DNA of 64,000 nucleotides from Leclercia sp. 29361 (GTDB lineage Bacteria; Pseudomonadota; Gammaproteobacteria; Enterobacterales; Enterobacteriaceae): positions 2,356,001 through 2,420,000 of the forward strand of contig NZ_CP049786.1 of the NCBI RefSeq assembly GCF_011290365.1. The letters run 5' to 3'. A program made the position numbers and the translations under genes. Shown here piece by piece: positions 1 to 64,000 of the stretch; position 1 is the stretch's first letter, and each line of letters begins with the position of its first letter. The notes under the pieces are model-generated. The model was given only the letters and a program-made list of their open reading frames with translations. It was not told where the DNA came from and ran no database searches.

Positions 1-174
1 GGTACGGCTGTGGTTAATGGGATCGATAATGGATAACACCACCTGAATTTCTTTATTCACGTTATCCAGAGAATCATTGCTTTTAATGGCCAGCCAGACA
101 TTACTGGCGGCACTGGCAACAAAGAAAAACAGCAGGGCTAGCAGAATGGCAAGGGACGACTTTTTTAACGACAT
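1..174 (-). CDS. Methyl-accepting chemotaxis protein, N-terminal fragment
   Basis: Only the first 58 codons lie in the window; the gene continues beyond base 1. The peptide starts MSLKKSSLAILL, has one strong hydrophobic segment at about residues 7-27, and then enters an amphipathic helix, as in the first transmembrane helix and periplasmic four-helix bundle of Tar/Tsr-type chemoreceptors. The signalling domain is not visible, so the family call rests on this N-terminus and on the flagellar-type promoter just upstream. Ligand unknown. Confidence 0.6.
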   Translation of the reverse strand, partial: MSLKKSSLAILLALLFFFVASAASNVWLAIKSNDSLDNVNKEIQVVLSIIDPINHSRT

Positions 175-205
175 AACTACCTCAGAAATAAAACGGTCTG
201 AAGTG

Positions 206-232
206 TTATCGGCATCCACCCCTTAATATTGA
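206..232 (-). promoter_or_regulatory. Candidate sigma-28 (FliA) promoter
   Basis: On the minus strand there is a perfect GCCGATAA -10 element (206-213). A TCAATATT element lies exactly 11 bases upstream (225-232) and matches TAAAGTTT at 5 of 8 positions. This is the flagellar class-3 promoter layout. It points into the chemoreceptor fragment starting at 174, leaving a leader of about 25-30 bases. Confidence 0.7.
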
Positions 233-391
233 ATTAAAGTTATTTATTTATAGAGATATTAATAATGCTGTGAATAGTTATTTAAATCATCACATTGCAC
301 AGCAGGACCTGATATTTTGGCCCTGCCATAGATGGAAATTTTTTATCTGTTTAGCGGATGATTATTTGCTGCATAGTTAATCGTCTAAATA

Positions 392-1615
392 TTAAGCGTG
401 GTGAAATTGCGGCCAGTGAATTTCGCCCACACCGTTTAATTTGGGGCGGGCGAATAAAAAGCCCTGAAAACGTTTGATGCCTGCCGACTCCAGCCAGCAC
501 CACTCTTCAATTTTTTCAATGCCTTCTGCCACCAGCGCAATCTCCATATCGGTGCAGCAGCTGATGATCGACTTCACAATCGCCTGCTTCGGGCCACTTA
601 AATGGATGTTGCTGACAATCTCACGATCGATTTTCAGTTTATCCGGCTGGAAGCGGGTCAGCAGCGATAGCCCGGCATAGCCTGAGCCAAAATCATCAAT
701 CGCCAGGCCAATCCCCGCAGCCCTTAACTGCTTGATGGCGCTGTTGAACTGGTTAAAGCCGGAGATCATCTCGTTTTCGGTGACTTCAATCACCACCTGC
801 TCCGGCTGTAGCCGGTGGGCGAGGATCTGATCCATCAGAAAATCGACGGCGCCGGGCACATTGACCAGCGACATCGGCAGCAGGTTAATGGCAATTTTAT
901 GATCGCCAATGCCAATCTTTTCTGCCAGCGCAAAGGCGTATGCCTTGGTCAGCAGATCCACTTCATAGACTTTGTCCTGATCGAGGGTGCTAAAAAACCG
1001 CTCGGGGCTCCCGCCGTCGTTGCTGCGGATCAGCGCCTCCAGCGAGGAAATTTTGCCCTCGGTGGGTTGCACGATAGGCTGCAGGGCAAACTGACAGACC
1101 TGATTATCAATCAGCCCGGCGATGGCATCGCCAAAGGGGTTATGCTCCGCGGCCAGTGTCCACCTCTCCGGCCGGAACTGAGATCCGCCCGACGTTCTTT
1201 TGGGCTGCGTGATAAACGTCTTAATAAATTTAAAGACCCGGTCTTCCGCCGCCAGATAATTATCCAGCTTGCTGTAACGCAACACCGATGAGAGCACCGA
1301 TTTTGGCGTGTCGATCCGCAGAGCGAACAGCAGCATGCCGACGTTTTCAAAGCGGCGGCGCGGGCCGTAATCACGCATCAACTCCACCACGCTGTCATGG
1401 CGCTTGTCCTGGCCGATCTTTGCGAACAAGGTCTCAATGACCTCTTCAGAGCCTTCGAGGATCTGCAAAAAATCATGACCGTTAAACAGCAAAATACCCG
1501 TGACATCCAGCGCGGTATTGTTTTTCCTGGCCTTTTCAACAAGTGTGAGGAGGGATAAAGATTTGCAGGATGGATTTAACTGGCTTTTGTAAATGAGTGT
1601 CGTCAGCACAGTCAT
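392..1615 (-). CDS. BLUF-EAL blue-light-regulated c-di-GMP phosphodiesterase
   Basis: A 407-residue soluble protein. Residues 1-95 form a BLUF flavin-binding domain with the photocycle residues Tyr9, Asn45 and Gln51 and a Met at 94. Residues 165-405 form an EAL domain with its catalytic motifs present: EAL at 193-195, Asn244, Glu277 with TEN, DDFG at 307-310, Lys328, Glu364 and QG at 384-385. Length and domain order match Klebsiella BlrP1 and E. coli BluF (YcgF). Because the metal and c-di-GMP residues are intact, I infer an active phosphodiesterase rather than the degenerate BluF type. No bluR regulator is adjacent. It shares an upstream gap with the divergent alginate-lyase-like gene. Confidence 0.9.
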   Translation of the reverse strand: MTVLTTLIYKSQLNPSCKSLSLLTLVEKARKNNTALDVTGILLFNGHDFLQILEGSEEVIETLFAKIGQDKRHDSVVELMRDYGPRRRFENVGMLLFALRIDTPKSVLSSVLRYSKLDNYLAAEDRVFKFIKTFITQPKRTSGGSQFRPERWTLAAEHNPFGDAIAGLIDNQVCQFALQPIVQPTEGKISSLEALIRSNDGGSPERFFSTLDQDKVYEVDLLTKAYAFALAEKIGIGDHKIAINLLPMSLVNVPGAVDFLMDQILAHRLQPEQVVIEVTENEMISGFNQFNSAIKQLRAAGIGLAIDDFGSGYAGLSLLTRFQPDKLKIDREIVSNIHLSGPKQAIVKSIISCCTDMEIALVAEGIEKIEEWCWLESAGIKRFQGFLFARPKLNGVGEIHWPQFHHA

Positions 1616-1762
1616 TGTTCCCGATAGAGTGTTAGGCCTTATAAACTATTGTTTAACATAAATTACATTTATCGACTAATAGTATTAAAAGGATATATCA
1701 GGAAAGAAGCGATTCGGCTCAAAAACAATCAATATGAATGTTTAATTCTGGCGGAGATGAAA

Positions 1763-2743
1763 ATGAAACGTACGCTGCGGCTGTTGCTCTGTTTACCGGT
1801 GTACGCCCTCGCCGCTCCGCTGGTGCCGCCCGCCGGTTTTACCCAGCCGCTACCGCACACGGGAAAAGGTGGCTGCGTTCCCCTGCCCGCGCCCTATACC
1901 GGCCCACTGACGCTGCGCAGTAAATATGAGGGGTCCGACAGCGCCCGCGCCACCCTCAACCCGCAGGCCGAACAGGCATATCGCACGGCAATCAAACCTG
2001 TCGTCGGCTTTGAACGCGGGATCTCGACGATGGTGTGGCGCTATAAACAGAGCGGGGATCCGCACACCCTGAAATGTATTCTGGACGGCTACGCGGCCTG
2101 GGCTAAAGCAGATGCGTTACTCTCCGCGGAGACCAGCCACACCGGTCGCGCCATGCGCAAATGGGCGCTGGCGACGCTGGCCAGCAGCTGGCTGGAGCTA
2201 AAGTTTACGCCGGATACATCCTCTGGCGGACAACAGGACACTGAACGCTGGCTGGGCCAGTTGGCGGATCGGGTGGTACAGGAGTGGGACGACCTGCCGC
2301 TGAAAAGCACCAATAATCACAGCTACTGGGCAGCATGGGCGGTGATAGCCAGCGCCGTGGCGCTCGACCGGCGGGATCTGTTCGACTGGTCGTTAAAAGA
2401 GTATCGCATCGCCGCGGGGCAAATTGCTGCCGACGGCACGCTGGCAAATGAACAGCGCCGCGGCCAGCGGGCGCAGGCCTACCACAATTATGCCCTGCAG
2501 CCGCTGGTGATGATCGCCAGTTTCGCCAGAGCCAATCAGGTGGATGTGATAAAAGAGAACAATGGTGCGCTGGCGCGGCTGGCGGGGTATGTGTTGCGAC
2601 AGAATGAGGCTCATCTGGAGTGGCTGGAGCCCTGGTGCGCCATGACTCACTGCGATTCAGACACGCTGTCACGCCTGCAAGCCAGCCGTCCAGCAGAGGA
2701 TCGCCGCCTCGGCGGCAATCTCACCCTGCTCTATCAGCGTTAA
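1763..2743 (+). CDS. Exported alginate lyase family protein (AlgL-like)
   Basis: Predicted 326 residues. The start at 1763 is chosen because GGAG lies six bases upstream and it gives a clean signal peptide ([17 protein letters not shown], cleavage near residue 17); longer in-frame starts add a non-signal extension. The mature part begins APLVPPAGF as in Pseudomonas AlgL and carries the NNHSYW motif (184-189) holding the catalytic Asn-His. AlgL enzymes cleave poly-mannuronate by beta-elimination in the periplasm. No alginate synthesis genes are nearby, so the real substrate may be another uronate polymer. The 3' end overlaps the convergent SDR gene by 4 bases. Confidence 0.8.
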
Positions 2744-3489
2744 ATTTGCGCCATCCCGCCATCCACGAATAGCTCGGTGGCATTGATAAAGCTGGCGGCA
2801 TCGGAGGCGAGGAACGCCACGACTTTGGCCACCTCTTCCGGTTCACCAATGCGTCCCAGGGGCACCGTCGAGGCTAAGGCATCGAACAGCCCCTGACGCT
2901 GTTCTTCCGGCACCAGCTCTCCCAGCCCCGGGGTTTTAATCGGACCCGGGCTGACGACGTTGACCCGGATCCCGCGCCCCTGCAAATCGAGCGCCCAGGA
3001 GCGGGCAAAGTTTCTGACTGCCGCCTTGCTGGCGCTGTAGACGCTGAAATTAGCGGTACCTTTCACGGAGACGGTCGAGCCGGTGAGGATCACCGACGAC
3101 CCGGCAACCAGCAGCGGCAGCGCCTTTTGTACCGTAAAGAGCACCCCGCGCACGTTGGTGGCGAAGATGCGGTCGAAGTGTTCTTCGGTGATGGCGCCCA
3201 ACGGCAGCATATCCCCGCCGCCCGCATTGGCGAACAGCACGTCCAGCCGTCCGGCCTGTTCGGCGATCTGCGCATACACCGTATCGAGATCGGCAAGACG
3301 TGACGCGTCGGCGCGAATACCGGTCACCTGCCCGCCCAGACTGGCGACGGCGTTGTCCAGTTCAGCCTGACGGCGGCCAGTGATGTACACCTTCGCCCCC
3401 TGAGCCATCAGCTCTTTTGCGGTTGCCAGACCGATACCGCTGGTGCCGCCGGTGACGAGTGCGATTTTGCCTGCTAATGCTGAGTTCAT
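2740..3489 (-). CDS. SDR family oxidoreductase
   Basis: A 249-residue classical short-chain dehydrogenase/reductase. It has the TGGTSGIG cofactor motif (13-20), a NAG motif near 88, and the catalytic Ser138, Tyr151 and Lys155 (YSASK). A basic GRR at 38-40 after the second beta strand suggests NADP(H) preference. The C-terminal FVDGG motif is typical of the family. The substrate cannot be deduced. It is divergent from the LysR gene at 3615, a common arrangement in which the regulator controls the oxidoreductase. Confidence 0.85.
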
Positions 3490-3614
3490 GTGATTTACCT
3501 TGTGCGTTGTGGGTGTGGACGCACTCTACCGCTTGCGGCATTAGCGAAAAATCAGCAAAAATGGAAATCACTTTTTCCTCACGTAAATAATCCTCGCTTG
3601 TAAGGGCCCGCTCT

Positions 3615-4520
3615 ATGGATCAGTTAATGGCAATGCGCGCTTTCACGCGCGTGGTGGAAACCGGCAGCTTTACCCGGGCGGCGGACTCCCTGAACATGCC
3701 CATCGCTACGCTCAGCAAGCTGGTGAAAGCCCTGGAGGCGCATCTGGGCGTGCGGCTGTTGCAGCGCACTACCCGCCGGGTGACATCGACACCGGAAGGA
3801 GAGGATTATTACGACAAGGCCCGGCGGGTGCTGATTGATATCGAAGATATCGACACCTCCTTTAGCGCGGTAAAACTTCAGCCGCAGGGGCATTTGCGAA
3901 TCGATGTGGGCGGCTCGACAGCGCGGGACGTGCTGATCCCGCTGCTGCCGGATTTTATGCGTCGCTATCCCGATATCCGTATCGACCTGGGGGTGGCAGA
4001 CCGGCCAGTGGATTTAATCAGCGGTAACGTCGACTGCGTGATCCGCGGCGGCGCGCTGGGGGATTCATCCCTGATTGCCCGGCATATCGGCAATGCGGAG
4101 ATGGTCACCTGCGCCACACCGGGCTATCTGAAGCAGCACGGGATCCCCGCCTACCCGGAGGAGTTGCGTAATGGTCATAAGCTGGTGAGCTATCTCTCTC
4201 CGGTGTCCGGTCGCGCGGTGCCGTTTCGCTTTACCCACGGCGATGAAACCCGGGACATCACCCTGCAGCACCATATCGGGATCAACGAAAGCAATGCGCA
4301 TCTGGCGGCGGCCGTTGCCGGGATAGGGATTATCCAGACCTTTCGCTACTCCGTCAGGGAGCTGATTGAGGCGGGATCGCTGGTGGAAATTCTGGCGACA
4401 TGGCGTCCGCCGCACTACCCGTTTTACGTAGTGTATCCACAGAACCGGCATGTGACGCAGCGTTTAAGGGTATTTATCGCGTGGCTGGGGGAGGTTTTTC
4501 CGCAGGCGGTGAAGGGATAG
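3615..4520 (+). CDS. LysR family transcriptional regulator
   Basis: Predicted 301 residues. The N-terminal winged helix-turn-helix (1-60) reads MDQLMAMRAF, then FTRAADSLNM and LSKLVKALE. A periplasmic-binding-like effector domain follows from about residue 90. It belongs to the YafC/DsdC-like LysR branch common in enterics. It is transcribed away from the SDR gene across a 125-base gap, so it probably regulates that gene and itself. Effector unknown. Confidence 0.85.
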   Translation: MDQLMAMRAFTRVVETGSFTRAADSLNMPIATLSKLVKALEAHLGVRLLQRTTRRVTSTPEGEDYYDKARRVLIDIEDIDTSFSAVKLQPQGHLRIDVGGSTARDVLIPLLPDFMRRYPDIRIDLGVADRPVDLISGNVDCVIRGGALGDSSLIARHIGNAEMVTCATPGYLKQHGIPAYPEELRNGHKLVSYLSPVSGRAVPFRFTHGDETRDITLQHHIGINESNAHLAAAVAGIGIIQTFRYSVRELIEAGSLVEILATWRPPHYPFYVVYPQNRHVTQRLRVFIAWLGEVFPQAVKG

Positions 4521-4545
4521 CCGGGCATCGCGCCCGGCAAAAGGA

Positions 4546-4974
4546 TTAGTTCAGAGTGTAGTCGAGGGTGATTTCAGCTTTCAGCACCTGCGACACCGGA
4601 CACCCGGCTTTGGCCTTCTGAATGATGCCGTCAAACTGCTGCGGGTCAATGCCCGGGACGGTCACTTTACTCTGCAATGCAATTTTGCTGATGGCAAAGC
4701 CACTGTCGGTTTTATCCAGCGACACATCGGCAGTGGTGTCGATGGAATCAGCGGTGTAACCAGACTCGCCCAGCATCAATGAAAGCGCCATTGAGAAACA
4801 GGCCGCGTGCGCCGCGCCAATCAGCTCTTCCGGGTTGGTGCCCTTTTCCCCTTCAAAGCGGGTATTAAAGCCGTAAGGTTGCTGATTAAGGACGCCGCTC
4901 TCGGTGGAAACCGTCCCCTTGCCGCGTTTGATATCGCCAGACCAGTGTGCCGAACCGTGCTTGTGAATTGTCAT
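4546..4974 (-). CDS. osmC: Organic hydroperoxide reductase OsmC
   Basis: A 142-residue protein nearly identical in layout to E. coli OsmC. The redox pair Cys59 (AACFSM) and Cys125 (AGCPVS) is present. OsmC is a homodimeric cytosolic thiol peroxidase that reduces organic hydroperoxides under osmotic or stationary-phase stress. An SD-like GGAG lies just upstream of the ATG. A candidate RcsB box lies 66-79 bases upstream of the start codon, in keeping with the known Rcs control of E. coli osmC. In E. coli bdm follows directly; here a VOC gene lies between them. Confidence 0.95.
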   Translation of the reverse strand: MTIHKHGSAHWSGDIKRGKGTVSTESGVLNQQPYGFNTRFEGEKGTNPEELIGAAHAACFSMALSLMLGESGYTADSIDTTADVSLDKTDSGFAISKIALQSKVTVPGIDPQQFDGIIQKAKAGCPVSQVLKAEITLDYTLN

Positions 4975-5039
4975 AAATTGCTCTCCTTTTGGCTTACAAG
5001 GGGTTAAGTATAGAAGAGAGATCGCGCTTTGCGGCCAAG

Positions 5040-5053
5040 ACGGAACATTCTCA
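5040..5053 (-). promoter_or_regulatory. Candidate RcsB box upstream of osmC
   Basis: On the minus strand the 14-mer TGAGAATGTTCCGT matches the RcsAB consensus TAAGAATATTCCTA at 10 of 14 positions. It lies about 70 bases upstream of the osmC start, where E. coli osmC is activated by RcsB. Confidence 0.5.
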
Positions 5054-5108
5054 TCCCATTGCGCAGATATTCACCTGCTATATTTGAATTTTTAAAAAGG
5101 AGGACAGA

Positions 5109-5630
5109 ATGAATTCACCCGTAAGAGGTATTGACCATATCGGTATTACCGTACCGGATATTAAGCAGGCCACGCTATTTTTTGAGCAGGCGTTTAACGC
5201 GAAAGAAATATATCGTTCCGTTGAACCCGGGGACGGAAATATCGATCCTGATGCCCAGCAGAAGACGTTGCGCTTATTCCCGGGAACTGAGGTTCGCGCC
5301 ATTCGCATGCTGGCGATGCCTCACGGGCCGGGCGTTGAACTGTTTGAGATGCACGGCCCGAAGCAGCAGCCCCCGGCGCGGCCAAGTGATTTTGGCCTGC
5401 AGCATTTCGCTCTCTATGTCGATGATTTCGCACAGGCGATAGCCCGTTTCACGGCGGCGGGCGGCGAAATGTTTACCGAGCCTAAGCCGCTCTCCTTCCC
5501 GGCGGAACAGGGAGAAGGCAATGCTTTTTGCTATGGTAAAACGCCCTGGGGAAGCGTGATTGAATTGATATCCTGGCCCTCGCCTATGCCTTATGAAAAA
5601 TACACGGACCTGCGTCGCTGGAAGCCATGA
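5109..5630 (+). CDS. VOC/glyoxalase superfamily protein
   Basis: A 173-residue protein with two beta-alpha-beta-beta-beta repeats of the vicinal oxygen chelate fold. Repeat 1 starts at DHIGIT (about 9-14) and repeat 2 at LQHFALYV (about 98-105). Candidate metal ligands are His10, the Glu of VELFE, His100 and the Glu of SVIELI. A strong AAGGAGG precedes the ATG. VOC members include glyoxalases, dioxygenases and antibiotic-binding proteins, so the reaction cannot be named. It interrupts the osmC-bdm neighbourhood seen in E. coli. Confidence 0.75.
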   Translation: MNSPVRGIDHIGITVPDIKQATLFFEQAFNAKEIYRSVEPGDGNIDPDAQQKTLRLFPGTEVRAIRMLAMPHGPGVELFEMHGPKQQPPARPSDFGLQHFALYVDDFAQAIARFTAAGGEMFTEPKPLSFPAEQGEGNAFCYGKTPWGSVIELISWPSPMPYEKYTDLRRWKP

Positions 5631-5670
5631 TATATCCTTAAAACAACAGGGATTATGATATTTTTATTTC

Positions 5671-5684
5671 CAGGACGAGTCTTA
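5671..5684. promoter_or_regulatory. Candidate RcsB box upstream of bdm
   Basis: Read on the minus strand, TAAGACTCGTCCTG matches the RcsAB consensus at 10 of 14 positions. It lies about 90 bases before the bdm start. E. coli bdm is an established RcsB target, which makes the site plausible. Confidence 0.5.
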
Positions 5685-5772
5685 CACACAGCACGATAAA
5701 ATTTTGCCATTCTGAATGTGCATTACGTCATTGCGAACCGGAACACTAAATAGAAAACGACACGGAGGCACT

Positions 5773-5988
5773 ATGTTTACTTATACTTCAGCAACCACAC
5801 CATCCGCACAGCCGGAGCTGGTAAATGCAATTGCACAGGGTTTACGCGCAGAACTGGGCGCTGTCACCGAAGATGACATTTTGATGGAACTCACCAAATG
5901 GGTGGAAGCCTCAGATAATGACATCCTCAGTGACATCTACCAGCAGACCATTAACTACGTCGTCAGTGGCCAGCACGCCAGTTTCTGA
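5773..5988 (+). CDS. bdm: Biofilm-dependent modulation protein Bdm
   Basis: A 71-residue protein, the same length as E. coli Bdm. Its C-terminal two thirds is almost identical (EDDILMELTKW, SDIYQQTINYV, SGQH). The start at 5773 is supported by GGAGG five to nine bases upstream and by the E. coli N-terminus MFTY. In E. coli Bdm links osmotic and Rcs signalling to flagellar gene expression and its mRNA is an RNase III target. It precedes sra by 80 bases in the same direction, as in E. coli. Confidence 0.93.
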   Translation: MFTYTSATTPSAQPELVNAIAQGLRAELGAVTEDDILMELTKWVEASDNDILSDIYQQTINYVVSGQHASF

Positions 5989-6068
5989 AAATCTGCTATG
6001 CTGGATCAGCAACCTTAGGGGTTACATTTCGTTCGCCTTATCACTATCAACAGGATTGAGGAGTTAAT

Positions 6069-6206
6069 ATGAAATCGAACCGTCAGGCACGCCATATTCT
6101 GGGACTGAACTACAAGCTCTCTAACCAGCGTAAAGTGGTGATTGAGGGTGACAGCGAAACGCAGGTCACCAACGCCACTGGCAGAAAACGCCACGAACCT
6201 AAGTAA
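6069..6206 (+). CDS. sra: Stationary-phase-induced ribosome-associated protein Sra (S22)
   Basis: A 45-residue, highly basic protein starting [13 protein letters not shown] and ending GRKRHEPK, the same length as E. coli Sra (RpsV/S22). Sra binds the 30S subunit in stationary phase. The ATG follows GAGGAG. It sits between bdm and maeA as in E. coli and is closed by a strong terminator. Confidence 0.95.
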
Positions 6207-6225
6207 GTTCGCTAAAGCATACCTG

Positions 6226-6258
6226 ACACCACCGTTAATCCCGGTGGTGTTTTTATTT
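6226..6258 (+). terminator. Rho-independent terminator after sra
   Basis: A perfect 9-bp stem, ACACCACCG (6226-6234) with CGGTGGTGT (6242-6250), has a 7-base loop and is followed by a T-rich tail. It separates bdm-sra from maeA. Confidence 0.9.
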
Positions 6259-6381
6259 GTATGTTGCGGTTTTTAACATCCACCTCCTCTATAATACCTG
6301 CCTGACATCCCCTGCGGGCACGACAGCAACAATGATTAACACCAGTGCCAGGGACGGATTTCCAAAAATTAAGTGAGTGAC

Positions 6382-8079
6382 ATGGAAAACAAAGCAACCC
6401 GACATCGTTCCCTTTATATCCCTTATGCCGGTCCGGTTCTGCTGGAGTTCCCCCTGCTGAACAAGGGCAGCGCCTTTAGCATGGAAGAGCGCAGTAACTT
6501 CAACCTGCTGGGCCTGCTGCCGGAAGTGGTGGAAACCATCGAAGAACAGGCCGAGCGCGCATGGATCCAGTACCAGGGCTTCAAAACCGAAATCGATAAG
6601 CACATCTACCTGCGCAATATCCAGGACACCAACGAAACCCTCTTCTACCGGCTGGTGCAAAACCATCTCGACGAGATGATGCCGGTGATCTACACCCCGA
6701 CTGTCGGGGCCGCCTGTGAACGCTTCTCCGAAATTTACCGTCGCTCCCGCGGCGTGTTTATCTCGTATCAGAACCGTCACAACATGGATGACATTCTGCA
6801 GAACGTGTCGAACCACAACATCAAGGTGATCGTGGTGACCGACGGGGAACGTATTCTCGGTCTGGGCGACCAGGGGATCGGCGGGATGGGCATTCCGATC
6901 GGCAAGCTGTCGCTGTACACCGCCTGCGGCGGCATCAGCCCGGCCTACACCCTGCCGGTGGTGCTGGATGTGGGTACCAATAACCAGCAGCTGCTCAACG
7001 ATCCGCTGTATATGGGCTGGCGTCACCCGCGCATCACCGACGACGAGTACTACCAGTTTGTGGATGACTTTATCCAGGCGGTGAAACATCGCTGGCCGGA
7101 CGTGCTGCTGCAGTTTGAAGACTTCGCCCAGAAAAACGCCATGCCGCTGCTGAATCGCTATCGCGACGAAATCTGCTCCTTTAACGACGACATTCAGGGC
7201 ACCGCGGCAGTGACCGTCGGCACGCTGATTGCGGCCAGCCGCGCGGCGGGCAACCAGTTAAGCTATCAAAAGATCGTCTTCCTCGGCGCCGGTTCCGCCG
7301 GGTGCGGTATTGCTGAGCAGATCATCGCCCAGACCCAGCGGGAAGGCTTAAGCGAAGAGCTGGCCCGCTCGCGCGTCTTTATGGTGGACCGCTTTGGCCT
7401 GCTCACCGATGCGATGCCGAACCTGCTTCCGTTCCAGACCAAACTGGTGCAAAAGCGCGAGAACCTGAAAAACTGGGATACCGACAACGAAGTGCTCTCC
7501 CTGCTCGACGTAGTGCGCAACGTCAAGCCGGATATCCTGATCGGCGTCTCCGGGCAGACAGGACTGTTCACCGAAGAGATCATCCGCGAGATGCATAAGT
7601 ACTGCGCGCGCCCAATCGTGATGCCGCTCTCGAACCCAACCTCCCGCGTGGAAGCCACCCCGCAGGACATCATCGCCTGGACCGAAGGCAATGCGCTGGT
7701 CGCAACCGGCAGCCCGTTTGCCCCGGTGGTATGGAAGGATAAAACCTACCCGATCGCCCAGTGCAACAACTCCTATATCTTCCCGGGAATTGGCCTGGGG
7801 GTCATCGCCTCCGGCGCCTCACGCATTACCGATGAGATGCTGATGTCCGCCAGCGAAACCCTGGCCAAGCACTCCCCGCTGGTGAATAACGGTGAAGGGC
7901 TGGTACTGCCGGAGCTGAAGGATATTCACGTGGTGTCGAAGGCGATTGCCTTTGCCGTGGGTAAGATGGCGCAGCAGCAAGGCGTGGCGGTGAAAACCTC
8001 TGCCGATGCGTTGCAGCAGGCGATTGACGAGAACTTCTGGCAGCCGGAATATCGTAGCTACCGTCGGACCTCGATATAA
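6382..8079 (+). CDS. maeA: NAD-dependent malic enzyme MaeA
   Basis: A 565-residue enzyme, the same length as E. coli MaeA (SfcA) and almost identical along its length. It oxidatively decarboxylates malate to pyruvate with NAD. Visible motifs are YTPTVGAAC near 110, [12 protein letters not shown] near 175 and the Rossmann [11 protein letters not shown] near 305. The ATG at 6382 (MENKATRH) gives the E. coli length; an in-frame GTG nine bases upstream is rejected. It is followed by a bidirectional terminator. Confidence 0.97.
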
Positions 8080-8081
8080 AA

Positions 8082-8111
8082 TAAAAAAAACCCGCTCAAG
8101 GCGGGTTTTTT
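8082..8111. terminator. Bidirectional terminator between maeA and cspA-like gene
   Basis: An 8-base A run, then the stem CCCGC (8091-8095), loop TCAAG, stem GCGGG (8101-8105) and a T run. It can end both the rightward maeA and the leftward csp transcript. Confidence 0.85.
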
Positions 8112-8126
8112 ATTATCAAGCGCAAA

Positions 8127-8339
8127 TTAAAGCGCTGATACGTTTCCGGCAGCAGGGCCTTTAGCGCCGCTTTCAATAGTGAAGGAAACTTTCTGGCCTT
8201 CATCAAGGGTCTTGAAATTATCGCTCTGAATCGCAGAGAAATGTACGAATACATCCTTGCTGCCGTCGTCAGGGGTAATAAAACCGAAACCTTTGTCAGC
8301 GTTAAACCATTTTACTAAACCAGTCATTTTGTTAGACAT
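8127..8339 (-). CDS. CspA-family cold-shock RNA chaperone
   Basis: A 70-residue single cold-shock domain with RNP1 (KGFGFI) and RNP2 (VFVHF) intact. Its sequence is very close to E. coli CspA ([29 protein letters not shown]). It binds single-stranded RNA and melts structure at low temperature. The leader of about 170 bases matches the cspA leader in promoter, cold box and length, so cold induction is likely. The paralogue letter (A/B/G/I) cannot be assigned from sequence alone. Confidence 0.93.
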
Positions 8340-8437
8340 AAATACTTCCTTAATTGATGAGCCACTTAACCGCGGCGATGGTGGCCTGTATTTTAGAGTG
8401 ACTTATTAGGCACTATAGGAGGAGGCTCATGAAGAAG

Positions 8438-8505
8438 GGTATCGGGTGATAACACTTGAACTGAGGACTGCTTTACTAAAATTGCTTTCATAAGGTCTGC
8501 TTTCC
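8438..8505 (-). promoter_or_regulatory. Cold-box 5' leader of the cspA-like gene
   Basis: Read on the minus strand, the blocks CAGACC, AAAGCA, TAGTAA, CAGTCC, TTCAAG, TTATC and GATACCC occur in the same order and with similar spacing as in the E. coli cspA leader. There this region folds into a thermosensing structure containing the cold box. Confidence 0.7.
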
Positions 8506-8517
8506 AAACCGATGAGC

Positions 8518-8547
8518 CATTTAGACACAGGCAAATTAGTTATGCAA
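8518..8547 (-). promoter_or_regulatory. Promoter of the cspA-like gene
   Basis: The minus strand has TTGCAT (8542-8547), an 18-base spacer and TAAATG (8518-8523). This resembles the E. coli cspA promoter and would start transcription near 8510, giving a leader of about 170 bases. Confidence 0.6.
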
Positions 8548-8628
8548 TGTTTATGTTTTTTATCTTAACCACTTAACCACCCGGATGGCTAAATGCCCGA
8601 CAAAAAAAATAAATACAAGCATCGGGGT

Positions 8629-8665
8629 GATTAAGCGTGTAAGGTGGCAATCCCTTAAATCAGGA
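8629..8665 (+). promoter_or_regulatory. Cold-box-like leader of ynfU
   Basis: The leader directly before ynfU contains the blocks GATTAAGC, GTGTAAGG, GGCAATCCCTT and AATCAGGAG. They line up with the cspA leader segment ATTAAAGC, GTGTAGTAAGGC, AAGTCCCTT and CAAGAG. This suggests that ynfU shares cold-shock post-transcriptional control. Sequence resemblance only. Confidence 0.45.
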
Positions 8666-8672
8666 GATGCCT

Positions 8673-8837
8673 ATGTCCGGACGTAAAAACACGCAAGCCC
8701 GTCGTAATTACTTAGTAAAATGCCCATGCCCAGGCTGTTCAAAAGATTCTGAACATAGCTTTAGCCGCGTACAGAAAGGGGCTCAACTTGTCTGCCCGTA
8801 CTGCAGTACCTTATTTAAATCCACTCAGCGAATTTAA
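8673..8837 (+). CDS. ynfU: YnfU family zinc-binding protein
   Basis: A 54-residue protein, too short for most gene finders. Two knuckles, CPCPGC at 17-22 and CPYC at 41-44, make a zinc ribbon, joined by a conserved-looking linker (HSFSRVQKGA). The start at 8673 is chosen because AGGAG lies six bases upstream; the ATG at 8667 directly abuts the SD. It matches the YnfU small-protein family of enterics. Function unknown; a nucleic-acid or ribosome-binding role is inference. It lies between two csp genes and has a cold-box-like leader. Confidence 0.8.
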   Translation: MSGRKNTQARRNYLVKCPCPGCSKDSEHSFSRVQKGAQLVCPYCSTLFKSTQRI

Positions 8838-8846
8838 AAATCAGCA

Positions 8847-8897
8847 ATTGCCAAATGCTCCGGATGCATTCGTTGCGTTACCGGCTCATTTGGCAAT
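8847..8897. other. Long stem-loop downstream of ynfU
   Basis: A perfect 11-bp inverted repeat, ATTGCCAAATG (8847-8857) with CATTTGGCAAT (8887-8897), encloses 29 bases that contain a smaller CCGG-based hairpin. No T run follows, so it is not a classical terminator. It may protect a 3' end or be the processed end of the ynfU mRNA. Confidence 0.5.
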
Positions 8898-8938
8898 ATA
8901 ACTCACGTTCGATCGCTAAAGCAGACCTGTGATGCGGT

Positions 8939-9157
8939 TTATCTGTCGCACAGTCTTACTCTGGTGGCGGTAGGCCTTTTGTCGTCACTGCGGATGGTAA
9001 ATTCAACCTTTTGCCCTTCAAAGAGCGTTTCGACGTTATCATCTTCCAGCGCAGAAAAATGTACGGCGACATCTTTACTCCCGTCCAGCGGGGAGATAAA
9101 ACCAAAACCTTTGTCTTCTTTGAACCATTTTACCAGGCCTGTAATTCTTGCGGACAT
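8939..9157 (-). CDS. Divergent cold-shock-domain protein
   Basis: A 72-residue cold-shock domain that begins [23 protein letters not shown]1 (KGFGFI) is intact, but RNP2 reads VAVHF instead of VFVHF, so one aromatic RNA-stacking residue is lost. The tail ([12 protein letters not shown]) also departs from CspA. It resembles the accessory enteric paralogues that accompany cspA-like genes. I see no convincing cold box in its leader, so it may not be strictly cold induced. Confidence 0.85.
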
Positions 9158-9458
9158 ACTGACTCCTGTTGAGCATCAATAGAGGTGAGCGTTCATAATA
9201 AACGTAATGGATTAAACGTCTGGGCTCAAAGGGAGGGGATATCAGCGATAGCGCCAGGTTATGAGAACTACTTAGTAAAATTTTTACGTTCGTTTGTATG
9301 TCGAACCGAAGATTTTATTAATGCACGTCCAGTGTCAATAAGCAAATTTATCTTAGCCATACCGACGACCCGAAAAAAAATAACGAGAATAATCGGGAAT
9401 ACCAGCGCATTATTTTTCGTAGGCCGGGTAAGCGCAGCGCCACCCGGCGTTTCGACAA
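9158..9458. other. Intergenic region with one REP element
   Basis: About 300 bases without a supported gene. It holds the leader of the csp gene at 9157 and an AT-rich stretch. A single REP palindrome lies at about 9417-9451 (GTAGGCCGGGTAAGCGCAG followed by CGCCACCCGGC). A plus-strand open frame across it has no SD and no recognisable product. Confidence 0.6.
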
Positions 9459-9806
9459 TTATTTCTTCTTATTCAACATCGCCTGTAAATCGGCAAAGGG
9501 GTTGTAGGTCGCCGCACCGACATCTTTTTGCGCGTCTTCACCGGCTACCACGGTGGTGCCGTACAGATCCGCTTCCGTGTATTTGGAATGCTCATGATCG
9601 TGGCAGAACAGACACAGCAACTCCCAGTTACTGCCATCTTCCGGGTTGTTGGTATGGTCGTGATCGATATGGTGAACCGTTAATTCACGCAGGTTCGAAT
9701 AAACGAACTCCCGCGAGCAACGTCCGCATACCCACGGATAGATTTTAAGTGCTTTCTCGCGGTAGCCGCTTTCCAGCCGCGCGTAGTTTTTAGGGATCAG
9801 AGCCAT
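9459..9806 (-). CDS. yajD: HNH nuclease family protein YajD
   Basis: A 115-residue protein almost identical to E. coli YajD. It has a zinc CGRC knuckle near 34-37, the HNH core VHHIDHDHTN near 51-60 and a second knuckle CLFCHDHEH near 72-80. The start at 9806 (MALIPKNYARLE) gives the E. coli length; a 7-residue longer frame is not supported. HNH proteins cut DNA or RNA, but no substrate is known for YajD. In E. coli yajD lies elsewhere, near tsx, so its position here is a rearrangement. Confidence 0.93.
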   Translation of the reverse strand: MALIPKNYARLESGYREKALKIYPWVCGRCSREFVYSNLRELTVHHIDHDHTNNPEDGSNWELLCLFCHDHEHSKYTEADLYGTTVVAGEDAQKDVGAATYNPFADLQAMLNKKK

Positions 9807-9859
9807 TGCTGAAGTTACCTGTGGCAAAAAACTAATTTTACGTCAGTACGGCCGGGATT

Positions 9860-11074
9860 TCACCTGCGTTCAGTGGCGCAGACCATGGTTTCTGCGACCT
9901 GACGCTGCGTCAGCCACCAGAACACCAGCGCCAGCAGGCTGACTAAAGCCCCCAGCAGACATACCCCCTGCCAGCCAAAATGCGCATACGTGACGGTGGT
10001 GCCGATGGCGCCCAGTCCGCTGCCGACGGCGTAAAATAGCATGTACAGCCCCACCAGCCGGCTATGCGCGTCCGGGCGGGTGCGGAAGATCAGGCTCTGA
10101 TTGGTGACATGCAGCGCCTGGCCGCCCAGGTCCAGCAGCACGATGCCGATCGCCAGCGCCCAGAGTGAGACCTCCATCAGCGACAGCGGCCACCAGGCCA
10201 GCACCAGCGCCAGAAGCGCTATCCCGCTGGTGCGCCGGGCATATCCTCTGTCCGCCCACTCCCCGGCCCGGGCCGCGGCCAGCGCGCCGACCACGCCTGC
10301 CAGCCCGAACGCACCAATCGCCGTGTGCGAAAAGCTGTAGGGCGGCGCGCTCAGGGGCAGGACGAGCGCGCTCCAGAAGATGTTAAAGGCAGCGAACATC
10401 AGCAGGGCCAGCATGCCCCTCACCTGTAACACTTTCTCATCACGTAGCAGGGTCAGCATCGAGGCCAGCAAACGGGGATAACTCAGCGTACGCGAGGCCG
10501 GAGGCAGAACCGGCAGCCGTCGCCACAGGGGGATCGCAATCGCCAGCATCAGGAGCGCGGCGCAGAAGTAGACCCCGCGCCAGCCCGCGAGGTCGCTGAT
10601 GCCCCCGGCAAAGACCCGCGCCAGCAGCAGTCCAATGAATACCCCGCCCTGGGCTGTTCCCACTACCCGCCCCTGTTCATGAGGCGCAGCGGCGCTGGCC
10701 GCATAGGCGATCAGCCCCTGGGTCATCGCCGTGCCGAGCAGCCCAACGGCGAGCATACCTCCCAGCAATACCGGGGCGGACTGCGCCATCCCCACCGCAA
10801 TCAGGGCGACAATCAGGGCCACCATTTGTATCGCCATCAACCGACGGCGATCCACCCGGTCCCCCAATGGCACCAGAAACAGCAGCGCCAGCGCGCAACC
10901 CAGTTGGGTGGCGGTGATCACCCCTCCCACCGCCGCCTGGCTGATGCCAAAATCCCGTGCCAGGGCGTCGAGTAGCGGCTGGGCGTAATAGACATTCGCC
11001 ACGCTCAGGCCGCTGGCGATGGCGAACAGCCACACCAGGCTGGGTGATATACGCGCGCTCGGTTGCACATTCAT
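9860..11074 (-). CDS. MFS transporter (YgaY-like)
   Basis: About 404 residues with 12 hydrophobic segments of the major facilitator superfamily. The loop 2-3 signature GDRVDRRRL and the N-terminal GLSVANVYYAQPLLD are typical of the sugar/drug efflux branch that includes E. coli YgaY. The start at 11074 follows AGGAAG by nine bases. Its promoter region carries two operator-like dyads, so a repressor probably controls it. Likely an inner-membrane exporter; substrate unknown. Confidence 0.8.
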   Translation of the reverse strand: MNVQPSARISPSLVWLFAIASGLSVANVYYAQPLLDALARDFGISQAAVGGVITATQLGCALALLFLVPLGDRVDRRRLMAIQMVALIVALIAVGMAQSAPVLLGGMLAVGLLGTAMTQGLIAYAASAAAPHEQGRVVGTAQGGVFIGLLLARVFAGGISDLAGWRGVYFCAALLMLAIAIPLWRRLPVLPPASRTLSYPRLLASMLTLLRDEKVLQVRGMLALLMFAAFNIFWSALVLPLSAPPYSFSHTAIGAFGLAGVVGALAAARAGEWADRGYARRTSGIALLALVLAWWPLSLMEVSLWALAIGIVLLDLGGQALHVTNQSLIFRTRPDAHSRLVGLYMLFYAVGSGLGAIGTTVTYAHFGWQGVCLLGALVSLLALVFWWLTQRQVAETMVCATERR

Positions 11075-11093
11075 GCTGTTAGCTTCCTGTAAC

Positions 11094-11114
11094 ATGGTTT
11101 CAAAATAAAACCAT
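11094..11114. promoter_or_regulatory. Operator-like inverted repeat 1 before the MFS gene
   Basis: Perfect 7-bp arms ATGGTTT (11094-11100) and AAACCAT (11108-11114) lie around a 7-base AT-rich spacer, 20 bases upstream of the MFS start. Confidence 0.5.
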
Positions 11115-11128
11115 TTAAAGGTAGGTCA

Positions 11129-11151
11129 GGTGGTTTTAAAATGCAACCACC
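11129..11151. promoter_or_regulatory. Operator-like inverted repeat 2 before the MFS gene
   Basis: Perfect arms GGTGGTT (11129-11135) and AACCACC (11145-11151) enclose a 9-base spacer. They share the GGTT/AACC core with repeat 1, whose centre is 36 bp away. This fits a dimeric repressor binding twice. Confidence 0.5.
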
Positions 11152-11240
11152 AGCTTTATGCTGGTGCCCTTGCTGGCCATACAAAACCCCGCTACACTCC
11201 TTTCATTCATCAACCCACTGAATATAAAAGGAGGCTAATT

Positions 11241-11324
11241 ATGCTGTGCTGTGAAATCTTTGAAATTTCACTTCACCTTGGTGATCGCACCTGCTCAAGC
11301 GTTATCGGTTTCGTGCTGCGATAA
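11241..11324 (+). CDS. 27-codon leader peptide upstream of the ABC-F gene
   Basis: A small ORF begins at an ATG preceded by AAAGGAGG, far stronger than the SD of the following gene, and encodes MLCCEIFEISLHLGDRTCSS plus seven residues. Its last 11 codons run through the 5' arm and loop of a long hairpin, and its TAA lies in the 3' arm. A translating ribosome would therefore open the hairpin. The layout is that of a regulatory uORF. I know no named homologue; the peptide itself may have no function beyond being translated. Confidence 0.6.
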   Translation: MLCCEIFEISLHLGDRTCSSVIGFVLR

Positions 11325-11337
11325 CTTCGGCTTGAGC
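11293..11337 (+). promoter_or_regulatory. Attenuator-like hairpin in the ABC-F leader
   Basis: Arms GCTCAAGC+GTTATCG (11293-11307) and CGATAAC (11319-11325)+GCTTGAGC (11330-11337) give 15 pairs with a 4-base bulge and an 11-base loop. The same GTTATCG recurs at 11379-11385 and CTTGAG at 11425-11430, so downstream copies can form mutually exclusive pairings. No T run follows, which favours translational rather than transcriptional attenuation. Confidence 0.6.
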
Positions 11338-11411
11338 GAAGACACCTAAGACTGAATCCCTTCTCTCGGGCTTACCGGGTTATCGTCAGCGATGTATGAC
11401 GAGGCATTTTC

Positions 11412-11432
11412 ATGACTGTAACTCTTGAGTAA
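11412..11432 (+). CDS. Six-codon ORF coupled to the ABC-F start
   Basis: ATG ACT GTA ACT CTT GAG TAA (MTVTLE) has GAGG seven bases upstream. It stops four bases before the ATG of the ABC-F gene, which has no good SD of its own. This arrangement suggests translational coupling. It is too short to be proven from sequence. Confidence 0.35.
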   Translation: MTVTLE

Positions 11433-11436
11433 GCAA

Positions 11437-13143
11437 ATGAGCACATTACTGACTGCACTTTCTCTCCGTGTTGATACCGCCTTTGACACGCTATTCAACG
11501 ACCTCACCTTTAGCCTGAAAAAAGGCGACCGCATTGGTCTGCTGGGCGATAACGGCTGCGGCAAAAGTACCCTGCTGAAGATCCTCGACGGCACAGACAC
11601 GCCCCTCTCCGGGACGGTCGCGCTGGCCGGGCACTGCCTGATGGCACGGGTTGAGCAACATCTCCCTGAATCCGTCTATCCGCTGACCATGATCGACGCG
11701 GTGCTGGCCCAGCTGCCGGTGGCCGAGCGCGAAAGCCTGCGCTGGCGGGCAGAAACATTGCTGGCGGGCATGGGTTTTACCCCGCAGGACACCGGCCTGC
11801 AATCGGCTACCCTCAGCGGCGGACAGCACACCCGACTGCTGCTGGCGCGGGCGCTGATTAACGAGCCGGATCTGTTGCTGCTGGATGAACCCAGCAACCA
11901 CCTCGACCTGCCGACGCTGCTGTGGCTGGAGCAGTTCCTGCAAAACTGGTCCGGCAGCTTTGTGCTGGTTTCTCACGACAGACAACTGCTTGATGCCGTC
12001 ACCAACGGCAGCTGGATCCTGCGCGATAAAACCCTGCACTACTTCGCCCTTCCCTGCACCCGGGCGCGTCAGGCCCTGGCGGAGAAGGACGAGAGCGACG
12101 CCCTGCGCCATAAAGCCGAGCAAAAGGAGATCGACCGGGTCACCGCCAGCGCCAAACGGCTGGCGACCTGGGGCAAGGTCTACGATAACGAGGATCTGGC
12201 CCGCAAAGCCAAGCAGATGGAACGTCAGGTGGAGCGGCTGAAGGAGAGCCAGACGGCGCTGACAAACGGCACGCCCTGGACCTTGACCCTGCGCGGCGAT
12301 GCGCTGCGGGCGGACCGGCTGCTGGAGATCGACACGCTCAGCGTTCCGCCTGCGCCGGGCCTGCCAGCGTTGTTCTCGGCAGAAAACCTCCGGCTTAAAA
12401 GCGGCGATCGGGTAGCGATTGTCGGGCGCAACGGCTGCGGGAAATCCTCCCTGATGCGGCTGATCTGGCGGCAGTGTATTGCCAGCGAAACGCATGCCGG
12501 GCTGAAGATCCACCCACGCGTGGCCATGGGCTATTACGACCAGACCCTGCATCAACTGGCGGATGACGCCACACTAATCGACGCCCTTGAGCCCTTCGCG
12601 CCTGACCCGCAGCATCGCAAGATGGCGCTGATCTCCGCCGGATTCGCCTGGGCCCGGCACGGGCAAAAGGTCAGCACCCTCAGCGGGGGTGAACGATCCC
12701 GGCTGCTGTTTATTGGCTTAACGCTGGCCCGCTTTAGCCTGCTGATGCTCGATGAACCGACCAACCATCTGGACATGGAAGGCAAAGAGGCGCTGGCCGA
12801 AACGCTGCAACAGTTCGAAGGCGGCGTGCTGCTGGTCAGCCATGACCGGCAGTTAATCACCCAGAGCTGCAACCGCTTCTGGCTGATTGAACATGGCCAG
12901 CTCAGCGAATGGCACGATGCCGACGCGGTGTTTACCCGCCTGCGGGATGGCAGCGGGGTCAGCGCCGTGCCGGTTCAGGCCGTGCGGCAAGAGGAACCCG
13001 AGTCACATGAGGATCTGCTGGAACGGTTGATTATGCTGGAGACGTTGCTGGAAGAAGATCGGCTGCGTAAGCCTAAGCATCAGAAGCCGCAGCTTCAGGC
13101 CCAGTGGCAGGAGGAGATTGCCGCGCTGACGGCGCAGCTGTAG
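11437..13143 (+). CDS. ABC-F family ATPase (ribosome-acting type)
   Basis: About 568 residues with two ABC domains and no membrane segment. Domain 1 has GDNGCGKST, LSGGQHTR and LLLLDEPSNHLD. A charged linker follows at about 200-270. Domain 2 has GRNGCGKSS, LSGGERSR and LLMLDEPTNHLD. A C-terminal acidic/basic helical tail ends the protein. The tandem DEPxNHLD motifs mark ABC-F proteins (EttA, Uup, YbiT, YheS and the antibiotic-resistance group), which act at the ribosomal E site. The ATG at 11437 is preferred over an in-frame TTG at 11425. Two upstream small ORFs suggest induction by translation stress. Whether it gives antibiotic protection is unknown. Confidence 0.88.
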   Translation: MSTLLTALSLRVDTAFDTLFNDLTFSLKKGDRIGLLGDNGCGKSTLLKILDGTDTPLSGTVALAGHCLMARVEQHLPESVYPLTMIDAVLAQLPVAERESLRWRAETLLAGMGFTPQDTGLQSATLSGGQHTRLLLARALINEPDLLLLDEPSNHLDLPTLLWLEQFLQNWSGSFVLVSHDRQLLDAVTNGSWILRDKTLHYFALPCTRARQALAEKDESDALRHKAEQKEIDRVTASAKRLATWGKVYDNEDLARKAKQMERQVERLKESQTALTNGTPWTLTLRGDALRADRLLEIDTLSVPPAPGLPALFSAENLRLKSGDRVAIVGRNGCGKSSLMRLIWRQCIASETHAGLKIHPRVAMGYYDQTLHQLADDATLIDALEPFAPDPQHRKMALISAGFAWARHGQKVSTLSGGERSRLLFIGLTLARFSLLMLDEPTNHLDMEGKEALAETLQQFEGGVLLVSHDRQLITQSCNRFWLIEHGQLSEWHDADAVFTRLRDGSGVSAVPVQAVRQEEPESHEDLLERLIMLETLLEEDRLRKPKHQKPQLQAQWQEEIAALTAQL

Positions 13144-13149
13144 GAAATC

Positions 13150-13184
13150 GCCCGGTGGGTAGCCGCCGCCGGGCCATTTTTTTT
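13150..13184 (+). terminator. Terminator after the ABC-F gene
   Basis: A 9-bp GC-rich stem, GCCCGGTGG with CCGCCGGGC (one G-T pair), has a 7-base loop and is followed by eight T residues that touch the end of the convergent pyrophosphatase gene. Confidence 0.85.
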
Positions 13185-13782
13185 ACTTCGGCTGATTCGT
13201 TTTCCAGGCATCCCATGCCTGTTTAATTTCCTGCTTCGCGGTGGCGGCATCATTGAAGCCGTTCAGCTCCACCGACTTGCGCCCTTCCGGCAGCTGTTTG
13301 TAGACGCGGAAGAACGACTCCAGACGCTGCTGCTCAATTTTCGGCAGATCGCTCAGCTCTTTGATGTCGTCATAGGTCGGGTCAATTTTGCTGGCCGGAA
13401 CGGCAACAATTTTGTCGTCTTTCTCACCGCCGTCGATCATCTTCAGCACGCCAATGGCGCGCAGTTTAATCAGAGTACCCGGGGCCATCGGGGCGCGGGT
13501 ATAGAAGATCACGTCCAGCGGATCGCCATCCCCCGCCAGCGACTGGGTCAGCGAGCCGTAGTTCGCCGGGTAGGCCACCGGCATCGACTGGAAGCGGTCG
13601 GCAATGATAAAACCGGTTTTGGCATCCGTTTCATATTTAATAATCCCACCCGCCGGAATTTCGGTGACGGCATAAAACTCTTCCGGGTTGTTATCAGGCT
13701 GTGGAAATTCGAGGATATTCTGCGCCTGCACAGAAGCGGACAGGAGGACGCTAACAGCGAGAAGTTTTTTTACCAGATGCAT
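13183..13782 (-). CDS. Family I inorganic pyrophosphatase with signal peptide
   Basis: A 199-residue protein. Residues 1-20 (MHLVKKLLAVSVLLSASVQA) are a signal peptide. The rest is a family I pyrophosphatase with EIPAGG, IKYE, the signature GDGDPLDVI near 85-93 and ASKIDPTYDDI. The housekeeping E. coli Ppa is cytosolic and has no signal, so this is probably a second, periplasmic enzyme hydrolysing PPi or a related diphosphate. The metal-binding Asp residues of the signature are present. It is convergent with the ABC-F gene and has no operon partner. Confidence 0.88.
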   Translation of the reverse strand: MHLVKKLLAVSVLLSASVQAQNILEFPQPDNNPEEFYAVTEIPAGGIIKYETDAKTGFIIADRFQSMPVAYPANYGSLTQSLAGDGDPLDVIFYTRAPMAPGTLIKLRAIGVLKMIDGGEKDDKIVAVPASKIDPTYDDIKELSDLPKIEQQRLESFFRVYKQLPEGRKSVELNGFNDAATAKQEIKQAWDAWKTNQPK

Positions 13783-14055
13783 TGTCTTGTTAACTCTTCG
13801 GTTTTTAAGAAGACAACACCTTACGGTTTCGAAATGTCAGAAACATGACAGATTTACTGCAGAAATATTGCCCACGCACTCATTAAGGCTATTACTTATT
13901 CTGCTATCACCGTTCCGCTAAACCTCATTTAAATGATGACATTATGTTTCACAGCCCTTGCCTCAACCATTAAAAAAATTAATCCTTAAGGAGTATGTCG
14001 CGCTGTTGGACGCATACCTGCCCCGCAGATCCTCAATATGAAAATGGAGATACAT

Positions 14056-15066
14056 ATGAAAGCTGCTGTCGTGACTCAAGACCATCAGGTAGAAGTGACC
14101 GAGAAAACCCTGCGCCCGCTGAAACATGGCGAAGCGCTGCTGAAGATGGAGTGCTGTGGCGTTTGCCACACCGATCTTCACGTTAAGAACGGCGACTTTG
14201 GCGATAAGACCGGGGTGATCCTCGGCCATGAAGGCATTGGGGTCGTCAAGGAGATCGGCCCGGGCGTGACCTCGCTGAAGCCGGGCGATCGCGCAAGCGT
14301 GGCGTGGTTCTTCGAAGGCTGTGGCCACTGTGAATACTGTAACTCCGGCAACGAAACCCTGTGTCGTACGGTGAAGAACGCCGGGTATTCCGTGGACGGT
14401 GGGATGGCCGAAGAGTGCATCGTCACCGCCGACTATGCGGTAAAAGTGCCGGATGGACTGGAGTCCGCCGCTGCGAGCAGTATCACCTGCGCCGGGGTGA
14501 CTACCTATAAAGCAGTGAAAGTGTCGGAGATTAAACCCGGCCAGTGGATTGCCATTTATGGCCTCGGCGGGCTGGGCAACCTGGCGCTGCAGTACGCCAA
14601 AAATGTCTTTAACGCCAAAGTGATCGCCGTTGACGTCAATGATGAACAGCTGAAGCTGGCCACCAGCATGGGGGCCGATCTGGTCGTTAACTCCCGCAGC
14701 GACGATGCCGCGAAATTCATTCAGGAAAAAACCGGCGGTGCCCACGCGGCAGTGGTGACGGCGGTGGCGAAAGTGGCCTTTAACTCGGCGGTGGATGCCG
14801 TTCGTGCCGGTGGCCGCGTGGTGGCGGTCGGTCTGCCGCCGGAAGCGATGAGCCTCGATATTCCACGTCTGGTGCTGGACGGCATTCAGGTGGTGGGCTC
14901 GCTGGTCGGCACCCGTCAGGATCTGACCGAAGCCTTCCAGTTTGCCGCCGAAGGCAAGGTTGTGCCGAAAGTGGCGCTGCGTCCGCTGGGGGATATCAAC
15001 GCCATCTTCAAAGAGATGGAGCAAGGCCAGATCCGCGGCCGTATGGTGATTGATTTCCGTTCATAA
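14056..15066 (+). CDS. adhP: Zinc-dependent alcohol dehydrogenase AdhP
   Basis: A 336-residue protein, the same length as E. coli AdhP (ethanol-active medium-chain dehydrogenase) and about 90% identical by eye. Catalytic zinc site [10 protein letters not shown] near 34-43, GHE near 58, and structural zinc cysteines [15 protein letters not shown] near 89-103. The NAD Rossmann motif is GLGGLGN near 172. The start at 14056 (MKAAVV) gives the E. coli length; an in-frame ATG 18 bases upstream is rejected. The reaction is reversible oxidation of ethanol and other primary alcohols. It keeps its E. coli neighbourhood near maeA, but 6 kb of accessory genes separates them. Confidence 0.96.
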
Positions 15067-15070
15067 GTTG

Positions 15071-15104
15071 CATGCCCGGCGGCGCTACGCTTGCCGGGCC
15101 TACG
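15071..15104. repeat. REP element after adhP
   Basis: The palindrome CATGCCCGGCGGCGCTACGC followed by TTGCCGGGCCTAC is a typical enterobacterial REP unit in the 3' region of adhP. Confidence 0.85.
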
Positions 15105-15105
15105 T

Positions 15106-15135
15106 AAACCGCGCCACTCCCGGCGCGGTTTTATT
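15106..15135 (+). terminator. Terminator after adhP
   Basis: A perfect 10-bp stem, AAACCGCGCC (15106-15115) with GGCGCGGTTT (15122-15131), has a 6-base loop and ends in TTTTATT. Confidence 0.9.
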
Positions 15136-15241
15136 ATTTCCACTTTCCGCAAATCCTTAGCTCAATTCCTTGGTTCCTTTCTGTTCTTCCCCGCCCGAAG
15201 ATGCTTTCGACGCTAACAAGAAAAAACATAAGGAATTCACC

Positions 15242-16861
15242 ATGCAAACCCCATTTCGCCTGCCGCTGCTGACGGCGCTTATTCTTGCGACAACGGCAGC
15301 TTATGCTGCCGATACGCCGGTTAAAGGCGGCACGCTGGTCTATCTGGAGCAGCAGGCGCACACCAACCTCTATCCCCCGGCGGGCGGGTTTTACCCCAAC
15401 GGCGGGATCCTGAATCAAATCACTGACAAGCTCACCTGGCAGAACCCGAAGACCCTGGAAGTGGAGCCGTGGATCGCCGAGAGCTGGTCCACCAACGCCG
15501 ATAAAACCGAATACACCTTTAAAATCCGTCCGGGGGTGACCTTCTCCGACGGCACGCCGCTGGATGCTACCGCGGTGGCGAAGAACTTCGATACCTACGG
15601 AAAAGGCAATAAGGCCCAGCGCCTGCCGGTGTCTGAAGTGATCAACAACTACGATCGCAGCGAAGTGATCGACCCACAGACGGTGAAGTTCTACTTCAAA
15701 AAACCATCCCCGGGCTTCCTGCAGGGCACCGCCACCATTGGCTCGGGACTGGTCTCGCTGAGCACGTTACAACGTAACTTTGAAGAGCTGGGCGACGCCC
15801 GACATATCATCGGCTCCGGCCCGTTTGTGGTGAAAGATGAGAAGCTGGGCCGGGAAGTGAATCTTCAGGCGCGGAAAGACTACGCCTGGGGCCCGAAAAA
15901 CCTCGCCCAGCAGGGCCCGGCTAACCTCGATGGCATCACCTATCTGGTGACCCCGGAAGACAGCGTTCGCGTCGGGGCGCTGCTGGCCGGACAGGCCGAC
16001 TTTATCCGTCAGGTGCAGGCCTATGACGAAAAACAGGCCACCGAGCAGGGATATCACATCTATGCCGCCCCAACTCGCGGGGTAAACGATAGCATCAGCT
16101 TCCGCCCGGATAACCCACTGGTGGCCGACCTGCGGGTACGCCAGGCGCTGCTCCACGCCACCAATGCGAAGCAGGTGGTTGAGACCCTGTTCTCGCCGAA
16201 CTACCCGCAGGGCAAATCGGTGATTGCCGATTCCGCCGCTGGGTATGTCGATCTCAGCGACAAGCTGACCTTCGACCCGGCCAAAGCCAGCGCCCTGCTG
16301 GATGAAGCAGGCTGGAAAGCAGGCAGCGACGGCATCCGCGCTAAAGACGGTCAGCGTCTGGCCCTGACCATCTACGAATCCCTGCCGCAGCCGCAGAATA
16401 AAGAGGTATTGCAGCTGGTGGCTCAGCAGTGGCGTCAGGTGGGCGTTGCCCTCAACGTGAAGGCCGGTGATGCCGGGAGTCACGTTCTCGATAACCTCGA
16501 TCCGCTGAAAACCCCGCTCACCGTCTCGGAAGTGGGCCGTGCCGACCCGGACGTGGTGAAGAGCATGTTCTACCCAAATAACCGCGACGCCCTGCTGCAA
16601 AAAGGCGGCTCCAGCGACAAGGTCAACAGCTTCCGCGACGACAAGCTCAACGACCTGCTGGTGAACATCTCCGCCGAAGTGGACCCGCAGAAGCGCCTCC
16701 AGCTCACCGGCGATGCCCAGCGCTACCTGCTGGATAACGCCTACGTGATCCCGATCTTCGAGGAGCCTCAGGTGTTTGCCGGTGCGCCCTGGCTGAAAGG
16801 GGTGAGTTTTGAAGCGGTCGGTCGCCCGTCGTTCTACGGCGCGTGGCTCGAAAAACACTAA
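15242..16861 (+). CDS. Oligopeptide-type ABC substrate-binding protein (KPN_01854-like)
   Basis: A 539-residue exported protein of the DppA/OppA family (SBP_bac_5). Signal peptide residues 1-22 (ending TTAAYA), then a mature start ADTPVKGG. A domain with TDKLTWQNP and the family motif VTFSDGTPLDA near 100 follows. The start at 15242 follows AAGGAATT. Together with the four genes downstream it matches the enterobacterial set that TIGRFAM named after Klebsiella KPN_01854-KPN_01858. It delivers an unknown solute to the two permeases. It is the first gene of a tight six-gene operon. Confidence 0.88.
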   Translation: MQTPFRLPLLTALILATTAAYAADTPVKGGTLVYLEQQAHTNLYPPAGGFYPNGGILNQITDKLTWQNPKTLEVEPWIAESWSTNADKTEYTFKIRPGVTFSDGTPLDATAVAKNFDTYGKGNKAQRLPVSEVINNYDRSEVIDPQTVKFYFKKPSPGFLQGTATIGSGLVSLSTLQRNFEELGDARHIIGSGPFVVKDEKLGREVNLQARKDYAWGPKNLAQQGPANLDGITYLVTPEDSVRVGALLAGQADFIRQVQAYDEKQATEQGYHIYAAPTRGVNDSISFRPDNPLVADLRVRQALLHATNAKQVVETLFSPNYPQGKSVIADSAAGYVDLSDKLTFDPAKASALLDEAGWKAGSDGIRAKDGQRLALTIYESLPQPQNKEVLQLVAQQWRQVGVALNVKAGDAGSHVLDNLDPLKTPLTVSEVGRADPDVVKSMFYPNNRDALLQKGGSSDKVNSFRDDKLNDLLVNISAEVDPQKRLQLTGDAQRYLLDNAYVIPIFEEPQVFAGAPWLKGVSFEAVGRPSFYGAWLEKH

Positions 16862-16871
16862 GGGGACAATG

Positions 16872-17816
16872 ATGAGCCATTATCTGCTGCGACGGGCCGG
16901 GCTGGGGCTGCTGGTGCTCTGGGCGGCGTTTACTTTGTCCTTCGTGCTGCTTCAGGTGCTGCCGGGCGACGCGGTGCTGATCAAGTTTCAGAACCCGGAT
17001 CTGGGTCTGAGCCCGGCGCAAATCGAAGAGATGCGGATTGCTTACGGGGCCGACAGCCCGCTGTGGCAACAGTATCTGCACACCCTCGGGGCGATGCTGC
17101 GCGGCGATTTTGGTTTCTCCGTTCAGGCGGGGGTGGCGGTGAGCGAGCTTATCGCCACCAATCTGCCGGATACCTTAAGCCTGGCGCTGCCCGCCTTTGC
17201 GCTGGCGGTGGTGCTGGCCTTCTCCCTGGCGCTGGCCTCGCGCCTGCCAGGGCTGCGCTGGCTCAGCAACGCTATTCAGTCCCTGCCGGTGCTGTTTATC
17301 TCCCTGCCGACTTTTTGGCTGGGGATTGCTCTGATTCAGCTGTTCTCCTTCCAGCTGCGGCTGATCCCGGTGATTAACCCGACCCCATTGCAGGGGCTGA
17401 TCCTGCCGATAATCACCGTCGCCATTCCGATCTCAGCCCCGCTGGCGCAGATCCTGATGCGCTGTCTGGATCAGGTGGCTGCCCAGCCGTTTGTCGCCGT
17501 GGCGCGGGCCAAAGGGCTGAGCGAAACCGCCGTCCTCTGGCGACACGTCACCGGCAATGCCCTGCTGCCGGTGCTGAACATCGCCGGGCTGCTGCTGGGC
17601 GAGCTGATTGCCGGAGCGCTGATCACCGAAACCGTGTTTGGCCGCAGCGGGCTGGGGCTACTGACCCAGCAGGCGGTGAATAACCAGGATATCGCCGTGT
17701 TACAGGCGGTGGTGATGATCTCTGCCCTCGGTTTTGTGCTGATTAACCTGCTGGTGGATCTGCTGATGCCGCTGTTCGATCCCCGCCTGCAAACCGTTAC
17801 CGGAGGTGCTGCATGA
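16872..17816 (+). CDS. ABC permease, DppB-type
   Basis: A 314-residue membrane protein with six predicted helices and the inner-membrane permease signature VAVARAKGLSET near residue 215. The N-terminus (LLRRAGLGLLVLW, then VLPGDAV) is typical of DppB/OppB. The start at 16872 is favoured because AGGGGA lies five bases upstream; the preceding ATG at 16869 is too close. It starts ten bases after the binding-protein gene and overlaps the next permease by four bases (ATGA), indicating translational coupling. Confidence 0.9.
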   Translation: MSHYLLRRAGLGLLVLWAAFTLSFVLLQVLPGDAVLIKFQNPDLGLSPAQIEEMRIAYGADSPLWQQYLHTLGAMLRGDFGFSVQAGVAVSELIATNLPDTLSLALPAFALAVVLAFSLALASRLPGLRWLSNAIQSLPVLFISLPTFWLGIALIQLFSFQLRLIPVINPTPLQGLILPIITVAIPISAPLAQILMRCLDQVAAQPFVAVARAKGLSETAVLWRHVTGNALLPVLNIAGLLLGELIAGALITETVFGRSGLGLLTQQAVNNQDIAVLQAVVMISALGFVLINLLVDLLMPLFDPRLQTVTGGAA

Positions 17817-18664
17817 GCCTTGTTGATTATGCTGCCGCGGCGCGTAAGCGCATTCCCGCCTGGCGCGGAGTGCGCTGGCAGCCGGGATTATGGCCGGCCT
17901 GGGCCATTATTGCCGCCGCCGCGCTGGCGGCCATCGCGCCGGGTCTGTTCACCCACTTCAGCCCAATTGAGGGCATTGCCGGGGCGCAGCGGTTGGCTCC
18001 CCAGGCGGACTACTGGCTCGGCACCGATCAGCTGGGACGCGATGTGTATACCCGCATCGTCTACGGTGCCTCGCACTCCCTGAGCGCCGCGCTGGTGGCG
18101 GTGTCTATGGGGCTGTTTATTGGCACCGCTATCGGCGTGATTGCCGGGGCCTTTGCCGGACGGGTGGAGTCGGTGCTGATGCGGCTGGTGGACGTTCTGC
18201 TCGCCATCCCCTCGCTGCTGTTGTCGCTGACGGTGATCATTCTTCTGGGCTTTGGCACGGTTAACGCCGCCATCGCCGTTGGGGTGGCGTCGATCGCCAG
18301 CTTTGCCCGCCTGGCGCGTGGAGAGGTGGTGCGTATCCGCCACACCGATTATGTCGAAGCAGCGTTTGGCAGCGGGGGCACTTTCTGGACGGTACTGTGG
18401 CGCCACATTCTGCCCAACTCCCTTACCGCGGTGCTGGCCTTTGCCACCTTACAGTTTGGTCAGGCCATCCTGGCGCTGTCGACCCTCAGCTTCCTCGGCT
18501 ACGGCACCCCACCGCCGATCCCGGAGTGGGGCCTGCTGATTGCCGAAGGGCGTAACTATCTCTCCACCGCCTGGTGGTTAACCACATTCCCCGGCCTGGT
18601 GGTGATCGCCGTGGTGCTGGCCACCAACCGTATCAGCCGTCAGTTAAGCGGAGGTCGCTCATGA
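17813..18664 (+). CDS. ABC permease, DppC-type
   Basis: A 283-residue membrane protein of the DppC/OppC family. After an N-terminal helix it has the family motif LGTDQLGRDVYTRIVYGA near 65-82 and the EAA loop (DYVEAAFGSGG) near 180. It pairs with the DppB-type permease to form the membrane pore. Its stop overlaps the ATPase start. Confidence 0.9.
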   Translation: MSLVDYAAAARKRIPAWRGVRWQPGLWPAWAIIAAAALAAIAPGLFTHFSPIEGIAGAQRLAPQADYWLGTDQLGRDVYTRIVYGASHSLSAALVAVSMGLFIGTAIGVIAGAFAGRVESVLMRLVDVLLAIPSLLLSLTVIILLGFGTVNAAIAVGVASIASFARLARGEVVRIRHTDYVEAAFGSGGTFWTVLWRHILPNSLTAVLAFATLQFGQAILALSTLSFLGYGTPPPIPEWGLLIAEGRNYLSTAWWLTTFPGLVVIAVVLATNRISRQLSGGRS

Positions 18665-20262
18665 CCGTGTTATCAGTGGAAAACCTGACCCTCAGCTACC
18701 GCACCGGACGGGAGTGGCGCGAGGTGGTGCACAACGTCAGCTTTACCCTCGGGCGCGGCGAAATGCTGGCCTTTGTCGGCGAGTCCGGCTCGGGCAAAAC
18801 CACCACCGCGCAAGCGATTATCGGCCTGCTGGCGGATAACGCCCGCCGCGACGGGGGCAGCATTCGCCTGAACGGGGAAGATCTCAGCCAGTGGTCGGCC
18901 AAACGCCTCGACAGCCTGCGCGGGGCGCGCATCAGCCTGGTGCCGCAGGATCCGGGTAACTCCCTTAATCCGGTGAAAACCGTCGGTGCCCAGGTGGGCG
19001 AAATCCTGCGTCTGCATCAAAAAATCAACAAGGCCGAGGGCGATAAACAGGTGCTGGCTCTGCTGACTAAGGTCGGGCTCAGCCACCCGGAGCAGCGGAT
19101 GAAGCAGTTTCCGCATCAGCTATCCGGCGGCATGAAGCAGCGGGTATTGATTGCTATCGCCATCGCCCTGCGCCCGGACGTGATCGTTGCCGATGAACCC
19201 ACCAGCGCCCTGGACGTCACGGTGCAGAAACGCATTCTCGATCTGCTGGACGTCCTGCGGCGGGAATCCGGCACCGCGGTGCTGTTTGTCACCCATGACC
19301 TCGCCCTCGCGGCCCAGCGGGCCGATCGGCTGCTGGTGTTCCGCCACGGCGAGGTGCAGGAGCATGGTGCTACCGCCGACGTGGTGCGCGCCCCGCAGCA
19401 CGCCTATACGCGCCAGCTACTGAGCGATCTGAACGGCCAGCGGTTAACCATCGCCCCGGTGTCGGGTCGTGCTCTGGCCTCTCCGGCCATCCAGGCTATT
19501 GGGATCAGCAAACGCTTTGCGCTGGGCAAAGGTCATCAGTTGCAGGCCCTGGATGACGTCAGCTTTGCCGTGCAGCGCGGCAGCACCCACGCTTTGGTAG
19601 GTGAGTCGGGTTCGGGTAAAACCACCCTCGCCCGGATCCTGCTCGGCTTTGAGCAGGCCGACGGCGGCCAGGTAATTATCGATGACATCGACGCCACTAC
19701 CCTCAGCCACGAGGCGCGTCGTCAATTGCGGCAGAGGATCCAGTTCGTCTATCAGAACCCGTTTGCCTCGCTGGACCCGCGCCAGACGCTGTTTGAGATC
19801 ATCGAAGAGCCGCTGAAAAATTTTGCCCCAGTCAGCAAGGCCGAACGCGCCGCACGGGTGGAGAGCGTCACCCGGCGGGTGGCCCTGCCGCCGGAGCTGT
19901 TAACCCGCACCGCGCGGGAACTGTCGGGCGGACAGCGGCAGCGCGTGGCCATTGCCCGGGCCCTGATCCTCGAGCCGACCATTCTGGTGCTGGACGAGGC
20001 CACCTCGGCGCTGGACGTCACCGTACAGGCGCAGATCCTCGCCCTGCTCCAGCAGTTACAACAGCAGCTGGGCCTGACCTATCTGTTTATTACCCACGAC
20101 CTGGCGACCGTCCGGCGTATTGCCCATAGCGTCACCGTGCTGCGCAGCGGTCAGGTCGTGGAGCACGGCGCGGTGGAATCACTGTTCGCCGCCCCGCAGA
20201 ACGACTACACCCGCGAGTTGATCGCCGCCATTCCCCACTTTTCACAGAAGGAGTACGCATGA
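18661..20262 (+). CDS. Fused dual-ATPase subunit of the ABC importer
   Basis: A 533-residue protein with two complete nucleotide-binding domains, equivalent to DppD and DppF in one chain. Domain 1: GESGSGKTTT, LSGGMKQR, VIVADEPTSALD. Domain 2: GESGSGKTTL, LSGGQRQR, ILVLDEATSALD. The ATG at 18661 overlaps the permease stop and is preceded by GGAGG. It energises import. The fused arrangement is common in proteobacterial importers such as YliA/GsiA. Confidence 0.92.
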   Translation: MTVLSVENLTLSYRTGREWREVVHNVSFTLGRGEMLAFVGESGSGKTTTAQAIIGLLADNARRDGGSIRLNGEDLSQWSAKRLDSLRGARISLVPQDPGNSLNPVKTVGAQVGEILRLHQKINKAEGDKQVLALLTKVGLSHPEQRMKQFPHQLSGGMKQRVLIAIAIALRPDVIVADEPTSALDVTVQKRILDLLDVLRRESGTAVLFVTHDLALAAQRADRLLVFRHGEVQEHGATADVVRAPQHAYTRQLLSDLNGQRLTIAPVSGRALASPAIQAIGISKRFALGKGHQLQALDDVSFAVQRGSTHALVGESGSGKTTLARILLGFEQADGGQVIIDDIDATTLSHEARRQLRQRIQFVYQNPFASLDPRQTLFEIIEEPLKNFAPVSKAERAARVESVTRRVALPPELLTRTARELSGGQRQRVAIARALILEPTILVLDEATSALDVTVQAQILALLQQLQQQLGLTYLFITHDLATVRRIAHSVTVLRSGQVVEHGAVESLFAAPQNDYTRELIAAIPHFSQKEYA

Positions 20263-21248
20263 CGCGTAAACGCCTGGGATTCTTCACCCGTCTGCTGGAC
20301 GATGTGCCAGCCAAAGAACGCTATCGCCTGGCGACAGAGCAGATCCGCCATGCCGAGCGCTACGGCTTTGATACCGCCTGGATCGCCCAGCACCACTTCC
20401 ACGAGCGTGAGGGCGGCCTGCCATCGCCGCTGGTGTTCCTCGCCCATATAGCGGCCTACACCACCCGCATTCGGTTGGGCACCGCCATTATCACCCTGCC
20501 GCTGGAGAACCCGCTGCGGGTGGCGGAAGACACCGCGGTGCTGGATCTCTTATCCGACGGGCGGCTGGAGGTGGGGTTTGGTTCCGGCGGGACGCCGACC
20601 TCGTTTTTGCCGTTCGGGCTGACCATTAACGAGCGGGCGGCCACCTTTGCCGATCACCTGCACCTGATCAACAGCGCCTGGCGCGGGGATTCCCTGGCCC
20701 ATCCGGATAACCATCTCTATCCGCCTGCGCCCGGGCTGACGGAGCGGGTATGGATCGCCACCTTCTCGGTGGAGGGCGCCGTGCGTGCCGCCCGGCAGGG
20801 CCATGGGTTGATGCTCTCCCGCACCCAACCGCGCCCGGCTGACAATCTTGCGCTGCCGCTGGATGCGATCCAGAACCCGATAATCGACGCCTATCTCGAC
20901 GCCCTGCCGTCCGGGATTGCTCCTCGCATTCTGGCCTCGCGCACCGCGTTTGTCGCCGACAGCGATGCCTATGCCCTTAAGGTCGCCGAACCGGGGCTGA
21001 CCCGTCAGGCGCAGCAGCATCAGGCCGCCGGGCACGCCCTTACTGGTGACACTGTCACGGATTATATCCGCCAGTTCGATGCCCATATTGGCGCGCCGCA
21101 AACGGTGCTCGCTTCGCTGGCGCAGGATTCAGTCCTGACGCGCGCCACCGACATTTCGTTCCAGGTGCATTCGGTTGAGCCTTCGCATCAGGACACCTTG
21201 CGTTCGATTGAGTTAATCGCAGAGCAGATCGCCCCTCATCTTTTATAA
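20259..21248 (+). CDS. FMN-dependent luciferase-like monooxygenase (KPN_01858-like)
   Basis: A 329-residue TIM-barrel protein of the bacterial luciferase-like family. It starts MTRKRLGFFTRLLDD and has AERYGFDTAWIAQHHF (about 29-44), RIRLGTAIITLPLENP and LEVGFGSGG, all typical of flavin-binding members. Such enzymes use reduced FMN and O2 to oxidise or cleave a substrate, often at a C-S or C-N bond. It overlaps the ATPase by four bases (ATGA), which ties it to the importer and implies that it acts on the imported compound. No flavin reductase is in the operon. Confidence 0.87.
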   Translation: MTRKRLGFFTRLLDDVPAKERYRLATEQIRHAERYGFDTAWIAQHHFHEREGGLPSPLVFLAHIAAYTTRIRLGTAIITLPLENPLRVAEDTAVLDLLSDGRLEVGFGSGGTPTSFLPFGLTINERAATFADHLHLINSAWRGDSLAHPDNHLYPPAPGLTERVWIATFSVEGAVRAARQGHGLMLSRTQPRPADNLALPLDAIQNPIIDAYLDALPSGIAPRILASRTAFVADSDAYALKVAEPGLTRQAQQHQAAGHALTGDTVTDYIRQFDAHIGAPQTVLASLAQDSVLTRATDISFQVHSVEPSHQDTLRSIELIAEQIAPHLL

Positions 21249-21257
21249 GGAGTCACC

Positions 21258-22349
21258 ATGGCTTTAAGTCAGGATATTCTCGCCGGACTGGCGGAGATCG
21301 CCCCGGGTTCCCCGCTGGCACAGGCACGACTCACCCGCGAGGCGGCAACGCGTCACGCGCAGGGGAGCTACGAAACGTTATTCAGTCAGCAGGACGCCGA
21401 CTTTGCGCTGGACGAGCGCTTTGCGGTGGCAGCAAAAGTGGCGAAATGGCACAACGCCGACGCGCTGGCGGCCCACTACGCCGGGTTTGGCCTGGCGGAT
21501 CCGACGTCCGTGCGCCTGACCCCCGCCCTGACCTTTGCCCGGCTGCTGACCTTCTCGCCGGTTCAGGCTACCCCAGGGGCGATCAACGCCCTCACTCTGG
21601 CGGGCTGGAGCAAAGAAGGCATTGTTACCCTTGCGCAGCTGATCGCCTTTGTCAGCTTCCAGAGCCGCCTGATTGTCGGCCTGCGTCTGCTCAATGACAA
21701 ACCGGTGCCGGCCAGCGATGCCCCGGTGGTCGCGGGCCACTGGCACACCGTGCCGCTGACCAAAAACGGCAAAGCGGCCCCGGTGGAATTTACTCAGCTG
21801 GAGTTAGGCTGGGAGCCGTGGCTGGCCCCCAAACCGCTGGCGGAATTTACCCCCGATGAGCAGGCGATCCTTGCCAGATTCGGCCATACCGACTCGGACT
21901 ATTTCCGCCTGCTGGGACGCAACCTGCCGGTGCTGGAGCAGCGCACCTTAACCGATAAAGGCATTTTCTATACCTCGGGCGGCCTGTCCCGGGCGGAGCG
22001 AGAGCTGGCCGCCGCGGTGACCAGTAAAATTAACGGCTGCATCTACTGCGCGTCCGTTCATGCGCGGAAATCCAGCCAGCTGTCGAAGGACAACGCTGCC
22101 GTGGAGAGGCTGCTGGCGGTCGAGCCGGGGCAGTCGCTGAGCAGCGGGCAGTCCCCGCGCTGGCAGGCGGGAATTGATTTTGCTGCCGCGCTGTCGGTCA
22201 CCCCGCCTGCGGTAACACCAGGGCATCTGGCCGAGCTGGAACGTCAGGGGCTGGATACCCTCGCCCAGCTGGATCTGGTCCAGTCCGCAGCGTTCTTCGC
22301 CTGGGCTAACCGGCTGATGTTAACGTTGGGTGAGCCCTCGCTGCCATGA
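21258..22349 (+). CDS. Two-domain alkylhydroperoxidase/CMD protein
   Basis: A 363-residue protein made of two AhpD-like domains. The N-terminal half (about 1-165) has the helical carboxymuconolactone-decarboxylase fold pattern but no CxxC. The C-terminal half (about 185-355) has the redox motif CIYC at 261-264 followed by His268, as in AhpD. Related systems carry these as two genes (the Avi_7169 and Avi_7170 families, from memory), so this looks like a fusion. It probably removes peroxide or a reactive product made by the monooxygenase nine bases upstream; that role is inference. A strong SD (AAGGAG) precedes the ATG. Confidence 0.83.
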   Translation: MALSQDILAGLAEIAPGSPLAQARLTREAATRHAQGSYETLFSQQDADFALDERFAVAAKVAKWHNADALAAHYAGFGLADPTSVRLTPALTFARLLTFSPVQATPGAINALTLAGWSKEGIVTLAQLIAFVSFQSRLIVGLRLLNDKPVPASDAPVVAGHWHTVPLTKNGKAAPVEFTQLELGWEPWLAPKPLAEFTPDEQAILARFGHTDSDYFRLLGRNLPVLEQRTLTDKGIFYTSGGLSRAERELAAAVTSKINGCIYCASVHARKSSQLSKDNAAVERLLAVEPGQSLSSGQSPRWQAGIDFAAALSVTPPAVTPGHLAELERQGLDTLAQLDLVQSAAFFAWANRLMLTLGEPSLP

Positions 22350-22354
22350 ATGCA

Positions 22355-22384
22355 TTCAGGCTCCCGCTACGGGAGCCTTTTATA
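22355..22384 (+). terminator. Terminator of the six-gene ABC/monooxygenase operon
   Basis: A perfect 8-bp stem, GGCTCCCG (22359-22366) with CGGGAGCC (22370-22377), has a 3-base loop and a TTTTAT tail. It closes the operon before the tetR-type gene. Confidence 0.9.
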
Positions 22385-22412
22385 ATTCAGCCTCGCCAAT
22401 AAACCGTGTAAA

Positions 22413-22425
22413 CTACTTTTAGTAG
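22413..22425. promoter_or_regulatory. Dyad upstream of the TetR gene
   Basis: CTACTTTTAGTAG is a palindrome with arms CTACT and AGTAG (22413-22425), 20 bases before the TetR start codon. It is a candidate autoregulatory operator. Confidence 0.4.
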
Positions 22426-22445
22426 ACAACGGGCGCGAGGGAAAT

Positions 22446-23039
22446 ATGGTTGTTAAGCGGTTAAGAAAAGAGGATCGCCGGGTGCAGCTGCTGGAGGTTG
22501 CTCGTGGGATTGTGCGTCAACAAGGCACCGAGGCACTGACGCTGGGGTATCTGGCCGAGCGGGCGAATGTCACCAAGCCTATCCCCTACGATCACTTTGG
22601 CGACCGTGAAGGGTTGTTGATGGCGCTGTATCAGGATTACAGCGACCAACAGTTAAAAAAATTCCGTGAGACGCTGAAGGTCGATAACAAAACGCTGGAA
22701 AAGACTGTCCGCTTTTTCAGTGCCGCCTATATTGATTGCGCGATCAGCGCCGGGCCAGAGACCGGGCCTATCGCCGCTGCACTCTCCGGCTCCCGGGCGC
22801 TGCAGACCTTTCGCGAGGCTTGCGTCGCCGATTGTGCAGACTGCCTGCGCATGGCGCTGTCCCCCTATATCACCCTGAAAGGGGTGCAGGGTGAAGCGGC
22901 GCTGACGGCCATCATTGGTGCAGCGGATGCGCTCAGCACCGCCGCGAGCAACGGCGTACTGGCGCGTAACGTCGCGGAGAATACGCTCAGCGGCGCGATG
23001 TTTGGCGTACTGAACACCTGTACCAATAGCACAAAATGA
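22446..23039 (+). CDS. TetR/AcrR family transcriptional regulator
   Basis: A 197-residue protein. The N-terminal helix-turn-helix spans about 10-60 (TLGYLAERANVTKPIPYDHFGDREGLL); the helical ligand domain after residue 70 is not assignable. The gene has its own promoter region with a palindrome and lies 74 bases upstream of the quinone-reductase-like gene, whose promoter also contains a dyad. This suggests a two-gene module induced by a quinone or electrophile. It is separated from the ABC cassette by a terminator. Confidence 0.85.
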   Translation: MVVKRLRKEDRRVQLLEVARGIVRQQGTEALTLGYLAERANVTKPIPYDHFGDREGLLMALYQDYSDQQLKKFRETLKVDNKTLEKTVRFFSAAYIDCAISAGPETGPIAAALSGSRALQTFREACVADCADCLRMALSPYITLKGVQGEAALTAIIGAADALSTAASNGVLARNVAENTLSGAMFGVLNTCTNSTK

Positions 23040-23053
23040 GTGCTGCCGACGGA

Positions 23054-23088
23054 TTGACACATAAGTTACCAATAGTAATATAGGTAGC
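23054..23088 (+). promoter_or_regulatory. Promoter with overlapping operator dyad
   Basis: TTGACA (23054-23059), a 16-base spacer and TAATAT (23076-23081) form a good sigma-70 promoter. An imperfect dyad, GTTACCAATA (23065-23074) with TATAGGTAGC (23079-23088), 8 of 10 positions symmetric, covers the spacer and -10. Repressor binding here would block transcription of the oxidoreductase. Confidence 0.55.
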
Positions 23089-23113
23089 ACGTTAACTCCG
23101 TGCTGAGGTGGTT

Positions 23114-23713
23114 ATGTCTGGAACAGATGTCATAGATAATGCGCTGATCGTTACGGCTCACCCTGTCGAAAATTCGTTATCCCACACCCTGGCGGCGCGC
23201 ATTGCTGCGCGCTTGCGTGAACAAGGTACTCAGGTCGAGATGGCCGATCTGCATGCCGAAGCCTTTACACCAGCTATGCAACGTGCCGATCTTGCGCTGT
23301 ATCACGGGGATGCCAGTGCCCTTCCCGCCGATATTCTGCGTGAACAACAGCGTGTGGAGCGGGCCGATATGCTGGTGTTTGTCTTCCCGGTGTACTGGTG
23401 GTCGGTGCCTGGCCTGCTGAAAGGCTGGTTTGATCGGGTGCTCACCCTGAACTGGGCCTACAAAGTGGCGGAAGATGGCCGGATTGTGGGAAATTTACGC
23501 GATGTTCCGGTCCGCCTGATCGCGACGGGGGGTAGCGATCTTACAGGTTTCGATAAACATGGTTATTCGACGGCGATACGCACCCAGTTAGTCGAAGGTG
23601 TTTTTGGTTTTTGCGGCCTGAAGAACGTCAGGCTGGATATTCTCTATCAGGCAGATACCGCCTCGTCAGATCAGATCGACGATTTCCTGCACAATCTTGA
23701 AAGCGTGATGTGA
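23114..23713 (+). CDS. NAD(P)H-dependent flavodoxin-fold oxidoreductase
   Basis: A 199-residue flavodoxin-like protein of the NQO1/KefF/MdaB group. It has ALIVTAHPVENSLSH near 10-25, VFVFPVYWWSVPGLLKGWFDRV near 85-105 and a GGS loop near 139. Members are FAD- or FMN-containing quinone reductases or regulators of potassium efflux. The ATG at 23114 follows GAGG by five bases. Probably repressed by the adjacent TetR protein and used in quinone or electrophile detoxification (inference). Confidence 0.85.
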   Translation: MSGTDVIDNALIVTAHPVENSLSHTLAARIAARLREQGTQVEMADLHAEAFTPAMQRADLALYHGDASALPADILREQQRVERADMLVFVFPVYWWSVPGLLKGWFDRVLTLNWAYKVAEDGRIVGNLRDVPVRLIATGGSDLTGFDKHGYSTAIRTQLVEGVFGFCGLKNVRLDILYQADTASSDQIDDFLHNLESVM

Positions 23714-23721
23714 GTGTTTTT

Positions 23722-23790
23722 TGCCCGGCGGCGCTGCGCTTGCACGGGCCTACTGATTTTGTAGGCCGGGTAAGCGCAGCGCCACCCGGC
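23722..23790. repeat. BIME: two inverted REP units
   Basis: Two REP units in opposite orientation (about 23722-23752 and 23761-23790) lie between the convergent oxidoreductase and MFS genes. Confidence 0.85.
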
Positions 23791-23799
23791 AATTCACTC

Positions 23800-24975
23800 T
23801 CAGGCTAACGCCTGGGCATTCCCCCCAGCACGGCGGCCTTTCAGATACCCATACATCAACAGCGACGACATGGCGCAGAACGACAGCGCCGCCGCAGGCA
23901 AGGTCACGTAGCTCCAGCTGAAGCCCAGGGTAATCATCATCCCGCCAAAGTACGCCCCAATAGCGCTGCCGAGATTAAACGCCACCTGTCCCCCCGCCGC
24001 TCCGAGCATCTCCCCGCCCTGCGCATTTTGCAGGAGCAGGATCTGCAGCGGTGCCGACAGCGCAAACAGCCCGGCGCAGCAGATAAAGCCCATCACCAGC
24101 GAGGCCGCAGGCATCTGACCGAAGGCAAACAACAGCAGCAGCGACAGGACAATCACCAGATCGGTGATCGCCGCAATGCGCAGCGGACTGTAGCGCCCGG
24201 AGAGCTTGCCGCTGAACAGGTTGCCCAGCACCATCCCCAGCCCCATCAGCATCATGATGGCGGTCATCACCCCTTCGGAAAAGCCCGACACGTTGATCAT
24301 GAACGGCTTCACGAAGCTGAACCAGGCGAAGACCCCGGCGTTGCCGAACATGGTGGCGGCGAAGATAAACCACGGCTCCGGTTTTTTCAGAAAGTGGAAC
24401 TGCTCACTCAGACGACGCTGGGTGGTATCAAACGTCTGCGGCACCCAGAGGACAATCGACAGCATGACCAACAGGTTGAACGCGGCGATCAGGAAGAAGG
24501 TGTAGCGCCAGCTGAAATGATGCCCGAGCCAGGTCCCGAACGGCACCCCCGCGAGATTAGCCACCGTCATCCCGGCGACCATACCGGCCACCGCCAGCGT
24601 CACTTTGCCCGGCGGCGCAATACGCGACAGGATAATGGTGCCGACGCCAAAGAACGCCCCGTGGGGAAAACCCGAAACCAGCCGCCCAATCGCCAGCATG
24701 GTATAGGAGGTGGAGAAGGTGAAAATCGCATTACCGATAAGGCACAGCGCTACGAGGAACAGCAGGATCGACTTTAAGGAGAACTTACCGGAGAACAGCG
24801 CGATGATCGGCGCCCCTATCACCACCCCGAAGGCGTAAAACGAAATCATATTTCCGGCGGAGGGAATGGTGATCCCCACATCCCGCGCCAGCTCGGTTAA
24901 CACACCCATAATGCCAAATTCGGCCATGCCGAGGCCAAAGGTGCCAAGTGCTAACGAAAACACCGTCTTTTTCAT
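23800..24975 (-). CDS. araJ: AraJ-like MFS transporter
   Basis: A 391-residue, 12-helix MFS protein that follows E. coli AraJ closely (LALGTFGLGMAEFGIMGVL, RLVSGFPHGAFFG, APLQILLLQNA). AraJ is an arabinose-induced exporter of the DHA1 family whose natural substrate is uncertain. The start at 24975 (MKKTVF) matches AraJ; a 40-residue upstream extension is not supported. No arabinose operator or araC homologue is visible nearby, so it may be an AraJ paralogue with different control. Confidence 0.8.
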   Translation of the reverse strand: MKKTVFSLALGTFGLGMAEFGIMGVLTELARDVGITIPSAGNMISFYAFGVVIGAPIIALFSGKFSLKSILLFLVALCLIGNAIFTFSTSYTMLAIGRLVSGFPHGAFFGVGTIILSRIAPPGKVTLAVAGMVAGMTVANLAGVPFGTWLGHHFSWRYTFFLIAAFNLLVMLSIVLWVPQTFDTTQRRLSEQFHFLKKPEPWFIFAATMFGNAGVFAWFSFVKPFMINVSGFSEGVMTAIMMLMGLGMVLGNLFSGKLSGRYSPLRIAAITDLVIVLSLLLLFAFGQMPAASLVMGFICCAGLFALSAPLQILLLQNAQGGEMLGAAGGQVAFNLGSAIGAYFGGMMITLGFSWSYVTLPAAALSFCAMSSLLMYGYLKGRRAGGNAQALA

Positions 24976-25230
24976 ACCACAACCAGTTGTTAAAAAATTG
25001 CAACCAGCATTATTGAACAATCTTGTATGGTGAGCCAGTTCAAAACAGTAGTCCGGCGAATTTCTCCATTTATTCGCACTGGTTTGTGAATACATTCAGC
25101 GCACATGATGGATGCCTGAAAGCATTTTTCTTATTTTCATCGTCTTCATTACAGTTCTGAGTGACGTTTTTAAGGAGGGGTGAGATAAATTCGATTCTGA
25201 TTTTTTACAGCGCCACAGGGATGTTTAACG

Positions 25231-26727
25231 ATGAACAAAAAATATAAATACTGGCTACTTTCTCTGCTTATGATCCTTATCGTATTGCCTGCATTAGCCC
25301 AGGCTGGAACGCTACTTTGGATGTTAATCCTTCAATCGCTGCACCTGGGAGGGGCTGTCATTTCTGCCCTGATCGCGGCGGCTACCTGCATTTTACCGGT
25401 GGGATATTTATGGGGACGATATATGCATCTGCCTGACCGCTTTTGGCCACGCTATACGCCCATACTGATTGCCATTTTTTATATCCTGCTTTTCTGGATC
25501 ATGGTCATGTTTATCAGCGACGGAGACTTCACCCATGAAGCCTTTGTCTGGATGGGAATAGGCACGATCCCGTTCGTTGTCTCGACTTTTCTGGCATTTT
25601 TCGGTGGAAAAATGTGGATTGTGCTCTGTGTTCCTCTGGTGACATACACGTTGTTTATGGTGGCGTTCGTTTCTGGCGCTGCAGGCGCCGGTAAGTCGCT
25701 GGGAGATTACAAGGCGTACAGGAATTCGTTCGGCTTGTTTTGCGCTCTGCTTCTGGTTGTCGGCTATCAGGGTTATCACCGTGAGAACATCCTGATCGCT
25801 GAAGAGAGTGAGAAAACGATTCATGACTACTTTGCGCTGGAAGACTATCGGCCGTTTATTGACAACAACCTACTAACACCGGTCACCAAGCCGACGCTGA
25901 AAATTGACAAGGCATGGCCGCGCCTGGATGGCGCGACGGCGGCCTGGCCAGTTTACGCATCTGCCGCGCAGGCGATTTATCAGGGGTTGGACGCGGATTC
26001 GGCGAATAAATACCTTAAAAGCAGCAGAACGGCGGAGGCCTGGCAACGGCTGATTGACGGTAAAGTCGACCTGATTTTCGTTGCGCAACCGTCGGCAGAA
26101 CAAAAGAAAGACGCAGCCGATAAGAATCTTAAGCTGAAGCAGATCCCTTTTAGCCGGGAAGCGTTTGTTTTTGTCGCTAGTCAGGACAACCCGGTGAGTA
26201 ATCTTAGCGTCGAGCAGATCCGCAATATCTATAGCGGGAAAATCAACAACTGGCGCGAGGTCGGCGGGCGGGATGAGCGCATCATTCCTTTCCAGCGCCC
26301 GGTCAACTCCGGCAGCCAGACCGTCATGCTCTCTAAGGTGATGCAGGGACTCGAGATGCGCAGACCGATGCAGAGCGAACAAGTTAGCGGCATGGGCGGC
26401 TTGGTGCGCCGCGTCGCCAACTATCAAAACGTCACCAACGCGCTGGGCTACTCTTTCCGCTACTACGCCAGCCAGATGGACAAAAAAGAGGGGCTGCGTC
26501 TGCTCTCTGTCGATGGTGTGGCCCCTACCCTGGAGAATATCCGCAACGGCAGCTATCCGTTCACGGTGGACGCTTATATGGTCACTATTGACCCGCCGTC
26601 GGCCAGGACGCAGGCGCTAATCGACTGGTTCTTAGGTCCGCAGGGGCAAAAACTGGTGGAGGATGTGGGATACGTGCCGCCCAAGGCGACCAAAGAACAA
26701 CTATCCGCTCGCGGGAAAAGTAAATGA
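25231..26727 (+). CDS. Membrane-anchored PstS-like phosphate-binding domain protein
   Basis: A 498-residue protein. About six hydrophobic segments fill residues 8-180 (including WLLSLLMILIVLPALA and YTPILIAIFYILLFW), followed by a large soluble domain (200-490). That domain resembles PstS-type phosphate-binding proteins: FVFVASQDNPVSNLS, IYSGKINNWREVGG, RPVNSGSQTVML, GALGYSF-like NALGYSF. Classical PstS is free in the periplasm; here the domain is fixed to a polytopic membrane part, suggesting sensing rather than transport. The neighbour downstream is a polyphosphate kinase 2. I know no named function. Confidence 0.75.
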   Translation: MNKKYKYWLLSLLMILIVLPALAQAGTLLWMLILQSLHLGGAVISALIAAATCILPVGYLWGRYMHLPDRFWPRYTPILIAIFYILLFWIMVMFISDGDFTHEAFVWMGIGTIPFVVSTFLAFFGGKMWIVLCVPLVTYTLFMVAFVSGAAGAGKSLGDYKAYRNSFGLFCALLLVVGYQGYHRENILIAEESEKTIHDYFALEDYRPFIDNNLLTPVTKPTLKIDKAWPRLDGATAAWPVYASAAQAIYQGLDADSANKYLKSSRTAEAWQRLIDGKVDLIFVAQPSAEQKKDAADKNLKLKQIPFSREAFVFVASQDNPVSNLSVEQIRNIYSGKINNWREVGGRDERIIPFQRPVNSGSQTVMLSKVMQGLEMRRPMQSEQVSGMGGLVRRVANYQNVTNALGYSFRYYASQMDKKEGLRLLSVDGVAPTLENIRNGSYPFTVDAYMVTIDPPSARTQALIDWFLGPQGQKLVEDVGYVPPKATKEQLSARGKSK

Positions 26728-26854
26728 TGCAGAGGATATCTTTCACGTTACGGTGATGAGCTGTGAATATTTTCCGCAAGCTAGCTCAGCCCTGATTACA
26801 CTTCAAAGTGTTATGTCGCACCGTACCGTCAGATCCCCTGTAAAGGAACGCATC

Positions 26855-27679
26855 ATGGCAGATAAAGATAAGAAGAAAACCAAACCTGTAGAGAAGCTAA
26901 CGCCCCCCGCCCCGCTTAAGCGTACGGAGTACGAGAAAGAGCTGCACCGCCTGCATGTGGAGCTGGTGAAGCTGCAGCGCTGGGTGGTGAGTAAGGGCCT
27001 GAAAGTGTGCGTCGTCTTCGAAGGGCGCGACGGCGCGGGTAAAGGGGGCACCATTAAAGCCCTGACCGAACGCGTCAGCCCGCGCGTGTTCCGGGTGGTG
27101 GCACTGCCGGCCCCGACCGAGAAAGAGAAAAGCCAGCTCTACTTCCAGCGCTATGTACCGCATCTGCCCTCAGCGGGCGAGATCGTGATATTTGACCGCA
27201 GCTGGTACAACCGCGCGGGCGTGGAGCGCGTGATGGGATTTTGTACGGAAGACCAGGTCGAGAAGTTTCTCGACGGTGCGCCGATCATCGAAAAAGCGAT
27301 GGTCGATGCGGGCATTATTCTGATCAAATACTGGCTGGAAGTGACGCCGAAAGAGCAGGAGCGGCGTCTGCGCGACCGCATCAACGACGGGCGCAAAACC
27401 TGGAAGCTGTCGCCAATGGACATCAAATCCTTTAATCGCTGGGATGAGTACACCGAGGCGCGCGATGCGATGTTTGCCGCCACCGACACCGCCTGGGCAC
27501 CGTGGTTTGTTGCCCGCTCCGAGGATAAAAAGCGCGCGCGGCTGAATATTATCTCCCATCTGCTGACGCAAATTCCCTATAAAGAGTTGCCAGAAGAAGA
27601 GGTCAAATTACCGAAACGTAAAATCGGCAAAATTAAACCAACCGCTTATCCGTTCCGTTATATTAAAGAGAAGTTCTGA
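26855..27679 (+). CDS. ppk2: Polyphosphate kinase 2 (PPK2) family protein
   Basis: A 274-residue single-domain PPK2. It has the Walker A GRDGAGKGG near 57-65, a Walker-B-like IVIFDRSWYNRAG near 112-124 and the lid segment RINDGRKTWKLS near 178-189. PPK2 enzymes phosphorylate nucleoside mono- or diphosphates with polyphosphate. The start at 26855 follows AAAGGAA by six bases; the longer upstream frame overlaps the PstS-like gene. It lies 127 bases after that gene, with a small dyad in the gap. A link between phosphate sensing and polyphosphate use is inference. Confidence 0.92.
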   Translation: MADKDKKKTKPVEKLTPPAPLKRTEYEKELHRLHVELVKLQRWVVSKGLKVCVVFEGRDGAGKGGTIKALTERVSPRVFRVVALPAPTEKEKSQLYFQRYVPHLPSAGEIVIFDRSWYNRAGVERVMGFCTEDQVEKFLDGAPIIEKAMVDAGIILIKYWLEVTPKEQERRLRDRINDGRKTWKLSPMDIKSFNRWDEYTEARDAMFAATDTAWAPWFVARSEDKKRARLNIISHLLTQIPYKELPEEEVKLPKRKIGKIKPTAYPFRYIKEKF

Positions 27680-27800
27680 CTCTTACTGCCCTCCTGGTTA
27701 TTTATCGGGAGGGTGTTCCCCAATAATCTTGCCTGATTTCACCGTATTGCTTTTGTCTGGAAGCATGCTCGCAATTCCTGAATTACCAGGCGGTTCGGTA

Positions 27801-27828
27801 TTGTTTTTTATTGTTGGCGACTGATAAT
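27801..27828 (+). promoter_or_regulatory. Candidate promoter of the ccdAB-like operon
   Basis: TTGTTT (27801-27806), a 16-base spacer and GATAAT (27823-27828) lie about 28 bases before the antitoxin start. Just upstream an imperfect ATTACC/GGTATT dyad could bind the antitoxin. Confidence 0.35.
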
Positions 27829-27856
27829 GGCTGCACCAACACAGGAGATAATAACA

Positions 27857-28045
27857 ATGAAACGGAACACCCCGCAGAGCAGCACAGTCAACGAGCATTT
27901 AACCGGTGTGGTACAACGTCCGGCACTCACGACAGAAGTACTTATCGAACAACGCAAACGCGATAAGGAATTCATGCAAGCTATGAATGAGTTTGTTGCT
28001 AAGGCCGGCTTACTGTCTGACGATCCCTTTTTCGGAGGGATTTAA
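27857..28045 (+). CDS. CcdA-like antitoxin
   Basis: A 62-residue protein directly upstream of, and overlapping by one base, a CcdB-like toxin. Its C-terminal half (RKRDKEFMQAMNEFVAKAG, then LLSDDPFF) looks like the CcdA tail that binds CcdB, with the pattern WxxEN...F..xxGxFADE. The N-terminal half lacks a clear ribbon-helix-helix, so DNA-binding autoregulation may be lost or altered. The start at 27857 follows CAGGAG by nine bases; an in-frame ATG 30 bases upstream is possible. Confidence 0.7.
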   Translation: MKRNTPQSSTVNEHLTGVVQRPALTTEVLIEQRKRDKEFMQAMNEFVAKAGLLSDDPFFGGI

Positions 28046-28368
28046 TGTGCTTTCAGTTTGACGTCTACCGAAACCCATCGGGCAGAACCAGTGAATTACA
28101 TCCCTACTTGATGGTGATTCAGCATGATTATTACGATGATTTATCGACCCGTTTAATCCTGCCGTTAAGTTATCGGAATAATCTATCGGGGCATATTAAT
28201 CCGGCATCCGCTGTCATTAATATCGATTTCCAGACGTTATTTATGAATACGCCTGGCATTACCAGCGTGGAGAAAAAGAAGCTCACCAGTAAATATTTCG
28301 TCAGTAATATGCAAAGTGCGAGGGCCCGGGTGGTTGCTGCAATCGATGCCTTAGTCACCAACACCTGA
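28045..28368 (+). CDS. ccdB: CcdB family toxin
   Basis: A 107-residue protein of the CcdB/MazF-like fold family: MCFQFDVYRNP, then PYLMVIQHDYYD, LILPLSY and a C-terminal helix ending in IDALVTNT. F-plasmid CcdB is 101 residues and poisons DNA gyrase. It has the usual order after the antitoxin and a strong SD (GGAGGG) inside the antitoxin gene. The gyrase-contacting C-terminal Trp-Gly-Ile of F-CcdB is absent, so the target should not be assumed. Confidence 0.75.
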   Translation: MCFQFDVYRNPSGRTSELHPYLMVIQHDYYDDLSTRLILPLSYRNNLSGHINPASAVINIDFQTLFMNTPGITSVEKKKLTSKYFVSNMQSARARVVAAIDALVTNT

Positions 28369-28373
28369 CCTCC

Positions 28374-28407
28374 CAAAAACCCGCTCCGAAACATCGTCCG
28401 GAGCGGG
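28374..28407 (-). terminator. Terminator of fdnGHI
   Basis: A perfect 9-bp stem, CCCGCTCCG (28380-28388) with CGGAGCGGG (28399-28407), has a 9-base loop. On the minus strand it is followed by TTTTTGGG, so it ends the fdn operon. Confidence 0.85.
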
Positions 28408-28414
28408 GGGGCAC

Positions 28415-29071
28415 TTACTTCATCCCTTCACTAACATCTTTTTTCGCTTCCAGACGTTCCACGTCCCGATACCAGCGCGGGTGGTGTTTCTGCGCCCAGC
28501 GGCGGCTCACCCTCCCTTCGATCATCCCTTTAATCGAGCCTTTGACCCAGAACGCCATATACATATGGATCAAAATGGCGTGGATCAAAATAATGGCCGA
28601 GGTAGCGTGGATCAGCAGGCTATAACGCACCACCTGCATCGGGAAATAGTGCGCAAAGTACGGACGCCAGATAATGACCCCGGTCACCAGCAGCACAAAA
28701 ATCATGCTCATGATGGTCCAGAACATCATTTTCTGTCCGGCGTTGTATTTACCCACCTTCGCTACTTTATGCTCGTTGCCCTTCAGAACTTCCACAATCC
28801 CTTTCAGCCAGGGAATATCCTGCTTGTCCGGGATGTTGTGATGTACGAAACGCACGAACATAAACATCAGCGCCACGAAAATCAGCACCCCAAAGAACGG
28901 ATGCAGAATGCGCCCCATCTGCGGTGTGCCGAAAGTCTCCGTCAGCCACTGCAGCGTCGGGAAGAAGAACGAAATCCCCGACAGTGACACCAGGAAGAAG
29001 CAGATCACCACCGTCCAGTGACAGGCGCGGTCAACAAACTTCGTGCGCACGATCATCTTTGACTTATTCAT
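28415..29071 (-). CDS. fdnI: Formate dehydrogenase-N cytochrome b556 subunit FdnI
   Basis: A 218-residue, four-helix membrane protein nearly identical to E. coli FdnI (217 residues). It anchors FdnGH and passes electrons through two b hemes to menaquinone; conserved His residues occur in CHWTVV (about 18), LHPFF (about 57) and HATSA/HAILIH (about 155-169). The start at 29071 ([12 protein letters not shown]) matches E. coli and overlaps the end of fdnH by eight bases. Longer upstream frames would run inside fdnH. Confidence 0.95.
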
Positions 29072-29948
29072 GGTGTTCCTCCTCATCGTCATCCACCTCT
29101 TTGTTCGGCCCGATACCAATGTAGTGATAAATCAACCCGGCAAAGGTGGCGATAAAGCCCGCCGCAGAGAGCGGTTTAAGCGCGCCTTTCCACAGGTTGA
29201 TGGAGGTATCGATCGCCGGATCTTTCGGCAGATTGTGATACAGCTCCGGCTGGTCGAGATGGTGCAGGACATACATCACGTGCGTCCCACCCACCCCTTG
29301 CGGATTGTAGATGCCCGCATTGGCGTAGCCGCGCGCTTTCAGCTTATCGACCCGCTGCTGGGCAACCTCCAGCATCTCCTTCTTGGTGCCAAAGTGAATG
29401 GCGCCCGTCGGACAGGTCTTCACGCACGCCGGCTCCTGACCGACGCTGACGCGATCCACGCACAGGGTGCATTTGTAGACCCGGTTATCCTCTTTATTGA
29501 GGCGCGGCACGTTAAACGGACACCCGGCGATGCAGTACCCGCAGCCGATGCAGTTATCCTGCTGAAAATCGACGATGCCGTTGGCGTACTGAATAATCGC
29601 CCCGGCGGACGGGCAGGCCTTCAGGCAGCCCGGATCCTCGCAGTGCATACAGCCGTCTTTGCGGATCAGCCACTCCAGCTTGCCGTTCTGCTCGGTTTCG
29701 CTAAAGCGCATCACCGTCCAGGATTTGGCGCTCAGATCTGCCGGGTTGTCGTACACCCCGACGCAATGGCCCACTTCGTCGCGGATATCATTCCACTCGG
29801 AACAGGCCACCTGGCAGGCTTTGCAGCCCACGCAGGAGGAGACATCGATAAGCTTTGCCACTTCAGCTTTGTAATCCCGCGCGCGAGGCGCGGGCGTAAT
29901 GCCGTTTGTGGCGGAGCGTTTGATGACGTCTTGTGTTTCCATCGACAT
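29064..29948 (-). CDS. fdnH: Formate dehydrogenase-N iron-sulfur subunit FdnH
   Basis: A 294-residue protein, the same length as E. coli FdnH. Four cysteine clusters for [4Fe-4S] centres are visible: [11 protein letters not shown] near 39-49, [24 protein letters not shown] and CTLCVDRV...CVKTC. A C-terminal membrane helix ([15 protein letters not shown]) anchors it on the periplasmic side. It relays electrons from FdnG to FdnI. It lies 11 bases after fdnG in the operon. Confidence 0.97.
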
Positions 29949-29959
29949 GTATTCGCTCC

Positions 29960-32900
29960 TTATGCTTTCTCGATGTTGACCAGAAACGCCTTATACTCCG
30001 GCGTCTGCGAGTTGGAATCCCCTACCGCAGGCGTCAGGGTGTTGGCGATATAGCCCTTCTGCGCCACCCCTTCAAAACCCCAGTGCAGCGGAATACCCAC
30101 CGTTTCCACCTGCTGACCGTGAACGTTCAGGGCCTGCAGACGACGGGTAACCACCGCCACGGCACGAATAAACCCGCGCTGGCTGCTGACCTTGACGCGA
30201 TCGCCGTTGGCAATCCCTTTGGCCTGTGCCAGGGTCTCGCTGATCTCGACAAACTGTTCCGGCTGAGCGATAGCGTTCAGTCGCGCATGCTTGGTCCAGG
30301 TGTGGAAATGCTCGGTCAGGCGATAGGTGGTGCCGACGTACGGGAACTTGTCTTTCTTGCCCATCCGCACGGCATCTTCCTCGTAGACACGCACCACCGG
30401 GCTGGAGACCACGTTCGGGTGCAGCGGGTTGGTGCCCAGCGGCGTTTCCATCGGCTCGTAGTGTTCCGGGAACGGCCCTTCTGCCAGTTTGTCGATGGCA
30501 AACAGACGTCCCAGCCCTTCCGGCTGCATGATAAACGGCCCGGTGTTGCTGCCCGGCGCGGCGGTGTTGTAGTCCGGAATATCGTTCCCGGTCCACTTGG
30601 TCCCGTTCCACTGGATCAGCATCCGTTTTGGATCCCACGGCTTGCCGTTGATGTCCGCCGAGGCGCGGTTGTAGAGCACGCGGCGGTTGAGCGGCCACGC
30701 CCAGGCCCAGCCCAGCGTATTGCCCAGCCCTGACGGGTCGGCATTATCGCGGTTGGCCATCTGGTTGCCCTGCTCGGTCCAGCTCCCGGTGTAGATCCAG
30801 CACGACGACGCGGTGCTACCGTCATCACGAAGTTGGGCGAAGCTGCTCAGCAGCTGGCCTTTCTTCGCGATCAGCACACCGTTAGCGTCGTAGAGATCCG
30901 CCAGCGCGTAGCCATTGTTCTCTTTCGCCACCTCTTCCGATTCCGGATGATCCGGCTGTTTGTAATCCCAGCTCATCCGCAGCAGCGGCTCAACGCCCTT
31001 GCCGCCTTCGGTGCGGTACATCTCGCGCAGGCGATGGTAAATCCCGGCCAGGATCTCGCCGTCGTTACGCGCTTCGCCCGGGGCATCCTGTCCTTTCCAG
31101 TGCCACTGCAGCCAGCGGCCGGAGTTAGCAATAGAGCCGTCCTCTTCCGCGAAGCAGGTGGACGGCAGACGGAAGACCTCGGTCTGAATCGAGGCGGGAT
31201 CCACGTCATTCATCTCGCCGTGGTTCTGCCAGAAGGTCGAGGTTTCGGTCACCAGCGGATCGATTACCACCATGTACTTCAACTTGCTGAGGCTGGCGAC
31301 AATCTTGTTCTTATCCGGGAACGATGCCACCGGGTTGAAGCCCTGGCAGATATAGCCTGTGACCTGGCCTTTCGACATCATGTTGAAGTACTTAATGACG
31401 TCGTAAGACTGATCCCATTTCGGCAGCCAGTTAAAGCCCCAGTCGTTCTCCTTCTGTGCCGCATCGCCGTAGAAAGATTTCATCAGGCTGACGAAGAACT
31501 TCGGATAGTTGCTCCAGTAGTTAACCTGGTCAGGCAGCGTCGCTTTCGGCGTGTTCGCCGTCATATAGCTCTGCAGATCCGTCTGTTTCTCGGACGGCAG
31601 CGTCAGATAGCCGGTCAGGCTGGTCGACAGCAGACCGAGATCGGTCAGACCCTGGATGTTGGAGTGTCCGCGCAGGGCGTTGACCCCGCCACCGGCCATG
31701 CCCATGTTGCCGAGCAGCAACTGGATCATCGCCATAGTACGGATGTTCTGCGCCCCGACGGTGTGTTGCGTCCAGCCCAGCGCGTACAGGAACGTCGTGG
31801 TTCTGTCCGCGGCACTGGTGGAGGCCAGCACTTCGCACACTTTCAGGAAATCGGCTTTTGGCGTGCCGCAGATGTTCTCCACCACCTCTGGCGTATAGCG
31901 GGAGACGTGCTGTTTCAGCAGGTTCCACACGCAGCGCGGGTCGGTCAGGGTTTCATCGCGTCTGGCATAGCCATTCTCGTCGAACTGATAGTTCCAGGAA
32001 GATTTATCGTACTGGCGTTTTTCGGCGTCGTAGCCGCTGAACAGCCCGTCTTCGAAGGCAAAATCTTCCCGCACCAGCAGATTGGCGTTGGTGTAGTGCT
32101 TAACGTACTCGGCGTTAATTTTGTTGTTTTCGATCAGGTACAGCAGCACGCCGGAGAGGAACGTAATGTCCGTGCCGGAGCGGATGGGCGCATAGATATC
32201 AGCCACCGATGCCGTACGCGTAAAGCGCGGATCGACGACGATCAGCGTCGCATCGTTATTGTTTTTCGCTTCCATCGCCCAGCGGAATCCCACTGGATGA
32301 GCTTCAGCGGCGTTACCGCCCATCACCATCACGACGTTGGCGTTTTTGATATCAACCCAGTGGTTGGTCATCGCACCGCGACCAAATGTTGGAGCAAGAC
32401 TTGCTACCGTTGGTCCGTGTCAGACGCGCGCCTGGTTATCTACCGCCAGCATGCCGAGGGAGCGCACAAATTTTTGCGTCAGCATGCCGGTTTCATTACT
32501 TGCCGCCGAGGCACACAGCATCCCGGTGGAGGTCCAGCGGTTCACCGTCACGCCCTGGTCGTTGGTCTCGACGAAGTTGGCGTCGCGGTCGGCTTTCATC
32601 AATTTCGCAATCCGGGTGAAGGCCTCATCCCAGGAGAGTCGCTGCCATTTGTCGGAACCCGGCGCGCGGTATTCCGGGTAACGCAGACGGTTTTCGCTGT
32701 GGACATAGTCCAGCAGCCCCGCCCCTTTCGGGCATAACGCCCCACGGCTGACCGGATGATCCGCGTCGCCTTCAATATGATAAATCGACTCTTTGGCGTT
32801 CTTCGCGCCATCACCCAGGCTATACATCAATAGCCCGCATCCCACGGAGCAGTATGTGCAGGTGTTACGGATCTCTTTCGCGCGCAGCAACTTATAGTTG

Positions 32901-33007
32901 CGCGCCTGAGCCAGCGCCATTTTGGGAGCGAACCCTAAAGCAGCCACTGTCGTACCGGCCATACCGCCCGCGCAGATTTTAAAAAACTGTCTGCGGCTGA
33001 CGTCCAT
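29960..33007 (-). CDS. fdnG: Formate dehydrogenase-N catalytic subunit FdnG (selenoprotein)
   Basis: A 1015-residue selenoprotein read through an in-frame UGA at 32420-32422, which encodes selenocysteine 196 in the context NQARV-Sec-HGPTVAS. Length and sequence match E. coli FdnG. A twin-arginine signal (SRRQFFK, residues 4-10) exports the folded enzyme. CTYCSVGCG near 50-58 binds a [4Fe-4S] cluster. It oxidises formate to CO2 at a Mo-bis-MGD centre in the periplasm and passes electrons to FdnH. A gene finder that stops at UGA splits it into two frames (195 and 803 codons). FNR and NarL sites lie upstream, and nitrate reductase Z is 13 kb away. Confidence 0.97.
32380..32422 (-). other. SECIS element of fdnG
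   Basis: Starting at the UGA, the mRNA has an outer stem GACCAA/UUGGUC. The inner stem GG-U-AGCAA with UUGCU-CC has a single bulged U and the apical loop GUC. The bulged U and loop GU are the features recognised by SelB in bacterial SECIS hairpins. Confidence 0.85.
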
Positions 33008-33070
33008 CGTTGTCCTCGTTAGAACTATGAGAATTCCGGCGGAAAACTAACAGCAAAGCCCCTGTTTTTT

Positions 33071-33084
33071 TTGCGGCAAATCAA
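33071..33084 (-). promoter_or_regulatory. Candidate FNR site of fdnG
   Basis: TTGCG-GCAA-ATCAA matches the FNR consensus TTGAT-N4-ATCAA at 8 of 10 positions. Its centre (33077.5) is 62 bases from the NarL dyad centre. In E. coli fdnG these sites sit at about -42.5 and -105, so the spacing agrees. Confidence 0.65.
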
Positions 33085-33131
33085 TATCGGAAAACTTCGC
33101 CCTCTTAATAGTCAGCGGGAAGCCGTTTTGT

Positions 33132-33147
33132 TACTGCTTAAGGAGTA
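33132..33147. promoter_or_regulatory. NarL/NarP 7-2-7 site of fdnG
   Basis: The minus strand reads TACTCCT-TA-AGCAGTA. The first heptamer is a perfect match to TACYYMT and the inverted second matches at 6 of 7 positions. The 7-2-7 arrangement is the high-affinity NarL dimer site used for nitrate induction. Confidence 0.75.
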
Positions 33148-33229
33148 GCGTTGAGGAGATTAATTCGCGGAAGGTACTGAAACAGTGCTATAAATTTGCC
33201 CCTGAAAATGTAAAGACTGTGGAAATAAG

Positions 33230-34117
33230 ATGGACAGAAAGAAAGCCACACTCATCGGGCTGGCCGCAATTGTGCTCTGGAGCACGATGGTCGGCCTGAT
33301 CCGGGGAGTGAGTGAGGGGCTGGGCCCGGTAGGCGGCGCGGCGATGATCTACACGCTCAGCGGTTTACTCTGTCTGGTCACGGTCGGGTTTCCCAATCTG
33401 CGACGTTTCTCGCCCCGCTACCTGATCGCCGGTAGCGTGCTGTTTGTCAGCTATGAGATCTGTCTCGCCCTGTCGTTAGGCTACGCCACTACCCGGCACC
33501 AGGCGATTGAGGTAGGCATGGTTAACTATCTCTGGCCGAGCCTGACCATCGTGTTTGCCATTCTGTTTAACCGCCAGCGCTCGACCCTGTGGGTGATCCC
33601 GGGGCTGCTTATCTCCCTGCTGGGCGTCAGTTGGGTACTGGGCGGCGAAAATGGGCTCAATCCGACGGAGATTGCCCGCAACGTCATCTCCAACCCGCTG
33701 AGTTACGGCCTGGCCTTTGTCGGGGCCTTTATCTGGGCGGCCTACTGCACCGTGACCAGTAAATATGCGAATGGGCAGAACGGGATCACGCTGTTTGTGC
33801 TGCTGACGGCCCTGACCCTGTGGGTTAAATATGTTTTCAGCGATCAGCCGGAGATGGTGTTCAGCGTGCCGGTGATGATCAAGCTGCTGATGTGCGGCGT
33901 GGCGCTGGGGTTTGGTTATGCGTCGTGGAATATCGGCATTCTGCACGGCAACGTGACGCTCCTGGCAGCGGCCTCCTATTTTACCCCGGTGCTGTCAGCG
34001 GCGCTGGCGGCGGTGCTACTCAATGCGCCCCTGTCGTTTAGCTTCTGGCAGGGAGCGATGATGGTGTGCGCCGGGTCGCTGCTGTGCTGGTACGCTACCC
34101 GCACGCGGAGGGGTTGA
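33230..34117 (+). CDS. yddG: Aromatic amino acid exporter YddG
   Basis: A 295-residue membrane protein of the DMT/EamA family with ten predicted helices, highly similar to E. coli and Salmonella YddG. Those export Phe, Tyr, Trp and, in Salmonella, paraquat. It starts MDRKKATLIGLAAIVLWSTM and is divergent from fdnG, as in E. coli. A pair of REP units follows it. Confidence 0.94.
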   Translation: MDRKKATLIGLAAIVLWSTMVGLIRGVSEGLGPVGGAAMIYTLSGLLCLVTVGFPNLRRFSPRYLIAGSVLFVSYEICLALSLGYATTRHQAIEVGMVNYLWPSLTIVFAILFNRQRSTLWVIPGLLISLLGVSWVLGGENGLNPTEIARNVISNPLSYGLAFVGAFIWAAYCTVTSKYANGQNGITLFVLLTALTLWVKYVFSDQPEMVFSVPVMIKLLMCGVALGFGYASWNIGILHGNVTLLAAASYFTPVLSAALAAVLLNAPLSFSFWQGAMMVCAGSLLCWYATRTRRG

Positions 34118-34123
34118 GGGCAA

Positions 34124-34212
34124 CGCCGGGCGGCGCATGCGCTTGCCCGGCCTACGGTTTGGTACCGTTTGTTGATTTGTAGGCCGGGTAAGGCGTAGCC
34201 GCCACCCGGCGT
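34124..34212. repeat. BIME between yddG and the LysR gene
   Basis: Two REP units in inverted orientation (about 34124-34155 and 34179-34212) lie between the convergent yddG and LysR genes. Confidence 0.85.
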
Positions 34213-34231
34213 TGTTGCACCGGTGGTGTAA

Positions 34232-35164
34232 CTATTCCTGCCCCGCCACCCGCCGCAGCCAGCTTTGCAGCAGCTTGCCGTCCTGGCTCATCTCGCCGTC
34301 CTGACGCACGCACAGGTAGTAATCCCGGCCATCGTCGATCGGCAGGTCAAAAATCTTCACCATTTCACCGCTCTCCAGATAGGGCGCAATCAGCGGCTCG
34401 CGCATCAACGCGCAGCCCAGTCCCGCCTGCACCCCCGCCAGGGTTAACAGCCCGTCTTCAAACATCGGTCCGCTGCGGCGCAGGGGGCGTTTTACCCCCT
34501 GCTGGATAAACCACTGCTGCCAGGTGGTGCGCTCCTCGTCGTGCAGGAGCGGCATCTGCAGCAGCTGTTCGGGGGTATCGATATGCCCGTGCAGGCGCAA
34601 AAAGGCCCGGCTACAGACCGGCACCATCTGCCCGGAGATCAGTTTCTCGCTCTGATAGCCCGCCCACTGCCCGTTACCAAAGCGGATCGACATATCCGAG
34701 GCATCGCTCAGGTAGTTGCGGTGGTTGGCGTAGACCACGTTAATTTCGGTCTGCGGGTTCGCCCGCATAAACCCCGGCAGGCGCGGGATAAACCACCCCA
34801 TGCCAAACAGCGGGATCAGGCTGATGGTCACCTGGCGGGTCTGCACCTGCTCAAGCAGATGCCCGGTGGCCTGACGCAGGACGTTAAAGGCCGCGCGGAT
34901 GGAGCGGTAATAGTCCCGCCCCTGCTGGCTGAGGATCAGTCCACGTCCCTGGCGTTCGGTCAGCGGCATCTGCAAATACCCTTCCAGCACTTTCAGCTGA
35001 TGGCTGACTGCCGAGGGCGAGATGGCCAGCTCCTGGGCCGCCTGGGTCACGCTGCCCAGCCGGGCTATCGCCTCGAAGGCCCGTACTGCCCGCAGCGGCG
35101 GATCGTTCGCCAGTCGGCTCTCGGCAAAGGCTGACAACGCCAGGGATTGTTCTGTTTTATTCAT
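34232..35164 (-). CDS. LysR family regulator (GcvA-like) of the thiazoline/Liv-type operon
   Basis: A 310-residue LysR protein. The helix-turn-helix is at about 22-80 (PLRAVRAFEAIARLGSVTQ, then AQELAISPSAVSHQLK), in the GcvA/AmpR style. The effector domain follows from about 110. It is divergent from the seven-gene transport/hydrolase operon across a 171-base gap that contains a dyad near its own start. In Pseudomonas the 2-amino-thiazoline-carboxylate genes are also controlled by a LysR protein (AtcR), which supports the pairing. Effector and direct control are inferred. Confidence 0.82.
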   Translation of the reverse strand: MNKTEQSLALSAFAESRLANDPPLRAVRAFEAIARLGSVTQAAQELAISPSAVSHQLKVLEGYLQMPLTERQGRGLILSQQGRDYYRSIRAAFNVLRQATGHLLEQVQTRQVTISLIPLFGMGWFIPRLPGFMRANPQTEINVVYANHRNYLSDASDMSIRFGNGQWAGYQSEKLISGQMVPVCSRAFLRLHGHIDTPEQLLQMPLLHDEERTTWQQWFIQQGVKRPLRRSGPMFEDGLLTLAGVQAGLGCALMREPLIAPYLESGEMVKIFDLPIDDGRDYYLCVRQDGEMSQDGKLLQSWLRRVAGQE

Positions 35165-35172
35165 ATATTGAT

Positions 35173-35189
35173 CTGTTATGGATAATCAG
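35173..35189. promoter_or_regulatory. LysR-box-like dyad in the divergent promoter region
   Basis: CTGTTAT-GG-ATAATCAG is an imperfect dyad of the T-N11-A type. It lies nine bases from the LysR start and about 150 bases from the operon start, a plausible autoregulatory and activation site. Confidence 0.35.
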
Positions 35190-35335
35190 GTTATTCAGCC
35201 ATTTAGCGTTACCTTGAAAATCAATCAGATAACGCAAGCTCCAAAAATAATAAGAAAGAATATATGCGTATTTCACAATTTAATTCAATTATTAGATGTT
35301 ACCCGCTGAAAAGAGCAATTTGTCGGGTAGGAACG

Positions 35336-36286
35336 TTGGACACTCTCATACAACAACTGATCAACGGTGTGATGCTGGGCAGCATCTACGCGCTGATCGC
35401 GCTGGGCTATACCATGGTGTATGGCATTTTGCGCATTATTAACTTCGCCCACGGCGATATTTTGATGGTCGGGGCGCTGACCACCCTGTCGGCCCTGAAT
35501 CTCCTCAACGGTTATTTCCCGGCCATGCCGCAGCTGCTGCAGCTCGGCTTTGCGCTGCTGATCGCCATGGCGGTCTGCGCCCTGTTGGCGATGGCGGTTG
35601 AGCGCTTTGCCTATCGCCGCCTGCGTAATGCCCCACGGCTGGCACCGCTGATCTCCGGGATTGGCGTATCGGTGCTGCTGCAAACCGTGGCGATGATTGT
35701 CTGGTCACGTAATCCGCTGATGTTCCCGCAGATCCTGCCGATGGACCCGATTGCCATCACCGCGGGCAGCGAAGCGCATCCTCCGGCGATTGTCACCGTC
35801 ACCGGCATCGTGACCGTGGCGCTGGCCCTGATCGTCATGACCGGCCTGTGGCTGCTGGTGGAGTACACCCGCCTCGGCCGCGGTATGCGCGCGGTGGCGG
35901 AAAACCCACGGGTCGCCACCCTGATGGGGGTCAATCCTAATGCGATCATCACCCTGACCTTTGCCATCGGCGGCATTTTTGCCGCGCTGGCGGGGGTGAT
36001 GATGGCCAGCAACTACGGCAACGCCAGCTTCTCGATGGGCTTCCTGCCCGGGATCAAAGCCTTTACCGCAGCGGTACTTGGCGGCATCGGCAACATTCGC
36101 GGGGCGATGATTGGCGGGATCCTGCTGGGCATTATCGAAGCGCTGGGCGCGGGCTATCTGGGCGAGCTGACGAACGGCGTGTTCGGCAGTAATTATCAGG
36201 ATGTGTTTGCCTTTATCGTGCTGATTCTGGTGCTGGTCTTCCGTCCGGCGGGTCTGCTGGGCGAGCGCGTGGCGCACAGGGCGTAA
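35336..36286 (+). CDS. Branched-chain-type ABC permease (LivH-like)
   Basis: About 316 residues with eight or more membrane segments and the LivH pattern NGVMLGSIYALIALGYTMVYG near the N-terminus, then INFAHGD. The start is uncertain. A TTG at 35336 gives the N-terminus (f)M-DTLIQQLING expected from homologues but has a tight SD; an ATG at 35264 would add 24 residues. It is the first gene of a tightly spaced operon. Sequence resembles the LivH/UrtB family; the amino acid or amino-acid-like ligand is set by the binding protein at 38902. Confidence 0.85.
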   Translation: MDTLIQQLINGVMLGSIYALIALGYTMVYGILRIINFAHGDILMVGALTTLSALNLLNGYFPAMPQLLQLGFALLIAMAVCALLAMAVERFAYRRLRNAPRLAPLISGIGVSVLLQTVAMIVWSRNPLMFPQILPMDPIAITAGSEAHPPAIVTVTGIVTVALALIVMTGLWLLVEYTRLGRGMRAVAENPRVATLMGVNPNAIITLTFAIGGIFAALAGVMMASNYGNASFSMGFLPGIKAFTAAVLGGIGNIRGAMIGGILLGIIEALGAGYLGELTNGVFGSNYQDVFAFIVLILVLVFRPAGLLGERVAHRA

Positions 36287-36295
36287 GGGAAAAAT

Positions 36296-37402
36296 ATGAC
36301 TGCCATTGAACTCAAAACACCGGCAACCCGCCGTAAACTCTGGTCCGGCATGACGCTGTTTGTCCTTGCCCTGATCCTTGCACCGGTAGTGGCTACCCAA
36401 CTGGGCGGCAACTACTGGGTGCGGGTGATCGACTTCGCCCTGCTCTACATCATGTTGGCCCTGGGGCTGAATATCGTGGTCGGCTACACCGGCCTGCTGG
36501 ATATGGGCTTTATCGCCTTCTACGCCGTCGGGGCCTATCTGGCGGCGCTGCTGGCCTCCCCGCATCTGGCGGAGGTGTTCCCGATCCTCAACCTCTGGTT
36601 CCCGGACGGGCTGCACACCTCTTATCTGCTGATTATCCCCATTGCGGCGCTGGTCGCGGCGGTGTGCGGCATTCTGCTCGGTGCCCCGACGTTGAAGCTG
36701 CGCGGGGATTATCTGGCCATCGTCACCCTCGGATTCGGGGAGATCATCCGCATCCTGATGCGTAACCTCGACCGCCCGGTGAACATCACCAACGGCGCCA
36801 AAGGCATTACCGGTGTCGATACCCTCAACCTGTTCGGCCTCAAGTTCAGCGGGGTTTACCACTGGTTCGGCGTCAAAGTCCCGGCCCTGTGGCTGTGGTA
36901 CTACCTGCTGATGCTGGTGATTGTCGGGATCATTTTTGTCTGCCTGCGCCTGCAACACTCGCGCATTGGCCGGGCGTGGCACGCCATCCGCGAAGATGAA
37001 GACGTCGCCCGGGCGATGGGCATCAACGTGCGCAACTTTAAGCTGCTGGCCTTCGCCATGGGTGCCTCCTTTGGCGGCGTGGCCGGGGCGCTGTTCGGTG
37101 CCTTCCAGGGCTTTGTCTCCCCGGAATCCTTCACGTTACAGGAGTCCATTGCGGTACTGGCGATGGTGGTGCTGGGCGGGATGGGCCATATCCCGGGCGT
37201 GATCCTCGGCGCGGTGCTGCTCACCGCCCTGCCGGAGCTACTGCGCAGCCAGGCGGCCCCGGTGCAGCAGGCGCTGTTTGGTTCGGTGCTGATTGACCCG
37301 GAGATCCTGCGTCAGCTGTTCTACGGCCTGGCACTGGTGGGCGTGATGCTGGTTCGCCCGTCGGGAATCTGGCCGAAGCGCCACAAGGAGGTGCAAGCAT
37401 GA
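36296..37402 (+). CDS. Branched-chain-type ABC permease (LivM-like)
   Basis: A 368-residue membrane protein of the LivM family: ALGLNIVVGYTGLLDMGFIAF near 60, then the cytoplasmic loop GRAWHAIREDEDVARAMGIN near 228-247, which contacts the ATPase. It starts ten bases after the LivH-like gene and overlaps the next gene by four bases. Confidence 0.92.
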   Translation: MTAIELKTPATRRKLWSGMTLFVLALILAPVVATQLGGNYWVRVIDFALLYIMLALGLNIVVGYTGLLDMGFIAFYAVGAYLAALLASPHLAEVFPILNLWFPDGLHTSYLLIIPIAALVAAVCGILLGAPTLKLRGDYLAIVTLGFGEIIRILMRNLDRPVNITNGAKGITGVDTLNLFGLKFSGVYHWFGVKVPALWLWYYLLMLVIVGIIFVCLRLQHSRIGRAWHAIREDEDVARAMGINVRNFKLLAFAMGASFGGVAGALFGAFQGFVSPESFTLQESIAVLAMVVLGGMGHIPGVILGAVLLTALPELLRSQAAPVQQALFGSVLIDPEILRQLFYGLALVGVMLVRPSGIWPKRHKEVQA

Positions 37403-38166
37403 GCCTGTTAACCGTAAACAATATGTCCAAACGCTTTGGCGGCCTGACGGCGGTCGATAACGTCTCGCTGTCGATTAACAAGGGCGAGATCTACGGCCTG
37501 ATTGGCCCTAACGGCGCGGGCAAAACTACCTGCTTTAACCTGATCACCGGGCTCTATCCGGCCGACAGCGGGGAGTTCGCCATTGCCGATAAACCCTACT
37601 TCCCGACGCAGATCGAGAAAGTTACCGCCGCAGGCATCGCCCGCACCTTCCAGAACGTGCGGCTGTTTAACGAGATGTCGGTGCTGGAAAACGTGATGGT
37701 GGGTCGCCACGTGCGGACCCGCAACGGGCTGTGGGCGGCGCTGAGCCGTCACAAGCGCGCCCGGGAAGAAGAGGCGCAGACCCTGGAGCAGGCCTGGCAC
37801 TGGCTGGAGTACACCGGCATTGCGAAGTTCGCCCACTACCGCGCCTGCGATCTGGCGTATGGCCATCAGCGGCGGCTGGAGATCGCCCGGGCGCTGGCTA
37901 CCGATCCGCTGCTGCTGGCGCTGGATGAACCCGCCGCTGGGATGAATGCCGCCGAAAAAGGCACCCTCGGCGAACTGCTGATCCGCATACGTGATGACGG
38001 TAAAACCCTGCTGATGATTGAACACGATGTGAAGCTGGTGATGGGCATCTGCGATCGCCTGACGGTACTGGATTACGGCAAAACGCTGGCCAGCGGCACC
38101 CCGGACAGCGTGCGACGCGACCCGGCGGTGATCGCCGCCTGGCTGGGAGGCAATGCCCATGTCTGA
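37399..38166 (+). CDS. ABC ATPase (LivG-like)
   Basis: A 255-residue ATPase with GPNGAGKTT near 37-45, the LivG-specific IARTFQNVRLF near 84, an unusual signature region LAYGHQRRLEIARAL and LALDEPAAGMN. The LSGGQ motif is replaced by AYGHQRR, normal for LivG. An ATGA overlap couples it to the permease. Confidence 0.93.
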   Translation: MSLLTVNNMSKRFGGLTAVDNVSLSINKGEIYGLIGPNGAGKTTCFNLITGLYPADSGEFAIADKPYFPTQIEKVTAAGIARTFQNVRLFNEMSVLENVMVGRHVRTRNGLWAALSRHKRAREEEAQTLEQAWHWLEYTGIAKFAHYRACDLAYGHQRRLEIARALATDPLLLALDEPAAGMNAAEKGTLGELLIRIRDDGKTLLMIEHDVKLVMGICDRLTVLDYGKTLASGTPDSVRRDPAVIAAWLGGNAHV

Positions 38167-38878
38167 ATTACTCAAAGTGGAACGTCTCGACGTGCATTAC
38201 GGCGGGATCCAGGCGGTCCGCGACGTCTCCTTTAGCCTGCGTGAAGGCGAACAGGCCACGCTGATCGGTGCTAACGGCGCGGGTAAAAGCTCCTCCGTAC
38301 GGGCCATCACCGGGCTGGAGCGTTTTGGCGGCAATATCGAATTTAACGGCAAGCCGGTGCGCAAACAGAAAGCCGAAGCGCTGCTGCGCGACGGGCTGGT
38401 GATGGTCCCGGAAGGCCGCGGCATCTTCGCACGCATGACGGTGCTGGAGAACCTGCAGATGGGCTCCTGGCTGCGCCGTGACACTGTCACAGTCAAGCAG
38501 GAGATGGACGAGATTTTCGACCGTTTCCCGCGCCTCGGCGAACGTCAGCACCAGCTGGCCGGGCTGCTCTCCGGCGGGGAACAGCAGCTGTTGGCCCTAA
38601 ACCGCGCCCTGCTCAGCCGACCGCGCCTGCTGATCCTCGACGAGCCGTCGATGGGCCTCGCGCCGAAGATGGTGGAGAACATTTTTGCGGTGATCGCCGG
38701 GCTGCGCGAGCGCGGCGTCGCCCTGCTGCTGATCGAGCAGAACGCCCGCCTGGCGCTGGAAGTGACCGACCAGGCGTGGGTGATGGACAGCGGCAGCATC
38801 GTTCATCATGGCGAATCGAAAGCGATGCTCGACGATGGCCAGATTGCACAGATTTATTTGGGCGAAATGCCCGTTTAA
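38159..38878 (+). CDS. ABC ATPase (LivF-like)
   Basis: A 239-residue ATPase with GANGAGKSS, VPEGRGIFARMTVLENL, LLSGGEQQLLALNRAL and LILDEPSMGLAP, all typical of LivF. The start at 38159 is preferred because GGGAGG lies eight bases upstream; the ATG at 38153 is too near. It overlaps the LivG-like stop by eight bases. Confidence 0.93.
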   Translation: MSELLKVERLDVHYGGIQAVRDVSFSLREGEQATLIGANGAGKSSSVRAITGLERFGGNIEFNGKPVRKQKAEALLRDGLVMVPEGRGIFARMTVLENLQMGSWLRRDTVTVKQEMDEIFDRFPRLGERQHQLAGLLSGGEQQLLALNRALLSRPRLLILDEPSMGLAPKMVENIFAVIAGLRERGVALLLIEQNARLALEVTDQAWVMDSGSIVHHGESKAMLDDGQIAQIYLGEMPV

Positions 38879-38901
38879 CACACCAACATCAGGGAATAAC
38901 A

Positions 38902-40059
38902 ATGAAAACCGTAAAAATCAGCGCCCTCAGCGCCGCTATTCTGCTCAGCGGGTTTGCCTCAACCGGAGCCTGGGCCGCCGACAGCGAAACCGTGGTGATT
39001 GGCCTGGCGGGCCCGCTCACCGGCCCGTCTGCCCGTATCGGTAAGGATCTGGAGAACGGCGCCCAGCTGGCGATTGACGACATCAACAAGCAGCACCCGA
39101 CCATCGGCGGCAAAGCGGTGACCTTCAAACTGCAGTCCGAAGATGACCAGTCGGATCCCCGTACCGCAGTGGCCGTGGCCCAGCGTCTGGTGGACAGTGA
39201 CGTGGCGGGCGTGGTCGGACACTGGAACACCGGCACCAGCATCCCGGCGGCACGCGTCTATCACGATGCTGGTATCGCCCAGGTGGCTCCAGTCGCGACC
39301 GGTCACGCCTATACCAAACAGGGCTTCGACACCAGCTTCCGCGTGATGGGCCACGACGATGACGGCGGCCAGTTTGCCGGGCAGTACGCCATCGACACCC
39401 TGAAAGCCAAACGCATTGCGGTGATCGACGACCGTACCGCCTTCGGTCAGGGGCTGGCCGACGAGTTTATTAAATCCCTGGAAGCTCAGGGCGTGAAGAT
39501 TGTCGACCGCCAGTACGTTGACGACAAAACCGTCGACTTTAGCGCCGTGTTGACCGCCATTCGCAGCAAAAACGCCGACCTGATCTTCTTCGGCGGCGTG
39601 GACAGCCAGGCGGCACCGCTGGCGCGTCGTATCAAACAGCTGGGGATGAACGCCACCCTGATGGGCGCGGGCGGCTTTGTCAGCCAGACCTTCCTGCAGC
39701 TGGCGCAAAAAGAGGGTGAAGGCGTGGTGGCGCTGGAGCCGGGCCTGCCGGTGGACCAGATGCCTGGCGGCAAAGCGTTCGAACAGGCGTATCAGTCCCG
39801 CTACCACACCCATATCGAACTGCACGCCCCGTTCGCCTATGACGCGACGCGCGTGCTGGTGGCGGCGATGGAGAAAGCCGACTCGGTGGATCCGGCCGAG
39901 TACCTGCCGGCCCTGCGCGCCATCAGCTATTCCGGCGTCACCGGGCAGATCGCCTTTGATGATCAGGGCAACCTGAAAGCCCCGTCGTTCACCGTCTATA
40001 AAGTGGTCGACGGCAAATGGCAGCCGCAAACCGTACTCGGCGGCGCAAAAGCTAAGTAA
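38902..40059 (+). CDS. Branched-chain-type substrate-binding protein (LivK-like)
   Basis: A 385-residue periplasmic binding protein with a signal peptide (1-25, ending STGAWA). The family motif is VVIGLAGPLTGPSARIGKDLENGAQLAIDDIN-like near 30-60. The binding cleft shows GHWNTGTSIPA near 113 and APVATGHAYT. It is the fifth gene, in the same operon as the four transporter subunits. Since the following genes degrade a thiazoline amino acid, I infer that it binds that compound or a carbamoyl amino acid rather than leucine. Confidence 0.88.
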   Translation: MKTVKISALSAAILLSGFASTGAWAADSETVVIGLAGPLTGPSARIGKDLENGAQLAIDDINKQHPTIGGKAVTFKLQSEDDQSDPRTAVAVAQRLVDSDVAGVVGHWNTGTSIPAARVYHDAGIAQVAPVATGHAYTKQGFDTSFRVMGHDDDGGQFAGQYAIDTLKAKRIAVIDDRTAFGQGLADEFIKSLEAQGVKIVDRQYVDDKTVDFSAVLTAIRSKNADLIFFGGVDSQAAPLARRIKQLGMNATLMGAGGFVSQTFLQLAQKEGEGVVALEPGLPVDQMPGGKAFEQAYQSRYHTHIELHAPFAYDATRVLVAAMEKADSVDPAEYLPALRAISYSGVTGQIAFDDQGNLKAPSFTVYKVVDGKWQPQTVLGGAKAK

Positions 40060-40076
40060 CGCAGTGAGGCAATGTG

Positions 40077-40559
40077 ATGAGTGATAATAATGAGCTGGGC
40101 ATTCTCGCCCGCCGCAAAATTGAAGCAGAAATTATTAAGCCAATTTACGAGATCTTGGTGCGCGAGATCGGCAAGACCCGCGCCCAGGCGGTGATTGGTG
40201 AGGCCCTTGAGCAGGCCGCCATTAACGCCGGCAAAGAATTTGCCAACCAGGAGCCGAACGGCGCGGACGTGAAGAGCTTTATCGCCCTGCAATATCTGTG
40301 GGAGAAAGATAACGCGCTGGACGTGAAGGTGATCGACGCCGACGACCAGCAGTACAACTACAACGTCACCCGCTGCCGCTATGCCGAGATGTATCACGAG
40401 ATGGGCCTGGGCGAGATCGGCCACCTGCTGTCGTGCGCCCGTGATGAGAAATTCATCGTCGGTTACGCGCCGGACGTGGAGCTGACCCGCACCACCACCA
40501 TCATGCAGGGCGGCAAGTGCTGTGACTTCCGCTACCGCAGCACGAAGGACAAAGCATGA
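40077..40559 (+). CDS. L-2-amino-thiazoline-4-carboxylic acid (ATC) hydrolase
   Basis: A 160-residue protein of the ATC hydrolase family (Pfam ATC_hydrolase; Pseudomonas AtcB). The conserved C-terminal block is present: LLSCARDEKFI, then ELTRTTTIMQGGKCCDFRY with its RT..IM.G...CDFR signature. Pseudomonas AtcB opens the thiazoline ring to N-carbamoyl-L-cysteine. The ATG at 40077 follows TGAGG by eight bases; a GTG three bases earlier is less likely. Its stop overlaps the start of an N-carbamoyl amidohydrolase, exactly the next enzyme of the pathway. Confidence 0.87.
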   Translation: MSDNNELGILARRKIEAEIIKPIYEILVREIGKTRAQAVIGEALEQAAINAGKEFANQEPNGADVKSFIALQYLWEKDNALDVKVIDADDQQYNYNVTRCRYAEMYHEMGLGEIGHLLSCARDEKFIVGYAPDVELTRTTTIMQGGKCCDFRYRSTKDKA

Positions 40560-41782
40560 TCCGCGTGAACGCCGACCGGCTATGGTCGACGCTGGAGAGG
40601 ATGGCGCACATCGGCGGCACCCCCGCCGGAGGCGTCACCCGTCTGGCGTTAAGCGATGAAGACCGGATAGCCCGCAACCTGCTGCGCGACTGGGCGCGGG
40701 AGGCGGGGTTTTCCTGTGACGTCGACAGCATGGGCAATATGTTTATCCGCCGTGCGGGCAAGAATCCCACTCTCCCCCCGGTGATGACCGGCTCGCACGT
40801 GGATTCCCAGCCCCTCGGCGGTAACTATGACGGGATCTACGGCGTGCTGGCCGGGCTGGAGCTGCTGCGCACCCTGAACGACCATCAGGTTGAAACCGAG
40901 CGCGATATCGTGCTGGTGAACTGGACCAACGAAGAAGGGGCGCGTTTTGCCCCGGCGATGCTGGCCTCCGGCGTCTGGGCCGGGCAACTCTCGCAGGAGT
41001 TTGCTTATGCCCGTACCGACAGCGCAAAAATCACGGTGCGTGAAGCGCTGGAAGCTATCGGCTATCGCGGCGAGCGCCCTGCCCGCGCCTTCCCGATCCA
41101 CGCCTGCTACGAGCTGCATATCGAACAGGGGCCAATCCTGGAAGATGAAGCCGTGGATATCGGGCTGGTGCGTGCAGCAATGGGCCAGCGCTGGTTTACC
41201 ATCACCCTCGACGGTTTCGCTGCCCATGCGGGTACCACACCGATGCACAACCGCCGTGACGCCTTAACCGCCTTTGCGGAGCTGGCGCTGAAGGTGGAAG
41301 CTATTGGCTATCAGCATGCGCCTGACGGTCGGGCGACGATTGGGATGGCGGAAATCACCCCGAACTCGCGCAACGTGGTTCCGTCCCGGGTGGTGTGCAG
41401 CGTCGAGTTCCGTCATCCGCAAAGCGAGGCGCTGGTGGCGATGGAAGCCGCCCTGCACCAGGCGGCGGAGAGCCTTGCCGCGCGCGGCATCACGGCAGAG
41501 GTGGAGCGTATTTTCGATTATGCGCCCATCAACTTTGATGCCGCCTGCCTGGCGCGCAGCGAGCAGGCAGTGGCTGCATTAGGCTATTCGGCAAAACCGA
41601 TGGTGTCCGGTGCCGGGCACGATACCTGCTATATCAGCAAAATCGCGCCGGCCAGCATGATCTTTATCCCCTGCGTGAAGGGCATCAGCCATAACGAAGC
41701 GGAAAAGATCCTGCCGGAATGGTCAGAGAAAGGCGCCAATGTGCTGCTGCATAGCGTGCTGAGCGCAGCGCAGGAGCCGTAA
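40556..41782 (+). CDS. N-carbamoyl-L-amino acid (cysteine) amidohydrolase
   Basis: A 408-residue M20-family metal enzyme of the L-carbamoylase/allantoate amidohydrolase group. Metal ligands are visible as His81 (GSHVDS), Asp92 (NYDGIYG), Glu126-127 (NEEG), His188 (ELHIEQG) and His about 379 (GISHNEAE). These enzymes release CO2 and NH3 from an N-carbamoyl amino acid. By position after the ATC hydrolase it is the likely counterpart of Pseudomonas AtcC, giving L-cysteine. A four-base overlap couples the two genes. Confidence 0.9.
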   Translation: MIRVNADRLWSTLERMAHIGGTPAGGVTRLALSDEDRIARNLLRDWAREAGFSCDVDSMGNMFIRRAGKNPTLPPVMTGSHVDSQPLGGNYDGIYGVLAGLELLRTLNDHQVETERDIVLVNWTNEEGARFAPAMLASGVWAGQLSQEFAYARTDSAKITVREALEAIGYRGERPARAFPIHACYELHIEQGPILEDEAVDIGLVRAAMGQRWFTITLDGFAAHAGTTPMHNRRDALTAFAELALKVEAIGYQHAPDGRATIGMAEITPNSRNVVPSRVVCSVEFRHPQSEALVAMEAALHQAAESLAARGITAEVERIFDYAPINFDAACLARSEQAVAALGYSAKPMVSGAGHDTCYISKIAPASMIFIPCVKGISHNEAEKILPEWSEKGANVLLHSVLSAAQEP

Positions 41783-41786
41783 AAAA

Positions 41787-41870
41787 ACGCCGGATGCACT
41801 GCGCTTATCCGGCCTACAGTTCGCGCCGTTTCTGCCTTCGTAGGCCCGGCAAGCGCAGCGTCGCCGGGCA
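41787..41870. repeat. BIME after the amidohydrolase gene
   Basis: Two REP units (about 41787-41818 and 41840-41870) lie in inverted orientation immediately after the operon stop. Confidence 0.85.
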
Positions 41871-41940
41871 AAAAACGTATCACTGTTTAAGTAAATATAA
41901 TTATAAAAAGCGGCTTGCCCTGCCAGGCGTCAGTCTGCAT

Positions 41941-41967
41941 GATTGCACGCGGGCAATCGTGTTTTTT
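41941..41967 (+). terminator. Terminator-like hairpin before the XRE gene
   Basis: A 6-bp stem, GATTGC (41941-41946) with GCAATC (41953-41958), has a 6-base loop and is followed within three bases by six T residues. It may end read-through from the thiazoline operon 20 bases before the regulator gene. Confidence 0.5.
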
Positions 41968-41988
41968 CATGATTAGAGGTAACTTGTG

Positions 41989-42306
41989 ATGACTGAACGA
42001 CTGAAACGTATTCAGGGCATGGCTCAGCGTTACAACAAATTAGGTGTTGTGAAAGATGAGACGGTGGCATCCATCGATGCCGCAGTGGCTGCCCGTAACA
42101 TCCCGGCGGTACGCGAAATGACCGGTGGAGAGATTAAAGAAGTCCGAACGCGCTACAACATGTCTCAGGCGGCCCTGGCAATAACAACCGGAATGTCGGT
42201 TGAAAGCGTGTCCAAATGGGAGCGCAATGAAAGTAAGCCCAACAAAGCGGCCCTACGTATCATCAATATCATTGATGTAAAAGGACCTGAAGTATTCATG
42301 GTCTGA
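41989..42306 (+). CDS. XRE-family HTH regulator (orphan antitoxin-like)
   Basis: A 105-residue protein. The C-terminal half (about 48-100) holds a helix-turn-helix: IKEVRTRYNMSQAALAITTG, then MSVESVSKWERNESKPNKAA. This resembles HigA/NadS-type antitoxins and the YiaG family. No toxin gene lies next to it on either side: upstream is a REP pair and terminator, downstream repeats and smvA. It may be a solitary regulator or a relic of a toxin-antitoxin pair. Confidence 0.75.
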   Translation: MTERLKRIQGMAQRYNKLGVVKDETVASIDAAVAARNIPAVREMTGGEIKEVRTRYNMSQAALAITTGMSVESVSKWERNESKPNKAALRIINIIDVKGPEVFMV

Positions 42307-42322
42307 AGTTTCCCGGAATAAA

Positions 42323-42450
42323 ACGCCGGATGCGCTGCGCTTATCCGGCCTACGATTCGTAATTTTGTGCGGCCGGTTGCCCTCACCCCAGCCCTCTCCC
42401 ACAGGGAGAGGGAGCACACCGTAGGCCCGGCAAGCGCAGCGCCGCCGGGC
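42323..42450. repeat. REP units flanking a boxC-like palindrome
   Basis: REP units at about 42323-42352 and 42421-42450 surround a boxC-like element at about 42378-42416 (CCCTCACCCCAGCCCTCTCC, then CACAGGGAGAGGG). The whole block fills the gap between the convergent XRE gene and smvA. Confidence 0.75.
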
Positions 42451-42456
42451 AGGTTT

Positions 42457-43944
42457 TTACCGCTGCGCGACCCTCGCCAGGCTAAACCAAATCCCGATCG
42501 CCAGCACCGTTAACATCGCGCCTGCGCTGCCCAGCGCCACGCTGTGCGAGGTGATAAACGCGGTTTTCGCCGCTTCTATCACCGACTCCGCCAGCGACGG
42601 CGTCAGATCCTGAGCCACCTTCACCGCCTCACCGATGGAAGATGAAGCTTGTTCCGCCCGTGAAGCATCCAGCCCCGACGGCAATGCTATCGACGCCGAG
42701 AAACTGCGGGTCAGGAGCAGACCAAAGATCGCGATCCCCAGCCCGGCTCCCAGCTCGTAGGACATGGTTTCAATCGCCCCAGCCGCGGCGGCCTTCTCTT
42801 TCGGCGCGGCGGCCATGATCGCCGAGGTCGACGCCAGCAGCGCGCTCGCCGCGCTAAAGCCCAGCAGCACCATCAGGCACCAGGCCTGCCACTGCTGGGT
42901 GCTGAAATCGAGCGTCGACAGCCCGGTAAAGCTGAGCGCACTTAATCCCATGCCGCCGGTCGCCACGATCCGCAGCCCCAGACGGCCCACCAGCACCCCG
43001 GCAATCGGGCCGCTAAAGCCGCTGGCAACCATCACCGGCAGCATAAACATCCCCGCCTCAAACGGGGTGAAGCCGTGCACGAACTGCAGCTCCTGGGCCA
43101 TCAGCAGTTCAAACCCCACCAGGGCGATCATCGCCGTCATCGCCATCACCACGCCGCTGAGAATAATGCGGTGGCCGAACAGGCGAATGTCGATCATCGG
43201 TGTAGGGGCGCGCAGCTGGATGCGGACAAAGGTCCACAACATGGCCGCCCCGATCAGCAGCGTGCCCGCCACCAGCCACGGGGAGAGCTCCCCTTTCAGG
43301 GCCGTTTTGGCGCTGAAGACCAGCAGCAAAATAGCCACGATCAGCATCAGGGCATGGGTGATGTTCAGCGGCTGCTCAGGTCGCCCCTGCTGGGCCGGAA
43401 CAAACCGCGCCGCCAGGGAGACCACCAGCAGCACAATCGGCACGTTGATCAAAAATACCGATCCCCAGTAGAAGTGCGCCAGCAGCATCCCGCCCACCAG
43501 CGGGCCAAAAGCCGCCCCGCCGGACCCCACCGCGGCCCAGACCCCAAGGGCAATATTGCGCTGGCGCGCATCCGGAAACAGCGTGCGGATCCCGGCAAGC
43601 GTAGCGGGAATGATCATCGCCGCCCCGATGGCCAGCGAGGCCCGCGCGGCAATCAGCCACCCCGCAGTCGGGGCAAACGCCGCCGCCAGCGACGAGAGGC
43701 CAAACAGGGTGCTGCCCATTATCAGCAGCCGCTTAAAGCCGATGCGATCCCCGAGCGCCCCCATCGGCAATACCATCCCGGCCATCACCAGCGAGTAGAT
43801 ATCAATGATCCACAGCAATTCATTGCCGCTGGCAGCCAGGGTCATGCTCAGCGTCGGGGCGGCGACGTGGAGCACTGTGGCATCAATCGCAACCGGGATG
43901 TAGACCAGCACAATAATCACTAACGCTAACCACTGACGAAACAT
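42457..43944 (-). CDS. smvA: Multidrug/biocide MFS efflux pump SmvA
   Basis: A 495-residue, 14-helix MFS protein of the DHA2 family (QacA type), starting MFRQWLALVIIVLVYIPVAI with the membrane motif GDRIGFKRLL near 61-70. It matches Salmonella/Klebsiella SmvA, which exports methyl viologen, quaternary ammonium compounds and chlorhexidine. It is divergent from a TetR gene whose product matches SmvR, and next to narU as in Salmonella. The promoter carries operator-like dyads. Confidence 0.9.
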   Translation of the reverse strand: MFRQWLALVIIVLVYIPVAIDATVLHVAAPTLSMTLAASGNELLWIIDIYSLVMAGMVLPMGALGDRIGFKRLLIMGSTLFGLSSLAAAFAPTAGWLIAARASLAIGAAMIIPATLAGIRTLFPDARQRNIALGVWAAVGSGGAAFGPLVGGMLLAHFYWGSVFLINVPIVLLVVSLAARFVPAQQGRPEQPLNITHALMLIVAILLLVFSAKTALKGELSPWLVAGTLLIGAAMLWTFVRIQLRAPTPMIDIRLFGHRIILSGVVMAMTAMIALVGFELLMAQELQFVHGFTPFEAGMFMLPVMVASGFSGPIAGVLVGRLGLRIVATGGMGLSALSFTGLSTLDFSTQQWQAWCLMVLLGFSAASALLASTSAIMAAAPKEKAAAAGAIETMSYELGAGLGIAIFGLLLTRSFSASIALPSGLDASRAEQASSSIGEAVKVAQDLTPSLAESVIEAAKTAFITSHSVALGSAGAMLTVLAIGIWFSLARVAQR

Positions 43945-43965
43945 AACTATCCTTATTTTCCAAAC

Positions 43966-43981
43966 CTGGACACATGTCCAG
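43966..43981. promoter_or_regulatory. Operator dyad O1 between smvA and smvR
   Basis: CTGGACA-CA-TGTCCAG is a perfect 7-bp inverted repeat with a 2-base centre, 22 bases upstream of the smvA start. It is a strong candidate SmvR binding site. Confidence 0.7.
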
Positions 43982-44000
43982 TTTGCGATCCTACGGAAAG

Positions 44001-44016
44001 TTGAACGCGTGTCCAG
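44001..44016. promoter_or_regulatory. Operator dyad O2 between smvA and smvR
   Basis: TTGAACG-CG-TGTCCAG keeps one perfect TGTCCAG arm of O1 and a degenerate left arm (4 of 7). Its start is 35 bases from that of O1, so the two sites face the same side of about 3.3 helical turns. Confidence 0.45.
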
Positions 44017-44059
44017 CTTTTTTGTTACACTCGTTGTCCCCCAGTTGAGAGTGAAAAGA

Positions 44060-44635
44060 ATGAGCTATCTGAGCAAGGTCGAGCGGCGGGAAGAGATCAT
44101 GCAGGCGGCGATGCGCGTGGCGCTGAGCGACGGCTTTACCGCGATGACCGTAAGACGGATCGCCACCGAAGCGAAAGTGGCGACGGGTCAGGTCCATCAC
44201 CATTTTGCCTCCGCAGGCGAACTCAAGTCACAGGCCTTTATCCGCCTGATCCGCGATCTGCTGGATGCTGAGGTGGTGGCAGAAAACGCCAGCTGGCGCG
44301 AAAAGCTGCATGCCATGCTCGGCAGCGACGACCGTAGTTTTGAACCCTATATTCGTCTGTGGCGGGAAGCCCAGCTGCTAGCCGCCCGCGATGCAGAAAT
44401 AAAAGGCGCTTATGTGTTAACCATGGAGATGTGGCATCAGGAGACGGTCGCCATCATACGGACGGGTGAACAACAGAACGCCTTCAGGCTGAAAGACACT
44501 CCTGAAAACATTGCCTGGCGGCTGATTGGTCTGGTCTGCGGGCTGGATGGCTTATACGTTTTATCCATGCCGGAAATGGATGACGCCGCGTTTAATCGAC
44601 ATCTTGAGACGCTTATTACCCTGGAACTGGGTTAA
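44060..44635 (+). CDS. smvR: TetR family repressor SmvR
   Basis: A 191-residue TetR protein. The helix-turn-helix at about 8-55 includes FTAMTVRRIATEAKVATGQV, then HHHFASAGEL. Klebsiella SmvR represses the divergent smvA, and its loss raises chlorhexidine tolerance. The start at 44060 follows a GAGAGTGAAAAG purine stretch. Divergent placement with shared dyads supports the assignment. A terminator closes the gene. Confidence 0.85.
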   Translation: MSYLSKVERREEIMQAAMRVALSDGFTAMTVRRIATEAKVATGQVHHHFASAGELKSQAFIRLIRDLLDAEVVAENASWREKLHAMLGSDDRSFEPYIRLWREAQLLAARDAEIKGAYVLTMEMWHQETVAIIRTGEQQNAFRLKDTPENIAWRLIGLVCGLDGLYVLSMPEMDDAAFNRHLETLITLELG

Positions 44636-44674
44636 TCATCAGCCTTACTTAACTGTTACGATTTGTAACACATT

Positions 44675-44720
44675 AAGCGGACCCTCTTCTCCCTTATAAA
44701 CTCATGGGTTCGCTTTTTTT
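44675..44720 (+). terminator. Terminator after smvR
   Basis: A 10-bp stem, AAGCGGACCC (44675-44684) with GGGTTCGCTT (44706-44715), contains one G-T pair. A 21-base loop and a run of seven T residues complete it. Confidence 0.8.
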
Positions 44721-44834
44721 CTCTATCCTTTCAGAAGACTCCCAAAACACATCTAATAATTTCTCATCAAAAATTCAGGCAACTGCCTGATTGTATTTCT
44801 CTTTCTGCCATTTACGGATACGCAAGAGGGTAAT

Positions 44835-46226
44835 ATGTCACAACAAGCTGAGAAGAATAATCATTATTTGTTAAGCAACTGGAAACCGGAAAACGCGGCA
44901 TTTTGGGAAAATAAAGGCAAACCGATTGCGCGACGAAATTTAGTTATTTCGGTTGCCTGTCTGCTGCTGGCATTTTGCGTCTGGATGTTATTTAGCGCGG
45001 TGGCGGTAAATCTGAATAAGGTGGGTTTTAATTTCACCACCGATCAGCTGTTTATGTTAACCGCCCTGCCTTCACTCTCCGGGGCCATATTACGCGTCCC
45101 CTACTCCTTTATGGTGCCCATATTTGGTGGCCGCTACTGGACAGTATTAAGCACCGTTATTCTGATTATTCCCTGCGTCTGGCTCGGTATTGCGGTGCAA
45201 AACCCGGCTACCCCTTATGCGGTATTTATCACTATCGCCCTGCTGTGCGGTTTTGCCGGGGCGAACTTTGCCTCCAGCATGGGCAACATCAGCTTTTTCT
45301 TCCCCAAAGCCAAACAGGGCAGCGCGCTGGGCATTAACGGCGGGCTGGGCAATCTGGGCGTCAGCGTGATGCAGATGGCGGCCCCGGTGGTGATCTTCCT
45401 GCCGATGTTTACCTTCCTCGGGGTCCACGGCGTACCGCAGGAGGATGGCTCGACGCTGTTCCTCGCCAATGCCGCCTGGATCTGGGCCCCGCTGCTGCTG
45501 CTGGCGACCCTTGCCGCCTTCTTCGGCATGAACGATATCGCCAGCTCGAAGGCGACCATAGCCAGCCAGCTGCCGGTGCTGAAGCGCCTGCACCTGTGGC
45601 TGCTGAGCCTGCTCTATCTGGCAACCTTCGGCTCCTTTATAGGATTTTCCGCCGGCTTCGCCATGCTGTCGAAAACCCAGTTCCCGGACGTCAATATCCT
45701 GCATCTGGCCTTCTTTGGCCCGCTGATCGGCGCTCTGGCGCGCTCTGCCGGCGGGGTGATCTCCGATAAGCTCGGCGGAGTGCGCGTCACGCTGGTGAAC
45801 TTCGTTTTTATGGCGGTGTTCAGCGCCCTGCTGTTCTTCACCCTGCCGGGCACCGGCTCCGGCAACTTTACCGCCTTTTATCTGGTGTTTATGGGGCTGT
45901 TCCTCACCGCCGGGCTCGGCAGCGGCTCCACCTTCCAGATGATCGCTGTCATCTTCCGGCAAATCACCGTCTATAGAGTCAAACTGCACGGCGGCACGGA
46001 CGAGCAGGCCCAGAAAGAGGCTGTTACCGACACCGCCGCTGCGCTGGGCTTTATCTCGGCCATCGGCGCCGTCGGCGGGTTCTTCATCCCCAAAGCCTTC
46101 GGCACCTCGCTGGCAATGACCGGCTCGCCGGTAGGGGCGATGAAGGTCTTCCTGGTGTTCTACATCGTCTGCGTGTTCATCACCTGGCTGGTGTATGGCC
46201 GTCGTCAGAAGCACGTCAAATCATAA
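44835..46226 (+). CDS. narU: Nitrate/nitrite antiporter NarU
   Basis: A 463-residue, 12-helix MFS protein of the NarK/NarU family. The nitrate signatures GFAGANFASSMGNISFFFP (about 140-158) and NGGLGNLGVSV are present. The N-terminus (YLLSNWKPENAAFWENKGKP) is closer to E. coli NarU (462 residues) than to NarK. It precedes narZYWV by 67 bases, the NarU arrangement in E. coli. It imports nitrate or exchanges it for nitrite. Confidence 0.9.
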   Translation: MSQQAEKNNHYLLSNWKPENAAFWENKGKPIARRNLVISVACLLLAFCVWMLFSAVAVNLNKVGFNFTTDQLFMLTALPSLSGAILRVPYSFMVPIFGGRYWTVLSTVILIIPCVWLGIAVQNPATPYAVFITIALLCGFAGANFASSMGNISFFFPKAKQGSALGINGGLGNLGVSVMQMAAPVVIFLPMFTFLGVHGVPQEDGSTLFLANAAWIWAPLLLLATLAAFFGMNDIASSKATIASQLPVLKRLHLWLLSLLYLATFGSFIGFSAGFAMLSKTQFPDVNILHLAFFGPLIGALARSAGGVISDKLGGVRVTLVNFVFMAVFSALLFFTLPGTGSGNFTAFYLVFMGLFLTAGLGSGSTFQMIAVIFRQITVYRVKLHGGTDEQAQKEAVTDTAAALGFISAIGAVGGFFIPKAFGTSLAMTGSPVGAMKVFLVFYIVCVFITWLVYGRRQKHVKS

Positions 46227-46293
46227 CGAGTAGTTCAATTTTTTGTGAGCAGTGTAACCACGGGGCGGGAGTCGCTCCGTCAGGAGAAACGTC

Positions 46294-49200
46294 ATGAGTA
46301 AATTGTTGGATCGCTTTCGTTATTTCAAACTCAAAGGCGAGACCTTCGCGGATGGACACGGTCAGGTGATGCACACCAACCGCGACTGGGAGGATAGCTA
46401 TCGCCAGCGATGGCAGTTCGACAAAATTGTGCGATCCACCCACGGCGTAAACTGTACCGGCTCCTGTAGCTGGAAGATCTACGTCAAGAATGGCCTGGTG
46501 ACATGGGAAACCCAGCAGACCGACTACCCCCGCACCCGCCCCGACCTGCCGAACCACGAGCCGCGCGGCTGCCCGCGCGGGGCCAGCTACTCCTGGTATC
46601 TCTACAGCGCCAACCGCCTGAAGTACCCCCTGGTGCGCCGCAAGCTGATTGAGCTGTGGCGCGAGGCGCTGGCCCAGCACAGCGATCCGGTACTGGCCTG
46701 GAATGCCATCCAGAATGACCCGCAGAAGAGCCAGAGCTACAAGCAGGCGCGCGGTCACGGCGGATTTATCCGCTCGAACTGGAAAGAGCTGAACCAGCTT
46801 ATCGCCGCCGCCAACGTCTGGACCATCAAACACTACGGCCCGGACCGGGTGGCGGGCTTCTCGCCGATCCCGGCGATGTCGATGGTCTCTTACGCCGCCG
46901 GCACCCGCTATCTCTCCCTGCTGGGGGGCACCTGCCTCAGCTTCTACGACTGGTACTGCGACCTGCCGCCCGCCTCGCCGATGACCTGGGGCGAGCAGAC
47001 CGACGTGCCGGAGTCCGCCGACTGGTACAACTCCAGCTACATCATCGCCTGGGGCTCCAACGTGCCGCAGACCCGTACCCCGGACGCCCACTTCTTTACC
47101 GAGGTGCGCTACAAAGGCACCAAAACTATCGCCATCACCCCGGACTTTTCGGAAGTGGCGAAACTCAGCGACCAGTGGCTGGCACCGAAACAGGGTACCG
47201 ACAGCGCTTTAGCGATGGCGATGGGCCACGTGATCCTGAAAGAGTTCCACCTCGATAACCCGAGCGACTACTTCCTCAACTACTGCCGTCGCTATACCGA
47301 CATGCCGATGCTGGTGATGCTCGATCCGCGTGAGGACGGCAGCCTGGTACCCGGCAGAATGCTGCGCGCCTCCGACCTCGCCGACGGGCTGGGCGAAGCC
47401 AATAACCCGGAGTGGAAAACCGTCGCCTTTACCGCCACCGGCGATCTGGTGGTGCCGAATGGCTCTATCGGCTTCCGCTGGGGCGAAAAAGGCAAATGGA
47501 ACCTCGAACCCCAGGCGGCAGGTCAGGAGACCGAGCTGACGCTCTCCCTGCTCGGCACCCACGACAGCGTCGCCGGCGTGGCCTTCCCCTACTTTGGCGG
47601 CAATGAGAACCCGCATTTCCGCAGCGTGAAGCAGGAGCCGGTGCTGGTCCGCCAGCTGCCGGTGAAAACCCTGACCCTTGCCGATGGCCGCCAGCTGCAG
47701 GTCGCCAGCGTCTACGATCTGGTGCTGGCCAACTACGGCCTCGATCGTGGCCTGGGGGATGAGCTCGCGGCAAAAGATTACGCCGAGATCAAAGCCTATA
47801 CCCCGGCCTGGGGGGAGCAGATCACCGGCGTGCCGCGTCGCCACATCGAACAGATCGCCCGGGAGTTCGCCGACACGGCGCACAAAACCCATGGCCGGTC
47901 GATGATCATTCTCGGTGCCGGGGTCAACCACTGGTATCACATGGACATGAACTACCGGGGAATGATCAACATGCTGGTCTTCTGTGGCTGCGTGGGCAAA
48001 AGCGGCGGCGGCTGGTCGCACTATGTCGGCCAGGAGAAGCTGCGTCCGCAAACCGGCTGGCTGCCGCTGGCCTTCGCGCTGGACTGGAACCGTCCGCCGC
48101 GCCAGATGAACAGCACCTCGTTCTTCTACAATCACGCCAGCCAGTGGCGCTATGAAAAACTCACCGCCCGGGAGCTGCTCTCTCCCCTGGCGGACGCCTC
48201 AAAATTCACCGGACACCTGATCGACTTTAACGTGCGCGCCGAGCGCATGGGCTGGCTGCCCTCTTCGCCGCAGCTGAACCTTAACCCGCTGCACATCAAA
48301 GCCCAGGCGGAGGCGGCAGGTATATCGCCGCAAGAATACACCGCCCAGGGGCTGAAATCCGGCGATATCCGCATGGCCTGCGAGCAGCCGGACAACGGGA
48401 AAAACCACCCGCGCAACCTGTTCGTCTGGCGCTCAAACCTGCTCGGCTCCTCCGGGAAAGGCCACGAGTACATGCTCAAGTACCTGCTGGGCACCGAGAG
48501 CGGTATCCAGGGCGATGACCTTGGTAATACCGATGACGTGAAGCCGGAAGAGGTGGAGTGGCAGACCGCCGCCATCGAGGGGAAACTGGATCTGCTGGTA
48601 ACTCTCGATTTCCGTATGTCCAGCACCTGCCTGTTCTCGGATATCGTCCTGCCGACCGCCACCTGGTATGAGAAGGACGATATGAATACCTCGGATATGC
48701 ATCCGTTTATTCATCCGCTCTCCGCCGCAGTGGACCCGGCCTGGGAATCGCGCAGCGACTGGGAGATCTATAAGGGCATCGCCAAAGTCTTCTCCGAGGT
48801 CTGCGTCGGGCATCTGGGGACCGAAACCGACGTGGTGTTGCAGCCCCTGCAGCACGACTCCCCGGCGGAGCTCTCCCAGCCGTTCGACATTGCCGACTGG
48901 CGCAAAGGAGAATGCGACCTGATCCCGGGCAAAACCGCCCCGGGCATTGCCGTGGTGGAGCGAAACTACCCGGACACCTACGAGCGTTTTACTTCCCTCG
49001 GGCCGCTGCTGGACAAGCTCGGCAACGGCGGGAAAGGCATCTCGTGGAACACTCAGGACGAGGTCGATTTCCTCGGCAAGCTCAACTACGTCAAGCTCGA
49101 CGGCCCGGCGAAAGGCCGTCCGCGCATCGAGACGGCGATTGACGCCTCGGAGGTGATCCTCGCCCTCGCCCCGGAAACCAATGGGCAGGTGGCGGTGAAA

Positions 49201-50034
49201 GCCTGGGAGGCGCTGGCCGAGTTCACCGGCCGCGAGCACACTCATCTGGCGCTGAACAAGGAAGACGAGAAGATCCGCTTCCGCGATATTCAGGCCCAGC
49301 CGCGCAAAATCATCTCCAGCCCGACCTGGTCCGGCATCGAGAGCGAGCACGTCTCCTACAACGCGGGCTATACCAACGTCCACGAGCTGATCCCGTGGCG
49401 CACCCTCTCCGGACGTCAGCAGCTGTATCAGGATCACCAGTGGATGCGCGCCTTTGGTGAGAGTCTGGTGGCCTATCGTCCGCCGATTGATACCCGCAGC
49501 GTGACCCACATGCGCGAGATCCCACCTAACGGCTTCCCGGAGAAGGCGCTGAACTTCCTGACGCCGCACCAGAAATGGGGCATCCACTCCACCTACAGCG
49601 AAAACCTGCTGATGCAGACCCTGTCGCGCGGGGGGCCGATTGTCTGGATCAGCGAAACCGACGCTCGCGAGCTGGGCATTGAGGATAACGACTGGATCGA
49701 GTGCTTCAATGCCAACGGCGCCCTCACCGCCCGCGCGGTGGTCAGCCAGCGCGTGCCGCCGGGGATGACCATGATGTACCACGCCCAGGAGCGCATTCTG
49801 AACATTCCGGGTTCAGAAGTGACCGGACGACGCGGGGGGATCCACAACTCGGTCACCCGCATCTGCCCGAAACCGACCCACATGATTGGCGGTTACGCCC
49901 AGCTGGCGTACGGCTTCAACTACTACGGCACCGTAGGGTCGAACCGCGACGAGTTCATCATGATCCGCAAAATGAAAAACATTAACTGGCTGGATGGCGA
50001 AGGTCGGGATCAGGTACAGGAGGCGAAAAAATGA
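46294..50034 (+). CDS. narZ: Respiratory nitrate reductase alpha subunit NarZ (NarG-type)
   Basis: A 1246-residue molybdenum enzyme. FS0 cluster ligands His50, Cys54, Cys58 and Cys93 and the Mo ligand Asp in YDWYCDLPPASP (about 223) are all present. It reduces nitrate to nitrite on the cytoplasmic side with NarY and NarV. NarG and NarZ are very similar; the name NarZ is based on the NarU-type transporter upstream and nhoA downstream, as in E. coli narUZYWV. It overlaps narY by four bases. Confidence 0.93.
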   Translation: MSKLLDRFRYFKLKGETFADGHGQVMHTNRDWEDSYRQRWQFDKIVRSTHGVNCTGSCSWKIYVKNGLVTWETQQTDYPRTRPDLPNHEPRGCPRGASYSWYLYSANRLKYPLVRRKLIELWREALAQHSDPVLAWNAIQNDPQKSQSYKQARGHGGFIRSNWKELNQLIAAANVWTIKHYGPDRVAGFSPIPAMSMVSYAAGTRYLSLLGGTCLSFYDWYCDLPPASPMTWGEQTDVPESADWYNSSYIIAWGSNVPQTRTPDAHFFTEVRYKGTKTIAITPDFSEVAKLSDQWLAPKQGTDSALAMAMGHVILKEFHLDNPSDYFLNYCRRYTDMPMLVMLDPREDGSLVPGRMLRASDLADGLGEANNPEWKTVAFTATGDLVVPNGSIGFRWGEKGKWNLEPQAAGQETELTLSLLGTHDSVAGVAFPYFGGNENPHFRSVKQEPVLVRQLPVKTLTLADGRQLQVASVYDLVLANYGLDRGLGDELAAKDYAEIKAYTPAWGEQITGVPRRHIEQIAREFADTAHKTHGRSMIILGAGVNHWYHMDMNYRGMINMLVFCGCVGKSGGGWSHYVGQEKLRPQTGWLPLAFALDWNRPPRQMNSTSFFYNHASQWRYEKLTARELLSPLADASKFTGHLIDFNVRAERMGWLPSSPQLNLNPLHIKAQAEAAGISPQEYTAQGLKSGDIRMACEQPDNGKNHPRNLFVWRSNLLGSSGKGHEYMLKYLLGTESGIQGDDLGNTDDVKPEEVEWQTAAIEGKLDLLVTLDFRMSSTCLFSDIVLPTATWYEKDDMNTSDMHPFIHPLSAAVDPAWESRSDWEIYKGIAKVFSEVCVGHLGTETDVVLQPLQHDSPAELSQPFDIADWRKGECDLIPGKTAPGIAVVERNYPDTYERFTSLGPLLDKLGNGGKGISWNTQDEVDFLGKLNYVKLDGPAKGRPRIETAIDASEVILALAPETNGQVAVKAWEALAEFTGREHTHLALNKEDEKIRFRDIQAQPRKIISSPTWSGIESEHVSYNAGYTNVHELIPWRTLSGRQQLYQDHQWMRAFGESLVAYRPPIDTRSVTHMREIPPNGFPEKALNFLTPHQKWGIHSTYSENLLMQTLSRGGPIVWISETDARELGIEDNDWIECFNANGALTARAVVSQRVPPGMTMMYHAQERILNIPGSEVTGRRGGIHNSVTRICPKPTHMIGGYAQLAYGFNYYGTVGSNRDEFIMIRKMKNINWLDGEGRDQVQEAKK

Positions 50035-51575
50035 AAATACGCTCACAGGTTGGCATGGTGCTCAATCTCGACAAATGCATCGGCTGTCACACCTGCTCGG
50101 TGACCTGCAAGAACGTCTGGACCGGGCGCGAAGGCATGGAGTACGCCTGGTTTAATAACGTCGAAACCAAGCCGGGGATCGGCTACCCGAAAAACTGGGA
50201 GGACCAGGAGCAGTGGCAAGGCGGCTGGATCCGCGGCATCTCCGGCAAGCTGACCCCGCGCCTCGGCGGCAAGCTGGGGGTGCTGTCAAAAATCTTCGCC
50301 AACCCGCAGATGCCGCAGATCGACGACTACTACGAGCCCTTTACCTTTGACTATCAGGATCTGCACCGCGCCCCGGAGGGCAATCACCTGCCCACCGCCC
50401 GCCCGCGCTCGTTGATTGACGGCAAACGGATGGACAAAATCAAATGGGGGCCGAACTGGGAGGAGCTGCTGGGGGGCGAGTTCGAGAAGCGCGCCCGGGA
50501 CCGCAACTTCGACCGGATGCAGAAGGAGATGTACGGTCAGTTCGAAAACACCTTCATGATGTATCTCCCGCGCCTGTGCGAGCACTGCCTGAACCCGAGC
50601 TGTGCGGCGACCTGCCCGAGCGGGGCGATCTACAAGCGCGAAGAGGATGGCATCGTACTGATCGACCAGGACAAGTGCCGCGGCTGGCGTCTGTGCATCA
50701 GCGGCTGTCCGTACAAAAAGATCTACTTCAACTGGAAGAGCGGCAAGTCAGAAAAATGCATCTTCTGCTACCCGCGTATCGAATCCGGTCAACCGACCGT
50801 CTGCTCGGAAACCTGCGTCGGACGCATCCGCTACCTCGGCGTGCTGCTGTATGACGCCGACCGTATTGAAGAGGCGGCCAGCACTGAACACGAAACCGAT
50901 CTCTATGAGCGTCAGTGCGACGTGTTCCTCAACCCGCACGACCCGGCAATCATCGAAGAGGCGGTTAAACAAGGTATTCCGCAGAATGTGATTGACGCGG
51001 CGCAGCGTTCCCCGGTCTACAAAATGGCGATGGACTGGAAGCTGGCCCTGCCGCTGCACCCTGAGTACCGCACCCTGCCGATGGTCTGGTATGTGCCACC
51101 TCTGTCACCGATCCAGTCCTATGCCGATGCCGGTGGTCTGCCGCAGACCGACAGCATTCTCCCGGCGGTCGAAAGCCTGCGCATTCCGGTGCAGTATCTG
51201 GCCAATATGCTCAGCGCGGGCGATACCGGCCCGGTGCTGCGCGCCCTGAAACGGATGATGGCGATGCGCCACTACAAACGCTCCCAGACCGTGGAAGGCG
51301 TGACCGATACCCGCGCCATCGAGGAAGTGGGCCTCAGCGTCGAGCAGGTGGAGGAGATGTACCGCTATCTTGCCATCGCCAACTACGAGGACCGCTTCGT
51401 GATCCCGACCAGCCACCGGGAGATGGCCCGTGACGCCTTCCCGGAGAAAAACGGCTGCGGGTTTACCTTCGGCGACGGCTGCCACGGCTCCGACACTAAA
51501 TTCAACCTGTTCAACAGCAGCCGCATCGATGCCATCAACATCACCGAGGTGCGCGAACACGGGGAGGGAGAGTGA
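50031..51575 (+). CDS. narY: Nitrate reductase iron-sulfur subunit NarY
   Basis: A 514-residue protein with four Cys groups: CIGCHTCSVTC near 16-26, CEHCLNPSCAATC, CRGWRLCISGC and CIFCYPR...CSETC. The Trp in CRGW replaces one Cys and is diagnostic of the [3Fe-4S] centre of NarH/NarY. It passes electrons from the NarV hemes to NarZ. Confidence 0.95.
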   Translation: MKIRSQVGMVLNLDKCIGCHTCSVTCKNVWTGREGMEYAWFNNVETKPGIGYPKNWEDQEQWQGGWIRGISGKLTPRLGGKLGVLSKIFANPQMPQIDDYYEPFTFDYQDLHRAPEGNHLPTARPRSLIDGKRMDKIKWGPNWEELLGGEFEKRARDRNFDRMQKEMYGQFENTFMMYLPRLCEHCLNPSCAATCPSGAIYKREEDGIVLIDQDKCRGWRLCISGCPYKKIYFNWKSGKSEKCIFCYPRIESGQPTVCSETCVGRIRYLGVLLYDADRIEEAASTEHETDLYERQCDVFLNPHDPAIIEEAVKQGIPQNVIDAAQRSPVYKMAMDWKLALPLHPEYRTLPMVWYVPPLSPIQSYADAGGLPQTDSILPAVESLRIPVQYLANMLSAGDTGPVLRALKRMMAMRHYKRSQTVEGVTDTRAIEEVGLSVEQVEEMYRYLAIANYEDRFVIPTSHREMARDAFPEKNGCGFTFGDGCHGSDTKFNLFNSSRIDAINITEVREHGEGE

Positions 51576-52270
51576 TGCAGATCCTCAAAATTATCGCCCT
51601 GCTGATTGAGTATCCGGACGAGGCGCTGTGGGAGAGCCGCGACGAGGCGATCTCACTGGTGGCGCAGGACGCGCCGGGGCTGCTGCCGTTTGCGCAGCAG
51701 TACCTTAATGCCCCGCTGCTCGATCGCCAGGCGGAGTGGTGCGAGGTGTTCGAACGTGGGCGCGCCACCTCGCTGCTGCTGTTTGAACATGTGCATGCCG
51801 AATCCCGGGATCGCGGTCAGGCGATGGTCGACCTGATGAATCAGTACGAGCAGGCCGGGCTTCAGCTCGACTGCCGCGAGCTGCCGGACTATCTGCCGCT
51901 CTATCTGGAGTATCTGAGCATTGTGCCAGAGGCGCAGGCCCGGGAGGGATTGCAGAACGTCGCGCCGATCCTGGCCCTGATTGGCGGACGGCTGAAACAG
52001 CGCCAGGTGGCGCACTATCAGCTGTTCGACGCCCTGCTCAGGTTCGCGGGCAGCAAACTCTCCAGTGACAGTGTCACGCAGCAGGTGGCAGGTGAAAAAC
52101 GGGACGATACCCGCCAGGCGCTGGATGCGGTCTGGGAAGAGGAGCAGGTGAAATTTATTGAGGATAACGCCACGGCGTGCGACAGCTCGCCCATGCAGCA
52201 ATATCAACGACGCTTTAGCCAGGACGTCGCGCCGCAGTACGTAGACGTCAGCGCCGGAGGCCCAAAATGA
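51575..52270 (+). CDS. narW: Nitrate reductase maturation chaperone NarW
   Basis: A 231-residue soluble protein of the NarJ/TorD-type chaperone family, the same length as E. coli Nar[20 protein letters not shown], then [13 protein letters not shown] near 105-117. It assists cofactor insertion into NarZY and is not part of the final enzyme. The ATG at 51575 overlaps the narY stop; a GTG three bases earlier is rejected. The strong SD GGGAGGGAG supports it. Confidence 0.93.
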
Positions 52271-52947
52271 CACACCATCTGAACGTCTTTTTCTTTGATA
52301 TTTATCCGTACATCTGCGCCGCGGTCTTCTTCCTCGGCAGCTGGCTGCGGTATGACTACGGCCAGTACACCTGGCGCGCCTCCTCCAGCCAACTGCTGGA
52401 CAAGCGCGGCATGAACTGGGGCTCTAACCTGTTCCACATCGGCATTATTGGGATTTTCTTCGGCCACCTGTTCGGGATGTTAACCCCGCACTGGATGTAC
52501 GCCTGGTTCCTGCCGATGGCGGTCAAGCAGCAGCTGGCGATGATTGCCGGGGGGATCTGCGGGGTGCTGACCCTGATTGGCGGCTCGATGCTGTTGTATC
52601 GTCGCCTGTTTAATCAGCGGGTGCGCGCCACCTCCACCACGCCGGATATTATCATCATGAGCATTCTGCTGACCCAGTGCGTGCTCGGCCTGACGACCAT
52701 TCCGTTTTCGGCGCAATACCCGGACGGCAGCGAAATGCTGAAGCTGGTCGGCTGGGCGCAGGGGATCTTCACCTTCCGCGGGGGCTCGTCTGAAATGCTG
52801 ACCGGGGTAGCATTTATATTCCGCGTCCACCTGGTGCTGGGGATGACCATCTTCCTGCTCTTCCCCTTCACCCGACTGGTCCACGTCTGGAGTGCGCCGT
52901 TCGAATACATCACCCGGCGCTATCAGCTGGTGAGATCCCGACGGTAG
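52267..52947 (+). CDS. narV: Nitrate reductase cytochrome b subunit NarV
   Basis: A 226-residue membrane protein of the NarI family with five helices. Heme-ligand His residues occur in [15 protein letters not shown] (about 57-70) and in the last helices (VHLVLG; RLVHVWS). It oxidises quinol and passes electrons to NarY. Last gene of the operon; a repeat with a terminator hairpin follows. Confidence 0.95.
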
Positions 52948-52957
52948 GCCTAAGCCA

Positions 52958-53065
52958 CGCCGGGTGGCGGAGGTAAAAGCAAAACGGCAACCCCGTTGCC
53001 GTTTTTGATGTTTGTTCCCTCTCCCTGTGGGAGAGGGCCAGGGTGAGGGCATCAGACCGCACAAC
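52958..53065. repeat. 108-bp direct repeat, copy 1 (with terminator and boxC-like element)
   Basis: This copy matches 53713-53820 at 105 of 108 bases, in the same orientation. It contains a terminator (AAAACGGCAAC, CCC, GTTGCCGTTTT, 52981-53005) followed by a boxC-like palindrome (CCCTCTCCC, TGT, GGGAGAGGG). The terminator serves narUZYWV. Confidence 0.85.
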
Positions 53066-53068
53066 CAC

Positions 53069-53131
53069 GCCTTACCCGGCCTACAAACCGCGTTACACCG
53101 TAGGCCGGGCAAGCGACAGCGCCGCCCGGCG
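53069..53131. repeat. BIME next to repeat copy 1
   Basis: Two REP units (about 53069-53085 partial and 53100-53131) lie between copy 1 of the direct repeat and the orphan membrane protein gene. Confidence 0.7.
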
Positions 53132-53142
53132 TTACCGACTGG

Positions 53143-53592
53143 CTAGATACCCGGCAAAACACCACTCACTATGGAAAGGATCACCATTAGCACAATAATG
53201 GCGCAAACAACCCCGATGCCAAACAGTACGGTATGAAAGATCAAGGTGCCTCCGGCAAACGCCATAGCGCCACGTATGCCCCAGCGATTCTCCTTTCGCA
53301 TACCGCCGATGAACGCGAGCCCCAACCCGGCGATGGCAAGAACAATCCCACCATTATGGAGAAGCCGGTCAACATCCAGAGTGCGGTTTTCTGCGATTGC
53401 AGGCGTTTTCCCGGTTATGCCAGCAATAATGCCCTTTTTAACGGCAGCGACCTGCTCAGCAACCACCGTTTCCAGGGATGGAGGTGGTGAAGAGAAAGGA
53501 CCAAAAGAGAAATGCACTATCCCAAGCACCAGGGCGATAGCGCCCAGCAACATGCCCAGTGAGCTAAATTTATTCTGCGACAAGATTTCCAT
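53143..53592 (-). CDS. Orphan inner-membrane protein of unknown function
   Basis: A 149-residue protein. One hydrophobic helix lies at about 12-32 (LGMLLGAIALVLGIVHFSFG), a polar region spans 35-75 (EQVAAVKKGIIAGITGKTP), and three further helices follow at about 80-97, 105-122 and 124-147. A Pro-rich SSPPPS follows the first helix. I do not recognise the family. The gene stands alone and both flanks carry the 108-bp direct repeat, so it may be an insertion or a unit prone to deletion. Confidence 0.6.
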   Translation of the reverse strand: MEILSQNKFSSLGMLLGAIALVLGIVHFSFGPFSSPPPSLETVVAEQVAAVKKGIIAGITGKTPAIAENRTLDVDRLLHNGGIVLAIAGLGLAFIGGMRKENRWGIRGAMAFAGGTLIFHTVLFGIGVVCAIIVLMVILSIVSGVLPGI

Positions 53593-53712
53593 ATCAATAT
53601 GCCTTGTGATGATGAGTATAAGCGTCCTGGTTTATTATCCAGGCGGCATTATTGTACTCAACATCAGCGACATGCGAAGAGATACTCGCTGGAGGTCCGG
53701 GTCAATACATCC

Positions 53713-53820
53713 CGCCGGGTGGCGGAGGTAAAAGCAAAACGGCAACCCCGTTGCCGTTTTTGATGTTTGTTCCCTCTCCCTGTGGGAGAGGGTTAGGGTG
53801 AGGGCATCAAACCGCACAAC
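53713..53820. repeat. 108-bp direct repeat, copy 2
   Basis: Three mismatches to copy 1. It includes the same AACGGCAAC/GTTGCCGTT terminator hairpin and boxC-like palindrome, although no gene ends immediately upstream on this strand. It precedes the mazEF promoter. Confidence 0.85.
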
Positions 53821-53862
53821 AGCGCCGCCCGGCATTGCAACATTTCCACTGTATCGACAATG

Positions 53863-53908
53863 TTGACACACCAGAATGACCCCGCCTAAGATGGCGATAC
53901 TTTGTATC
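53863..53908 (+). promoter_or_regulatory. mazEF promoter and dyad
   Basis: TTGACA (53863-53868), an 18-base spacer and TAAGAT (53887-53892) form the promoter. A perfect dyad GATAC-TTT-GTATC (53896-53908) sits at the expected start of transcription and could bind MazE. Confidence 0.55.
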
Positions 53909-53926
53909 AACATCTGGAGTGTTTTT

Positions 53927-54175
53927 ATGCCGCAGGTCACCGTTAAAAAATGGGGTAACAGCCCTTCCGTCAGGCTCCCTGTCGCGGTTATGCGTGAGGC
54001 AGAACTGCACGTTGACGATGTGGTGAACGTTAACGTAGACGAAGAAGGACGTATTATTTTGACACCGGTCAGAAAGGACGAACCGACGCTGGAATCGCTG
54101 CTCGCGGCGATCACCGACGACAATCTGCATCACGAAGTCACCTTCGGGGAACCGCAAGGTAAGGAGCTGCTGTAA
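53927..54175 (+). CDS. mazE: MazE-type antitoxin
   Basis: An 82-residue protein with an N-terminal AbrB/MazE swapped-hairpin fold: VTVKKWGNSPSVRLP, as in E. coli VKRWGNSPAVRIP. An acidic C-terminal tail (ITDDNLHHEVTFGEPQGKEL) wraps the toxin. The start at 53927 follows CTGGAG; longer frames run into the promoter. It overlaps mazF by one base. Confidence 0.92.
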   Translation: MPQVTVKKWGNSPSVRLPVAVMREAELHVDDVVNVNVDEEGRIILTPVRKDEPTLESLLAAITDDNLHHEVTFGEPQGKELL

Positions 54176-54501
54176 TGGACTACATCCCGGAAGCGGGCGA
54201 TATCGTTTGGCTGGATTTTGATCCGCAGTCAGGACATGAACAGGCAGGACATCGCCCGGCGCTGGTTATTTCACCCGCCACCTACAATGGACGTACCGGT
54301 TTAATGCTCTGTTGTCCGCTCACGTCGCAGATCAAAAATTATCCCTTCGAAGTGGTTATTAGCGGTTCACGCCGCAACGTCGCCCTCGCCGATCAGATTA
54401 AAAATCTGGACTGGCGGGCGCGTAACGCGGTGAAAAAGGGAACGGCAACCGCCGAAGAACTGGATGCCGTGAGAATGCGCGCTAAGGTTTTAATCGGCTA
54501 A
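54175..54501 (+). CDS. mazF: MazF endoribonuclease toxin
   Basis: A 108-residue MazF/ChpB-family mRNA interferase: YIPEAGDIVWLDFDPQSG, then EQAGHRPALVISPATYN, CCPLTSQIKNYPFEV, ALADQIKNLDWRAR, ending AKVLIG as in E. coli MazF. It cuts single-stranded mRNA at short motifs. Here it is not downstream of relA, unlike the E. coli mazEF locus, so it is probably an extra copy. Confidence 0.93.
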   Translation: MDYIPEAGDIVWLDFDPQSGHEQAGHRPALVISPATYNGRTGLMLCCPLTSQIKNYPFEVVISGSRRNVALADQIKNLDWRARNAVKKGTATAEELDAVRMRAKVLIG

Positions 54502-54505
54502 CAGA

Positions 54506-54523
54506 AAGGGGCTAACGCCCCTT
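54506..54523. terminator. Hairpin between mazF and nhoA
   Basis: AAGGGGC-TAAC-GCCCCTT is a perfect 7-bp stem with a tetraloop between the convergent genes. It could end transcription in either direction, though the T tracts are weak. Confidence 0.6.
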
Positions 54524-54529
54524 CCCGCC

Positions 54530-55375
54530 CTATTTCCCCGCCTGCGGATGGGTTTCAAACCCGGCCATCACCGCCGTCAGTTCTGCCAGCGAAAAACCGT
54601 ACTTCGGATCGTCAACCCCCAGCCCGAACCGCTCCTGCATCAGCTGATACAGCGCCCCGGCATCCGGCAAATTAATCTGCTCCACTACGTGCCCGTCCTG
54701 CCAGTGGGTAAAGTGCAGGTTGGTAAGGGTCAGTTTGCCACCGTCCGGCAGATGGCGGCACATCAGCAGATGATGACGAAAATGGGACTGCGGCCAGTGT
54801 GCGGACCAGAAGTTGCCCATCACGTAATCGGTCTGATACTGGGCGGCAAGATCGAAGTGATACATCGACTGCCAGTTGTCATGATGGCGGAACTGAAGCA
54901 CCCAGTCCTGGCCATCGTTGATCAGCCGGTAGACCCCGTGCGGCGTCGCCTGCTCCTCCTCGGCGATCAACCGAATCGGCGCGGTCAGCGTTTGCCCACC
55001 AAAACCGACATCGGCGATCCAGCGTTCATCGTTCAGCTCCACCAGCAGCAGACGATGGGTGCGCGGCGGCATGTGGGGCGGATTCGCCAGCACTACCCTG
55101 CCCAGCAGGCTGCGGACGTTAAAGCCCACCTCTCGCAGCACCCGCTCAAACAGGCCGTTCTGCTCAAAGCAGTAGCCCCCGCGTCGGGCGGTGACCAGCT
55201 TATCCACCAGGGATTGCTCATCGAGCTGGATCTCCCGCGGCAGCACCACATCGATATTTTCAAACGGAATGGCGCTGTTGTGCTGCAAATGCAGCGCCCG
55301 CAGGGTGTTGATGTCCACAGAGACCGGCTGCTGCCAGCCGGTACGGGCGAAATAGGCGCTTAAAAACGGGGTCAT
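54530..55375 (-). CDS. nhoA: Arylamine N-acetyltransferase NhoA
   Basis: A 281-residue enzyme, the same length and close sequence as E. coli NhoA. The catalytic triad is in RRGGYCFEQN (Cys69), PPRTHRLLLVE (His about 107) and WIADVGFGG (Asp about 122). It transfers acetyl from acetyl-CoA to arylamines and N-hydroxyarylamines. In E. coli it also lies downstream of narUZYWV, which supports the synteny. Confidence 0.95.
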   Translation of the reverse strand: MTPFLSAYFARTGWQQPVSVDINTLRALHLQHNSAIPFENIDVVLPREIQLDEQSLVDKLVTARRGGYCFEQNGLFERVLREVGFNVRSLLGRVVLANPPHMPPRTHRLLLVELNDERWIADVGFGGQTLTAPIRLIAEEEQATPHGVYRLINDGQDWVLQFRHHDNWQSMYHFDLAAQYQTDYVMGNFWSAHWPQSHFRHHLLMCRHLPDGGKLTLTNLHFTHWQDGHVVEQINLPDAGALYQLMQERFGLGVDDPKYGFSLAELTAVMAGFETHPQAGK

Positions 55376-55446
55376 AATCAGTTTCCTTTTACAGTCTCCC
55401 TTGTTTATAAACTATTTTTACCCGTCCACTGTCGCAAAAGTGCTTT

Positions 55447-57102
55447 TTATCCCCGAGCCGAGCGCTGCATGATCCCCAGCGCCGTGAGCATTAATACCAG
55501 CCCGGTAAGCAGCGTCAGGGTCGCCATCGCCATTCCCTGCCCGACCGATCCCTGCTCAAACTGCCGCCAGATGAATACCGACACGGTCTGCGTCCCCGCC
55601 GGGGCCAGCAGCAGCGAGGTAACCAGCTCCCGCGAGGCGATGGCAAACACCATCAGCATCGCCGCCAGCATTGCCGGAGAAACCAGCGGCAGGACGATAA
55701 AGCGCAATGCCTGCAATGCCGACGCGCCATGCACCCGCGCGGCAGGCTCGAGGTTGCCCCCCAGCTGGCGCAGCGCGCTGCCGACATAGCGCACCGGCCA
55801 CGGCAGCAGCAGGCAACAATAGGAGAGCAGCAGGATCGCCCAGCTGTTGTAAGGTGAGACCGGCCAGAACGGCTGGTTCCACAGCAGGATCAGCCCCACC
55901 CCGACCACCACGCCGGGCAGCGCGGCAGGCATCAGCGACAGCGCATCCACCAGCCCGTGGCCTTTGATCTTCTGCACCACCACCAGCCAGGCGGCCAGCA
56001 GCCCGAGCAGGCCGGTGATACAGGCCGCGCCAAGGGCCAGCGACAGGCTGGTGCCCAGCGCCGACAGGGCATCCCCCTGCTGGCTGAACAACGCCGCATA
56101 GTGGGAGGTAGTCAGATTGGCGAGCGTCACTCCGCCCGATAAGGTGCCCAGCACCCCGGACAAGGCCATGGAGGCTCCCGGCAGGATCACCGCGATAAAC
56201 CCGGTCAGGGCCAGCAGCGCTACTATCGGCAGGGTAAAGCCCCCCGCATCCGCGCCCATGTTCTCCGTCGGTTTGCCGGTAATACTGGTCACGTCCTGAT
56301 TGCCGGTCAGCTTTTTCTGCAGCCACCAGGCGCTCAGGGCGATGGTCACCAGCACCACCGAGAGCATCGACGCCCCCGACAGATCGATCGGCCATTCAGC
56401 GAGTTTTTTCTCGATATCGGTGGTGAGCATCAGTACCCCGGCACGGGTCCCGAGCGCCGCGGGCACGCCATACTCTTCAATCGCCAGGGTGAAGGCCAGC
56501 AGCATCCCCGCCGCCAGCGACGGCGACAGCATCGGCAGGGTGATATGCCAGAAGGCCCGGCCAGGGCTGGCCCCGTGTACCCGCGCCACCAGCGCCAGCC
56601 GTTGTCCGCTGGCCAGCAGGCTACGCGACACCGCAAAATAGACCACCGGGAAGATATTCAGGGCCATCACCAGCACGATCCCGGTCTGGCTGAACAGCAG
56701 ATTATTCAGGTTGAGGCCGGTAAGCTGTTGCAGATAGCCGTTGGTTTGCAGCACCAGCATCCACGACAGCGCGGCGATATAGGGCGGGGTTAAAAACGGG
56801 ATCAGAAACAGCAGATCCCACAGCCGGGGCAGCGGCAGATTAAGCAGCCCGCGCGCCACGCCGAGGGGAAAACCGATCAATGCGCTGACCAGCGCCACGC
56901 CGACCGCCACCTGTAGCGTACCGCCCAGCATGGTGGGCAGTTGCGGCTCGGTCAGCAGCGTCGCGACGCCGCTAAAGGCCCCGGCGAAAACGCCGGCGCT
57001 GAACTGCGGAAATACCGCCTGCAGCAGAATAAACGTGAGCGGAGACGCCACCAGGATCACCAGCAGCGCCAGCGTCGTCACCGACAAGAATTTAGGGTTC
57101 AC
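55447..57102 (-). CDS. Ferric-type ABC transporter permease (FbpB/SfuB-like, two-domain)
   Basis: A 551-residue membrane protein with about twelve helices in two halves. Each half has a permease EAA loop: LVARVHGASPGRAFWHITLP in the first, AARVHGASALQALRFIVLPL in the second. This duplicated layout is typical of Fe3+ importers such as FbpB/SfuB and of some other small-solute importers. It is the last gene of a three-gene minus-strand operon after the ATPase and the binding protein. Confidence 0.88.
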   Translation of the reverse strand: MNPKFLSVTTLALLVILVASPLTFILLQAVFPQFSAGVFAGAFSGVATLLTEPQLPTMLGGTLQVAVGVALVSALIGFPLGVARGLLNLPLPRLWDLLFLIPFLTPPYIAALSWMLVLQTNGYLQQLTGLNLNNLLFSQTGIVLVMALNIFPVVYFAVSRSLLASGQRLALVARVHGASPGRAFWHITLPMLSPSLAAGMLLAFTLAIEEYGVPAALGTRAGVLMLTTDIEKKLAEWPIDLSGASMLSVVLVTIALSAWWLQKKLTGNQDVTSITGKPTENMGADAGGFTLPIVALLALTGFIAVILPGASMALSGVLGTLSGGVTLANLTTSHYAALFSQQGDALSALGTSLSLALGAACITGLLGLLAAWLVVVQKIKGHGLVDALSLMPAALPGVVVGVGLILLWNQPFWPVSPYNSWAILLLSYCCLLLPWPVRYVGSALRQLGGNLEPAARVHGASALQALRFIVLPLVSPAMLAAMLMVFAIASRELVTSLLLAPAGTQTVSVFIWRQFEQGSVGQGMAMATLTLLTGLVLMLTALGIMQRSARG

Positions 57103-57140
57103 AAAACAGTCCTGAAGACGGGGTTGCCCCCGTCAGGTGA

Positions 57141-58109
57141 TTATAAGGTGAAGAGCGTGTTGAAACGCTTGAGGATATCGCTGCGTTCGCTGGTACCGTC
57201 GCTTTTGGTCGGCAGGATTTTCAAATCGTTGAGCAGCGGGCGTTTAGCCTGCACGTCGCCACGGGCCGGCATCAGCCAGGCATCGGCCACCATCGCCTGG
57301 CCTTCTGGCGACAGGACGTAATCGACGAAGGCTTTGGCATCCTCCGCGTGTTGGGTGGATTTAAGGATCATCATCGGACGCGGGGCAATCACCGTCCCGC
57401 TGGCCGGGAAGATCACCTTCAGGGATTCGCCCTGGCTGATGTTGCCATACGACACATAGTCCACCGCGCCAAACACCGCCGCTTTGGCCCCCTGCATCAC
57501 CGGCGTCACCGCCTGGGCATTCGGGCCGCTGACCACCATGCCATTCTTTTTCAGCTCATCAAACAGGGTCCAGGCCTTATCGCCCATCCCATTTTGCAGC
57601 CCGATCAGCAGATCGAGCGACGCGCCGGACAGCGCCGGGTCCGGGGTAGTGACTTTATCTTTGAAGGCCCCGGTGGTCAGATCGCGCCACTCTTTCGGCT
57701 CCGGGGTGCCGCTTTTGGTGTTCCAGACGATGCCCAACGCCGAAATGCCCTGCGCGACGTAGTCGTCAGATTTCAGATCCGCAGGCACCTTCGCCGCATT
57801 GGCGCTCTGGTACGGCAGCAGCCAGCCGCGGTTATGCAGATCTTCTGCGGTATCCCAGGAGGCGGAGATCAGAATATCGGCCTGCGGATTCGCCTGCTCC
57901 GCCTCAAGGCGGGCCATCACTTTGCCGGTAGTCGCCTGGAAGATATCCACCTTCACGCCGGTTTTCTTTTCAAAACCGCTGGCGAGGCTTTTAGCCAGCG
58001 ACCCCGGGCCTGCGGTGTAGACGGTCAGCGCGTGGGCGCTGGACATCATAACGGACGATAACGCCATGGCTAACAGCACTCCTTTTTTAACGGACATTGC
58101 AGCTTTCAT
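57141..58109 (-). CDS. Ferric-type ABC substrate-binding protein
   Basis: A 322-residue periplasmic protein with a signal peptide ending SSAHA at about residue 27 and a mature start LTVYTAGPGSLAKSL. It has the FbpA/AfuA-like fold pattern (ADILISASWDTAEDL, TTPDPALSGAS, RPMMILKSTQHAEDAKAFVDYVLS). The paired Tyr residues that hold iron in FbpA are not obvious, so ligands other than Fe3+ (for example organophosphorus compounds or thiamine-like solutes) remain possible. The start at 58109 overlaps the ATPase stop; an ATG 12 bases later is also possible. Confidence 0.82.
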   Translation of the reverse strand: MKAAMSVKKGVLLAMALSSVMMSSAHALTVYTAGPGSLAKSLASGFEKKTGVKVDIFQATTGKVMARLEAEQANPQADILISASWDTAEDLHNRGWLLPYQSANAAKVPADLKSDDYVAQGISALGIVWNTKSGTPEPKEWRDLTTGAFKDKVTTPDPALSGASLDLLIGLQNGMGDKAWTLFDELKKNGMVVSGPNAQAVTPVMQGAKAAVFGAVDYVSYGNISQGESLKVIFPASGTVIAPRPMMILKSTQHAEDAKAFVDYVLSPEGQAMVADAWLMPARGDVQAKRPLLNDLKILPTKSDGTSERSDILKRFNTLFTL

Positions 58110-58798
58110 GCGAACTCCCCTGAGGATGTAATCAAACGATCGGCAGCGACGCTGCCAGCAGACAAATGCACGATGCGATCGGCCAGAATTTCAGCCTCCC
58201 GGCGGTCGTGGGTAACATAGACGGCGGTGGTGCCGAGCTGGCGCAGCAGCGTGGCCATCTCGTGACACAAGGTGCCACGCAGTTCGCTGTCGAGGTTGGA
58301 TAGCGGCTCGTCAAACAGCAGCACCCGCGGCTCGGCGACAATCGCCCGGGCCAGCGCCACGCGCTGTTGCTGGCCGCCGGAGAGCCCGGCCGGTTTGCGG
58401 TCGGCGAAATCGCTTAACCCGACGCGGGCCAGCGCCTGCGCTACCCGGCGGTCGCATTCCTGACGCGGGATATGGCGCATTCGCAGTGGGAACGACACGT
58501 TCTGTGCCACGGTCATGTGCGGCCAGAGGGCGTAATCCTGGAACACCATGCCGATGTCCCGGGCTTCCGGCGGTAAGGCCCATCCGGTTTTCGCCACCAG
58601 GCGATCGCCAAAATGGATCTCCCCTTCTGCGGGCTGGGTTAACCCCGCCAGCAGACGCAACAGGGTGCTTTTGCCGCAGCCCGACGGCCCCAGCAGCGCA
58701 ACCACGCTACCCGGCTCGATATTCAGATCGATTTGATTCAAAACGGTGTTCGCGCCAAAAGCGTACGAGACGCCTTTGAGCGTGATGGAAGTGAGCAT
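58106..58798 (-). CDS. ABC ATPase of the ferric-type importer
   Basis: A 230-residue ATPase with GPSGCGKST near 36-44, the Q-loop [13 protein letters not shown], the signature [15 protein letters not shown] and Walker [13 protein letters not shown]. It lacks the C-terminal regulatory domain of FbpC/PotA, so it is a short form. It is the first gene of the operon; the upstream gap of 136 bases is shared with the divergent flavin reductase. Confidence 0.9.
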
Positions 58799-58934
58799 AT
58801 TGTTATCCTCTTTGGGATTTGATGCTCGCCACTGTAGGCAGCTTGTGTGACGAATAAATTACGCATTTGTTGCAGCTTGATTTCCAATGGCTTTCAGCCG
58901 TTTAATGCTCTGACGCTATTTATGAGGAAAATCG

Positions 58935-59510
58935 ATGAGCCACTTCCGCCCCGTTGAGTTAATGCACGCCAGCCGCCTGTTGAATCACGGCCCGACCGTT
59001 TTGATCACCAGCCGCGACGAGACCATCGACCGCCGCAACGTGATGGCCGCCGCCTGGTCAATGCCGGTGGAGTTCGAGCCGCCACGGATCGCCATCGTGG
59101 TGGATAAAAGCGCCTGGTCGCGGGATCTGATCGAGCGCAGCGGCAGGTTCGGGATCGTCATTCCCGGCGTGGCGGCCACCAACTGGACGTATGCAGTGGG
59201 CAGCGTCAGCGGCCGGGATGAGGATAAGTTCAACTGCTACGGCATTCCGGCGTTCAACGGCCCGGTGCTGGGGCTACCGGTGATTGAGGAGAAGTGTCTG
59301 GCGTGGATGGAGTGCCGTCTGCTGCCTGCCACCTCGGCGGCGGAAAAGTATGACACCCTGTTTGGCGAGGTGGTCTCTGCCGCAGCGGATGAACGGGCAT
59401 TCGTAAACGGGCGATGGCAGTTTGACGACGATAAGCGCAATACCCTGCACCATCTCGGCGCGGGAACCTTTGTGACCAGCGGGAAGCAGGTCAAAGCGCC
59501 GGGTCAGTAA
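58935..59510 (+). CDS. Flavin reductase family protein
   Basis: A 191-residue split-barrel FMN-binding protein of the flavin reductase-like (DIM6/NTAB) family: PVELMHASRLLNHGPTVLIT, then RRNVMAAAWSMPVEFEPPRIAIVVDKSAWS near 35-60. Such proteins reduce FMN for two-component monooxygenases or act as small oxidoreductases. It is divergent from the ferric-type ABC operon and overlaps the convergent lipoprotein gene by seven bases. Partner enzyme unknown. Confidence 0.82.
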   Translation: MSHFRPVELMHASRLLNHGPTVLITSRDETIDRRNVMAAAWSMPVEFEPPRIAIVVDKSAWSRDLIERSGRFGIVIPGVAATNWTYAVGSVSGRDEDKFNCYGIPAFNGPVLGLPVIEEKCLAWMECRLLPATSAAEKYDTLFGEVVSAAADERAFVNGRWQFDDDKRNTLHHLGAGTFVTSGKQVKAPGQ

Positions 59511-60121
59511 CTCTTATAGGGAATACGCAGCCGGTCCAGCAGGTTAGTAAAATCCTGTACCGCGACGAATGCCACCGCCCCTTTGCCGGGGATGACGTTG
59601 GTGATGATCCCCACCGTCTCCCCGGTCATGCTGTCCACCACTGGCCCGCCGGACATGCCGGATACCGCCCCCGCGCCGGTGATGATGCCGTAGTAACAGC
59701 CGTCACGTTTCACGAAGCCGTCGATTTTCCCCATGCTGGATTTGGGCAGGCTGTTGATGGCGCTGTAGCCGAACAGAGTCACGTTGCGCCCGACCCTGGC
59801 GTACGCCAGCTGATGCACGATCTTGCCGCGGTTGTTATCGCCAATCACCGCCACATCGCAAACAGGATGTTGCGCCCTCACCGGCTTGAGCAGCGGCACG
59901 GCGACATGGGCGGCGGTAAGGGAAAATTGGCTTGAGACCGGAAAGGTGGTGCCCTGCATCCCCGCCGCCAGCCAGTTCAGTGGCGCAGGCAGGCCGATAA
60001 AGACTAAATCCGCCTGCTTCGTGGCGGAAAAGTCAGTGCGGCTGGTGCCGGACATCACCACGCACCCCAGCAGTGTAAGGGGTGCCATGAGTGCGGCGAG
60101 AGCAAGATGCAGACGCTTCAT
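59504..60121 (-). CDS. Trypsin-like serine protease-fold lipoprotein
   Basis: A 205-residue protein with a lipobox LTLLGC (Cys20), so probably an acylated lipoprotein. The rest has the chymotrypsin-fold triad in order: His in TAAHVA (about 73), Asp in CDVAVI (about 89) and Ser in GMSGGPV (about 155). GMSGGPV is the typical oxyanion motif. The absence of a PDZ domain separates it from DegP/DegS. Substrate unknown. It follows the second EF-G gene by 15 bases on the same strand and is probably co-transcribed with it. Confidence 0.75.
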   Translation of the reverse strand: MKRLHLALAALMAPLTLLGCVVMSGTSRTDFSATKQADLVFIGLPAPLNWLAAGMQGTTFPVSSQFSLTAAHVAVPLLKPVRAQHPVCDVAVIGDNNRGKIVHQLAYARVGRNVTLFGYSAINSLPKSSMGKIDGFVKRDGCYYGIITGAGAVSGMSGGPVVDSMTGETVGIITNVIPGKGAVAFVAVQDFTNLLDRLRIPYKSY

Positions 60122-60136
60122 GGTTCACCCCAGGAT

Positions 60137-62239
60137 CTACTTTTTCGACCGCCCGGCGATGATCTCATCAGCCACGACACGCGGCGCCTCGGCGTAATGG
60201 TGGAACTCCATGCTGTAGGTGGCCCGTCCCTGAGACATGGAACGCAGCGTGGTGGCGTAACCGAACATCTCCGCCAGCGGCACGTCGGCGCGAATAATCT
60301 GGCTGCCGAACTGCTCCTCCATCCCCTGCACAAGCCCGCGTCGGGAGGAGAGATCCCCCATAATATTCCCGGCGTACTCTTCCGGGGTTTCAACCTCGAC
60401 GTGCATCATCGGCTCGAGGATCACCGGATCGGCTTTGCGCGCCGCGTCCTTAAAGCCGAAGATCGCCGCCATGCGGAAGGCCATCTCCGAGGAGTCGACG
60501 TCATGATAGGAGCCAAAGGTCAGGGTCGCTTTGATATCGACCACCGGATAACCCGCCAGCACGCCGCTGTTCATCGCCTCCCGCAGTCCTTTTTCCACCG
60601 ATGGAATGTACTCCCGCGGCACCACCCCGCCCTTGGTGGCATCGACAAAGGCAAAACCGCTGCCCGGCGCCTGCGGCTCGAGGCTCAGAACCACATGGCC
60701 GTACTGCCCTTTCCCGCCGGACTGGCGAACAAACTTACCTTCGATGTCGCTCACCCCTTTGCGGATAGTTTCCCGGTAGGTGACCTGCGGACGGCCGATA
60801 TTGGCCTCGACACCGAACTCGCGCTTCATGCGGTCGACGATGATCTCCAGGTGTAGCTCCCCCATCCCGGAGATAATGGTCTGGCCGGACTCTTCATCGG
60901 TATGCAGATGGAAAGAGGGATCTTCCGCCGCCAGCCGGTGCAGGGCGATGCCCATTTTCTCCTGATCGGCTTTGGTTTTCGGCTCGATGGAGAGGGATAT
61001 CACCGGGTCCGGGAACTCCATCCGCTCGAGGGTGATCACTGCCCCGGGGTCGGTCAGGGTGTCACCGGTAGTGACATCCTTCAGTCCGACGCAGGCGGCG
61101 ATATCCCCGGTCCGCAGCTCCTCGACGTCGTGGCGATCGTTGGCATGCATCAGCACGATGCGCCCGATGCGCTCTTTCTTACCCTTCACCGGGTTAAACA
61201 CCGCATCGCCTTTTTTCAGCACCCCGGAGTAGACGCGGATAAAGGTCAGTTGCCCGACGTAGGGGTCGGACATCAGCTTGAACGCCAGCGCTGAGAAGGG
61301 TTCGTCATCGCTGGGGTGACGTTCGGCGTGTTGCCCCTTTTCATCCACGCCGTCGATGGCGGGCACGTCGAGGGGGGATGGCATCAGCTCAATCACCGCA
61401 TCCAGCATCCGTTGCACCCCTTTGTTTTTAAACGCGCTGCCGCAGAGCATCGGCTGGATCTCCCCGGCTACCGTGCGTTTGCGCAGGCCGCGGATAATTT
61501 CCGCTTCGTCGAGTTCGTTGGTTTCGAGGTATTTATCCATTAACTCGTCGCTGGCTTCCGCCGCCGCTGAGACCATTTTCTCCCGCCAGGTTTTGGCGGT
61601 GGCCTGCAGATCGTCCGGCACCGGGGCATAGCTGAAGGTCATCCCCTGAGTAGCGTCATCCCAGATGATGGCCCGCATGTGGATCAGATCCACCACCCCG
61701 GTGAAGTGCTCCTCGGCACCGATAGGGATCACAATCGGCACCGGGTGGGCTTTCAGCCGGTCGATCATCATCTGCACTACGTGGAAGAAGTCAGCCCCCG
61801 GACGGTCCATCTTGTTGACAAAGGCGATGCGCGGCACCCGGTACTTATTGGCCTGCCGCCAGACGGTTTCTGACTGTGGCTGCACCCCGCCGACGGAGTC
61901 ATAGACCATCACCGCCCCGTCCAGCACCCGCATGGAGCGCTCCACCTCAATCGTGAAATCGACGTGCCCGGGGGTGTCGATGATGTTGATGTGGTGCGGC
62001 TCAAACCCGCGGTCCATCCCGGACCAGAAGCAGCTTACCGCCGCCGAGGTGATGGTAATCCCCCGCTCCTGCTCCTGCGCCATCCAGTCGGTGATCGCCG
62101 CGCCATCGTGGACCTCCCCCATCTTATGGCTCACCCCGGTATAAAACAGGATGCGCTCGGTGGTGGTGGTTTTACCGGCGTCGATATGCGCCGAGATACC
62201 GATGTTGCGATAACGCTCGAGAGGAATGGACCGGATCAT
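60137..62239 (-). CDS. fusA2: Second elongation factor G (FusA paralogue)
   Basis: A 700-residue five-domain EF-G with intact GTPase motifs: [12 protein letters not shown] (G1), ERGITITSA (G2), DTPGHVDF (G3), NKMD (G4) and CGSAFKN (G5). It follows E. coli FusA end to end but with many substitutions, and it is not in a str operon (no rpsL, rpsG or tuf nearby). This points to a second EF-G copy. Paralogues can specialise in translocation, recycling or stress (hibernation) roles; which applies here cannot be told. The gene precedes the lipoprotein protease by 15 bases. Confidence 0.9.
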
Positions 62240-62537
62240 GATGCATCCTTATTCAATGGACATGACAATCACGCGCTGGGGTAGCGCGTGCAGGTATGTA
62301 GATCAGTGTAGTGCCCTGTCAAAGGGGGGACGGGTGATTTACGGAGAGGGAACCAGGCCGCGCTGCAACGCCGGGTGAGGCACAAACGGTTCCCTCTCCC
62401 TTGAGGGAGAGGGTTAGGGTGAGGGGGAACAAGCCGCTCCGAAACAACAACGCCGGGTGGCGGCTACGCCTTACCCGGCCTACGGGATCGGTGTGGTAGG
62501 CCGGGCAAAGCGCAGCTGCCGCCCGGCATAACCCACG
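62240..62537. other. Intergenic region with boxC-like and REP repeats
   Basis: About 300 bases between ttuD (ending at 62538) and the EF-G start. A boxC-like palindrome lies at about 62390-62425 (TTCCCTCTCCC, TTGA, GGGAGAGGGTTAGG). Two REP units lie at about 62449-62483 and 62495-62528. The EF-G promoter should lie in the repeat-free part (62240-62340), but I see no clear consensus. Confidence 0.7.
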
Positions 62538-63800
62538 TCAGGTGATCACTATCACCCGAATATCATTCACATTGGTTAACGTCGGGCCGGTCACCACCAG
62601 ATCGCCCGCTTCGGCAAAGTAGCTGTAACTGTCATGCCCGCGCAGCATCGCCTTCGCATCCAGCGAAGTACGACCCAGCGTATCCGGGGTGACAATCGCT
62701 CCCGCCGCATCTTCGGTGCCGTCAATCCCGTCGCTGTCTCCGGCGATGGCGTAAATCCCCGCCTCGCCCTTCAGGGCGCAGGCCAGCGCGAGCAAGAACT
62801 CGGTATTACGCCCGCCGCGTCCGGCACCTGCGTTCCCAATCGTGACCGTGGTTTCTCCGCCGCTGAGCAGCACCGCCGGGCCTTTGACCGGCAGGCCGTG
62901 CTGCTTCACCGATTTGGCGATCCCGGCCATCATAATCCCCAGTTGAGCGCTTTCGCCCTCCAGGGCATCCCCCAGAATCAACGGGGTGTAGCCCATCCGC
63001 TGCGCTACGGCTGCAGCGGCGGCCAGCGCACCGGAAGGAGTGGCGATCAGGCGGATATCGTCGTCTATCTCCTTAGCAGTCACCGGCGCGCGCGGCGTGT
63101 TCAGCACCCGCAACACCGGCTCCGGCAGCTCCAGGCCATAGCGGGCGATAATCTCCAGCGCCTCTTCCGCCGTGGAGCTGTCCGCCACCGTCGGGCCGGA
63201 GGCGATGCTCTGGGGATCGTCGCCGGGCACATCGCTGATAATCAGGGTGATCACCCGGGCGGGTCTGGCCGCCAGTGCCAGCCGTCCGCCTTTAATATCC
63301 GACAACTGCTTGCGGACGGTATTCATCTCGTGGATGGTCGCCCCGCTGTTCAACAGCGCTTTGTTCACCGCCTGCTTATCGGCCAGGGTGATCCCCTTGC
63401 GCGGCAGAGCCAGCAGCGATGAGCCGCCGCCGGAGATCAGCGCGATGACGCAGTCGTCGGCGGTAAGATTTTTGACCTGCTCCATCATCAGCATCGAGGC
63501 CACTTCGCTCATCGCATCCGAGACCGGGTGCGCCGCCTCGACGATGCGGATTTTTTGCGTCGGTGCCGCATGACCGTAGCGCGTGACCACCACGCCCTGC
63601 AGATCGACATCCGGCCAGGCGGCTTCCAGCGCGGCAGCCATGGCGGCGCTGGCTTTCCCTGCCCCGACCACGATGCAACGCCCACGCGGTTTCTCCGGCA
63701 GGGCTTTGAGCAGCGCTTCATGGGGGTCGGCACTTTTCACCGCCGCCATGAAGATCTCAGTAAGCGCCCCTCGCAGGGCGCTGTCGTCGTGTTGTGCCAT
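62538..63800 (-). CDS. ttuD: Glycerate 2-kinase / hydroxypyruvate reductase family protein TtuD
   Basis: A 420-residue MOFRL-family protein: VVGAGKASAAMAAALE near 45-60, LISGGGSSLLALP near 124-136, LIISDVPGDDPQSIASGPT near 190-208, and SGGETTVTI...GRGGRNTEF near 312-335. These are the conserved motifs of class II glycerate kinases, historically annotated as hydroxypyruvate reductase TtuD in tartrate pathways. It phosphorylates D-glycerate to 2-phosphoglycerate. The gene starts three bases after the stop of ttuC, so the two form an operon for tartrate or D-malate use. Confidence 0.87.
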   Translation of the reverse strand: MAQHDDSALRGALTEIFMAAVKSADPHEALLKALPEKPRGRCIVVGAGKASAAMAAALEAAWPDVDLQGVVVTRYGHAAPTQKIRIVEAAHPVSDAMSEVASMLMMEQVKNLTADDCVIALISGGGSSLLALPRKGITLADKQAVNKALLNSGATIHEMNTVRKQLSDIKGGRLALAARPARVITLIISDVPGDDPQSIASGPTVADSSTAEEALEIIARYGLELPEPVLRVLNTPRAPVTAKEIDDDIRLIATPSGALAAAAAVAQRMGYTPLILGDALEGESAQLGIMMAGIAKSVKQHGLPVKGPAVLLSGGETTVTIGNAGAGRGGRNTEFLLALACALKGEAGIYAIAGDSDGIDGTEDAAGAIVTPDTLGRTSLDAKAMLRGHDSYSYFAEAGDLVVTGPTLTNVNDIRVIVIT

Positions 63801-63803
63801 AGG

Positions 63804-64000
63804 TCAGCCTTCTGCGATGGCGCGGATCACCGCCTGGGTAACCTCGCGGGTGTTGGCCGTGCCGCCCACGTCCGGGGTCATGATGCCCTCAGCACATACT
63901 TTTTCCACCGCGGCCATCAGGCGAATGGCGGCCTCGCCCTCGCCCAGATGCTCAAGCATCTGCGCCGCGGTCCAGAAGCTGGCGACCGGGTTGGCGATGC
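63804..64000 (-). CDS. ttuC: Tartrate/D-malate dehydrogenase TtuC, C-terminal fragment
   Basis: The last 65 codons of a gene that starts beyond the window. The peptide (IANPVASFWTAAQMLEHLGE, then MTPDVGGTANTREVTQAV) matches the C-terminus of the isopropylmalate-dehydrogenase-like TtuC/DmlA enzymes, which act on tartrate and D-malate with NAD. It directly precedes ttuD. Confidence 0.8.
   Translation of the reverse strand, partial: IANPVASFWTAAQMLEHLGEGEAAIRLMAAVEKVCAEGIMTPDVGGTANTREVTQAVIRAIAEG

Follow-up and report, generated by a model that had tools for sequence, protein, structure and literature searches.

A conserved leader ORF with competing RNA folds suggests a stalled-ribosome attenuator before a PAF1-like ABC-F gene in Leclercia

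The window, which here means the whole 64-kb stretch of DNA analysed (64,000 nucleotides), comes from Leclercia sp. 29361 and lies on a single-contig genome of 4,943,774 bases. It carries an ABC-F ATPase gene preceded by a leader that contains a small open reading frame (uORF) and four RNA arms, A to D, which can pair in more than one way (Table 1). The initial annotation of this DNA had described a 27-codon ORF with a strong Shine-Dalgarno (SD) sequence before the ABC-F gene, and this ORF is present as described. Upstream of the leader, two near-identical palindromic 19-nt repeats (11095-11113 and 11131-11149, 84% alike, 36 nt spacing) sit at the start of a divergent MFS transporter gene (9860-11095, minus strand) and look like regulator operators. 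On the minus strand, a terminator-like hairpin (11148-11166) lies in the gap that separates the leader from the MFS gene, at a site preceding the MFS start. Elsewhere in the window, minus-strand Rfam matches to the cspA thermoregulator (8082-8513) and to the SECIS_3 selenocysteine element (32367-32425) are both ordinary.

Table 1. Positions of the leader features and the ABC-F gene in the window
Feature	Position	Strand	Remarks
TACACT, -10-like hexamer, probable leader promoter	11193..11198	+	loose TANNNT pattern
uORF Shine-Dalgarno, AAAAGGAGG	11226..11234	+	from sequence; ends 6 nt upstream of the ATG
Leader ORF (uORF), 27 codons, MLCCEIFEISLHLGDRTCSSVIGFVLR	11241..11324	+	ATG 11241, TAA 11322-11324
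5' hairpin inside the uORF	11251..11271	+	86.2% of cells paired in 50 Enterobacterales leaders; slid 26-57%
Arm A, inside the uORF, GCTCAAGCGTTATCG	11293..11307	+	pairs with B or D
Arm B, uORF end and beyond	11315..11341	+	pairs with A or C
Arm C	11360..11390	+	pairs with B; B:C helices 98.9% and 96.6% of cells paired
Hairpin P3 (TCGTCA/TGACGA)	11383..11402	+	competes with B:C; paired in 98.0% of cells; none of its pairs has changes on both sides
Hairpin P4	11402..11417	+	95.0% of cells paired; six-codon ORF start on its 3' side
Six-codon ORF MTVTLE	11412..11432	+	ATG 11412, TAA 11430-11432; judged non-conserved
Arm D, TAACTCTTGAG	11419..11429	+	complementary to arm A; holds the weak ABC-F Shine-Dalgarno GAG 11427-11429
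ABC-F ATPase gene, 568 aa, PAF1-like	11437..13143	+	PAF1 by distribution

The product of 11437-13143 contains Pfam ABC_tran twice and is predicted to adopt the ABC-F fold, with two ABC domains and a long two-helix linker. Its AlphaFold2 model (mean pLDDT 89.2) has long interdomain helices at residues 207-248 and 252-270, and the top PDB fold matches are ABC-Fs, with VmlR2 first by E-value and PoxtA having the highest query TM-score (0.76) among the fold matches listed. By sequence, the nearest solved chain is YheS. The best curated family is the ribosomal protection-like ABC-F model NF000355, which the protein matches at 323.3 bits, below the cut-off of 380, and it falls far below every cut-off of the named resistance ABC-F models. 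A PADLOC match to mad3 was discarded, as it covers only a stretch of the shared ATPase domain. The genus distribution of the orthologs agrees with that of subfamily PAF1, which Murina et al. 2019 predicted on other grounds to be a resistance factor (PMC6723617, accessible part). The protein therefore appears to fit PAF1, a name that we apply by distribution only. The accessible part of that paper mentions no leader, and the orthologs found here include betaproteobacterial members too.

For the comparison with relatives, 90 distinct leaders were collected, and 80 were retained after near-copies were removed: 51 from Enterobacterales (uORF of 27 codons, one of 28), 14 of Vibrio type (25-26 codons), and 15 of beta/Aeromonas type (28-31 codons). 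ABC-F loci that the first leader pattern missed were inspected individually; L147 and L142 were added through hand-widened patterns, and L050, which matched the first pattern, lies outside the final set. The collection leaves out G169, G195, and G028 of the family sample and G386, G459, G365, G495, G468, and G404 of the order sample. Relatives that carry the leader include Citrobacter, Klebsiella pneumoniae, Buttiauxella, Erwinia, Yersinia aldovae, Rahnella, Pantoea, Xenorhabdus budapestensis, Vibrio, Marinomonas, Aliagarivorans, Aeromonas, Janthinobacterium, Burkholderia, and Paraburkholderia. It thus precedes orthologous ABC-F genes in both Gamma- and Betaproteobacteria. No such leader was found before relatives at 39-46% identity (L058, L061, L067, L069, L164, L165) or before the order-search matches L166 and L167. 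Before a Marinomonas ABC-F gene at 39% identity (L064) lies another kind of leader ORF, of 26 codons and with a good SD, at about 2816-2896; it contains an HLGD stretch resembling the window's peptide and lacks the L-R end.

The uORF is kept across these leaders. An AAGGAG or AGGAGG lies 4-8 nt upstream of its ATG in 80/80 leaders, its length ranges from 25 to 31 codons, and it ends in TAA (71), TAG (8), or TGA (1); the SD, the open frame, and the position of the stop are kept in all 80. Because the patterns that collected the leaders named the SD and the uORF end, the counts for the SD and for the final codons are in part built in. Seven AGGAGG-spacer-ATG sites are listed within the 64-kb window, so that the SD alone is no proof of a uORF and the relatives decide. 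Judged from this sequence comparison, the uORF is probably a translated leader ORF with its own ribosome-binding site. A probable promoter is suggested by the TANNNT hexamer, which occurs 34-62 nt upstream of the uORF in 46/51 Enterobacterales, 4/14 Vibrio-type, and 14/15 beta/Aeromonas leaders and clusters at -46 to -49 in the Enterobacterales. The output of a promoter scan did not include the window's TACACT and gave another site (11114-11142) instead.

The peptide is conserved in part. With residues numbered backwards from the stop, F, L, or Y stands at -15 in 78/80 leaders, G or S at -14 in 74/80, and H or R at -17 in 66/80, with varying codons. In the region before arm A, dN/dS is 0.62 in frame versus 0.74 and 1.00 in the shifted frames for Enterobacterales (n=50), 0.49 versus 1.45 and 0.89 for beta/Aeromonas (n=13), and 0.60 versus 0.89 and 1.23 for Vibrio-type leaders (n=12); for codons 11-15 of the Enterobacterales leaders it is 0.39 versus 0.47 and 1.19. 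These values point with moderate confidence to selection on the peptide, weakest in Enterobacterales. The last two residues are L-R in 78/80 leaders, a count that is again partly by construction. In the exceptions, L151 (P-R) and L142 (L-Q), the residue is altered and the B:C pairing can stay, so the terminal L-R is better explained by the RNA, in which it pairs with arm C. The uORF is frameshifted in two relatives, L026 (from G096) and L066 (from plasmid p1 of Pseudomonas sp. T1-3-2), in which the RNA arms are intact. These frameshifts could be sequencing errors or a natural escape from regulation; in the L066 record, the ABC-F gene itself matched as three pieces. Attenuation by amino-acid starvation was rejected because the uORF has no conserved run of a single residue (the SSS of some leaders is replaced by CSC, RSA, etc. 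in others).

The initial annotation placed the end of the uORF in a 15-bp hairpin and proposed alternative folds from the recurrence of its arms. These arms do pair: the B-side strand CGATAAC...GCTTGAGC (11319-11337) is complementary to GCTCAAGCGTTATCG (11293-11307). The recurrence is also confirmed, since a second copy of GTTATCG is located at 11379-11385 and TAACTCTTGAG at 11419-11429 is complementary to arm A. The minimum-energy fold of the window's leader, however, is B:C plus A:D and not the A:B hairpin. Taken alone, this leader folds no better than chance (z -1.47; 15/200 shuffles equally stable), so the case for a switch rests on comparison with relatives. In the 51 Enterobacterales leaders, the A:D+B:C+P4 fold has 93.3% of cells paired, versus 36-43% when slid. 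Pairs changed on both sides number 11 versus 3.9 in shuffles (0/500 as high), and cells changed on both sides 35 versus 9.7. Three of these pairs belong to P4 (AU 32/GC 15; UA 34/CG 7; CG 48/UA 2). The competing A:B+P3 fold has 94.4% of cells paired versus 24-50% when slid, and 13 cells changed on both sides versus 3.0 in shuffles; pairs changed on both sides are just 2, a value that 334/500 shuffles reach. The outer helix of A:B is 99.0% paired with one such pair (AU 40/GC 9). Two mutually exclusive folds, A:B versus B:C plus A:D, are both kept. A mini-hairpin around codons 14-17 found no support (56.7% of cells paired).

A:D is the weakest helix, with 84.6% of cells paired and one position that almost never pairs. 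Its best support comes from comparison between lineages, in which it has been rebuilt, as CTCAAG/CTTGAG in Enterobacterales and as GCTCTTG/CAAGAGC just upstream of the ATG in Burkholderia-type leaders. The mean duplex energy of cognate A:D is -17.3 kcal/mol in Enterobacterales (15 leaders) and -15.9 kcal/mol in the beta type, versus -11.2 and -9.2 kcal/mol when the two are crossed. Vibrio-type A pairs with Enterobacterales D at -15.9 versus -13.8 kcal/mol with its own D, and the reverse cross gives -10.2 kcal/mol. Among shuffled D arms, 7-8% pair with A as well as the real D does. For B:C, shuffles match the real pairing in 12/4,000 trials, and crossed B:C is mostly about as strong as cognate B:C, which indicates that this helix has been conserved rather than rebuilt.

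The start of the ABC-F gene is located within this RNA. According to the initial annotation its ATG lacks an SD; we find instead the weak GAG inside arm D, and GAG, GGG, or GGA occupies this position in 77/80 leaders (GAG itself in 68/80). The initial annotation also counted the six-codon ORF as a second leader. This ORF is present and ends 4 nt upstream of the ABC-F ATG at 11437. As a conserved element it fails, since an MPVTLE-like ORF occurs in 20/51 Enterobacterales leaders (15 with ATG), 0/14 Vibrio-type, and 0/15 beta/Aeromonas leaders, by a pattern match that excludes a few near-variants such as MPVNLE. Its start sits in the covarying hairpin P4. The general proposal of a ribosome-stalling type of leader holds for an ORF and competing hairpins before an ABC-F gene, and gives way on the layout with two small ORFs, as the six-codon ORF is unconserved. 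Loss of the small ORF and hairpin in relatives had been named as evidence against the proposal; both are kept across the 80 leaders, and the reading is not refuted. The switch is revised to four arms, in which A hides the ABC-F start through D while B pairs with C.

To follow the effect of a ribosome on the uORF, we folded the 80 leaders with 30 nt hidden at each codon position and calculated how much energy it costs to open the ABC-F start. The termination state was defined as the P site on the last sense codon, and one single-letter shuffle per leader served as control. The mean cost is 7.9 kcal/mol for the free leader and 7.9 with the P site at -16, falls to 5.7 at -12 and 5.2 at -10/-9, and returns to 6.0 at -4 and 7.9 kcal/mol on the last sense codon. 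In the three lineages, the costs for the free leader, the best of positions -10 to -8, and termination are 7.8/5.2/7.6, 7.3/3.9/7.4, and 8.5/5.8/9.3, and the computed opening range is narrower in the beta/Aeromonas leaders. The window's own leader gives 11.2 free, 5.2 at best, and 9.2 at termination. The cost is predicted to dip below both end states by more than 1 kcal in 60/80 native leaders (20/80 show no such dip), versus 13/80 with arm A shuffled and 31/80 with the middle shuffled. In the model, therefore, the start is kept closed by A:D and becomes accessible once a ribosome covers A, with a smaller contribution from B:C. The modeling thus predicts that the ABC-F start is open when a ribosome is located ~13 to 4 codons before the uORF stop and that at termination it is about as closed as in the ribosome-free leader. 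The predicted stall region would lie over arm A and not at the uORF end.

The leader is linked to one group of ABC-F genes. Full-length orthologs (at least 59% identity) are present in 44/198 genomes of the family, the window's own included. Matches at E 1e-120 or better occur in 47/394 genomes of the order, in 12/398 of the phylum, and in 1/274 of the class draw, this one being the window's own; the family, order, phylum, and class samples overlap. Among 36 genomes of the window's genus, leader and ABC-F gene are both present in 34, with the gene directly downstream of the leader by coordinates, and both absent in the same 2. A covariance model for which the 51 Enterobacterales leaders were the only input detects the leader in 9/9 Vibrio-type and 8/9 beta/Aeromonas loci given (L147 is missed) and in 0/11 other ABC-F loci given; it also matches L026 and L066. 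Over 60 genomes it gives one match each in 34, only before PAF1-like ABC-F genes. On a tree of 53 ABC-F proteins, 2 changes account for the 31 members that have the leader, versus 17.3 with shuffled labels (0/500 as low). These 31 sit in one clade, together with two Pseudovibrio entries that lack the leader and whose placement is unsure. The tree puts Aeromonas among Burkholderiales and Marinomonas next to Vibrio, so gene and leader seem to have moved together. No ortholog was found in E. coli, where 70/5,426 genomes match and none over 80% of the query; the matches listed (10 of 70) are a 104-base match in ybiT. The idea of resistance plasmids as main carriers found no support: 51/72,556 plasmid records match (30 of 51 listed). 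Among the plasmid matches, 27 are from Pantoea or Rahnella and 43 are predicted to be non-mobilizable.

We consider it likely that this leader is an erm-type translational attenuator, driven by a stalled ribosome, that controls the PAF1-like ABC-F gene. Its anatomy, its conservation, the competing folds with their paired changes, and the linkage to one ABC-F clade are documented by comparing the sequences of the relatives; the ON range is computed, and we infer the stall, an inducing drug, and a protective role of the ABC-F. In the ribosome-free leader, with B paired to C and A to D, the weak ribosome-binding site of the ABC-F gene would be masked (OFF). Termination at the uORF stop would leave the ABC-F start about equally closed. 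A ribosome stalled ~13 to 4 codons before the stop would cover A while B holds C, so that D is freed (ON). A drug in the peptidyl-transferase centre or the exit tunnel would probably be sensed by the uORF peptide. With the ribosome in the middle of this range, the [FLY]-[GS] pair of the conserved [HR]-x-[FLY]-[GS] would be 5-6 residues from the P site, in a region of the tunnel in which drug-sensing peptides act. The ABC-F would then relieve the drug. More tentatively, and with rather less than even confidence, [HR]-x-[FLY]-[GS] might define a new class of arrest peptides that sense a drug and have a four-arm RNA switch of their own, common to Enterobacterales, Vibrionaceae, Aeromonas, and Burkholderiales. 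Such a peptide would respond to a natural inhibitor of the ribosome, perhaps one outside the usual inducers, with the PAF1 ABC-F giving intrinsic inducible protection.

The same device might instead stall the ribosome at the stop codon through its terminal L-R, as in MsrDL, TnaC, and SpeFL, with a different response such as blocking B or stopping transcription. The L-R end of 78/80 uORFs and the stop-codon stall of MsrDL (PMC10314930, accessible part) would fit this proposal. However, that count is partly built into the collecting pattern, which named the uORF end, and B:C can still form in L151 and L142, so that L-R owes its conservation to the RNA. Opening at termination is computed to be no easier than in the ribosome-free leader, and no plus-strand intrinsic terminator was found between the uORF and the ABC-F gene, where one had been considered and rejected. 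We regard a stop-codon stall as improbable. We judge even less probable that the structured RNA senses a metabolite, an ion, temperature, or a protein such as the ABC-F directly, with the uORF as a passenger or timing device. Conservation is indeed stronger in the arms than in much of the peptide, the hairpins P3 and P4 and the 5' hairpin are kept, and the uORF stall is itself inferred. Against direct sensing, the start, frame, and stop position of the uORF are kept despite very different sequences and three stop codons, and the leader occurs only before PAF1-like ABC-F genes in the 60 genomes. A known Rfam family was also rejected: Rfam 15 gives no leader match at gathering score, and its two matches are at chance level (E 1.9 and 2.9).

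A stronger competitor, still rather unlikely in our view, is a general sensor of translation stress, which would respond to many inhibitors or to any slow elongation, the ABC-F resolving stalled ribosomes rather than conferring resistance to a single drug class. The computed ON range is ~10 codons wide and would therefore accommodate many stalls; housekeeping ABC-Fs have roles in translation (PMC6723617, accessible part), and toiL of E. coli senses several unrelated drug classes (PMC12121999, accessible part). On the other hand, the patchy presence of the gene in the family (44/198 genomes) and its apparent transfer between families fit a resistance gene better, and the conserved peptide motif suggests some specificity. 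If the drug-responsive attenuator is true, a ribosome-protection gene that stays silent until induced, and that routine susceptibility testing may overlook, would be present in Enterobacter-like bacteria, Klebsiella, Vibrio, Aeromonas, and Burkholderia relatives. Whichever inhibitor induces the leader would then probably be the one against which the PAF1 ABC-F gives protection.

Several known systems resemble this leader. The erm attenuators (ermC and ermB are named in the accessible part of PMC12121999) likewise have a leader ORF, two exclusive pairings, and a stalled ribosome that frees the downstream start. Their gene, peptide, and RNA differ, and the OFF state here adds the long-range A:D to arm C. 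In msrD, an ABC-F is likewise controlled by a leader peptide, MsrDL, and a stalled ribosome (PMC10314930, accessible part). MsrDL, however, is six residues long and stalls the ribosome at its stop codon; its mode of control is transcription attenuation, which relies on an intrinsic terminator, and none was found at the leader here. The vmlR and cplR leaders of B. subtilis and C. difficile also place a leader ORF before an ABC-F, in their case drug-induced and before a resistance ABC-F (PMC12121999, accessible part); their hosts are Gram-positive, and the likeness is one of description. According to the accessible parts of PMC12121999 and PMC10314930, the drug-inducible leaders of vmlR, cplR, and msrD are from Gram-positive bacteria. 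Closer in host is toiL of E. coli topAI, also an enterobacterial uORF, which detects antibiotics that target the ribosome and exposes a hidden ribosome-binding site; it has eight codons and belongs to a toxin-antitoxin operon, not to an ABC-F (PMC12121999, accessible part). In the accessible part of the open-licence literature searched, no description of a leader of PAF1-like ABC-F genes was found. The kind of attenuator is thus known, and its peptide, RNA, and host range are new to the sources searched.
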